A model generated the notes under the pieces. It was not told the origin of the DNA. It made no database searches and saw only the letters and a list, made by a program, of their open reading frames with translations. 32,844 nucleotides of DNA from a virus, in the IMG/VR virus record IMGVR_UViG_3300011013_001886, positions 1 to 32,844 of that record; one strand, 5' to 3'. This document shows, piece by piece, positions 1 to 32,844 of this stretch. The stretch's first letter is position 1; each line of letters opens with the position of its first letter. Made by a program: the position numbers and the translations under genes.

Positions 1-63
1 CATAGAAAAATTAATTCTATGACACAAACACAAAAGTTGAAATGGATCAAAGAAGGAGATTAA
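1..63 (+). CDS. Partial C-terminal end of an upstream gene (unknown)
   Basis: The first reading frame is open from base 1 to a TAA at 61-63 and would encode the last 20 residues of a protein, ending KLKWIKEGD. Its stop sits one base before the next ATG, which matches the tight spacing seen throughout the window. The Shine-Dalgarno sequence of the next gene lies inside this tail. Too little is present to assign a family, and a short ORF starting at the internal ATG (base 19) is also possible. Confidence 0.4.
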   Translation, partial: HRKINSMTQTQKLKWIKEGD

Positions 64-64
64 G

Positions 65-304
65 ATGTCTTTAACAGATGAAACTACTGTTTATCGAAGT
101 CAGTGCCCTCATCACGCAACAATTACCATGAAGATAGACATCAGAAAAATCAACAGTGACGGTACTCTTGATGCAGAAGTTATGGGTAATCCTCTCTTGC
201 AAAAATATGGCATATCTACCAAAGCGCAGTTTCATGTATCAGGAAGTGACGAAGCAGAGTGTATCAATACTCTTAAGACTAAACTGGAGCAATTAAATGG
301 CTAG
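65..304 (+). CDS. Hypothetical protein, 79 aa
   Basis: A small soluble protein of 79 residues that I do not recognise. It starts at ATG 65, six bases after a strong AAGGAG (53-58). It has a single Cys-Pro-His-His stretch near residues 14-17 and a second Cys near residue 66, with no signal peptide, membrane segment or known motif. The 3' end overlaps the next gene by 8 bases, so the two are probably translated together. It heads a run of small genes leading to the RecA-like recombinase. That position suggests a phage early or replication-associated role, but this is inference from context only. Confidence 0.7.
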   Translation: MSLTDETTVYRSQCPHHATITMKIDIRKINSDGTLDAEVMGNPLLQKYGISTKAQFHVSGSDEAECINTLKTKLEQLNG

Positions 305-632
305 ATGGGAAAATGAGGACGTAAGTGATCTTAACTTACCTGATCCTGAAGCAACTACCACAGACTTTATAGGTAAAGATGGAAAATCTGTTGCAGAAAC
401 AAAAGCTTTTGCTAAAATGGTTACATCATCTCTAGGGAGCTTATACTATATAAAATATGGGCGCGGTGAGATATTAGATCCGTACCAAATAGACTCCCTT
501 AGAACAGGTGGAAAATTATTTACATTTAAAAAAGTGTCTAAAGAAGCTTTTAGTCTCTATAATAGATACCTTGAAAGCAGAAACCGTTTATACTTTACTC
601 GCGCACGAAGACTTATAATGGAGACCATATAA
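297..632 (+). CDS. Hypothetical protein, 111 aa
   Basis: An unrecognised protein of 111 residues. ATG 297 lies seven bases after GGAG (286-289), inside the end of the preceding gene. The N-terminal third is acidic (WENEDVSDLNLPDPEA) and the C-terminal third is rich in Arg, Lys and Tyr, ending in a basic helix-like stretch (NRYLESRNRLYFTRARRL). The middle has a predicted helix (VAETKAFAKMV). The acidic-to-basic layout would suit a small nucleic-acid- or protein-binding factor, but no family motif is visible. Its stop overlaps the start of the next gene (taATG). Confidence 0.7.
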   Translation: MARWENEDVSDLNLPDPEATTTDFIGKDGKSVAETKAFAKMVTSSLGSLYYIKYGRGEILDPYQIDSLRTGGKLFTFKKVSKEAFSLYNRYLESRNRLYFTRARRLIMETI

Positions 633-928
633 TGAAAAAAGGACCCTTGTCTAAAAAGGACAAACAATTTATTGATGAGAATCTTTCTATGGGTGTTGAA
701 GCCCTAGCAGAGAAACTGGAAAGATCAACCTCATCAATTGAAAAATATGTAGAGGATAATGACGACCCTAATCGCGGTAAGGTTCATGATCTTTTTGCCA
801 GAAAAAAAGACAGGGGTGTTACTGTTATGACAGAGGCGGCTTCTATTGCATCTGATGATAATAAAAAAAATCAAACAGTAAGCGCACCCAAAAGATATAC
901 CAATGTAATTCATAAAATTAAGGACTAA
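632..928 (+). CDS. Small protein with a helix-turn-helix-like N-terminus, 98 aa
   Basis: A basic 98-residue protein. Residues 6-40 read as a helix-turn-helix: a helix with FIDENL, then GVEALAEKL, then RSTSSIEKYV. This is the pattern of HTH domains in which the recognition helix begins at Ser/Thr-Ser. The rest is Lys/Asp-rich and probably disordered. It may be a small DNA-binding regulator or a DNA-associated structural factor. The ATG overlaps the previous stop and follows GGAG by about eight bases. The HTH assignment is by eye. The alternative is a simple helical adaptor. Confidence 0.65.
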   Translation: MKKGPLSKKDKQFIDENLSMGVEALAEKLERSTSSIEKYVEDNDDPNRGKVHDLFARKKDRGVTVMTEAASIASDDNKKNQTVSAPKRYTNVIHKIKD

Positions 929-929
929 T

Positions 930-1445
930 ATGATTTGCACCCAAGTCGATGGATATATGAAAAAACTAATCTGCGAAGAGCTTATGATTAGTTGGTTGAT
1001 TACGTTAACAGATGGTACGAAAGTGTATGGTGACTATGATAGGCCGGGCTTTGACAACCCATGGTTAAGGCTCAAAAATCACTGTCAAGAAAATAATGTG
1101 TATCCTTCTGTTGTTGAATTACATATGTTTGGGGCGCCACGTCATGTATTTTTTGAAGACCCTAAGGGGCTTGATGGTTTAAAAGTTATGAGAGGGATCG
1201 CTAAAGATCAATCTATGGACGGAGGACATTCACAATCATTTCAAACTTTAACTGTGATTTTGTTAAAGGACAACTGTATAGAATACGATGTTTCTAAATA
1301 CACTTGGCCACATAATGAATTCGAGCAGGCAATTTCAGTTAGATCAATCACACAAGACAATGTGCAAAATACAATCTTTAAAAATGACTCAACAAAAAAA
1401 GAACACCCAGAAGTACAAGAGTATCTCCACGGGATCTCCGTGTAG
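930..1445 (+). CDS. Hypothetical protein, 171 aa
   Basis: An unrecognised soluble protein of up to 171 residues. ATG 930 is preceded at five bases by AAGGA (920-924), the best ribosome-binding site available. In-frame ATGs at 957 and 984 are alternatives, and the protein from 984 (MISWLITLTDGTKVYGDYDR) looks like the start of a compact beta-rich domain. There are several aromatic and Gly-rich turns and no signal peptide or catalytic signature. The last ~60 bases overlap the next gene in another frame. It sits in the run of small genes upstream of the recombinase. Confidence 0.65.
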   Translation: MICTQVDGYMKKLICEELMISWLITLTDGTKVYGDYDRPGFDNPWLRLKNHCQENNVYPSVVELHMFGAPRHVFFEDPKGLDGLKVMRGIAKDQSMDGGHSQSFQTLTVILLKDNCIEYDVSKYTWPHNEFEQAISVRSITQDNVQNTIFKNDSTKKEHPEVQEYLHGISV

Positions 1446-1872
1446 CGCATCGCAATATGCTGCCGAAATGGTGTGCATCAGAAAAAGAGAGCGTGATAAT
1501 GCTGGTAGTTTAGAATATAAATTCTGGAGCAAGTCACACAAAGATGAATATCAAATACAAATACGGGCGGCTTCTAAGTTAATCAAAAAATACGGAGAAA
1601 AGGCACTACTTCACTATCTAAATAGCCCTAATGGAAAGAATGTATTTTCATTGGGGTTTTTGCATCAATCAGGAAAATTTGTATTAATTATACGTTTTGT
1701 TGACACGGGAGTGTCTAAGTCATCCAAGATAGTAGAAGCGCAATCTAAGAAAGACAAAAAAGTAATTGATGTCCCCGAGGCAATAGAGTATAAACCTAGA
1801 GCAGCCCGAAAACAAAAAAATCTTTTTTCACAAATTAGGAATATAGAAGATGGCAAAAAAGAAAACACCTGA
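1384..1872 (+). CDS. Hypothetical basic protein, 162 aa
   Basis: The frame is open from 1288, but ATG 1384 is preferred. Residues before it would come entirely from sequence inside the preceding gene and look random. From 1384 onward the protein begins with a Lys-rich leader, then a conserved-looking core (CSASQYAAEMVCIRKRE, then EYKFWSKS and QIRAASKLIKKYG). It is 162 residues and strongly basic, with a Lys/Arg-rich C-terminus. The core resembles small conserved phage proteins of unknown function, but I cannot name a family. No clear ribosome-binding site precedes 1384, so coupling to the upstream gene is likely. Its end overlaps the recombinase start by 23 bases. Confidence 0.65.
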   Translation: MTQQKKNTQKYKSISTGSPCSASQYAAEMVCIRKRERDNAGSLEYKFWSKSHKDEYQIQIRAASKLIKKYGEKALLHYLNSPNGKNVFSLGFLHQSGKFVLIIRFVDTGVSKSSKIVEAQSKKDKKVIDVPEAIEYKPRAARKQKNLFSQIRNIEDGKKENT

Positions 1873-2929
1873 CTACTTATCTAAGATCATTAAAGAGCAC
1901 GGCAATATCATTACCAATGGTATGGATATACTGACAGAAAAAAAGAGCTACAAAGCTGTATCAATTAGTCCAGCAATAGATATCGCACTAGGTGGTGGCA
2001 TTAAAGAGGGCTCATGGTTTATGTTAACGGGTGATCCTAAGAGTGGTAAAACTACTACCGCTATGCAGTTGGCGGCTAACTGTCAACAGGAAGGTCGTCC
2101 TGTTATTTATTTAGATGTAGAGGGACGCATTAAAGATATGAATTTTGAAGTGCGAGATCTCGATCCTAATAAAATGGAAATCATTCACCCTGAAGATAAG
2201 CCTTTGTCTGCTGAGGTCTTCTTAGAAGTGGCCCACAAGCTCATGACAGATCCTGAGAACCATGGTGCGCTTCTGGTTATAGATTCTATTTCATCACTAT
2301 TGCCAGAAAAAGAACTGGTAGGTGATATGACTCCGGGGCGCGCTGGGCTTCCTAAGTTATTGTCTATCTTTACCAAGAAGATGGGACAAATTCTTCCTCG
2401 TCAACGTGGCATCATTGCTTGTATTACTCATTACATTGCTAATACAGCAGGTTTTGGTGTAGCTAAGATGGCAGATGGTGGTAATAAAATTCAATATCAA
2501 GCTGACACAAGAATGGAAATACGACATGGTGGAGATAAAATCTCTGCCATTACCCCTTGGTTTAATTCTAACAAAGAGAGGATCGGTCAGGTCGTTAATT
2601 GGAAGGTGATATGTTCTTCTATGGGTTCACCGGGGACTCAAGCTCAGAGCTGGATTAGATACGGACACGGTATAGATAAGGTACAAGAAATTCTGATGTT
2701 GAGTCAGGATTTGGGTATGATTGCTAAAGCTGGCGCATGGCTAACATGTGAATTTATAGTTGACCACAAGGAATTGGCCAAAGAAATAAATCCAGCAATC
2801 AATGTTGAGGATAATGAAGCTTTATTAAAAGCGTTCAAGTTTCAGGGGCAAGATAAGCTCTATACATTTTTAGCAGATAATCCTAAGTTAGTATCAATTC
2901 TAGAGAAAAGTATCAAGGAGATGTTGTAA
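1850..2929 (+). CDS. uvsX: RecA/UvsX-family recombinase, 359 aa
   Basis: An ATP-dependent strand-exchange protein for recombination-dependent replication and double-strand-break repair. The Walker A loop GDPKSGKTT is at residues 61-69. The catalytic-Glu strand YLDVEG follows (Glu about 91). Walker B LLVIDS is at 141-146, and the L2 region with GGNKIQYQADTRME is at about 205-222. At 359 residues it is the size of RecA and UvsX. The lack of a basic C-terminal RecA tail and the phage context favour a UvsX-like viral recombinase, but RecA-like and UvsX-like cannot be separated by eye. The ATG is nine bases after AGGA (1837-1840) and overlaps the upstream gene by 23 bases. DnaB, primase, polymerase and SSB lie downstream. 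Confidence 0.92.
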   Translation: MAKKKTPDYLSKIIKEHGNIITNGMDILTEKKSYKAVSISPAIDIALGGGIKEGSWFMLTGDPKSGKTTTAMQLAANCQQEGRPVIYLDVEGRIKDMNFEVRDLDPNKMEIIHPEDKPLSAEVFLEVAHKLMTDPENHGALLVIDSISSLLPEKELVGDMTPGRAGLPKLLSIFTKKMGQILPRQRGIIACITHYIANTAGFGVAKMADGGNKIQYQADTRMEIRHGGDKISAITPWFNSNKERIGQVVNWKVICSSMGSPGTQAQSWIRYGHGIDKVQEILMLSQDLGMIAKAGAWLTCEFIVDHKELAKEINPAINVEDNEALLKAFKFQGQDKLYTFLADNPKLVSILEKSIKEML

Positions 2930-3126
2930 TGTGTCACCACACCCATGCTCACCTAGTAGATAGCCATTATTTTTGTGACCATTGTAATGATAAAATTGAT
3001 AGAGATATTTATGAAGCGGTTAATCAAATTCCATCGAAACGCTTAACACAAAAAGAGCAGGATGAGATTCGATCCGACGCCAATAAAATAGATGCGTGGG
3101 AAAATGCGCCAATGGTAGAAACTTAA
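2929..3126 (+). CDS. Small His/Cys-rich protein, 65 aa
   Basis: A 65-residue protein whose first 20 residues carry Cys2, His3, His4, His6, His8, His13, Cys16, His18 and Cys19, including a CDHC pair. This suggests a small zinc-binding knuckle, followed by a charged helical tail. The start overlaps the recombinase stop (taATG), with AAGGAG about eight bases upstream, so it is translationally coupled to the recombinase. Function is unknown. The position suggests an accessory factor for the recombinase or the next-door nuclease, but this is inference. Confidence 0.6.
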   Translation: MCHHTHAHLVDSHYFCDHCNDKIDRDIYEAVNQIPSKRLTQKEQDEIRSDANKIDAWENAPMVET

Positions 3127-3127
3127 T

Positions 3128-3535
3128 ATGCATATATATGGTCTTGATGGAAAAGAATATTCATGGAACCCTTCGGTTGCACAGGCTAAATGTGCGCAAC
3201 GATCTAAATTACATACCAAAGCCAAGAAATTGCTTGACGATCTATTTCCACATGATATAATACTAGAAGAGGTTTCTTTAGTTGGAAGTAAGACCCAAAT
3301 AAGGCGCAGTACTTTACGTGCAGACTTTTTTATACCCAATAGAAATTTAATTATTGAAGTACATGGTGAGCAACACTACAAATTTAATCCATTCTTTTTT
3401 AAAAGTAAGTTAAGTTTTTATAAGGCTAAGGGTCGTGATACAGACAAGAAAGAATGGTGTGAGCTTAACCATATTATATTAGTAGAATTTAACTACAATG
3501 AGGACATTGATGAGTGGCGAAACAAAATTAAATGA
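3128..3535 (+). CDS. PD-(D/E)XK / Vsr-like endonuclease, 135 aa
   Basis: A predicted small endonuclease. The core reads LRADFFIPNRNLIIEVHGEQ (about residues 62-81) followed by HY. An acidic residue in the ADFF strand is followed by E-V-H-G-E-Q-H, a pattern typical of the Vsr/DUF559/EDxHD-type branch of the PD-(D/E)XK fold, where His/Gln replace the usual Lys. A later helix with DTDKKEWCELN and a final strand (IILVEFNY) complete the fold. Its location between recombinase and helicase fits repair or junction processing. Related domains also occur in free-standing homing endonucleases. The start has only a weak ribosome-binding site, two bases after the previous stop. Confidence 0.72.
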   Translation: MHIYGLDGKEYSWNPSVAQAKCAQRSKLHTKAKKLLDDLFPHDIILEEVSLVGSKTQIRRSTLRADFFIPNRNLIIEVHGEQHYKFNPFFFKSKLSFYKAKGRDTDKKEWCELNHIILVEFNYNEDIDEWRNKIK

Positions 3536-3971
3536 ATTTATAGAAGCTATTGAGGTGTGGAAGTCCTCTAAACAGCTTCCACCCATCAGAGAAAATGATA
3601 ACATAAATAGATTATTGGAACTAAAATCGGCAGACATTAGAAAGCTCACATCTGAAGATAGAGCATCTGGCGCATACGAGCTGTACATATATGCTGAATA
3701 CTTACAGCAAATCAAAACCAAAGAAAAAATAATATTAGACTGGGCAGAAAGTAGTATTTGGTATATAATTGCAGATAGGGTGTCACAGTATGGTGACAAG
3801 TATACCAAGTGGCAAGAAAAATACTACTCAGCCGTGAAGGAAAACCCATTAGCCTCAGAGGTTTTCAAAATTAAAAATCACGCAGAAGCCCGTGTTAAAA
3901 CATTAGATGGTACAGTTGATAGGGTACAAAGAATGGCAGAGATACTAAACAATTTATCTAAAAGGAGATAA
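3510..3971 (+). CDS. Hypothetical helical protein, 153 aa
   Basis: I choose ATG 3510 because GAGG (3500-3503) lies six bases before it. The earlier in-frame ATG at 3498 has no ribosome-binding site. The product of 153 residues is mostly alpha-helical and charged (helices around EFIEAIEVWKSS, YELYIYAEYLQQIKTKEK, WYIIADRVSQYGDKYTKWQ and RVQRMAEILNNL). It has no Cys, signal peptide or enzyme motif, and I do not recognise the family. The start overlaps the end of the nuclease gene. It precedes a zinc-ribbon protein and the DnaB helicase, so a helicase-loading or scaffold role is conceivable but unsupported by a motif. Confidence 0.65.
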   Translation: MSGETKLNEFIEAIEVWKSSKQLPPIRENDNINRLLELKSADIRKLTSEDRASGAYELYIYAEYLQQIKTKEKIILDWAESSIWYIIADRVSQYGDKYTKWQEKYYSAVKENPLASEVFKIKNHAEARVKTLDGTVDRVQRMAEILNNLSKRR

Positions 3972-3973
3972 GT

Positions 3974-4411
3974 GTGAGCAAAATTGATGAAGCTAAAAAG
4001 CTCCTAAAAAAAGCGATTGAAATAAACGACGCTGAACTAATATCTATAGCTAACAAACTTTTAGAAGAAGAGTCATCTTCACCCGACGAGCGTGTCGAAT
4101 CGTTCCTAGCCACAAGGTTGGTTAATGGAAACGATGATAGTTTTTTATCCCCAATCATGAACGAAGATAAGCCTAATAACAAAACAGTTCCAGTAAATGA
4201 GGTGGGAAAGCGCGTTAACCAATTCCATGATGACGGATCTGATGCTAAAGATATTAACACTCCTGACTTTGAGCCTACCGCGCGACAAAGAGAACCATTT
4301 CAGCAGGTTGAGCTAAAATGTCAACAATGTGGACAAATGACATCAATTAATCCCACCCATAGACGAGAGTATTACGTTTGTGATAAGTGCATTAGATCAA
4401 AAATGAGATAG
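3974..4411 (+). CDS. Protein with C-terminal zinc ribbon, 145 aa
   Basis: It starts at GTG 3974, seven to eight bases after the perfect AAAGGAGA at 3961-3968, and is 145 residues long. The N-terminal ~30 residues form an amphipathic helix pair (KIDEAKKLLKKAIEINDAEL). A long polar, probably disordered linker follows. Residues about 114-141 carry a CQQCG ... CDKC pair of CxxC knuckles, the pattern of a zinc ribbon. It lies immediately upstream of the replicative helicase. A DNA- or helicase-interacting adaptor is a reasonable guess, but the family is not recognised. Confidence 0.68.
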   Translation: MSKIDEAKKLLKKAIEINDAELISIANKLLEEESSSPDERVESFLATRLVNGNDDSFLSPIMNEDKPNNKTVPVNEVGKRVNQFHDDGSDAKDINTPDFEPTARQREPFQQVELKCQQCGQMTSINPTHRREYYVCDKCIRSKMR

Positions 4412-4416
4412 GATAT

Positions 4417-5874
4417 ATGAAACGGAAAGCTTTAGAGGATCTAGCAGCTGAACGAGCGGTATTAGCAGGTTTGTGTCAATATGGTCTAGATTGTTATCTA
4501 GAAATAGATTTTATTGACGCTACCCACTTCAGCAATGAAATGAACCAGATCATATTTCATTGTGTACATAAAGCCATTTCAGAAAATGCTAAAGTAGAAC
4601 TAGCTTCTATATTGTCAGCCGCTAATAATCTTGGCCTCTATGAAGCCATTCATAACCCAGATGAAATAGCATTTGTTAGATCTCTTTTTAATTTTCCAAT
4701 CCATAAGGAAAACGTTACCTCTCATGCTGCTAAAATCGCTAAAATAAAATTAGCCAGAGATCTAAAGCAAACACTTAAAGCATGTGAAAAAGAATTAAAT
4801 TCTGTTACTGGAGAAGAGGATCTGATTGATCTTATCTCTAAGGTGGAAGAGCCAATTCTCGATGCTACTTCAGAAGTGTATCAATCCTCTGATAAACAAA
4901 CAGAAATACTAGGTAGTGACATTGATGACTATCTAACTTATCTATCTGAAAACATATCTGACACAGTAGGAATTCCTACTGGATTTGATAGATATGATAT
5001 GTCCATTGGGGGCGGTCTACGTCGTAAGTGCGTAGATCTTATTGCTGCCCGACCCAAGATTGGTAAGTCTATGTTCGGTGATGCTGTGGCGCTTAATGTA
5101 TCCAGTAAGCTAAACATACCAGTGCTAATGCTAGACACAGAAATGTCTAAAGAGGATCACTTAAATCGCATGCTGGCTAACCTAAGTGGTGTAGAGATTA
5201 ACAAAATTTCTACAGGCAAATTTAATGAAAACGAAATAGAAAAAGAAAAGGTTCACGACGCTGCCGAAAAACTAAAAAGCATCCCATATCACTACATTAG
5301 TATTGCTGGTCAAGCATTTGAACATATTATTGGGGTTATGCGCAAATGGATCTATCAGCATGTGGGTTTTGACGAGGGTGGCAGAACTAAAGATTGTTTA
5401 ATAGTTTATGATTATCTTAAGCTAATGGGATCTGAGGGCATTACTAATGCTATGCAGGAATATCAGGTTCTTGGATTTCAGATCACCAAGCTACATAACT
5501 TCTGCGTTAAGTATGATGTGCCGTGTTTAAGTTTTGTGCAGCTTAATAGGGATGGTATCACGAGGGAATCTACTGATGTTGTTTCTGGGTCAGATAGGTT
5601 GATTTGGTTATGTACAAGCTTCTCTATATTTAAGATGAAGTCAGATGAAGAAATAGCCGAGGATTCTATTGAACATGGAAATAGAAAATTAGTTCCCGTA
5701 GTGGCGCGACATGGATGTGGCTTAGATGATGGAGACTATATTAGTGTAAAAATGTTTGGAAACATTGGTAAAATTGAAGAAGATGAAACCCGTAATGAGA
5801 TACACCAAAATGCAAGATCAAGATCAGAAGGATTTGAAATACAAGAAGAGATTGACGAAGACGCAGATAGTTAA
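4417..5874 (+). CDS. dnaB: DnaB-family replicative DNA helicase, 485 aa
   Basis: A hexameric replicative helicase of the RecA-like SF4 class. The N-terminal ~110 residues match the DnaB N-domain (ERAVLAGLC, then DFIDATHFSNE). A linker leads to GIPTGFDRYDMSIGGGLRR (185-203), the characteristic entry to the helicase domain. Walker A is AARPKIGKS (210-218), the TEMS motif with catalytic Glu is at 241-244, Walker B is LIVYDYLKL (around Asp332), and the H3-like VQLNRD follows. At 485 residues it is full length for DnaB or T4 gp41-type helicases. It overlaps the primase gene, as expected for helicase-primase partners. No separate DnaC-like loader is obvious in the window. Confidence 0.92.
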   Translation: MKRKALEDLAAERAVLAGLCQYGLDCYLEIDFIDATHFSNEMNQIIFHCVHKAISENAKVELASILSAANNLGLYEAIHNPDEIAFVRSLFNFPIHKENVTSHAAKIAKIKLARDLKQTLKACEKELNSVTGEEDLIDLISKVEEPILDATSEVYQSSDKQTEILGSDIDDYLTYLSENISDTVGIPTGFDRYDMSIGGGLRRKCVDLIAARPKIGKSMFGDAVALNVSSKLNIPVLMLDTEMSKEDHLNRMLANLSGVEINKISTGKFNENEIEKEKVHDAAEKLKSIPYHYISIAGQAFEHIIGVMRKWIYQHVGFDEGGRTKDCLIVYDYLKLMGSEGITNAMQEYQVLGFQITKLHNFCVKYDVPCLSFVQLNRDGITRESTDVVSGSDRLIWLCTSFSIFKMKSDEEIAEDSIEHGNRKLVPVVARHGCGLDDGDYISVKMFGNIGKIEEDETRNEIHQNARSRSEGFEIQEEIDEDADS

Positions 5875-6886
5875 CATATGCAATCGACTATTTGAAAAAC
5901 TACCTTCGTTATTAAAATTTCTTCAAGTAGAATATATGGAATTTCCTAACAGATATTCTTTTCCATGTCCGGTACATGGTGGTGATAATCCTGAGGGATG
6001 TAGCATCTTCACAGATGGAGATTCTTCTAAAGGCAACTGGAGCTGTTGGACACAGCACTGTGAAGAGGATTTTACTAGTAATCTATTCGGTTTTGTGAGA
6101 GGCGTAATGGCGCGCAATAGAGGCCAAAAGATATCCCTTAATCAGGCTGCTGATTTTTGCCTAAAGTTTCTCGATGTAGAAATAGATAATCTAGAAGCTA
6201 TAGAAGAGCCACAAAATAAAGATGTTAAATTACTAGAAATCTTTGATAAACAATTAAAGAGAACCAGTAGTGATGTTAGTCGGGAGTCCGTTAGATCTCG
6301 AATACAAATACCAGCACCATACTATATTAATAGAGGATTTTGTCCAGAAACACTAGATTTATTTGATGTGGGCGCGTGTCTTGAAAAAAATCGCCCAATG
6401 TCTGGAAGAATTGTTGTACCAATTTACGATGAAGACTATAATTACGTAGGATGTGTGGGGCGTGCTACACAACCTGAAATACAACCAAAATGGCTTCACA
6501 GTAAAGGTTTTAAAAAAGCTTACCTGTATGGATTACATTTAGCTAAACCTTACATACAAGAAAGTCAAACGGTTATTTTGGTAGAGGGACAAGGAGATGT
6601 TTGGAGGATGCATGAAGCGGATTATAAAAATTGTGTTGGTATTTTTGGCTCTAGTATTAACGACGACCAGTTATTATTATTAGAGCAAAGTGGCGCTCTC
6701 AATTTAGTAATATTAACAGACTTTGATACAGCGGGCCAAAAGGCGGCTCAACAGATCATAAAGAAATGCGGAAGAAGATTCAATTATTACCGTCCCGTGC
6801 TATCTACTAAAGATGTGGGCGATATGGATATTGATACCATTCATCAAGAATTAAAACCCCAACTTCAAGAGGTTAACTTAGTATGA
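5810..6886 (+). CDS. dnaG: CHC2/Toprim DNA primase, about 358 aa
   Basis: Counting from ATG 5810, a zinc-binding module carries Cys53, His56 and then Cys79 and Cys84 (CPVHGG ... CWTQHC). This is a CHC2-type primase finger with a slightly expanded last knuckle. The Toprim domain has VILVEGQGD (255-263, acidic Glu259) and LTDFDTAG (302-309), the conserved metal-binding signatures. The size suits compact phage DnaG-like primases lacking a helicase-binding tail. The start is uncertain: the frame is open from 5756, with ATGs at 5783, 5795 and 5810, all inside the helicase gene and none with a strong ribosome-binding site. The long overlap implies coupled expression with DnaB. Confidence 0.88.
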   Translation: MQDQDQKDLKYKKRLTKTQIVNICNRLFEKLPSLLKFLQVEYMEFPNRYSFPCPVHGGDNPEGCSIFTDGDSSKGNWSCWTQHCEEDFTSNLFGFVRGVMARNRGQKISLNQAADFCLKFLDVEIDNLEAIEEPQNKDVKLLEIFDKQLKRTSSDVSRESVRSRIQIPAPYYINRGFCPETLDLFDVGACLEKNRPMSGRIVVPIYDEDYNYVGCVGRATQPEIQPKWLHSKGFKKAYLYGLHLAKPYIQESQTVILVEGQGDVWRMHEADYKNCVGIFGSSINDDQLLLLEQSGALNLVILTDFDTAGQKAAQQIIKKCGRRFNYYRPVLSTKDVGDMDIDTIHQELKPQLQEVNLV

Positions 6887-7779
6887 CAACTAAAATTTTA
6901 GCTTTTGCTGGCCACAAACAATCAGGAAAAAGTACCAGCTGTAATTTTTTACACGGGTATCAATTAAGAGCACATCATATCGTAGATCAATTTGCCGTTA
7001 CTGAAAAAGGTGATTTGGTAATCAATACAGCTATTATTGATTCTGAGGGTAAAGAAGAAACCAGTCAAGCTATATTGGACACCTCTAGAGATGATGTAGA
7101 ATTTGCTGAGTGGGCTGCGTATAGCATGTGGCCCTATGTTAAACGTTATTCTTTTGCAGCCGCGCTCAAGCAAATAGCAACAGGTATTTTTGAATTAAAA
7201 CCTGAACAGGTATATGGAGCCGAGTCGCAAAAAAATAGTAAAACATGGTTTAAATGGGAAGATATGCCGGGTGTAATCACTGATATTAAATTGACAAAAA
7301 AGCCTGATATTAAAAAACTAATTGATACCGGAGCGCTAAAATATCACAAGCCCGGAAAAATGTCAGCAAGAGAATTTTTACAATTCTTCGGAACGGATGT
7401 GTGTCGGAAAATTTATGAAGATGTGTGGCAAGCAAGACTAATGAACGATATAGCAAGAGAAGGGTCGCTCCTAGCCGTAATTGATGATTGCCGTTTTCCA
7501 AATGAAGCTGAGGCGATTCAAGATGCTGGTGGCCACATAATTAAACTGACACGAGGTAATCATAAAGATGCACATGCTAGTGAGTGCGCCCTCGATGACT
7601 ATGACAATTTTGATGCTGTAATCGATAACAAGAACATGTCGATACAGGACACCTGCGTGAAAATTATTGATGTGCTTGACAAATGGGGGTGGCTCGGTAA
7701 GGAAATAGCAAAACCTACCCCTGAAGTTCAAGAACCTAAACTAGTTGGTGGTATACATAAATTTAAAGAGGACCCATGA
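6883..7779 (+). CDS. Deoxynucleoside-monophosphate-kinase-like P-loop protein, 298 aa
   Basis: A P-loop phosphotransferase with Walker A GHKQSGKS at residues 10-17 after a classic beta strand (ILAFAG). Later blocks SAREFLQFFGTDVCRKI and LLAVIDDCRFPNEAEAI match the phage dNMP kinase / T4 gp1-like family, where the D-R-F-x-N-E motif contacts substrate. A likely role is phosphorylating dNMPs for viral DNA synthesis. A stretch at about 50-70 and the Lys-rich segment at about 128-152 look like family-specific insertions. It overlaps the primase stop and the next start (ATGA-type). AAA or adenylate-kinase-type alternatives are less likely because of the gp1-like C-terminal blocks. Confidence 0.8.
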   Translation: MTTKILAFAGHKQSGKSTSCNFLHGYQLRAHHIVDQFAVTEKGDLVINTAIIDSEGKEETSQAILDTSRDDVEFAEWAAYSMWPYVKRYSFAAALKQIATGIFELKPEQVYGAESQKNSKTWFKWEDMPGVITDIKLTKKPDIKKLIDTGALKYHKPGKMSAREFLQFFGTDVCRKIYEDVWQARLMNDIAREGSLLAVIDDCRFPNEAEAIQDAGGHIIKLTRGNHKDAHASECALDDYDNFDAVIDNKNMSIQDTCVKIIDVLDKWGWLGKEIAKPTPEVQEPKLVGGIHKFKEDP

Positions 7780-8795
7780 TAGTAACATATATTAGAAGTT
7801 CGTCGTATAATAATTATGATTATTGCCAAATGCAATATTTTATAACCTATGTGTTGGGCCATAGATCTATTTCTGGCAAAAAGGCTCAACTTGGAACCAT
7901 TGTCCATAAAGTTATGGAGTGCCTAGCCTCCTGTAAAAAACGCATGCAGGACAAAGAACAAAAATCTATGTCTGTAGATGATGATGCCATAGGAAAAATT
8001 AACTTTACACCTAAGAGCCTATACACCAAGACGTTTGTGTCTAAGCTACTCAAGCGTAGTTATGAATATTATTCAGATAACTGTGTTCATAATTATACTA
8101 ATGCTGATTTTAAGTTTTGTCAAAAGTCGGTAGATGATGCTTTATCATATAATGATGGACAATTTGATCCACGTAAGAGAAATATAGTAGCGCCTGAGCC
8201 CCAGTTTGATATACCAATCGAAAAAGACTGGGCCAAATTTAAATATAAGATGCCTAACGGGGAAACCGTTAAAGGTCAATTAGCTATTAAGGGCACAATT
8301 GATCTTGTTACAGAAGTTTCTGATGGTGTGATTGAGGTTATAGATTGGAAAACTGGTAGGCGCTTAAATTGGGCTACCGGAGAAGAAAAAACTTATGAAA
8401 AACTGATTGAAGATCCCCAGTTATTGTTGTACAATTATGCTATATCAAAACTATTTCCTGAATACGAACAGGCAATCATGTCGATATTTTATATTAGGGA
8501 TGGTGGTCCATTTAGTATGTGTTTTGATAACGAAGATCAAGAAAAATTTCTAGGAATGTTAGAGAAACGGTTTAAACAAATCAAACGTAACAACTTTCCA
8601 CGTCCTATTTCACAGAATAGATCTAGTTTCAAATGCACTAAGTTGTGTCATTTTTATAAAAACAAGTGGCCCGGCACAAATCAATCTATGTGTGAATATG
8701 TAGACGATCATTTGAAAGCATTGGGCGAAGATGAAACAATAGAAAAATGCACTAGAGACGGATTTAATATTGGTTATTATGAAGCGCCCGGATAG
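7776..8795 (+). CDS. RecB/Cas4-like PD-(D/E)XK nuclease with Fe-S cysteines, 339 aa
   Basis: A predicted exonuclease of the RecB-like PD-(D/E)XK class. The N-terminal SSSYNNYDYCQMQYF carries Cys17. GTIVHKVME (40-48) has the conserved His44. GTIDLV (173-178) gives Asp176, VIDWKTG (188-194) gives the Asp190...Lys192 pair, and QLLLYNYA (215-222) is the QxxxY-type motif. Cys287, Cys291 and Cys306 near the C-terminus, with Cys17, match the four-Cys arrangement of AddB and Cas4 that holds a 4Fe-4S cluster. It is longer than typical Cas4 (~200 aa) because of a middle insertion. No cas genes or repeats are present, so a replication/recombination nuclease role is favoured. Confidence 0.85.
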   Translation: MIVTYIRSSSYNNYDYCQMQYFITYVLGHRSISGKKAQLGTIVHKVMECLASCKKRMQDKEQKSMSVDDDAIGKINFTPKSLYTKTFVSKLLKRSYEYYSDNCVHNYTNADFKFCQKSVDDALSYNDGQFDPRKRNIVAPEPQFDIPIEKDWAKFKYKMPNGETVKGQLAIKGTIDLVTEVSDGVIEVIDWKTGRRLNWATGEEKTYEKLIEDPQLLLYNYAISKLFPEYEQAIMSIFYIRDGGPFSMCFDNEDQEKFLGMLEKRFKQIKRNNFPRPISQNRSSFKCTKLCHFYKNKWPGTNQSMCEYVDDHLKALGEDETIEKCTRDGFNIGYYEAPG

Positions 8796-8800
8796 CATTA

Positions 8801-8806
8801 AAAGGA
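8801..8806 (+). promoter_or_regulatory. Ribosome-binding site in the widest intergenic gap
   Basis: AAAGGA lies seven bases before the ATG at 8814. It sits in the 18-base interval 8796-8813, the longest gene-free stretch in the window. The interval is too short and lacks the elements to be a convincing promoter or terminator. Confidence 0.75.
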
Positions 8807-8813
8807 ATTCAAT

Positions 8814-9458
8814 ATGAATCTATTAAGATTAGACAAGCTAAGCGCCAAAGCGGTTCGACAGTTATCTTCCTCGTTTGAAGATTTACCACCCACTGATCAT
8901 AAGGATGGTCAATATCGGTTACGTAGATATTCTGTGATAGAGCTTATGATAGAACCCAAAGCTATTAAAGAGCTACCTGTAAGCACATTTACACAAACAG
9001 ACGAATACAATAACTTCCAAGGAAACATAGAGAGACAGTTTGAAAATATCGATAAAGATACGCTAAATAGTGAGGGCATGAAGGAGCTAATTTATAGTTT
9101 TAGAATGATGAATAATCTACCTCCTACCACACTGATAGATATACATCAGATGCGTGTTGTTACATTGCCAGATGGATCTGCTGAAGTGTCTCCAGAAGGC
9201 GTCCATCAGGATGGGTATGATTTTATTTCAATGATAGGGATTGCTCGGCACAATATACAAGGAGGACATTTATTGGTTTATCTTAATAAAGATGATGAGA
9301 ATTTTATCTCACTCCCCCTAGAAGATGGCCATATGGTGACACTCAAGGATGATAAACTGTGGCACAACGCAAGCCCAATTGTTGTTTTAGATAAAGGTGA
9401 GCGTGGCTATATGGATGCTTTTATTTTAACCACCAATATCAATACAAGGAATGAGTAA
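8814..9458 (+). CDS. 2OG-Fe(II) dioxygenase-like protein, 214 aa
   Basis: It probably hydroxylates a small molecule or residue using 2-oxoglutarate, O2 and Fe(II). His131-x-Asp133 (in GVHQDGYDF) and His184 (KLWHNASPI) form the facial triad, and Arg197 (GERGYMDAF) is placed to bind 2-oxoglutarate. The overall pattern resembles the 2OG-Fe_Oxy_2 family that includes free-amino-acid hydroxylases. Length is normal at 214 residues. The substrate cannot be inferred. In a phage, modification of nucleotides, amino acids or proteins are all possible. The start follows AAAGGA and the stop overlaps the next ATG. Confidence 0.8.
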   Translation: MNLLRLDKLSAKAVRQLSSSFEDLPPTDHKDGQYRLRRYSVIELMIEPKAIKELPVSTFTQTDEYNNFQGNIERQFENIDKDTLNSEGMKELIYSFRMMNNLPPTTLIDIHQMRVVTLPDGSAEVSPEGVHQDGYDFISMIGIARHNIQGGHLLVYLNKDDENFISLPLEDGHMVTLKDDKLWHNASPIVVLDKGERGYMDAFILTTNINTRNE

Positions 9459-9640
9459 TGCCAACTAATAATCAAGAAGCGCGGCGCATAGTAGAAATTA
9501 TTAATACATTTGTCACTTTTGATACTGCTAGAAAAATTACCGCTACGCTATACGAAGAGGTGGGGCAACATACAGAAAATGAATCTTTAGCAATTAGTCT
9601 AAAAATGCTAAAAGAGTTGTATGAGGTTAATAAAGAATGA
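9458..9640 (+). CDS. Hypothetical small helical protein, 60 aa
   Basis: A 60-residue acidic protein of two or three predicted helices (EARRIVEIINTFV, DTARKITATLYEEV, LAISLKMLKELYEV). It has no cysteines, membrane segment or known motif. It overlaps the upstream oxygenase stop (taATG) and the downstream nuclease start by four bases, which supports real translation. Function unknown. Confidence 0.6.
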   Translation: MPTNNQEARRIVEIINTFVTFDTARKITATLYEEVGQHTENESLAISLKMLKELYEVNKE

Positions 9641-10134
9641 TTGAGATTAAAATTACAGAAGAAATGAAACAACGAGCGTGGCGTAAGGCACGACAAATGG
9701 GCAAACTTAAGCAGTCCATTACGAAAGGTGATGGTAATATTGCTGGATTTCTAGGAGAAGAAATAGCTAATTTTATCATTAAAGGAAGTATCACCAACAC
9801 TTATGACTATGATATTATTACAAGCAGGGGGATTAGATATGACGTAAAGACCAAACGATGCACCAGTATGCCCCGTGACCATTATGAATGTTCTGTAGCA
9901 GCTTTTAATACTAAACAAAAATGTGATCATTATGTGTTTGTGAGAATTGAAAACATTAGTGGAAAATGGGGGCGCGCATGGATACTAGGTTCCTATCCTA
10001 AAGATGAGTATTTTAAAGATGCAAAATTTTTGAAAAAGGGACAAAGAGACGGCGATAACTGGTTTAAAGTTAAAGCTGATTGTTATAATATACCTATTAG
10101 CAAATTAGAAAACCTTAAGGAAAAAGTAAAATGA
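9637..10134 (+). CDS. PD-(D/E)XK-like endonuclease, 165 aa
   Basis: A second small predicted nuclease. GFLGEEIANF (37-46) is the helix with conserved Glu. RYDVKTKRC (67-75) gives the Asp69-x-Lys71 metal/catalytic pair. The following HYECSVAAFNTKQKCDHYVF supplies the later strands of a restriction-endonuclease-like fold. The N-terminal 25 residues are strongly basic, suiting DNA contact. The family resembles small phage nucleases of unknown target rather than a known restriction enzyme. It overlaps both neighbours by four bases. It may act in recombination or in degrading host DNA, but that is inference. Confidence 0.72.
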   Translation: MIEIKITEEMKQRAWRKARQMGKLKQSITKGDGNIAGFLGEEIANFIIKGSITNTYDYDIITSRGIRYDVKTKRCTSMPRDHYECSVAAFNTKQKCDHYVFVRIENISGKWGRAWILGSYPKDEYFKDAKFLKKGQRDGDNWFKVKADCYNIPISKLENLKEKVK

Positions 10135-10535
10135 GTGATTCTAGTCAAACTATCATTGTGGATTGTGATGGTGTCATAGCAGATAAAGAGCACGGTGGTG
10201 ACTATGCAAAAGCTGGACCTTTGAAGTTTGGTATTCAGCAGGTGAATAAGCTATATGAAATGGGATATAAGATTACCCTTTATACTGCTAGATATGGAGA
10301 TAGAGAAAAAGGTAATATACACAAACAGTATGAACGGGGATATCGAGAATGGACTGACTGGTTAGCTAAGCACGGCGTAAAATATCATCATGCATTCATG
10401 GGAAAACCAGCGGGTGTAATGTATATTGATGATAAGGCTGCGCGCGTGGAAAACGATAGTCAGGAGGGGTGGTATCAAGTGTGGCGTGAGGTGCATGAAC
10501 TTGAAGGTAAAGACCAATATGGAAATAGAAAGTAA
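10131..10535 (+). CDS. HAD-superfamily phosphatase, 134 aa
   Basis: A compact HAD hydrolase. Motif I IIVDCDGVIAD has nucleophile Asp11 and acid/base Asp13. Motif II is LYTAR with Thr52. The motif III Lys is Lys92 (MGKPAGVMYIDDKA), and motif IV is Asp100-Asp101. There is almost no cap domain. The pattern resembles small sugar-phosphate and polynucleotide-end phosphatases seen in phages. Removing a phosphate from a nucleotide, DNA end or sugar is plausible. Adjacent genes are a nuclease upstream and a glycosyltransferase downstream, so both DNA repair and sugar metabolism fit. It overlaps the previous stop by four bases. Confidence 0.85.
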   Translation: MSDSSQTIIVDCDGVIADKEHGGDYAKAGPLKFGIQQVNKLYEMGYKITLYTARYGDREKGNIHKQYERGYREWTDWLAKHGVKYHHAFMGKPAGVMYIDDKAARVENDSQEGWYQVWREVHELEGKDQYGNRK

Positions 10536-10538
10536 AAT

Positions 10539-11444
10539 ATGGTAGCACTACTTGAAGACATCAATCAAGAATTTCATATGGGTAACATGTTTACCCTTAA
10601 TGTTGCTAGTGAACTGTGTCAACTATTAGATAGTAAATACAGGGTAATAGTTAAATATGACAATCAAGAATTGCCAATTTATGACGATGGTAGATTCAAT
10701 GTGGTTATTAGCACTTCTAGAGAAACGCATGATTACCCGCATGAATTTTTTAGAGATGATGTGCTTGTAATATTTCAACACTATTATATGCTTGACCAAT
10801 GGGATCACCCATGGTACAATCCTTTGGTATACCCGCTTCCAATTGGTACATTTGTTGAAGGGTTCGACGCTAAATTGATTAAACCAATGGCTGAAAGAGA
10901 ATATGATTTTTCCTTTATAGGACAAATACCACATACTGGAACTAGAGATTGCTTTAAACGGCATTTGGATGAACTAATGGAAACTAGTGGAGATAAGTTT
11001 AAATATTTTGTAAGGTATACCGATGGCTTTAAGCAAGGTCTAGATACTGGTGAATATCTAGATCTACTTGGAAATACAAAAATATGCTTGTGTCCACAAG
11101 GGGCTTATAGCTCTGAAACGTTTAGATTTTTTGAAGCAATTATGATGGGCGCTATTCCTATGGTTGAAAATCTTCCTAAGTTATGGTATTATGAGAATGC
11201 GCCCTTCATAAAAAGCAAATGGATTAAACTAGAAAAATCTCTATGTCTATTTTTAAACGCTTTACAAACAGAAAAATCTCGCAATATACTATATAGAGTA
11301 GCGCAATATGCTCAAACTGTACTCAATCCCAAATCTTTAGCGAGTTCGCTCAAAGAAAAAATCGATATAAGGCATCAAAAAGAGGCTGCCTCTAGATCAT
11401 ATCTTGAGAATGTAAGAAAAACTATTCAGGAAGTTAAACTGTAA
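10539..11444 (+). CDS. Exostosin-like (GT47-type) glycosyltransferase, 301 aa
   Basis: A predicted glycosyltransferase with a GT-B-like C-terminal half. A strand YDFSFIGQI (122-130) is followed by KICLCPQGAYSSETFRFFEA (181-200) and IMMGAIPMV. This is the donor-site block of exostosin/GT47-like and related proteins, with the Glu in F-R-F-F-E-A as a likely nucleotide-sugar contact. It lacks a signal peptide and is cytosolic. It sits alone among replication genes, one base before the polymerase gene and about 4.4 kb from the main glycan cluster. The ATG at 10539 has a weak ribosome-binding site, and ATG 10581 is an alternative. Confidence 0.75.
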   Translation: MVALLEDINQEFHMGNMFTLNVASELCQLLDSKYRVIVKYDNQELPIYDDGRFNVVISTSRETHDYPHEFFRDDVLVIFQHYYMLDQWDHPWYNPLVYPLPIGTFVEGFDAKLIKPMAEREYDFSFIGQIPHTGTRDCFKRHLDELMETSGDKFKYFVRYTDGFKQGLDTGEYLDLLGNTKICLCPQGAYSSETFRFFEAIMMGAIPMVENLPKLWYYENAPFIKSKWIKLEKSLCLFLNALQTEKSRNILYRVAQYAQTVLNPKSLASSLKEKIDIRHQKEAASRSYLENVRKTIQEVKL

Positions 11445-11445
11445 T

Positions 11446-13047
11446 ATGAATTGGCTACCAATAAATTGTAAAACTCATTTTAGTTTGCTGAAAGGATTCT
11501 GTAAACCATCTACTTTAGCGGCTAAGTGTAAAGAGTATGGCTACAAAGCTTGCGCAATTACAGACTTTAAAACTGTCTCTGGCGCTGTGGATTTTCACCA
11601 AGCTTGTCGTAACAATGAAGTCAAACCATTAATAGGATGTGATTTTGAAGATTATATGTTGATTGCAAAAAACAAAGATGGGTGGTTTGATCTCATAAAA
11701 CTTGTAACTATATATCATATTGACCCTAATATTGACACCTTAAAGAAAATAGGCGCACATGGAAATTTACTTTGCGTCAGTTTCAATGATGTATATAAAA
11801 ATCTATTTGGGAACAATTTTATAAAGTATGATTATAATAATCATAAAGTGTATTACGTAGAACGTGATGACGCTGTTCCCCATAGAGTGCTATTGTGTTC
11901 TGGTATGAAAACAACCCTCCCAAAAACACAAACAAAAATAAGAAAAGATGAGGATATTGAAAATAAAGAATTCTTTACTTGTGATGACTTTTTTTTACCT
12001 ACCCCCGACACCGTTGTCGATAATGAGGAAGACATCAAGTTATTGAATCGTATTTCAGATCTCTGTGAAGATTATGAGGTTGCTGAAAAACCTATGCTCC
12101 CAACTTTTAAATGCCCTAAGGGGTATGATGAAAACGAATACCTGAAGGAGCTATGTCGACACGGGTGGAAAAGCAGGCTCATAACATCTGGTAAAGTTTC
12201 CAAAAAAGAAGATGAGGCTAATTATTTAACTAGAGTTAAAAATGAATTTGAAGTTATTTTTAAAGCTGAATTATCTGGGTATTTTCTGATTGTTCAGGAT
12301 ATAGTTAATTATATAAAGGATCAAGGTTGGCTCGCTGGCCCCGGTAGAGGTTCGGCAGCCGGTTGCTTAGTGTCCTACCTTTTAGGTATCACAGAAGTAG
12401 ATCCACTAGAGTACGGGCTGATCTTTGAAAGATTTTATAATGAAGGACGTAACACTGAGGACTATGTATCGTTGCCAGATATAGACGTTGATGTTCCAGC
12501 CGAGCATAGAGATGATGTTATTGACTATATACGTCGGAAATATAATCCAGAAAATGTATCACAGATGATCACATTTGGAAGACTTCAAGGAAGAGCCGCG
12601 CTAAAAGAAGTGTTACGCATTAACGAGGCTGTTTCATTTTCAGAAATGAATGAAATCACTCAACATATCCCTAACGAGGCTGATATTTCAGATCAATTAG
12701 AGCTTTCAGATGAAAAGTCTATTATAAAATGGACACTAATAAACGATGGTGGTGATCTAAAAAAATGGTGTAAAATAAATGAAGATGGCACATTAGATGG
12801 TGAACTTTCTAATTTGTTTGATCAGGCCATTAAAATAGAAGGCACCAACAAATCTCAAGGAAAGCATGCAGCCGGTGTTATAATTTCCCAACACAAGTTA
12901 AAAGATGTGTGCCCAATGGTTAAAGATAAAAATGGAAATTTGATCGCAGCTTTTGAAATGAATGATTTGGAAAGTCAGGGTCATGTAAAATTCGATATTT
13001 TAGGTATTGATCTACTAAGTAAGATCATGGATATTCAACTTAATTAA
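11446..13047 (+). CDS. dnaE: DNA polymerase III alpha, N-terminal piece (PHP + palm/thumb), 533 aa
   Basis: The first part of a C-family replicative polymerase. A PHP-like domain opens with THFSLLKGF and KACAITDF (residues 10-41) and KPLIGCDF (60-67). Its first metal motif, HLHT in canonical enzymes, reads NCKT here, so the PHP site looks degenerate. The palm has AGPGRGSAAGCLVSYLLG (297-314), PDIDVD (344-349, two catalytic Asp) and HVKFDILGI (513-521) with the third Asp at 517. The protein then stops 16 residues later, exactly where E. coli DnaE continues into the fingers. The missing half is encoded separately at 13956-15491. The stop overlaps a weak ATG, and the next real start is 13059. 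Confidence 0.93.
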   Translation: MNWLPINCKTHFSLLKGFCKPSTLAAKCKEYGYKACAITDFKTVSGAVDFHQACRNNEVKPLIGCDFEDYMLIAKNKDGWFDLIKLVTIYHIDPNIDTLKKIGAHGNLLCVSFNDVYKNLFGNNFIKYDYNNHKVYYVERDDAVPHRVLLCSGMKTTLPKTQTKIRKDEDIENKEFFTCDDFFLPTPDTVVDNEEDIKLLNRISDLCEDYEVAEKPMLPTFKCPKGYDENEYLKELCRHGWKSRLITSGKVSKKEDEANYLTRVKNEFEVIFKAELSGYFLIVQDIVNYIKDQGWLAGPGRGSAAGCLVSYLLGITEVDPLEYGLIFERFYNEGRNTEDYVSLPDIDVDVPAEHRDDVIDYIRRKYNPENVSQMITFGRLQGRAALKEVLRINEAVSFSEMNEITQHIPNEADISDQLELSDEKSIIKWTLINDGGDLKKWCKINEDGTLDGELSNLFDQAIKIEGTNKSQGKHAAGVIISQHKLKDVCPMVKDKNGNLIAAFEMNDLESQGHVKFDILGIDLLSKIMDIQLN

Positions 13048-13048
13048 T

Positions 13049-13054
13049 GGAGGT
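13049..13054 (+). promoter_or_regulatory. Strong Shine-Dalgarno deciding the start of the 74-aa gene
   Basis: GGAGGT, the best match to a full Shine-Dalgarno in the window, lies four bases before ATG 13059. It shows that translation of the small gene inside the split polymerase begins at 13059 rather than at the ATG at 13047 that overlaps the polymerase stop. Confidence 0.8.
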
Positions 13055-13058
13055 CACA

Positions 13059-13283
13059 ATGGATGCCACAGCGGAAGACTATAAATCTGTAATTTTTTCT
13101 GGATGCGCAGTAGAATATATGGATATTTCTATTTGCAATTTAAGAACTTACTTGTCCCGTAGTGGCATTGATCGCGACTTAGGGTATCAAGTGTGGTCAG
13201 ATAAACATAGTTGTTACAGCATATATAAAAATATTGATGACGCTGTAGAAAAATTTATTTCACTCAAAGGACGTAAAGTATGA
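13059..13283 (+). CDS. Unknown 74-aa protein between the polymerase halves
   Basis: A 74-residue protein I do not recognise. The start at 13059 is supported by GGAGGT four bases upstream. It contains Cys15 (FSGCAVEYMD), Cys24 and Cys49, and a compact alpha/beta pattern ending in IDDAVEKFISL. There is no nuclease, HNH, GIY-YIG or LAGLIDADG motif and no intein motif, so it is not an evident mobile element. Its strong ribosome-binding site suggests high expression. Its place between polymerase N-piece and exonuclease suggests a small accessory subunit of that complex, which is inference only. It overlaps the exonuclease start by four bases. Confidence 0.7.
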   Translation: MDATAEDYKSVIFSGCAVEYMDISICNLRTYLSRSGIDRDLGYQVWSDKHSCYSIYKNIDDAVEKFISLKGRKV

Positions 13284-13963
13284 ATTATAGAGACATTATA
13301 GTATTTGACTTTGAGACCGGTAGCGCTAACCCACATACAACACAACCCACACAAATTGCTGCAATTGCGATTCATGCACGTAAGCTACAACTACAACCGG
13401 GGGGAACATTTAATAGTGAAATGCGTCCTATTATAGATGACGATGAAGCAATTAAAGCGGGCGTTGCTCCTCTTGAGGATGAAGCTCTGCGCATCACTCG
13501 TAAAAACAGAACAGATTTAGCAAAAGCGCCGCTCCCCAAAACAGTATGGAAAAAGTTTGCAAAGTTTTGTGATAAATACAACTTTAAAAAGACCAGCTAT
13601 TATGCCCCCATTGCAGCGGGATATAATATCAATAACTTTGATATGCCTATTGTTCAACGAATGTGCGAACAACATGGGCCTCTAGACAACAAGCGCGGCG
13701 AACAGAAGATCTTCAACCCAATTTTTACCATAGATGTTATGCAGCATATCTATTGTTGGTTTGAAAACAATCAGGATGTTAAGGGTTACAGTATGGATTA
13801 TTTGAGAGATTATTTTGGGATGGATAAAGAGAACGCGCACGACGCATTGCAAGACGTAAAAGATACAGCCAATCTTTTAATCAAATTCATGCGGCTTCAG
13901 AGAAGTTTATTGAAGAAAGTAAAATTTGAAAAATCTTTTGGAGACAACAAACTGTATGTTTGA
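13280..13963 (+). CDS. dnaQ: DnaQ-like DEDDh 3'-5' proofreading exonuclease, 227 aa
   Basis: A 3'-5' exonuclease of the DnaQ fold. ExoI is IVFDFETG with Asp10 and Glu12. ExoII is AGYNINNFDMPIV (Asn and Asp in the NxxxFD pattern). ExoIII is AHDALQDVKDTANLL with His and Asp (HxAxxD), which places it in the DEDDh class. At 227 residues it is close to E. coli epsilon (243). A segment between ExoI and ExoII (about 35-95) is longer than in minimal DnaQ. The Lys-rich tail could bind a partner. It lies between the two polymerase pieces and overlaps both the 74-aa gene (4 bases) and the C-piece (8 bases), so it is very likely the proofreader of this polymerase. Confidence 0.93.
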   Translation: MNYRDIIVFDFETGSANPHTTQPTQIAAIAIHARKLQLQPGGTFNSEMRPIIDDDEAIKAGVAPLEDEALRITRKNRTDLAKAPLPKTVWKKFAKFCDKYNFKKTSYYAPIAAGYNINNFDMPIVQRMCEQHGPLDNKRGEQKIFNPIFTIDVMQHIYCWFENNQDVKGYSMDYLRDYFGMDKENAHDALQDVKDTANLLIKFMRLQRSLLKKVKFEKSFGDNKLYV

Positions 13964-15491
13964 TCTATCAAACTTGCATGATGACGATGTTTGGGATTTG
14001 ATATGTGAGGGTTACACAAAGGGTGTGTTCCAGCTAGAGTCGCAGCTTGGGAGATCGTGGGCCAAAAAGGTTCGTCCCAAAAACATTAATGAATTAGCCG
14101 CGCTCATATCACTAATCCGTCCGGGATGTTTGAAAGCATTTACGGACGGTAAATCTATGACACAGCACTATGTTGACCGAAAAGCCAACATTGATCCTGT
14201 GACTTATCCTGACGAATCTCTAGAGCACATTCTTGAAGAAACCTATGGGGTGCTCGTATACCAAGAGCAATCTATGATGATCGCTCAAGAGTTGGCTGGG
14301 TTCACTCTTAAAGAAGCAGATTCGCTCCGTAAGGCCATCGGAAAGAAAAAGGCTGGTTTGATGTCAGAGGTTAAAACAGCCTTTCTGGAGGGCGCTGAGG
14401 AGCGTGGAATTGTCACCAAAGAAGTGGCAGAAGAAATCTTTTCATGGATCGAAAAATCTAACCGTTACGCTTTCAATAAATCTCACGCTGTGAGCTATGC
14501 GATTAACGCATACTGGAGCGCCTATTGTAAGTTCCACAAGATGGTGGCCTTTTATGTGGCATATCTAAATCACTCTGAAAGAAAACCAGATCCACAAAGA
14601 GAACTCAAAGAACTAATTATGGATGCTAAAATAGCCGATATAGAAGTATACCCTCCTCGACTACAGCATTTATATACAAATTTTATATCAAAGGAAGATA
14701 AGATATATTTTGGGTTACGTCACACCAAACATGTAGGCCAAAAGGAGTGTGAAAAAATAGAGCAAATATCAGAAGATATTGCAAACTATACATGGATGGA
14801 CGTGCTGATAAACATTATATATAAAGGTAAAATAAACAAAAGAGCTGCAATTGCGCTAATTTCAATTGGTGCTTTTAGTGGTGCTAACAATAAGAAACAT
14901 CGAGAAAAAATGCTTTATGAGTTTGATAGCTGGAAAGATCTCACGGCTAAAGAACAGGCTTATATTGCAGAAAATTATAAAAGTTCCGATAGCCTGTCGG
15001 AAGCCATAGGAAATATGGTACAGGATTCCAAGATCAATAGCCGTAGACTAACAACGGTAGTGGATATTAAACAAATGCTGGATAAGCCACCCCACGATCT
15101 AACCGATAGCGTGAACTCAATAGCAGAACATGAGGAAAAATATATGGGGTGCGCTCTTACTTGCAGTAAGATTGACGCTATTGATGCTAATTTTTCAAAT
15201 TCTTTGTGCAAAGATGTGGCTCGTGGTACTATAAAAGGTAAGTTAAATTTAATCGTGCAAATAAACACAGTAAGACCATATAAAACTAAAAGAGGTAAAA
15301 ATCCCGGTCAGTTGATGGCATTTATTTCAGCCGAAGATGGTAGTGGTGTTCTAGATTCTATTACAGTATTTCCCGAATGTTATGAAAAGTATCGCGATCT
15401 TCTGGTCGAAGGGAATACGGTTTTTATACAGGGCGAAACATCAAAAAAAGAAAACACTTCAGTCATAATCAATAAGGTAAGTCAAGTATGA
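13956..15491 (+). CDS. dnaE: DNA polymerase III alpha, C-terminal piece (fingers, HhH, OB), 511 aa
   Basis: The second part of the split polymerase. Residues 1-29 (FDLSNLHDDDVWDLICEG ... GVFQLES) match the start of the DnaE fingers, where E. coli has a helix followed by VFQLES. Later blocks include ISLIRPGCLK, GVLVYQEQSMMIAQELAG, EADSLRKAIGKK and NKSHAVSYAINAYWSAY, all fingers/beta-binding-region hallmarks. An OB-fold follows at about 400-511. It ends there, without the ~85-residue tau-binding tail of E. coli DnaE. ATG 13956 is chosen because it overlaps the exonuclease stop. The upstream in-frame TTG 13926 would add ten non-conserved residues. The ribosome-binding site is weak, so coupling to the exonuclease is likely. 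Confidence 0.92.
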   Translation: MFDLSNLHDDDVWDLICEGYTKGVFQLESQLGRSWAKKVRPKNINELAALISLIRPGCLKAFTDGKSMTQHYVDRKANIDPVTYPDESLEHILEETYGVLVYQEQSMMIAQELAGFTLKEADSLRKAIGKKKAGLMSEVKTAFLEGAEERGIVTKEVAEEIFSWIEKSNRYAFNKSHAVSYAINAYWSAYCKFHKMVAFYVAYLNHSERKPDPQRELKELIMDAKIADIEVYPPRLQHLYTNFISKEDKIYFGLRHTKHVGQKECEKIEQISEDIANYTWMDVLINIIYKGKINKRAAIALISIGAFSGANNKKHREKMLYEFDSWKDLTAKEQAYIAENYKSSDSLSEAIGNMVQDSKINSRRLTTVVDIKQMLDKPPHDLTDSVNSIAEHEEKYMGCALTCSKIDAIDANFSNSLCKDVARGTIKGKLNLIVQINTVRPYKTKRGKNPGQLMAFISAEDGSGVLDSITVFPECYEKYRDLLVEGNTVFIQGETSKKENTSVIINKVSQV

Positions 15492-15820
15492 ATAAATGTC
15501 ATTTTGTGGGTAGGTTAGTTAGTGACCCCCATTTAGTCAAAACAAATAATACCCACTTAGTAAAGTTTACTTTGGCTATAGAAGACCACCGTCGTGATAA
15601 AGATGGTAGTAAAAAGCGCCGCGTAGATTTTTTAAACTTTGAGGCTTGGGCCACAGCTGCTCAAACGATTGACACACATGCTAGTAAAGGGGATTTTATG
15701 GCAATTGAATCTATTGCTAGGCGTCAATCTTTTAACCAAGAATCTGAAACAGTGTCATTTAGGGTAACAAATTTTAAGATTTTCAATAACAATAAGCTGA
15801 ATGAAAATAATGAAGAATAA
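15488..15820 (+). CDS. ssb: Single-stranded DNA-binding protein, 110 aa
   Basis: A bacterial-type SSB OB-fold protein. It begins MNKCHFVGRLVSDPHLV, the signature strand 1, followed by HLVKFTLAIED and a basic KKRRVDFLNFEAWATAA core (about 46-62). It then has GDFMAIESIARR and the closing strand SFRVTNFKIF. The 110 residues end right after the fold with a polar tail (NNNKLNENNEE). The acidic DDDIPF-like tip that recruits partners in bacterial SSB is absent. It overlaps the polymerase C-piece by four bases and so belongs to the replisome block. It protects single-stranded DNA during replication and recombination. Confidence 0.88.
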   Translation: MNKCHFVGRLVSDPHLVKTNNTHLVKFTLAIEDHRRDKDGSKKRRVDFLNFEAWATAAQTIDTHASKGDFMAIESIARRQSFNQESETVSFRVTNFKIFNNNKLNENNEE

Positions 15821-17453
15821 AAAAGTATTATTTTGCTCTGAAGCATCATGGTTGAGTACAGGGTATGCTGTATATACTAAAGAAGTATTATCTAGATTGC
15901 GCCAAATAGATGGTCTAGAGGTAGCTGAGTTAGCCTGTTATGTAGACCCCACTGATGTTAATATTCCCAATGCGCTATGGAAAATTTATCCAAATAAACC
16001 AGCGCCCGGTGATGCTGCATATGATTCATATAAAGGAAATGTCACAGCTCAATTCGGAGATCAAACATTTAATGCTGTGATGCTGGATTTTCAGCCTGAT
16101 ATAGTTATGGATATTCGTGACTGGTGGATGATTGAGTTTCAACAACGTTCCCCTTTTAGGGATTTCTTTCACTGGGCTATTATGCCCACGGTAGACGCTC
16201 TACCACAAGCAAACCAATGGATTAACACTTTCGCCACCGCTGATTCAGTGTTTGCATATTCGGAATTTGGAAGAGATGTTATGTTACATCAATGTAACAA
16301 TATGAATTTTATAGATATAGCGTCTCCGTCTGCGAGTCAAAATTTTCAACCAGTATCCAATAAGCAACAGCATAAGCTTGATATGGGTGTCTCTCCTGAG
16401 TCACTAATTATTGGAACCGTTATGCGCAATCAAAAACGTAAGCTTTATCCTGATCTTTTGAGATCGTTTCGTATCTTCTTAGATCAAGTAAAAGATCCTA
16501 ATGTATTTCTCTATTGCCATACATATTATCCAGATGTGGGGTGGGATATACCAGCCCTAATTCATGAAAATGGTTTATCTAGTCGTGTGCTTATGACCTA
16601 TAAGTGTAAAAACTGCCAAGATATAACGGTTGACTTTTTTCAAGATGCGATTAAGTATTGCCATAAATGTCAACATTTTAATTGCCATCTAGTGGGAATT
16701 AATAACTCAATCAGCGAACCAGATTTGGCTAGAATATATAATCTGTTTGATATATATGTACAGTATGCCAATAGCGAAGGCTTTGGAATGCCGCAATTAG
16801 AAGCCGCAAACTGTGCAATTCCAGTCATATCTACATATTATTCTGCCATGCAATCAGTGGTAGATAATATTGGCGCAATTGGAATTCCTCCTTTAGGTTT
16901 TTATACGGAGTGTGAGACTGGGTGTAATAGGGCTGTTCCAAACAACGAGCTTTTTATTAATACATTGATAAGCCTACATAAAGAGAAATATAAATTGCCA
17001 GACATTGGTAAGGAAGTTCAAGAAAAGGCTATTGCAAATTATAACTGGGATAAAACTGCTGACGCATGGGCTAAGCGTATTATGTCACTAGAACAAAAAG
17101 ACCCATCTACTACATGGTTATCACAGCCACAGATTAGAGAACCGGCTACAGAAGTTCCTGCGCAGATCACATCTATTACAGATAAAGTTAATTTTATTTT
17201 TGAAAACATACTATATAAGCCACAATGGATAGGAAATTATCTATGGAAACGTGTTCTACGAGATCTCACGTTTGGTTATCGGTGTGAAAATCTGACTAAG
17301 GATTTTTATTTTAGTGAATCTCATGTACAGTCCTACAGTGGCAACACACCATTTTCAGTAGATCAGGCGTGTCAAGAGATGATCAACTTTAGAAACCAGA
17401 TCAATCGATGGGAAGAGGCACGACTTCAAATGATGCAACAAAAGGGAATGTAA
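15801..17453 (+). CDS. GT4-type glycosyltransferase with zinc-ribbon insertion, 550 aa
   Basis: A large GT-B glycosyltransferase. It opens with VLFCSEASWLSTGYAVYTKE, the acceptor-domain Rossmann start. The donor domain holds IIGTVMRNQKRKLYPDLL and the E-x7-E block EGFGMPQLEA. Between them, residues about 269-290 carry CKNC and CHKC, a four-Cys zinc ribbon inserted in the donor domain. The last ~100 residues (after NYNWDKTADAWAKRI) form an extra helical tail unusual for GT4. It begins the long glycan gene cluster and overlaps SSB by 20 bases. ATG 15801 and 15810 are both possible and neither has a strong ribosome-binding site. Donor and acceptor are unknown. Confidence 0.85.
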   Translation: MKIMKNKKVLFCSEASWLSTGYAVYTKEVLSRLRQIDGLEVAELACYVDPTDVNIPNALWKIYPNKPAPGDAAYDSYKGNVTAQFGDQTFNAVMLDFQPDIVMDIRDWWMIEFQQRSPFRDFFHWAIMPTVDALPQANQWINTFATADSVFAYSEFGRDVMLHQCNNMNFIDIASPSASQNFQPVSNKQQHKLDMGVSPESLIIGTVMRNQKRKLYPDLLRSFRIFLDQVKDPNVFLYCHTYYPDVGWDIPALIHENGLSSRVLMTYKCKNCQDITVDFFQDAIKYCHKCQHFNCHLVGINNSISEPDLARIYNLFDIYVQYANSEGFGMPQLEAANCAIPVISTYYSAMQSVVDNIGAIGIPPLGFYTECETGCNRAVPNNELFINTLISLHKEKYKLPDIGKEVQEKAIANYNWDKTADAWAKRIMSLEQKDPSTTWLSQPQIREPATEVPAQITSITDKVNFIFENILYKPQWIGNYLWKRVLRDLTFGYRCENLTKDFYFSESHVQSYSGNTPFSVDQACQEMINFRNQINRWEEARLQMMQQKGM

Positions 17454-18538
17454 TGAAAGTATTGTACATAGGACATTATAAAGATGGTACCGGCTGGGGT
17501 AATGCTGCTATCAACAATATATTAGCGCTTGACGCAGTAGGCGTAAAAGTCGTGCCACGAGCTATTACGTTTGAAGCTGAGGCAAAACCCTACCCCGATA
17601 GAATTAAAGATTTGGAACAAGACTCTATAGAGGAATGTGACGTTTGTGTACAGCATACATTACCTCATTTATATTCCTATGATTCTAATTTTACAAACAT
17701 AGGATTTATAGCCAGCGAAACTAATCATTTTAAAGATAGTTGTTGGCAACACTATGCAAATCTAATGGACGCAATATGGGTACCCACCTCACACACTAAG
17801 GGCGCATGCCGCATGAGTGGTATCACAGTTCCCGTCCATGTGGCTCCCCACTCCCTTAATGTTTCATCCTATGGAAAAATGACAGAAGGAAATAAAATTC
17901 AAGAGCTGGAGCACACATTTAATTTTGCTTTTATTGGTGAGTTTATAGAACGTAAAAATATTCAAGCCTTAATAAGAGCATTTCATACTGAATTTGATCT
18001 TGCTGAACCAGTTAATCTATATATTAAAACTTCACAGCAGCCATTAGAATATATACAGAATTATTGTCAGCAAATTAAAAACGGCTTGAAGATAAGAAAA
18101 AGATACAAGGAAGAAATTATAGTATGTGGACATCTAAATAAAGAAGATTATGTGTCAGTTTTATCACAGTGTCATTCGTTTGTGATGCCTAGTAGAGGAG
18201 AGGCGTTTTGTATTCCAGCCCTAGAAGCAATGGCTCTCGGTATCCCAGTTATTCATACCAAAAACACAGGGATGGATGACTTTTGTATTGGATCAGCTGT
18301 GGAATCTATGGAGGTACCATGTGTGGGAGCTGTTTCTACTTTAGCTAATTTATGTACTGCTAATAATAGATGGTCAGAAATTGATGTCGCAGAATTAGCG
18401 ATTGCTATGCGTAATGCATATATGAAATGGAACACAGAATCAGCACAAGCACAGCGCAAGGAAGCTATTAAAAAAGCTAAACTATATAGCCACCAAAAAA
18501 TAGGAAAACAACTAAAGGAATTATTGCATGACAGCTAA
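17453..18538 (+). CDS. GT4-family glycosyltransferase, 361 aa
   Basis: A retaining GT-B glycosyltransferase. It opens VLYIGHYKDGTGWGNAA, a typical Gly-rich acceptor-side loop. The donor domain begins FNFAFIGEFIERKNIQAL (about 156-173), where Arg/Lys bind the nucleotide-sugar phosphates. The E-x7-E motif is GEAFCIPALEAM (249-260; Glu250 and Glu258). There are no membrane segments. ATG 17453 overlaps the preceding stop (taATG) and is preferred over the open frame from 17408, which lies wholly in the previous gene. Donor sugar unknown. It is the second of three adjacent GT4-type enzymes, suggesting sequential sugar additions to one chain. Confidence 0.87.
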   Translation: MKVLYIGHYKDGTGWGNAAINNILALDAVGVKVVPRAITFEAEAKPYPDRIKDLEQDSIEECDVCVQHTLPHLYSYDSNFTNIGFIASETNHFKDSCWQHYANLMDAIWVPTSHTKGACRMSGITVPVHVAPHSLNVSSYGKMTEGNKIQELEHTFNFAFIGEFIERKNIQALIRAFHTEFDLAEPVNLYIKTSQQPLEYIQNYCQQIKNGLKIRKRYKEEIIVCGHLNKEDYVSVLSQCHSFVMPSRGEAFCIPALEAMALGIPVIHTKNTGMDDFCIGSAVESMEVPCVGAVSTLANLCTANNRWSEIDVAELAIAMRNAYMKWNTESAQAQRKEAIKKAKLYSHQKIGKQLKELLHDS

Positions 18539-19547
18539 TGCTACACCGATGGCAATTAGATCTATACTTCGTCGTCAACAACGACAAGAGCCATTAAATA
18601 TATTAACATTTTGCACCCATGAGAGATATGAGCAAAAGCTATGTCAGACAGGGCATAATTTTTATGCTATTAATTATGGAAAAGAGTGGGACACTGATTA
18701 TGGAAAAATTCCCGAAAACTATTATATCGTTAGAGAGGTCCCATCTTATATAAACTTTGATTTAATTTTATGTCATACCGCCTGTGATCGACTCGGTATA
18801 GCTTATAATATTAGAGACGATTTCAATATACCTATTCTATTACACATGCACACGCTGCCCGACATTAGAAGCGATGTGACCACACAAATAAACCAATTAC
18901 AAGAAGCTGCCAGCAATGTAGATCACAAGAATTTTATTTCTGAATTTAGCATGAACGCATGGGGCTACACTTCGCAAGGCGCATCGTTTATTGAACACGG
19001 TATAGAAACAGACTTTTGGAATATCGATACCGAAGCTGAACGTGAAAATGTTTGTCTATCGGTTGTAAATGATTGGCCAAACAGGGATTGGTGTTGTGGA
19101 TGGGAACTATGGCAACACACTATAGCTGTTAATACCGAAAACATGCTCCCAGTTAAGGTGTGTGGTAAAAGCCCCGGCTTATCAGAGCCTGCACAATCCA
19201 TAGAACATCTTCGGCAAATCTATCAAACATCTAAAATATTTTACAACACTTCACTACATTCACCAGTGCCCACCTCTTTACTGGAAGCTATGTCATGTGG
19301 ATGTGCCGTTGTATCAACTGCAACATGTATGATTCCAGAAATAATAGAACACGAGAAGAACGGACTCATATCTAATGATCCAAATGAACTTCGTCAATTT
19401 CTAGAGCGCTTACTTCAAGATGACGATCTTGCCAGTGATCTTGGAAAAGAAGCTAGAAATACTATGGTAGAAAAATACAGTCTACAAAGACATGTGGATA
19501 ATTGGAACAAACTATTTTATGACACTATCGCGGCCTACAAGGATTAA
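18528..19547 (+). CDS. GT4-type glycosyltransferase, 339 aa
   Basis: A GT-B glycosyltransferase whose donor domain is clear at the C-terminus: SPVPTSLLEAMSCGCAVVST (about 245-264), then IPEIIEHEKNGLISNDPNEL. This is the classic GT4 block that binds the nucleotide sugar. The acceptor half is less conserved and contains several Cys and His residues. The protein starts at ATG 18528, seven bases after AAAGGAA (18514-18520), and overlaps the upstream gene by 11 bases. At 339 residues it is slightly short for GT4. Cytosolic, with no signal peptide. Substrate unknown. Confidence 0.85.
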   Translation: MTANATPMAIRSILRRQQRQEPLNILTFCTHERYEQKLCQTGHNFYAINYGKEWDTDYGKIPENYYIVREVPSYINFDLILCHTACDRLGIAYNIRDDFNIPILLHMHTLPDIRSDVTTQINQLQEAASNVDHKNFISEFSMNAWGYTSQGASFIEHGIETDFWNIDTEAERENVCLSVVNDWPNRDWCCGWELWQHTIAVNTENMLPVKVCGKSPGLSEPAQSIEHLRQIYQTSKIFYNTSLHSPVPTSLLEAMSCGCAVVSTATCMIPEIIEHEKNGLISNDPNELRQFLERLLQDDDLASDLGKEARNTMVEKYSLQRHVDNWNKLFYDTIAAYKD

Positions 19548-19550
19548 ACT

Positions 19551-19976
19551 ATGAAAGTATATCTATCGCCACAAAAACCAGAAGAAAACTATAATGCATG
19601 GATTTCTAATATAGCTACACTTGATGGACAAGTGCTAGATAGTGAAGCTACTCAGATTATTGCTGATCAATTTTTATCCATGTTTAATTATCATGAGGTC
19701 GATCAGATTATATCTAAAGTGTCAAGAAAGATGAGATTGGGATGTGAATTAACTATCATTGAGCCAGACTTTAATTTAATATCGCAGCAATATACTAGAG
19801 ATGATTTCTCATTAGGGGATATTAATAAAATTCTTTTTAATGGATCTTATATCAAGAGTGTTTTAAATCTAGAAGAAATTGTTAATAGACTACCAGCTCA
19901 TAATTTAAGTATCTCTCAAAAATCTTTTAATAATCAGTCTGCACAATTGATCATAAAATGTAGGAGAGAGTCATGA
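19551..19976 (+). CDS. Probable degenerate methyltransferase-like protein, 141 aa
   Basis: A 141-residue protein whose layout resembles the C-terminal half of a class I SAM-dependent methyltransferase. It has a start with sequence-context aromatic residues, FNYHEVDQIISKVSRKMRLG (a helix before strand 5), a strand with ELTIIEPDFNLISQQ, and an ending strand AQLIIKCRRE. The Gly-rich SAM-binding motif I is absent. It is therefore either a truncated or SAM-independent relative, or a different alpha/beta protein. AAGGA precedes the ATG by about eight bases. It overlaps the next gene by four bases. The family call is weak and the coding call is firm. Confidence 0.55.
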   Translation: MKVYLSPQKPEENYNAWISNIATLDGQVLDSEATQIIADQFLSMFNYHEVDQIISKVSRKMRLGCELTIIEPDFNLISQQYTRDDFSLGDINKILFNGSYIKSVLNLEEIVNRLPAHNLSISQKSFNNQSAQLIIKCRRES

Positions 19977-20749
19977 TAACTACATCGTGTAAAGGGTGTG
20001 TCTTTGCGACCTATACTGATAAACAACAATCAGGATGCCAATTGGGGCGCGCAGACAAGCTGATATATGAAACTGATGAAGATGGCCATTATATGGTACA
20101 ACATTTTTGTAACACATACCGTCCCGAAGAGTGGCTCAAAGAATTATCATTAGATGATTATGAAGCTCGACACGATGTGGCTCTTGAAGAAACAATACCA
20201 CGAGTAGGATTTTTTATCATATTTGATCCAACACATGAAATCGGACAACTTAGAATAACACTAGAAGATATTCAAAACCAAACCATAACCCCGAGGTATG
20301 TTGCTGTTATCAATAGTAAGGTAGAATATAATCCCGAAATTCAAGCAATGTTTAAAGAAATGTTTAATATGGAAGATACTATGCATCATATAGTGCAAGT
20401 ATCGGAGATGCCAGAGAACCACAATTTTCTGATCGATGAAGCATTTACTCATGCCAAAAATGGATGGTTATATATAAACTATTCTAACGAAAGAATAGAC
20501 AGAGAATTAATATCTAAGATGCATACTCGTATTAATTTTAATATGAAACCATTGGTAATTGTAAAACCTTATGAAGGTATTAAGGGGCTATTATTTCAAA
20601 CATCTTTATTTAAACTATTAAATGGAAATAAAACAAAAGTACACCATGATCAAACTGTTGATAATAGGCTATTCTTGGAAAAGGTAGAAGGGATGCCTAA
20701 AGATAATTCTGAAACAATTACCACATGGAGTCAGTTTAATGAAGCCTAA
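19973..20749 (+). CDS. Cys-motif plus GT-A-like protein, 258 aa
   Basis: The N-terminal ~50 residues carry Cys6, Cys9, Cys22 and Cys46 (SCKGC ... GC ... HFC), a metal-binding pattern. From about residue 77 the sequence reads like the first Rossmann half of a GT2/GT-A enzyme (RVGFFIIFDP, then LRITLEDIQNQTITPRYVAV). Where GT-A enzymes have an aspartate-rich DxD, this one reads WLYINYSNERI, with no such motif. It may therefore be a non-catalytic or divergent glycosyltransferase fused to a small metal module. The start overlaps the previous stop and follows AGGAGAG. I do not recognise a named family. Confidence 0.62.
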   Translation: MITTSCKGCVFATYTDKQQSGCQLGRADKLIYETDEDGHYMVQHFCNTYRPEEWLKELSLDDYEARHDVALEETIPRVGFFIIFDPTHEIGQLRITLEDIQNQTITPRYVAVINSKVEYNPEIQAMFKEMFNMEDTMHHIVQVSEMPENHNFLIDEAFTHAKNGWLYINYSNERIDRELISKMHTRINFNMKPLVIVKPYEGIKGLLFQTSLFKLLNGNKTKVHHDQTVDNRLFLEKVEGMPKDNSETITTWSQFNEA

Positions 20750-21560
20750 TGTTGCAATTATTATAAGCAATTACAATTATGGCCCCTATGTAATAGAGGC
20801 TATCGAGAGCGCTATTAATCAAACGTATACCGGACCATTACGGGTGTATGTGCTTGATGACGGTTCATCTGATGATTCGTGGGAAAAGATATCTGCTATT
20901 ACAGAAAGCGGATGGGGTGTAGAAGAATTGGACACTAAATATTATAAGGGTCCAATTGAAAGACGGCAAGGTGTTAATGTAGCATCGATGACCCCTAAGG
21001 ATAATCTTTATGCCTATAAAATCAATAACTCAGGAGCGAGCACGGCGCGTAATGTAGCCATGTGGGAGGCGTGGGAATGGAGTGATATATTTGGTATACT
21101 GGACGCAGACGATCTGTATAAACCAAATAAAGTAGAAATTCTAGTAGATAAGCTAATGGAATATCCTGAAGTAGGCGTGGCCTATGCGGATTATAGAATC
21201 CATAGACAGATGGATCATCACCACTATACTAAATATGAAATCAAAAGCCCATATAGTCGAGAGCTTTTATTACAAAAATGTATTGTTCACAGTGGGTCAT
21301 TGGTCAAAAAAGAATATCTAGAACAAATTATTTTACCTTTAACTTCTGAATTTTTTGACAGTCGATTGCATGGTCCGGGAAGCCAATCATTTATTGGATG
21401 TACTGAAGATTATGATCTTTGGATTAGACTGTCTAAGGTTTGTATGATAACCCATGTAGCACAACCCTTGTCCATTGTGCGCGAAACAGGACAAAATCAA
21501 TCATTAAAAATGACCCCCGAAACGTTTCAGCAAAATGCACAAATCTTACAAACAAGATAA
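20739..21560 (+). CDS. GT2-family glycosyltransferase, 273 aa
   Basis: An inverting GT-A glycosyltransferase. It begins VAIIISNYNYGPYVIEAIES, with DDGSSDDS at 40-47 binding the nucleotide. It has NSGASTARN (97-105), metal-binding DADD at 122-125, and a catalytic-base region CTEDYDLWIR (221-230; Glu223-Asp224). All GT2 hallmarks are present and the length is normal for a soluble enzyme without transmembrane helices. It overlaps the preceding gene by 11 bases and GGAG lies upstream. It adds a sugar to a lipid- or protein-linked chain or to another acceptor, with donor unknown. Confidence 0.92.
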   Translation: MKPNVAIIISNYNYGPYVIEAIESAINQTYTGPLRVYVLDDGSSDDSWEKISAITESGWGVEELDTKYYKGPIERRQGVNVASMTPKDNLYAYKINNSGASTARNVAMWEAWEWSDIFGILDADDLYKPNKVEILVDKLMEYPEVGVAYADYRIHRQMDHHHYTKYEIKSPYSRELLLQKCIVHSGSLVKKEYLEQIILPLTSEFFDSRLHGPGSQSFIGCTEDYDLWIRLSKVCMITHVAQPLSIVRETGQNQSLKMTPETFQQNAQILQTR

Positions 21561-22286
21561 ATGACTAGATTTACAAAAAAAATTACCGAAGCGCCTGCCA
21601 CCAATACGCACAATAGCGTAGCTATAGCTATTTTGTCTGCTGGTATTGGTAATAGAATTAAGTCATATGAACCAAGAAGTCTACTTAAGATTGGTAATAA
21701 GACTCTAATTGAGCACCAAATATCAGTCATAAACAACTCTTTCCAATTTCCAGAAATTGTTGGGGTGTTTGGTTATTCAATAGATAAAGTTATTAAAAGG
21801 ATTCGTGGTCAGATACGCATAATAGAAAATCAGCTATATCAAGATACCAATACAGCCGAAAGCTTACGTCTGGCATTTAATAGCACCACTAAAGAAAGTT
21901 TATTATTTTTACATGGTGACTTATATTTTAATTTAGACACGTTGCAAAATTTAGATTATAGTAAATCTTTTTTATTGATGGATACTAAAAATAGCCTGAA
22001 TGATAAAGAGGTAGGAGTAACAGTATGCGATAATAAAGCTACAATATTATCATATGGGCTTCCTGTTAAGTGGTGTCAGATTGCATATATCACTGGGCGC
22101 GAATATAAGATATTGCGACACATATTTCAAAAATTTAATTCAAACCAAAAGAAAATGCTATCTTTTGAAGTCATTAATCATATGATCACCATGGGCGCTG
22201 TTTTTCATTGCTATGAACCTAGTGATATGTTTATACTAGAGATAGATTGCATAAAGGATATTAACTATGAAAATTTTAATCAGTAG
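21561..22286 (+). CDS. Sugar/polyol nucleotidyltransferase-like protein, 241 aa
   Basis: It resembles the NTP-transferase family that activates sugar phosphates or similar small molecules to NDP/CDP forms. The signature LSAGIGNR (25-32) is followed by SLLKIGNKTLIEHQI, matching the L-x-A-G-x-G-x-R ... K-P-x(0,2)-G pattern. HGDLYF (Asp120) would bind metal. It is slightly short (241) and the P of the signature is replaced by S-L-L-K. Adjacent glycosyltransferases and a GDP-fucose synthase make activation of a cluster-specific sugar plausible. It starts right after the preceding stop and overlaps the next gene by 20 bases. Confidence 0.8.
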   Translation: MTRFTKKITEAPATNTHNSVAIAILSAGIGNRIKSYEPRSLLKIGNKTLIEHQISVINNSFQFPEIVGVFGYSIDKVIKRIRGQIRIIENQLYQDTNTAESLRLAFNSTTKESLLFLHGDLYFNLDTLQNLDYSKSFLLMDTKNSLNDKEVGVTVCDNKATILSYGLPVKWCQIAYITGREYKILRHIFQKFNSNQKKMLSFEVINHMITMGAVFHCYEPSDMFILEIDCIKDINYENFNQ

Positions 22287-23295
22287 TGACGGCAAACACG
22301 CTCACTACTATCAAAGGATGGCATGGGCAACAGCGTTTGCAGACTCAGATTTTCAGGTAAGCATGTGGGACTGTAAAAATATTTCAGCTTTTGATGTGTT
22401 TGATACATTTGAACCCGATGTGTTTTTAGGACAATCATATAATCTTGATGCATCTCTATTAAAATGTATCTATGAGCGCCCTCACTTAAAGGTGGGACTA
22501 AGAGCTGGAGACTGGGGTGACCATGAAGTAATTGTAGATAAAGATATATATAATATACTTTACTGTTCCCAAAAAGAAAAAGACATTCTTAAAAAATTAA
22601 AAGATGAAACAGGTAAACCAGATTTTGTACATATACACTATGACGCAGAAGCGATTAAAGTGACACATAACCACTTTAAATCCATTGGTATTAAACCTAT
22701 ATCTCTGATGATGTGCGCCGACACGACAGCATATAGTGATCCTCAATATGATCCAATGTTAGATTGTGATATTGGATTTGTTGGTGGGTATTGGCCATAT
22801 AAGGGGCTTGTTATAGACCAATACTTAACACCCCTTCTAGATCCCCCCACTTATAAGGTAAAGATATTTGGTAATCAAATATGGCCCGTTAATCAATACT
22901 GTGGTCTCATAGGCGACAACGATGTGAAAAACCTATTCGTGTCTGCTAAAATTTGTCCTAATTTAAGTGAACCACACGCTCAAGAATTTGGTATAGATGT
23001 AAATGAGCGCATCTTTAAAACACTATATTCAGGTGGGTTTTGTGTCTCCGATAAGGTTGACTCTTATAAAATGTTTGGAGATGGTATAGTGATGGCAGAT
23101 AGTCCAGAAGATTTTAGAACTAAAATTGATCACTATCTAGCTAATCCAGCTGAGAAAATTAAAATTGTAGAAACTGGAAAAAAATATGTCACAGAAAATC
23201 ACACTGGGTTCCATAGGGCTGCTCAAATTATGGACGCATTTGATCTAACAAGTTTGTCAACACGTATTATGAAGGATTATAATGTCACAGTCTAA
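22267..23295 (+). CDS. CgeB/GT1-like glycosyltransferase, 342 aa
   Basis: It resembles glycosyltransferases of the CgeB/Glyco_trans_1_2 type. The N-terminal Rossmann begins KILISSDGKHAHYYQRM. DIGFVGGYWPYKG (about 174-186) opens the donor domain. EFGIDVNERIFKTLYSGGFC (about 239-258) is the block that in this family precedes a variable loop and contacts the donor nucleotide, and a VTENHTGFHRA tail follows. At 342 residues it is full-length. AAGGA lies about eight bases before the ATG. It overlaps the nucleotidyltransferase upstream and the fucose synthase downstream, so it is expressed with them. Confidence 0.82.
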   Translation: MKILISSDGKHAHYYQRMAWATAFADSDFQVSMWDCKNISAFDVFDTFEPDVFLGQSYNLDASLLKCIYERPHLKVGLRAGDWGDHEVIVDKDIYNILYCSQKEKDILKKLKDETGKPDFVHIHYDAEAIKVTHNHFKSIGIKPISLMMCADTTAYSDPQYDPMLDCDIGFVGGYWPYKGLVIDQYLTPLLDPPTYKVKIFGNQIWPVNQYCGLIGDNDVKNLFVSAKICPNLSEPHAQEFGIDVNERIFKTLYSGGFCVSDKVDSYKMFGDGIVMADSPEDFRTKIDHYLANPAEKIKIVETGKKYVTENHTGFHRAAQIMDAFDLTSLSTRIMKDYNVTV

Positions 23296-24247
23296 AATTA
23301 TAGTTACAGGTGGTAATGGCTTTTTAGGAAAATCGGTTTGTAGATTTCTCAAGAAAGATAAACGTTATGATGTCACCCCACTTGAGGGAAAATCAAAATG
23401 GGATTTAACAAACCAGAGATATGTAGACTACATGCTACATGAATTTAGTCCAGACATTATAGTACATCTAGCGGCCCGCGTAGGGGGGATTGGAGCCAAT
23501 AAAGAAAATCCCGGACTTTTCATGTATGAAAATTTAGCAATGGGAATGAATCTTATTGAGTCCTGTAGAAAATATGGCAAACTAGAAAAGTTTGTGATGG
23601 TGGGTACTGTGTGCGCATATCCCAAATTCACCAAAGTTCCATTTCAAGAAACAGATTTATGGAACGGCTATCCCGAAGAAACAAACGCTCCCTATGGAAT
23701 AGCTAAAAAGGCTCTTATGGAACTATTGATGGCTTACAAAAAACAATATGATTTTGAATGTGCTAATTTGATACCGGTAAATATGTATGGTCCTCATGAT
23801 AATTTTGATCCTAATATTAGTCATGTGATCCCAGCTCTAATTCTTAAGTTCGCTAAAGCTATCCAGAACAGACACGCTCCAGTAGAGATATGGGGCACGG
23901 GAACCGCAAGCCGAGAATTTTTATATGTTGATGATTGCGCAAAAGCTATCCTAAAGGCGGTAGAAACCGACACCCCACCAGACCCAATGAATATTGGCAC
24001 AGGGTCTGAGATTAGAATTAAAGATCTCGTAAAAAAAATAAGCTCTCTGATGGGTTATAAGGGTAGTATTTATTTTAATTCTACATATCCAGATGGACAG
24101 CCGCGCCGATGTTTAGATACACACGTTGCTAAATCCTTACTTGACTTTGAAGCAGCCACAGATCTAGACACAGGATTACAAAAAACCGTTGAATGGTTCA
24201 ACAAGAATAAGGATCAATTTGTTGATTACTTCGATCATATTCAGTAA
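23282..24247 (+). CDS. fcl: GDP-L-fucose synthase (NAD(P)-dependent epimerase/reductase), 321 aa
   Basis: It converts GDP-4-keto-6-deoxymannose to GDP-L-fucose. GxxGxxG is GGNGFLG (10-16). LAARVGG and GANKENPG are family blocks. GTVCAYP holds Cys111, in the position of the E. coli Fcl catalytic cysteine. Tyr138-x3-Lys142 (APYGIAKK) are the SDR catalytic pair, and NMYGPHDNFDP with SHVIPALI is diagnostic of Fcl. The length (321) equals E. coli Fcl. The canonical active-site Ser appears as Thr/Val in GTVCAYP, a variant I believe occurs in relatives. It supplies donor for the GT11-type fucosyltransferase at 28758-29582. The preceding enzyme Gmd is not in this window. Confidence 0.9.
   Translation: MSQSKIIVTGGNGFLGKSVCRFLKKDKRYDVTPLEGKSKWDLTNQRYVDYMLHEFSPDIIVHLAARVGGIGANKENPGLFMYENLAMGMNLIESCRKYGKLEKFVMVGTVCAYPKFTKVPFQETDLWNGYPEETNAPYGIAKKALMELLMAYKKQYDFECANLIPVNMYGPHDNFDPNISHVIPALILKFAKAIQNRHAPVEIWGTGTASREFLYVDDCAKAILKAVETDTPPDPMNIGTGSEIRIKDLVKKISSLMGYKGSIYFNSTYPDGQPRRCLDTHVAKSLLDFEAATDLDTGLQKTVEWFNKNKDQFVDYFDHIQ
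24209..24213 (+). promoter_or_regulatory. Shine-Dalgarno deciding a TTG start
   Basis: AAGGA at 24209-24213 lies five bases before TTG 24219 and eight before TTG 24222. The frame has no ATG start near the conserved N-terminus of the next gene, so this site identifies a TTG-initiated gene inside the end of the fucose synthase gene. Confidence 0.6.
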
Positions 24248-25067
24248 AGACAGACCAGCGCAACTGGACCTATGTCTCAAAAGTATTAAACAGAATTTTA
24301 CAGATTCTAAGCAGAATGTTGTAATATACAATAACTCACCAGATTTTGCAGACTCCTATAGAACAGTACAAAAAGAACATTCAGATGTGTTGTTTTGGCC
24401 TCAGGGCCTATCTTTATTTAAAGATATATATGCGGCTATCGCAAGCAGTAAGTATGAATATATTTGTTTTTTCACTGATGATGATATATGTTTTTCTGAA
24501 GCGCCATCTATTCCGTATGAAGCGATATTTGCTGAACCATATGTTACATGTGTGTCACTAAGACTCGGTTTAAATATATGTCAGAGATCGCATGAAGGCG
24601 ATATACATAGCGACAAAATAGGGGAACATTATATTAATGGAAATATTATTTCATGGCCACGGACTTCATATTTATATGGTTCATATTGGTCATACTCTCT
24701 ATCAGTAGATGGTCATATTTTTAGAAAAGAAGATATGAGAAACATGATAGATGAATTGTGTTATTTAGAATCACGATACAAATGGGGTCACACACCAAAC
24801 GTATTAGAAAGTGAGCTTCAGAGATTCTGGGCCACATCTCCCAATTTTATGATAGCGCCTAAAAGTAGCGTTGTGGTCAATAGCCCAAATAATCGCGTAC
24901 AGGAAAGCCACCTTAATAGATCAGGTGATGAGTATAGCGCCGATAGTCATTTTCTGTTGGGAAAATATCTAGCGGGACAGAGGATTAATCTAGATTACTT
25001 AAATTTCAATGACATAAAATGTCCACATACAGAAATCAATATTCTGGAGGGTTTAAATGATATTTGA
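24219..25067 (+). CDS. GT-A-type glycosyltransferase with TTG start, 282 aa
   Basis: It begins LLITSIIFSKDRPAQLDLCL, a GT2/GT-A-like entry where the helix after Asp-Arg-Pro is common. The DDD cluster CFFTDDDICF is at about residues 83-92 and would bind divalent metal and nucleotide sugar. The rest is rich in aromatic residues and reads as a family-specific domain. There is no transmembrane helix. There is no ATG near the conserved start. I propose TTG 24219 (or 24222) because AAGGA lies 5-8 bases upstream. The earlier TTG at 24189 lies within the upstream gene. It overlaps the fucose synthase gene by 29 bases. Confidence 0.72.
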   Translation: MLITSIIFSKDRPAQLDLCLKSIKQNFTDSKQNVVIYNNSPDFADSYRTVQKEHSDVLFWPQGLSLFKDIYAAIASSKYEYICFFTDDDICFSEAPSIPYEAIFAEPYVTCVSLRLGLNICQRSHEGDIHSDKIGEHYINGNIISWPRTSYLYGSYWSYSLSVDGHIFRKEDMRNMIDELCYLESRYKWGHTPNVLESELQRFWATSPNFMIAPKSSVVVNSPNNRVQESHLNRSGDEYSADSHFLLGKYLAGQRINLDYLNFNDIKCPHTEINILEGLNDI

Positions 25068-25698
25068 TCTGAACCAAATATGTTCACACTTCAATCTAAA
25101 AATTAAAGGGGTTTTACATATTGGGGCTTTTATTGGCGAAGAGTTAACGGCATATAGAAAATTAGGTCTTACTAATACCATTCTTTTTGAACCACAAAAA
25201 CACCTATGTGAGATGGTACAAGCTAAGTGTGGAAACGGGGAACAGGTATTTAATTTGGCTCTTGGGAGCCATCCACATCAATCAGAAATGTTTATATCAA
25301 AAACCGATGGCGGCATATATCAAGGATCAGGAGCATCTAGCTCTTTACTCAAACCGAAAAAACATCTCACCGAACATCCGCATATTAGCTTTGATAATAC
25401 AGAATTAGTGACAGTAGAATGCTTGGATACGGTAATGGAACAAAACAATCTCAATACCTCAGAATATAATTTTTTGAACATTGATGTTCAGGGTTATGAG
25501 CTAGAGGTTCTTAAGGGCGCTACTAAAACGTTGGAAAATATTGAAGCTATGATCCTAGAAATTAATCGTGATGAGATGTATGAAGGGTGTCCAATGGTGG
25601 AGGAAATAGATACCTTTTTAAGAGAGTACAATATTGTAAGAGCTGTAACACATTGGCAATCTGAATCATGGGGAGATGGCATATATGTCAGAACCTAA
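25057..25698 (+). CDS. FkbM-family SAM methyltransferase, 213 aa
   Basis: An O-methyltransferase of the FkbM type, acting on hydroxyl groups of sugars or polyketides. GVLHIGAFIGEE (18-29) is motif I, FEPQKH (45-50) binds the ribose, and the family-diagnostic NIDVQGYELEVLKGA is at 141-155. The length is typical. It is paralogous to 30840-31496, with a near-identical core NIDVQGYELEVLKGATK. It overlaps both neighbours. It likely methylates a sugar in the product of the surrounding glycosyltransferases, which is inference from context. Confidence 0.9.
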   Translation: MIFDLNQICSHFNLKIKGVLHIGAFIGEELTAYRKLGLTNTILFEPQKHLCEMVQAKCGNGEQVFNLALGSHPHQSEMFISKTDGGIYQGSGASSSLLKPKKHLTEHPHISFDNTELVTVECLDTVMEQNNLNTSEYNFLNIDVQGYELEVLKGATKTLENIEAMILEINRDEMYEGCPMVEEIDTFLREYNIVRAVTHWQSESWGDGIYVRT

Positions 25699-26629
25699 GC
25701 ATTTGGTAACACTGAGCGATCATAATTATCTAATAAACGGAATATGTTTATATGAATCTTTGTGTAAGTATAGCGCTAATTTTGTACTACACTATCTATG
25801 CCTGAATGATCAGACCTATGATAAGCTCACCTCACTACAGCTACCAAATCTTAAGTGTTATAATATCACAGAACTACACAATGACCCAGACTTCAATACG
25901 CTTCAACAAAATAATTCCAGTCGCCCCATAGACACGAGCGATGGCCAGAGTCATTTTCATTGGGCTCTGGCTTCTTTTTTTTCTGGGTATTTGATGTTTA
26001 ATTATGACTTACCTCATGTGTTATATATAGATTCTGATATCATATTTTATGATACGGTAGACAAAATCTTTGAGGCGGTTCATCCTAAAAGCATTGGTAT
26101 AATAACCCACAAACATAATAAGTTAGATAAAGCTAATACTAACGTAGGTTACTATAATGTGGGAGTGATTTATTTTAAGAATGATGAAGTGGGAAGTAGT
26201 TGTTTAAGTTTTTGGAGAAACTGTTGTATCCATCCCAACAATAAATACTCAGCAATATTTGGATCATGTGGTGACCAGAAATACCTAGAACTATTTGATG
26301 ATCTGTTTGGCGCTCAGCACGTAGAAGTCTTGTGTCGTAAGGTGGGAAATGGAGCGCCTTGGAACTTTACAATGTTTGAATTTATTGGTAACAATAAAAT
26401 AATATGGCACGACCCAGAGGGCAATGTGTTACATCCGGGAGAGAGTCTAGAACAAGAACTAGTCTTTAATCACTTTAGTCATTTTACACCAAGCTACGAA
26501 GAATATAGATTCAAGTTTGATAGACATGGAGAATGGGGTCCACAGCTTCCTTCTCATGCGGGAGTAGTAGATATATATCGAGAATATTTTATTAACCTAA
26601 TGAAAGTGAAACAAACATATGGACTGTAA
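25685..26629 (+). CDS. GT8-like glycosyltransferase, 314 aa
   Basis: A retaining GT-A enzyme of the GT8 kind (galactosyl/glucosyl transfer). After an N-terminal strand HLVTLSDHNYLINGICLYES comes VLYIDSDIIFYD with the DxD Asp116-x-Asp118. The region NVGYYNVGVIYFKND is the GT8 strand with acceptor contacts, and WHDPEGN...FNHFSHFTP near the end includes candidate metal His residues. ATG 25685 is preferred: GGGGAG lies about ten bases upstream, whereas ATG 25676 is directly after it. Cytosolic, no signal peptide. It overlaps the methyltransferase by 14 bases and the sulfotransferase by 11. Confidence 0.88.
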   Translation: MSEPKHLVTLSDHNYLINGICLYESLCKYSANFVLHYLCLNDQTYDKLTSLQLPNLKCYNITELHNDPDFNTLQQNNSSRPIDTSDGQSHFHWALASFFSGYLMFNYDLPHVLYIDSDIIFYDTVDKIFEAVHPKSIGIITHKHNKLDKANTNVGYYNVGVIYFKNDEVGSSCLSFWRNCCIHPNNKYSAIFGSCGDQKYLELFDDLFGAQHVEVLCRKVGNGAPWNFTMFEFIGNNKIIWHDPEGNVLHPGESLEQELVFNHFSHFTPSYEEYRFKFDRHGEWGPQLPSHAGVVDIYREYFINLMKVKQTYGL

Positions 26630-27281
26630 AAAGGTAATTTTTGTACATCTACCCAAAACGGGAGGGACTCTCATTAGAGAGTATTTTAATTTTGTGAGCG
26701 CTTCACAAGATGTTGAAATCCAGCTTGGTGGAAATGGGATTACTAAAAGTGGTGTTGGAGCGCATGGTCCTATTGAAGATTTTATAGATAAAGAACAGGC
26801 TTATAAATTTGGTTTAGTTAGAAATCCATTTGACTGGTATGTATCAAGATACTTTTATTTTATTAAAAAGGGTGTTGCCGAAGGCGGCGTATCAATTGAA
26901 AATGATTGTGGTTTATATGGACATGATTTTTGCAGTAAATTTCCCACCGTTAAATCACACATTCTATATGGAATAGATAACCCCCGACTCTCAAGATTCT
27001 GGCTATCTGATATGTATAAATATATGTTTTATAATAATGATTCATTTTTTATGGACCATGTTGGTAAACTAGAAACCATTAACACTGAAATTCAGTCCTT
27101 ATGGGATCATATAAGTATATCGCCCAGCCATAGTCTCGCTAGTTTCGACCAACAGACCAGCAATATGCATCGCAATAGATCAGCGCACGAACATTACTCT
27201 TCATATTATGATCAAGAAATGATAGACATTATATATGAAAAAGATAAACTCATATTTGATAAATACGGATACACTCTGTGA
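26619..27281 (+). CDS. PAPS-dependent sulfotransferase-like protein, 220 aa
   Basis: The 5'-phosphosulfate loop HLPKTGGT (10-17) directly follows the first strand VIFV. The 3'-phosphate site is GLVRNPFDWYVSRY (65-78), with Arg68 and Ser76 in the R-N-P-x5-S arrangement. These are the hallmarks of carbohydrate sulfotransferases using PAPS. The enzyme is 220 residues, compact for the family, and has no membrane anchor, unlike eukaryotic Golgi enzymes. It probably sulfates a sugar hydroxyl of the glycan made by this cluster, using host PAPS. It overlaps the GT8 gene, and its stop lies just before the next start. Confidence 0.85.
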   Translation: MDCKKVIFVHLPKTGGTLIREYFNFVSASQDVEIQLGGNGITKSGVGAHGPIEDFIDKEQAYKFGLVRNPFDWYVSRYFYFIKKGVAEGGVSIENDCGLYGHDFCSKFPTVKSHILYGIDNPRLSRFWLSDMYKYMFYNNDSFFMDHVGKLETINTEIQSLWDHISISPSHSLASFDQQTSNMHRNRSAHEHYSSYYDQEMIDIIYEKDKLIFDKYGYTL

Positions 27282-27292
27282 GGAGACTAAAT

Positions 27293-28180
27293 ATGAAAAT
27301 AGCTTTTGGTATAATAGTTTTTAATGGCAATTATGTGCTACAGGAAGCTATTGAATCCATTTACCCCTTTGCTAACCAGATACTAATCGCTGAAGGGCCT
27401 GTAGGCTTTTGGCAAGAACAGGGTTATATAACTTCAGATGACGGTACTAATGAAATTATAGATAATATTTATGATCCAGACCATAAGGTAAAGATTATAC
27501 ATAGCCAATACAACGAAAAAGATTCACAATGCAACGCCTATATGCAATTTTTAAAACAGGATAACGATTATATCTGGAACCTAGACTGTGACGAAGTTTT
27601 TAAATCTCGTGACATAGAAACAGTTATGGGGTTGCTGCAACAAGAGCGCTATACTTCAGTAGGATTTAAAAGCCTAACTTTTTATGGTGGCTTTGATCAC
27701 TACTTAACGGGATTTGAGGAAGGCGCAGAGTTTCTCAGAATCAGAAAAGTGTATCCGGGATCTTACTGGTCTACTCATCGACCTCCTACAATAGCTCATC
27801 GTGTTGATAATCCGTGGCCAGAAAAACATTTAGATTTTAATTATCTGGATGATAACTATGGCGTAAGAATGTATCATTACTCTTATGTGTTTCCAGATCA
27901 GGTGTTTCAAAAAATAAACTACTATAAACAAAAAATAAGTAAAGATAATTGTATTGATAACTATTTTAAAGAAGTTTATTTACCATGGATGGTATCAGAA
28001 AACAAAATGCTTGTGGAACAAAGGTATCGTGGACCCCATGAGTTTAAGCCTGAATATCGGGGTGACTGCTATACAGCTAAATTTGAGGGAGATCATCCCT
28101 TTATAATAAATAGCCACAGGGAAACACTTCAGAAGAAAATTGACACACAATTAAGGAATTACTTATGCACCAACACATAG
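27293..28180 (+). CDS. GT2-like glycosyltransferase, 295 aa
   Basis: A GT-A enzyme. It opens IAFGIIVFNGNYVLQEAIES, followed by ILIAEGPVGFWQ and a disordered loop. The metal-binding DCD is at 98-100 (WNLDCDEVF), and FYGGFDHYLTG to RIRKVYPGSYWSTHRPPT suggests an acceptor site with several His. ATG 27293 is preferred because GGAG (27282-27285) is seven bases upstream. The frame is open from GTG 27278, which overlaps the sulfotransferase stop. The C-terminus overlaps the methyltransferase by 16 bases. Length fits a soluble GT2 relative. Donor unknown. Confidence 0.78.
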   Translation: MKIAFGIIVFNGNYVLQEAIESIYPFANQILIAEGPVGFWQEQGYITSDDGTNEIIDNIYDPDHKVKIIHSQYNEKDSQCNAYMQFLKQDNDYIWNLDCDEVFKSRDIETVMGLLQQERYTSVGFKSLTFYGGFDHYLTGFEEGAEFLRIRKVYPGSYWSTHRPPTIAHRVDNPWPEKHLDFNYLDDNYGVRMYHYSYVFPDQVFQKINYYKQKISKDNCIDNYFKEVYLPWMVSENKMLVEQRYRGPHEFKPEYRGDCYTAKFEGDHPFIINSHRETLQKKIDTQLRNYLCTNT

Positions 28181-28764
28181 ACTCTTGGAAGAATTCTTCA
28201 ACAGCTTTTGAGCAGCAGTTAGATAGAAACATACAAGAATTAAATGGACAGTTCCCCCCTCACTGGGTTCATTTTATAAATCATGTAAAAAATAATCCAG
28301 TCAACCGAATTGTAGATGTGGGGTGTGGCGCAGGTGTTTACTGTCATCTTGCGGAGCAAATGGGGTTAGATTATATAGGATACGACTACTCTCAACATGC
28401 AGTAGATTTAGCTATCAAGACATGGGGTGATAAATTTGTATGTAAAAACTATCAAGGATTAACACCAGAAGATATTAAAGTTGACGACTTAATAGTAGCT
28501 AATGCTCTATGTGATGTTCTTCCAAATGGGCACCACTGCTTGCAGCACTTGCTGTCACTTGAGGGACAATGTATATTAATGCAAAGGGTACGTATTACTA
28601 GCTTACCCAGTTTCTCAATGCAATACAAAGCCTACGATATAACCACATACGAATATTATCACAATACTACAGATTTATCTACCGCCATCAGTAGTCATGG
28701 GTATAACGCAACTTATCACAGGTTGTATGACGAGATATTTGATCTGGAGATTCAAAAATGGTAA
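28165..28764 (+). CDS. Class I SAM-dependent methyltransferase, 199 aa
   Basis: A small Rossmann methyltransferase. Motif I is VDVGCGAG (50-57), followed by LAEQMGLDYIGYDYS, where the acidic residue after strand 2 would bind the SAM ribose. Strand 4 (DDLIVANALCDVLPNG) corresponds to motif IV. The C-terminal half is short and could hold the acceptor pocket. At 199 residues it is complete for a small-molecule or sugar methyltransferase. It overlaps both neighbours by a few bases, placing it in the glycan operon immediately before the fucosyltransferase. The acceptor (sugar or otherwise) is not evident. Confidence 0.87.
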   Translation: MHQHIDSWKNSSTAFEQQLDRNIQELNGQFPPHWVHFINHVKNNPVNRIVDVGCGAGVYCHLAEQMGLDYIGYDYSQHAVDLAIKTWGDKFVCKNYQGLTPEDIKVDDLIVANALCDVLPNGHHCLQHLLSLEGQCILMQRVRITSLPSFSMQYKAYDITTYEYYHNTTDLSTAISSHGYNATYHRLYDEIFDLEIQKW

Positions 28765-29582
28765 CAGTAAATTTTAAAGGCAGACTAGGAAACAATATGT
28801 TTCAATACTGTCTAGGTAGGATTTTAGCGGAAGCGCTGGGATATAAATTAAATTCTCCAGTCATTGAGGGGTTTGTAGGTACATATGATACAATTGATGG
28901 TATCATACCCAGCAATTATTCGATTCATCTAGAGGGACATGTTGTAGACCTAAATGCAGTCATAAATCATCCAGACAAACCACAAATAGTTTTAGATGGG
29001 TTTTTCCAGCGATATGAATATTATAGGAACCATAAAGAAAAAATAAGGGAATGGATGCGCATTCATGACTATAATATAGGACAAACAAGCAACGATATAA
29101 TCGTGCATGTGCGGCTGGGAGATGATATTAATGAGTTTCACCCCGAGCACCCATACATAATGCCTATTGACTATTACGACAAAGTATTGGATAATATTGA
29201 CTTTGATAGACTATATCTATGTTCTGAACCAGAGACCATTGAAAGTAAATATATCAAACAGTTCGATAAATATGACCCTATTATATTGCACGGTGATGCG
29301 CTACAAGACTTAAGGGCCATTAAATCTTTTGACAAAATTATTGTTTCTCAAAGTACGTTTTCTTGGTGGGGCGCATTTTTATCAAACGCTTCTGAAATCT
29401 ATATGCCCGTACCTGTCTGTGGGCACGCGAGAAATCAGAGACGATATGTATTTCCAAATGAATGGAGCATGGCTCGACCAGATATAGCTCTATTTGTGGA
29501 CGATGAAGATAGATATAAGTATGTAAAGCAATATGAAGATCGTTGGTCATTTGTCAACCTACGTGATATAGAAGAAAGATAA
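28758..29582 (+). CDS. GT11-type alpha-1,2-fucosyltransferase, 274 aa
   Basis: It transfers L-fucose from GDP-fucose. It begins VNFKGRLGNNMFQYCLGR (4-21), the GT11 N-terminal block (G-x-L-G-N-x-x-F-Q-Y). HVRLGDD (117-123) is the H-x-R-x-G-D motif that binds the donor. VSQSTFSWWGAFLS (196-209) is the third GT11 block. It is the right size (about 270-300) and soluble. With the GDP-L-fucose synthase at 23282-24247 it makes a donor-plus-transfer pair about 4.5 kb apart. It overlaps the methyltransferase stop by seven bases. GT11 donor and linkage are well established for the family, and the acceptor here is unknown. Confidence 0.9.
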   Translation: MVTVNFKGRLGNNMFQYCLGRILAEALGYKLNSPVIEGFVGTYDTIDGIIPSNYSIHLEGHVVDLNAVINHPDKPQIVLDGFFQRYEYYRNHKEKIREWMRIHDYNIGQTSNDIIVHVRLGDDINEFHPEHPYIMPIDYYDKVLDNIDFDRLYLCSEPETIESKYIKQFDKYDPIILHGDALQDLRAIKSFDKIIVSQSTFSWWGAFLSNASEIYMPVPVCGHARNQRRYVFPNEWSMARPDIALFVDDEDRYKYVKQYEDRWSFVNLRDIEER

Positions 29583-29583
29583 C

Positions 29584-30180
29584 ATGCCAGAAACACAATA
29601 CTACAGTAAAGATTATTGGTATCACAATAGTGAAGCGCATGATGATGTGGATAATTATGGAGAATTATACTATGGCTACCAGATATACAAAAATATTGTG
29701 CTAAAAATAGACGATATACCAGAGAATGGTTATATAGTTGTTTTAGGTACCAATAGATGTGTGTCTTTTAATTTACTATGTGATCATTTTGGAAAAGATA
29801 GATGTATTGGTTTTGATATCCATAACCCCACTAACCATCCATGTGTCAAGGTGAAGGACTGTATGACTCTTTCAGAGGTGGACAATATACCAATCGCATT
29901 TTGCCATAATGATCTTGGTAGCTTTCCTACTACTCCCCAGCTTAAGATATATGGTCAAAAGTGGGCCGCTCCTAATATAGTAGAGGGTGGTTATTTTCTG
30001 GGGCGCAACAATCTGAATGTCGCAAAATTTCAATCGGAAGAATTGATGGAAAGTCTCAATTTTACAAATATGTATTTTAAAGACTTGTATCATAAATATA
30101 ATATGATAGACTTTGATGCAAAATGTATCGAAGGACATATGCTCTCAAGGAGAAACAATGAGCGTGATAAAAACGTATGA
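29584..30180 (+). CDS. Possible methyltransferase-like protein, 198 aa
   Basis: A 198-residue protein with a Rossmann-like middle: YIVVLGTNRCVSFNLLCDHF followed by RCIGFDIHNP. This parallels strand 1, the Gly-containing loop and strand 2 with an acidic end of a SAM methyltransferase. The first motif is atypical (G-T-N-R-C-V), so SAM binding is uncertain. The N-terminus is Tyr-rich (YYSKDYWYHNS). The C-terminus contains a strand/helix pair and a basic tail that overlaps the next gene by 23 bases. It is one base downstream of the fucosyltransferase stop. I regard it as a glycan-cluster modification gene of unknown reaction. Confidence 0.55.
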   Translation: MPETQYYSKDYWYHNSEAHDDVDNYGELYYGYQIYKNIVLKIDDIPENGYIVVLGTNRCVSFNLLCDHFGKDRCIGFDIHNPTNHPCVKVKDCMTLSEVDNIPIAFCHNDLGSFPTTPQLKIYGQKWAAPNIVEGGYFLGRNNLNVAKFQSEELMESLNFTNMYFKDLYHKYNMIDFDAKCIEGHMLSRRNNERDKNV

Positions 30181-30853
30181 CAGTGATAAATATGATTTTG
30201 TGGGAGAGGTGGCGCGTATATTTGATGTGCCTCCAGAAGATCTACACAAGATCCATCACCTTAGAAAAGACTTGATGCCAGAATCTGAATTGAATTTTAG
30301 CAATGAAACCAAAACACACTTTCATTCTGTCTTTTATGGGGCGTTGAATTCAGTAGATGGTGCGCCGATCAAAGAAGTATACTATAGGTTTATTGAGTCT
30401 ATCATAGAGCCTATTTTCAGAAGGCCGTTTTTATACCAATCATTTCCTAGTTTTAGAGTCCATATACCAAACGATCAAGCTGTGCATAAATGGCACTATG
30501 ACTCAGACGAAGATCATCGACACCCAGAGTGGGAGATTAATTTTCAGATTGCCCTTACTAAGATGTGGGGCTCTAACGCTATGTGGCTAGAATCAATACC
30601 AGATCTAGGGGACTTTAATCCTATAGAAATGGAGGTGGGAGAATTCTGTATTTTTAATGGTAATAAATGTAGGCATGGTAACAAGCTAAACAAAACTAGA
30701 CAAACCAGAGTGAGTATGGATTTCAGGGTTTTACCTTATGAAAAATATAATGAATCTGAGTGTCTAGAATCCGTCACAGCAAACCGAAAATTTGTTAAAG
30801 GTGATTATTATAAGCTGTACGAAAAAAAAGGAGACACATATGGCTTGGAGTGA
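30158..30853 (+). CDS. 2OG-Fe(II) oxygenase, StrG/phytanoyl-like, 231 aa
   Basis: A predicted Fe(II)/2OG-dependent oxygenase. The iron triad is His113-x-Asp115 (KWHYDSDEDH) with His173 (CRHGNK), and Arg184 (TRQTRVSMDF) is placed to bind 2-oxoglutarate. The stretch WEINFQIALTKMWGSNAMWL resembles StrG-type proteins of aminosugar antibiotic clusters and their viral relatives. ATG 30158 is chosen because AAGGAG (30147-30152) is five bases upstream. The open frame starts earlier at 30113. It could hydroxylate a sugar or precursor of the glycan. It overlaps the following FkbM gene by 14 bases. Confidence 0.78.
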   Translation: MSVIKTYDSDKYDFVGEVARIFDVPPEDLHKIHHLRKDLMPESELNFSNETKTHFHSVFYGALNSVDGAPIKEVYYRFIESIIEPIFRRPFLYQSFPSFRVHIPNDQAVHKWHYDSDEDHRHPEWEINFQIALTKMWGSNAMWLESIPDLGDFNPIEMEVGEFCIFNGNKCRHGNKLNKTRQTRVSMDFRVLPYEKYNESECLESVTANRKFVKGDYYKLYEKKGDTYGLE

Positions 30854-31496
30854 CATAAGCCTAGAGAGCTTAAATGAGGTATGGAATTTGTCTGTGTCTG
30901 GCATATGTCATGTGGGCGCACATAACGCCACCGAAATAGCAACCTATAGACAACTTTTTGGAAAAGTTCCTGTAACATTTATAGAAGCCAATAAAGATTT
31001 AGAAGACACAATTAAAGCTAGTATTTCTAGTTTTGATAATGTTGAATATAAAATAATAGCAGCTGGCGCTGAGCCGCATGTTTCGGATATGTATATAGAC
31101 ACAGAAGACGAAGGTACTGGACAATCTACATCTCTACTAGAGCCACATAAAGTAATAGATAGATATGGTGGGTGGCCAACATTTACCAAGTTTCACGATC
31201 CTGTTAAGGTTCAAGTTGACACACTAGACTCTATTATGGCTGGAAAACAATTTAACTTTTTAAATATTGATGTTCAGGGATATGAGCTGGAAGTCCTAAA
31301 GGGTGCCACTAAGTCGCTTGAAAATGTAGACTATATACTCTCAGAAGTAAATAAAGCTGAACTCTATAAAGGGTGTCCAATGATAGAGGATATAGATGAA
31401 TTTCTTGGAAAGTTTTCCTTTTCTAGAGTAAAGTTGGAATGGTATACCGGTGGTGAAGATTGGGGTGATGCTTTATATATTAAGGGAGGGCGCTAA
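30840..31496 (+). CDS. FkbM-family SAM methyltransferase, 218 aa
   Basis: A second FkbM O-methyltransferase. Motif I is GICHVGAHNATE (21-32), the ribose-binding acidic residue is in FIEANKD (47-53), and the family core NIDVQGYELEVLKGATK is at 142-158. It shares this core and the flanking GCPMIEDIDEFL with the paralog at 25057-25698 (GCPMVEEIDTFL), so a duplication is likely. ATG 30840 is preferred because AAGGAG lies six to seven bases upstream. The open frame starts earlier at 30792. It probably methylates a hydroxyl on the glycan. The sugar is unknown. Confidence 0.9.
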   Translation: MAWSDISLESLNEVWNLSVSGICHVGAHNATEIATYRQLFGKVPVTFIEANKDLEDTIKASISSFDNVEYKIIAAGAEPHVSDMYIDTEDEGTGQSTSLLEPHKVIDRYGGWPTFTKFHDPVKVQVDTLDSIMAGKQFNFLNIDVQGYELEVLKGATKSLENVDYILSEVNKAELYKGCPMIEDIDEFLGKFSFSRVKLEWYTGGEDWGDALYIKGGR

Positions 31497-31497
31497 A

Positions 31498-32163
31498 ATG
31501 TATGCAACCTTAGACAACATAACACAATCTTTAAACAAAGATGGTTACACTATAACCGATCCGTGGGATGTCGTAGAAGCTTTTGAAAGTAAGGTAGCTA
31601 AGTATGCCGGAAGCAAATACGCCATAGCTACAGACAGTTGTACAAATAGTTTATTTTTATGCTTGAAATATTTTAACGCTAATGGTACAATTAAGATACC
31701 AAAAAAAACATACATCTCCGTGCCACAAAGTGTGATTCATGCTGGTTGTAAAGTTCAATTTACAGACGAAGAATGGTCAGGGGTTTATCGTCTTGAACCA
31801 TATCCAATAGTAGATAGCGCCACCAGATTTACAAAAGATATGTATATTCAAGATACTTATCAATGCCTATCTTTTCACATAAGAAAAATACTACCTATCG
31901 CCAAAGGTGGTATGATTCTCACAAATAGTAAAATGGCATACGACTGGTTTAAATTAGCAGAATATGAGGGAAGAAATAGACGTGTGCCTCATGATGAAAT
32001 GCTGTCACCAGCCATGATGGGTTGGAATATGTATATGCCACCCGAACAAGCGGCGCGTGGTTTAGAGTTGTTTCAAAATTTACCAAACGACAATCCTGAT
32101 TGTGGTGGCTCACAGAAGTATAAAGATCTTACAGAATTCAATATTTTTAAAGGTATGAAATGA
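31498..32163 (+). CDS. Short DegT/DnrJ-like PLP protein, 221 aa
   Basis: It resembles the large domain of sugar aminotransferases (DegT/DnrJ/EryC1). SKYAIATDSCTNSLFLCLKY (39-58) is the usual cofactor-phosphate loop region, and KKTYISVPQSVIHAG is the adjacent strand-helix. Asp106 (IVDSATRF) would pair with the pyridine N, and SFHIRKILPIAKGGMIL (125-141) contains Lys130 at the expected PLP lysine. It ends at residue 221, whereas family members are ~370. The small C-terminal domain is missing, so it may be a truncated paralog, a heteromeric partner or a non-aminating PLP protein. ATG 31498 follows GGAGG. Confidence 0.72.
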   Translation: MYATLDNITQSLNKDGYTITDPWDVVEAFESKVAKYAGSKYAIATDSCTNSLFLCLKYFNANGTIKIPKKTYISVPQSVIHAGCKVQFTDEEWSGVYRLEPYPIVDSATRFTKDMYIQDTYQCLSFHIRKILPIAKGGMILTNSKMAYDWFKLAEYEGRNRRVPHDEMLSPAMMGWNMYMPPEQAARGLELFQNLPNDNPDCGGSQKYKDLTEFNIFKGMK

Positions 32164-32777
32164 CTGAGATAACACACCATTCACAAATGTCACAGGACCT
32201 GTTCGCTGACTATATGCTCAATTCTAATGAGGGATATTTTGTAGATGTGGGATGTTATGAGCCAAAGTTTATCAGTAATACCTATATGTTAGAACAAAAA
32301 GGATTTCAAGGTTTATTGCTTGACGTAGATCCCAAATGGATTAAAATGGCTCAAGAGGAAAGATCTGCAAAAGCGGTTCAAGTAGATCTAATAGCTAATA
32401 ATTTTACAGATGTGTTGCTTGATAACCAATGCCCCAAACTGATCGACTATCTAGACTTAGATATTGATGACGGTACACTTAAGGTTTTAATAGACATTGA
32501 TTTTGATGTTTTTACATTTAAGGTAATAACAATGGAACATGACTATTACGCAAACAAGAATGATAACGATAGATCTGCTATGCGCAATATACTACAATCT
32601 AATGGATATAAACTTGTGTGCGCGGATGTGGGCAATAACTCCGGGCCTCAGGAGGACTGGTATATTCACCCCTCCCACATAGATCAGTCTAGATGGGAAC
32701 ATGTGGTGTGTTCGGATCTTAAGCATACCGAAGTAAGAAAGCTAATGGGTATTACAGACGAAAGACTAAACTGGTGA
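32160..32777 (+). CDS. FkbM-like SAM methyltransferase, 205 aa
   Basis: It fits a more divergent FkbM branch. An opening SQDLFADYMLNSNEGYFVDV (11-30) is followed by GCYEPKFISNTY and GLLLDVDP, typical of FkbM proteins that begin S-Q-D-L-F. The core DYLDLDIDDGTLKVL then replaces the NxDxQGxExxVLKG of the other two copies. Near the end, FDVFTFKVITMEHDYY matches the conserved strand before the catalytic-site His/Asp. At 205 residues it is intact. It overlaps the PLP gene by four bases, and its stop overlaps the next GTG. It is the third FkbM-type enzyme here and seems independently acquired rather than a close duplicate. Confidence 0.82.
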   Translation: MTEITHHSQMSQDLFADYMLNSNEGYFVDVGCYEPKFISNTYMLEQKGFQGLLLDVDPKWIKMAQEERSAKAVQVDLIANNFTDVLLDNQCPKLIDYLDLDIDDGTLKVLIDIDFDVFTFKVITMEHDYYANKNDNDRSAMRNILQSNGYKLVCADVGNNSGPQEDWYIHPSHIDQSRWEHVVCSDLKHTEVRKLMGITDERLNW

Positions 32778-32844
32778 TAGATTTATTTAACATTAACCAA
32801 TACCAAATAGACACAAGCAAATTTAGCAACATGCTACATGATAG
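32774..32844 (+). CDS. Partial gene at right edge, possible second DegT-like N-terminus
   Basis: GTG 32774 overlaps the preceding stop (gTGA) and opens a frame continuing to the window end (23 codons). It reads (M)IDLFNINQYQIDTSKFSNMLHD. The pattern of a beta strand, then N-x-Y-x-I-D-T and a helix is reminiscent of the start of DegT/DnrJ-type proteins, but 23 residues are not enough to assign a family. The sequence is cut by the window boundary. Confidence 0.4.
   Translation, partial: MIDLFNINQYQIDTSKFSNMLHD

Follow-up and report, generated by a model that had tools for sequence, protein, structure and literature searches.

A C-family DNA polymerase encoded in two genes with a proofreading exonuclease gene between them in a clade of uncultured phages

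Organization of the polymerase locus

The window, that is, the whole stretch of 32,844 nucleotides of viral DNA that we analysed (IMGVR_UViG_3300011013_001886), contains a compact replication cluster with the following genes:

11446..13047, + strand: alphaN, DNA polymerase III alpha N-piece (533 aa; degenerate PHP remnant, palm and thumb)
13059..13283, + strand: p74, small protein of 74 aa (start ATG 13059)
13280..13963, + strand: DEDDh (DnaQ-like) 3'-5' exonuclease (227 aa), between alphaN and alphaC
13956..15491, + strand: alphaC, DNA polymerase III alpha C-piece (511 aa; fingers, HhH and OB)
15488..15820, + strand: SSB, single-stranded DNA-binding protein, the last gene of the conserved cluster

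The alphaN stop and the start of the small-gene ORF both fall at 13047, and the following genes overlap by 4 nt (p74/exonuclease), 8 nt (exonuclease/alphaC) and 4 nt (alphaC/SSB), in agreement with the initial annotation, which had described the genes from alphaN to SSB as overlapping or abutting. Read from 13047, its longest ORF, the small gene would encode 78 aa (alternative name p78); GGAGGT lies just 5' of ATG 13059. The alphaC gene has its own ATG, most likely that at 13956, preceded by a Shine-Dalgarno-like GGAG; the first start in the ORF list, TTG 13926, is unlikely. The two polymerase genes are ca. 0.9 kb apart and this interval is filled by two other genes, so that they do not form a single polypeptide. 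Other replication genes in the window encode a DnaB helicase, a Toprim primase and a RecA/UvsX-like recombinase, and there are also genes for a PD-(D/E)XK nuclease and a dNMP kinase. The proposal that this is a self-contained replisome core went too far, since a bacterial-type clamp was looked for and not found in these records, which are fragments.

The polymerase is cut at the palm/fingers boundary

Products alphaN and alphaC are a C-family (DnaE-type) polymerase encoded in two genes. Against Pfam, alphaN matched PHP and DNA_pol3_alpha (PF07733, E 4e-73), and alphaC matched DNA_pol3_finger (PF17657, 3e-45) and HHH_6 (PF14579) above the cut-off; the alphaC OB domain (PF01336) stayed below it (22.0 vs 27 bits) and was aligned to E. 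coli alpha in a PDB profile search. In such a search alphaN also matched DnaE, and the top PDB matches of its AlphaFold model (pLDDT 89.4) were all DnaE alpha subunits. Its palm carries the catalytic Asp block PDIDVD together with D517, from which the C-terminus is only 16 residues away, and D345, D347, D349 and D517 are invariant among 21 sequences. Alignments with solved structures reach approximately residue 563 of E. coli alpha for alphaN and run from residue 590 onwards for alphaC, which places the cut at the palm/fingers boundary. Pfam and structure alignments thus agree with the earlier reading of a C-family polymerase divided at this boundary with no conserved block lost. Compared with the unbroken polymerase of a related virus (L056, see below), the window lacks around four residues at this point (ILSKIDKI-AKYA-NIDLDNWEDVETW vs LLSKIMDI and MFDLSNLHDDDVW).

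The PHP domain of alphaN is not intact and gives only a partial match, over residues 8–96. In place of the HNHSH and TDHG that the fused L056 retains, the window carries NCKTH and TDFK, and it is about 80 residues shorter; PHP is likewise shortened, and devoid of the metal-site signature residues, in most members of the clade.

The exonuclease (Pfam RNase_T, 8.9e-15; PHROG 192, DNA polymerase exonuclease subunit) is, as first proposed, a complete DEDDh enzyme nested between the pieces, with its active site residues D10, E12, D121, H187 and D192 invariant among 17 sequences. The SSB (Pfam SSB, 8.7e-13) occupies the same place in most relatives. No match to p74 was found in sequence searches of Pfam, PHROG or PDB, and its confident alpha/beta model (pLDDT 88) retrieved no convincing structural match from PDB or BFVD (best BFVD E 0.024). 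Most relatives keep p74 which, wherever present, sits immediately or almost immediately upstream of the exonuclease.

The arrangement is recurrent and its polymerase pieces are under purifying selection

Among the matches listed, of the 130 distinct alphaN sequences whose loci have all three genes (alphaN, exonuclease and alphaC), 129 are divided in the same way around the exonuclease gene, and the remaining one belongs to a fused polymerase. The same gene order is thus shared by clearly more than 100 distinct sequences of numerous samples and by two MAG contigs, indicating that it is due neither to chance nor to an assembly error. In 121 of 129 loci an alphaC ATG lies no more than 36 nt from where it is expected, and a Shine-Dalgarno-like motif occurs in 100 of the 129.

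Both polymerase pieces are under strong purifying selection, with dN/dS values, given only where dS was finite and not where it was saturated, of ca. 0.01–0.13 for alphaN, exonuclease and alphaC, and of 0.02–0.09 for the small gene. Twelve related contigs of 97–158 kb contain one N-piece and one fingers domain each; PolA (A-family) and PolB (B-family; PF00136) were looked for in these contigs and not detected, although the controls matched. The clade is a large group of uncultured phages. In a separate search for the T4 gp23 capsid protein, no control gave a match.

Origin of the split

Two contigs, L055 and L056, identical over 12,690 nt and representing one virus type, encode the polymerase in one uninterrupted gene, preceded by the small gene and the exonuclease. 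The initial annotation had considered that fused relatives with the same flanks would speak against a genuine split; this virus type is such a fused relative, but with the small gene and exonuclease ahead of its polymerase and as sister to all split members it does not refute the split. L056 is the sister of all split members (support 100/97), another fused relative branches below, and a topology with L056 nested in the basal split subclade is rejected (p-AU 0.007). With an earlier tree, a grouping of L056 with just L054 and L058 was not rejected (p-AU 0.14). As outgroups we used fused INPHARED phages, which are ca. 25–35% identical; the exonuclease tree is too weak for rooting on its own.

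Given the fused sister and the further fused relative below it, a single fission in which the exonuclease cassette and alphaN swapped places is the best explanation, and a re-fusion or two separate fissions are less likely. The unbroken gene in a close relative also indicates that the enzyme was split by gene rearrangement. The order in L055/L056 is likely the ancestral one, and further fused relatives may exist beyond the matches listed. The change would have been from p74-exonuclease-alpha-SSB to alphaN-p74-exonuclease-alphaC-SSB. Its simplest routes would be a tandem duplication of the p74-exonuclease-alpha block followed by complementary loss of the redundant halves, or a move of the p74-exonuclease cassette to the palm/fingers boundary.

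Two chains proposed to form one replicative polymerase

We are largely confident in an explanation in which one fission at the base of the clade gave rise to two chains that rebuild one replicative C-family polymerase, most likely by non-covalent reassembly into a single proofreading enzyme; assembly from two chains, which the initial annotation had taken as a necessity, is the most probable reading. Each piece would be translated from its own start in the tightly overlapping operon; alphaN, with the palm and all the catalytic aspartates, and alphaC, with fingers, HhH and OB, would fold separately and then bind to each other. Because the PHP of alphaN lacks the metal-site signature residues and part of the fold, proofreading would be supplied by the exonuclease, probably docked on alphaN by analogy with epsilon on DnaE; operon position and conservation back this association. 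The small protein p74 is probably a subunit associated with the exonuclease or the polymerase. A bolder version, which we regard as rather improbable, makes exonuclease and p74 structural parts that attach to alphaN during the translation of alphaC and bring the halves together, so that a complete polymerase forms only with the proofreader aboard, and with a second break sealed by a split intein in some relatives. If this were true, the replicase of those relatives would consist of three translated pieces held by one non-covalent and one covalent joint.

An artefact breaking one gene could be imagined from the metagenomic nature of the contig, but its probability is negligible: the order recurs across the distinct sequences and MAG contigs described above, and a single-base error cannot create two whole conserved genes between the pieces. 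We also give very little credit to a rejoining of the pieces into one chain by RNA trans-splicing, an intron or a split intein at the junction. Split inteins and endonuclease genes do break the same polymerase in some relatives, although at a second site (alphaC Y171|A172); at the window junction, however, the interval is occupied by overlapping conserved ORFs, every alphaC has its own start, a Hint domain was looked for in the window's alphaN, p74, exonuclease and alphaC and not found, neither polymerase piece carries a fused intein, and the window has no intron or other Rfam family at gathering scores. Of the two objections raised initially, the assembly error is rejected by the comparative data, and the intron finds no support in the Rfam search.

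The shortened PHP could be taken as a sign of a decaying, non-functional polymerase in phages replicated by a host or other enzyme. This is very unlikely, because purifying selection on the two pieces is strong, they co-occur throughout, their catalytic columns are invariant, and no other DNA polymerase family was detected in the 12 large contigs. Equally doubtful is that the two proteins work in different complexes, one of them regulatory for instance, for which the jumbo-phage split Pol III alpha, with distant genes and a family B polymerase, offers a precedent (PMC7824862). In the window, the catalytic aspartates of the palm and the nucleotide- and template-binding fingers are on different chains and, judging from DnaE structures, neither would be a complete polymerase, and no second one was found in the 12 large contigs.

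Comparison with other split polymerases

Some relatives (L049, L050, L056, L058 and L152) show a split-intein-type break, at what we take to be the cyanobacterial DnaE intein site. In the split DnaE of cyanobacteria, as in "fractured genes" with split inteins, the break likewise leaves two genes; the window junction lacks an intein and is located elsewhere, so covalent rejoining is not expected.

In family B gp43, the exonuclease is a domain of the polymerase itself. Split phage polymerases were already known, from T4-like phages (gp43A/B; PMC2988022), OM43 phages (PMC10580990) and jumbo phages (PMC7824862), and the claim that no described phage replisome is built this way was too strong; the locus adds a variant with the proofreader gene between the halves. 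The gp43A/gp43B genes of the Aeromonas T4-like phages 25 and 44RR likewise encode a replicative polymerase in two parts, but these belong to family B and are separated by a seg homing endonuclease gene or an untranslated spacer, whereas those of the window belong to family C and are separated by a proofreading gene. The phage 25 products co-purify and polymerise, and a split NrdA is fully active (PMC2988022). In group 2.2 jumbo phages, too, a C-family alpha is divided over two stand-alone proteins that have been proposed to come together again (Iyer et al. 2021, PMC7824862), although as a minimal core without other Pol III domains, from genes far apart and alongside a family B replicase. The window, in contrast, keeps a PHP remnant, fingers, HhH and OB in neighbouring genes with the exonuclease between, and this is the only polymerase found. 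The OM43 phages MEP401/402 have a split DNA polymerase too, described in a passage that mentions neither a C-family enzyme nor a nested exonuclease (PMC10580990). The nearest cultured case is the isolate Rossellomorea phage phiT1 (gp20/gp19/gp18; PV767480), a single record whose C-family alpha is divided at this very palm/fingers boundary, with a 49-aa gp19 where the window has p74 and the exonuclease; its split is of independent origin (p-AU 4e-7).

The clade offers a phylogenetically placed fission of an essential replicative polymerase whose unbroken sister is still sampled. With phiT1 as a second break of separate origin there, the boundary between palm and fingers stands out as a natural place to cut C-family polymerases, and it could serve for split-polymerase design or for tests of palm and fingers assembly. 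It also matters for annotation, because in many phages of viral metagenomes the replicase shows up as a pair of incomplete DnaE genes that might be mistaken for a frameshift. The alpha of Bacillus phage Jayan, also annotated as two pieces, is cut elsewhere, between approximately residues 335 and 345 of alphaN.

A split polymerase gene with a nested exonuclease

Pfam and PHROGs matches agree with the initial annotation in assigning to the window, a 32,844-base IMG/VR virus record, a DNA polymerase III alpha encoded by two genes (alphaN and alphaC), with an exonuclease gene and a 74-aa gene between them. All genes around this locus are on the + strand, and adjoining genes in the cluster from alphaN to the single-stranded DNA-binding protein gene (SSB) overlap by a few bases:

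11446-13047, + strand: alphaN (Pfam PHP and Pol III palm models)
Start at ATG 13059 (74 aa) or at 13047 (78 aa), + strand: small gene p74, between alphaN and the exonuclease gene
13280-13963, + strand: DnaQ-like exonuclease (Pfam RNase_T)
13956-15491, + strand: alphaC (Pfam finger domain and HhH; OB weak)
15488-15820, + strand: SSB (Pfam SSB)

In PHROGs, alphaN and alphaC map to one phage DNA polymerase family, mainly to 246-609 and 627-1069, respectively, of 1190. The genes found 5' of the cluster (RecA/UvsX-like, HNH endonuclease, DnaB helicase, Toprim primase, dNMP kinase and PD-(D/E)XK nuclease) indicate that the alphaN-SSB stretch is a phage replication region. A gene resembling an HNH homing endonuclease (3128-3535) lies upstream of the DnaB helicase gene. 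Glycosyltransferase-like genes occur on both sides of the replication cluster (10539-11444 and 15801-17453), and a gene like the downstream one is also present 3' of the cluster in the related loci L049, L054 and L056.

In comparisons with solved structures, the alphaN alignment reaches approximately residue 563 of E. coli alpha and that of alphaC starts at residue 590, locating the cut at the palm/fingers boundary, as originally proposed. The fingers of E. coli alpha start near residue 561 and, therefore, palm, thumb and catalytic aspartates are all on alphaN. DnaE alpha subunits were the best structural matches (query-normalised TM-score 0.73-0.78) of the alphaN AlphaFold2 model, whose mean pLDDT was 89. 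Relative to the fused polymerase of L056, only around four residues are absent at the cut.

The split is widespread and conserved

Searches of IMG/VR with alphaN, alphaC and the exonuclease retrieved hundreds of relatives among the matches listed, in scans of up to 80 loci, and the same gene order does recur in viral metagenomes. When only loci with exonuclease and alphaC as well were counted, among the matches listed, the exonuclease gene lies between the split pieces for 129 of 130 distinct alphaN sequences, the remaining one being fused, with a median of 912 nt from the alphaN stop to the alphaC start; the same split appears in a further ca. 74 loci, partly on contigs counted before. Most loci have a recognisable small gene; none was recognised in certain lineages (e.g. 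L041, L047, L054 and L278). Pairwise dN/dS, for pairs with finite dS, was ca. 0.01-0.13 for alphaN, exonuclease and alphaC; the small gene gave values of 0.02-0.09.

One N-piece and one fingers domain are present on each of twelve contigs with lengths of 97-158 kb. We found no family A or family B polymerase in them; these records may be incomplete and, therefore, this is not proof of absence. Two contigs from metagenome-assembled genomes also carry the split cluster, L278 (VFHP01000007, 152.7 kb, binned with SAR202) and L277 (binned with Flavobacteriales); both may be phage sequences placed in bacterial bins, and their binning is a possible lead to hosts.

Two chains expected to reassemble

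Neither an intron nor an intein was identified by Rfam and Pfam searches at the palm/fingers junction of the window, so the intron that the initial annotation had considered as a means of restoring one continuous gene was not found. Among the matches listed, every alphaC has its own start, preceded in 100 of 129 cases by a Shine-Dalgarno-like motif. From these observations, the expectation is that alphaN and alphaC are two chains which reassemble; as a precedent, T4-like phages have a split gp43 and a split NrdA that are active (PMC2988022).

In the window, the PHP domain is ca. 80 residues shorter than in L056, and both its HxH and its DHG signature have been lost, so proofreading should be supplied by the exonuclease, in which all five active-site residues are invariant. 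The p74 model is a confidently predicted small alpha/beta fold, for which structural comparison found no known counterpart. Because p74 adjoins the exonuclease gene also in the fused L056, its gene context assigns it to the exonuclease and not to the split itself.

The idea that no phage replisome built this way had been described goes too far, split phage polymerases being already an established kind, although we found no description of the alphaN-p74-exonuclease-alphaC arrangement in the open-access literature searched. Jumbo phages have been described with a minimal split Pol III alpha, whose genes are distant, and a family B companion (PMC7824862). Inteins and fragmentation come up in passages from surveys of bacterial Pol III alpha, and the nested exonuclease arrangement is absent from those passages.

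Origin of the split

Fused relatives, which the initial annotation had set against a genuine split if their flanks were the same, do exist but do not refute it: L055 and L056, identical across the 12,690 nt compared, have a continuous alphaN-alphaC reading frame with p74 and the exonuclease gene 5' of it, and L056 is sister to the split clade. In a maximum-likelihood tree, all split members have L056 as sister (100/97), inside a 100/100 clade, and this position did not change in an enlarged tree, where the fused polymerase L386 diverges just below (99/98). Nesting of L056 in the basal split subclade was rejected (p-AU 0.007); a narrower grouping with L054/L058 alone, in an earlier data set, was not (p-AU 0.14). 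Neither p74 nor the exonuclease gene was recognised adjoining the L386 polymerase within the stretch examined and, therefore, their ancestral upstream position rests on L056. The parsimonious history would be a fused ancestor with p74-exonuclease upstream, followed by a single rearrangement that swapped alphaN and p74-exonuclease; a tandem duplication with complementary loss would produce the derived gene order directly.

A similar split occurs in the isolate Rossellomorea phage phiT1 (L291, PV767480, 2986-6268), in which gp20 and gp18 are both annotated as Pol III alpha and are separated by gp19, of 49 aa. Here, the junction is the same as in the window: gp20 ends just past the motif of the third aspartate (KFDLLGLKTLKVIQNSVDQINQGVAV), and the start of gp18 is at the fingers. 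Grouping of phiT1 with the split clade was rejected (p-AU 1e-4 and 4e-7), and its split is, judging by phylogeny, independent of the clade's. As phiT1 is represented by one record and no close relatives were found, its split may also come from a sequencing error. The Pol III alpha of Bacillus phage Jayan (L287, PQ299153, 2932-6339) is likewise annotated in two genes, separated by a 76-aa ORF, with a cut that differs from the window's and lies inside the palm region.

Further interruptions in relatives

At alphaC Y171|A172, the polymerase of five loci has a further interruption, made up of split intein halves on either side of a DUF559/NUMOD3-type endonuclease gene:

L049, 4170-7026
L056, 4191-7020
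L058, 5980-8805
L050 and L152, also with this second break

In L056, an ORF with a terminal Hint domain is followed by the endonuclease gene and then by an ORF resuming the polymerase, a layout shared by L049, L058 and L152; the polymerase of L049 and L152 is thus spread across three reading frames. We take Y171|A172 to be the DnaE intein site of cyanobacteria, and the layout presumably corresponds to the published 'fractured genes' with split inteins.

Some relatives have additional genes within the cluster: L054 a helix-turn-helix-rich ORF oriented against it (4117-5217, - strand), L058 a YpsA/DprA-like gene (4273-4776) and L049 a DUF6165 gene (3042-3464). Further inserts are possible in L316 (2-2316), with alphaN in two parts separated by a ca. 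1.2 kb gap, and in L383, with a two-part alphaC.
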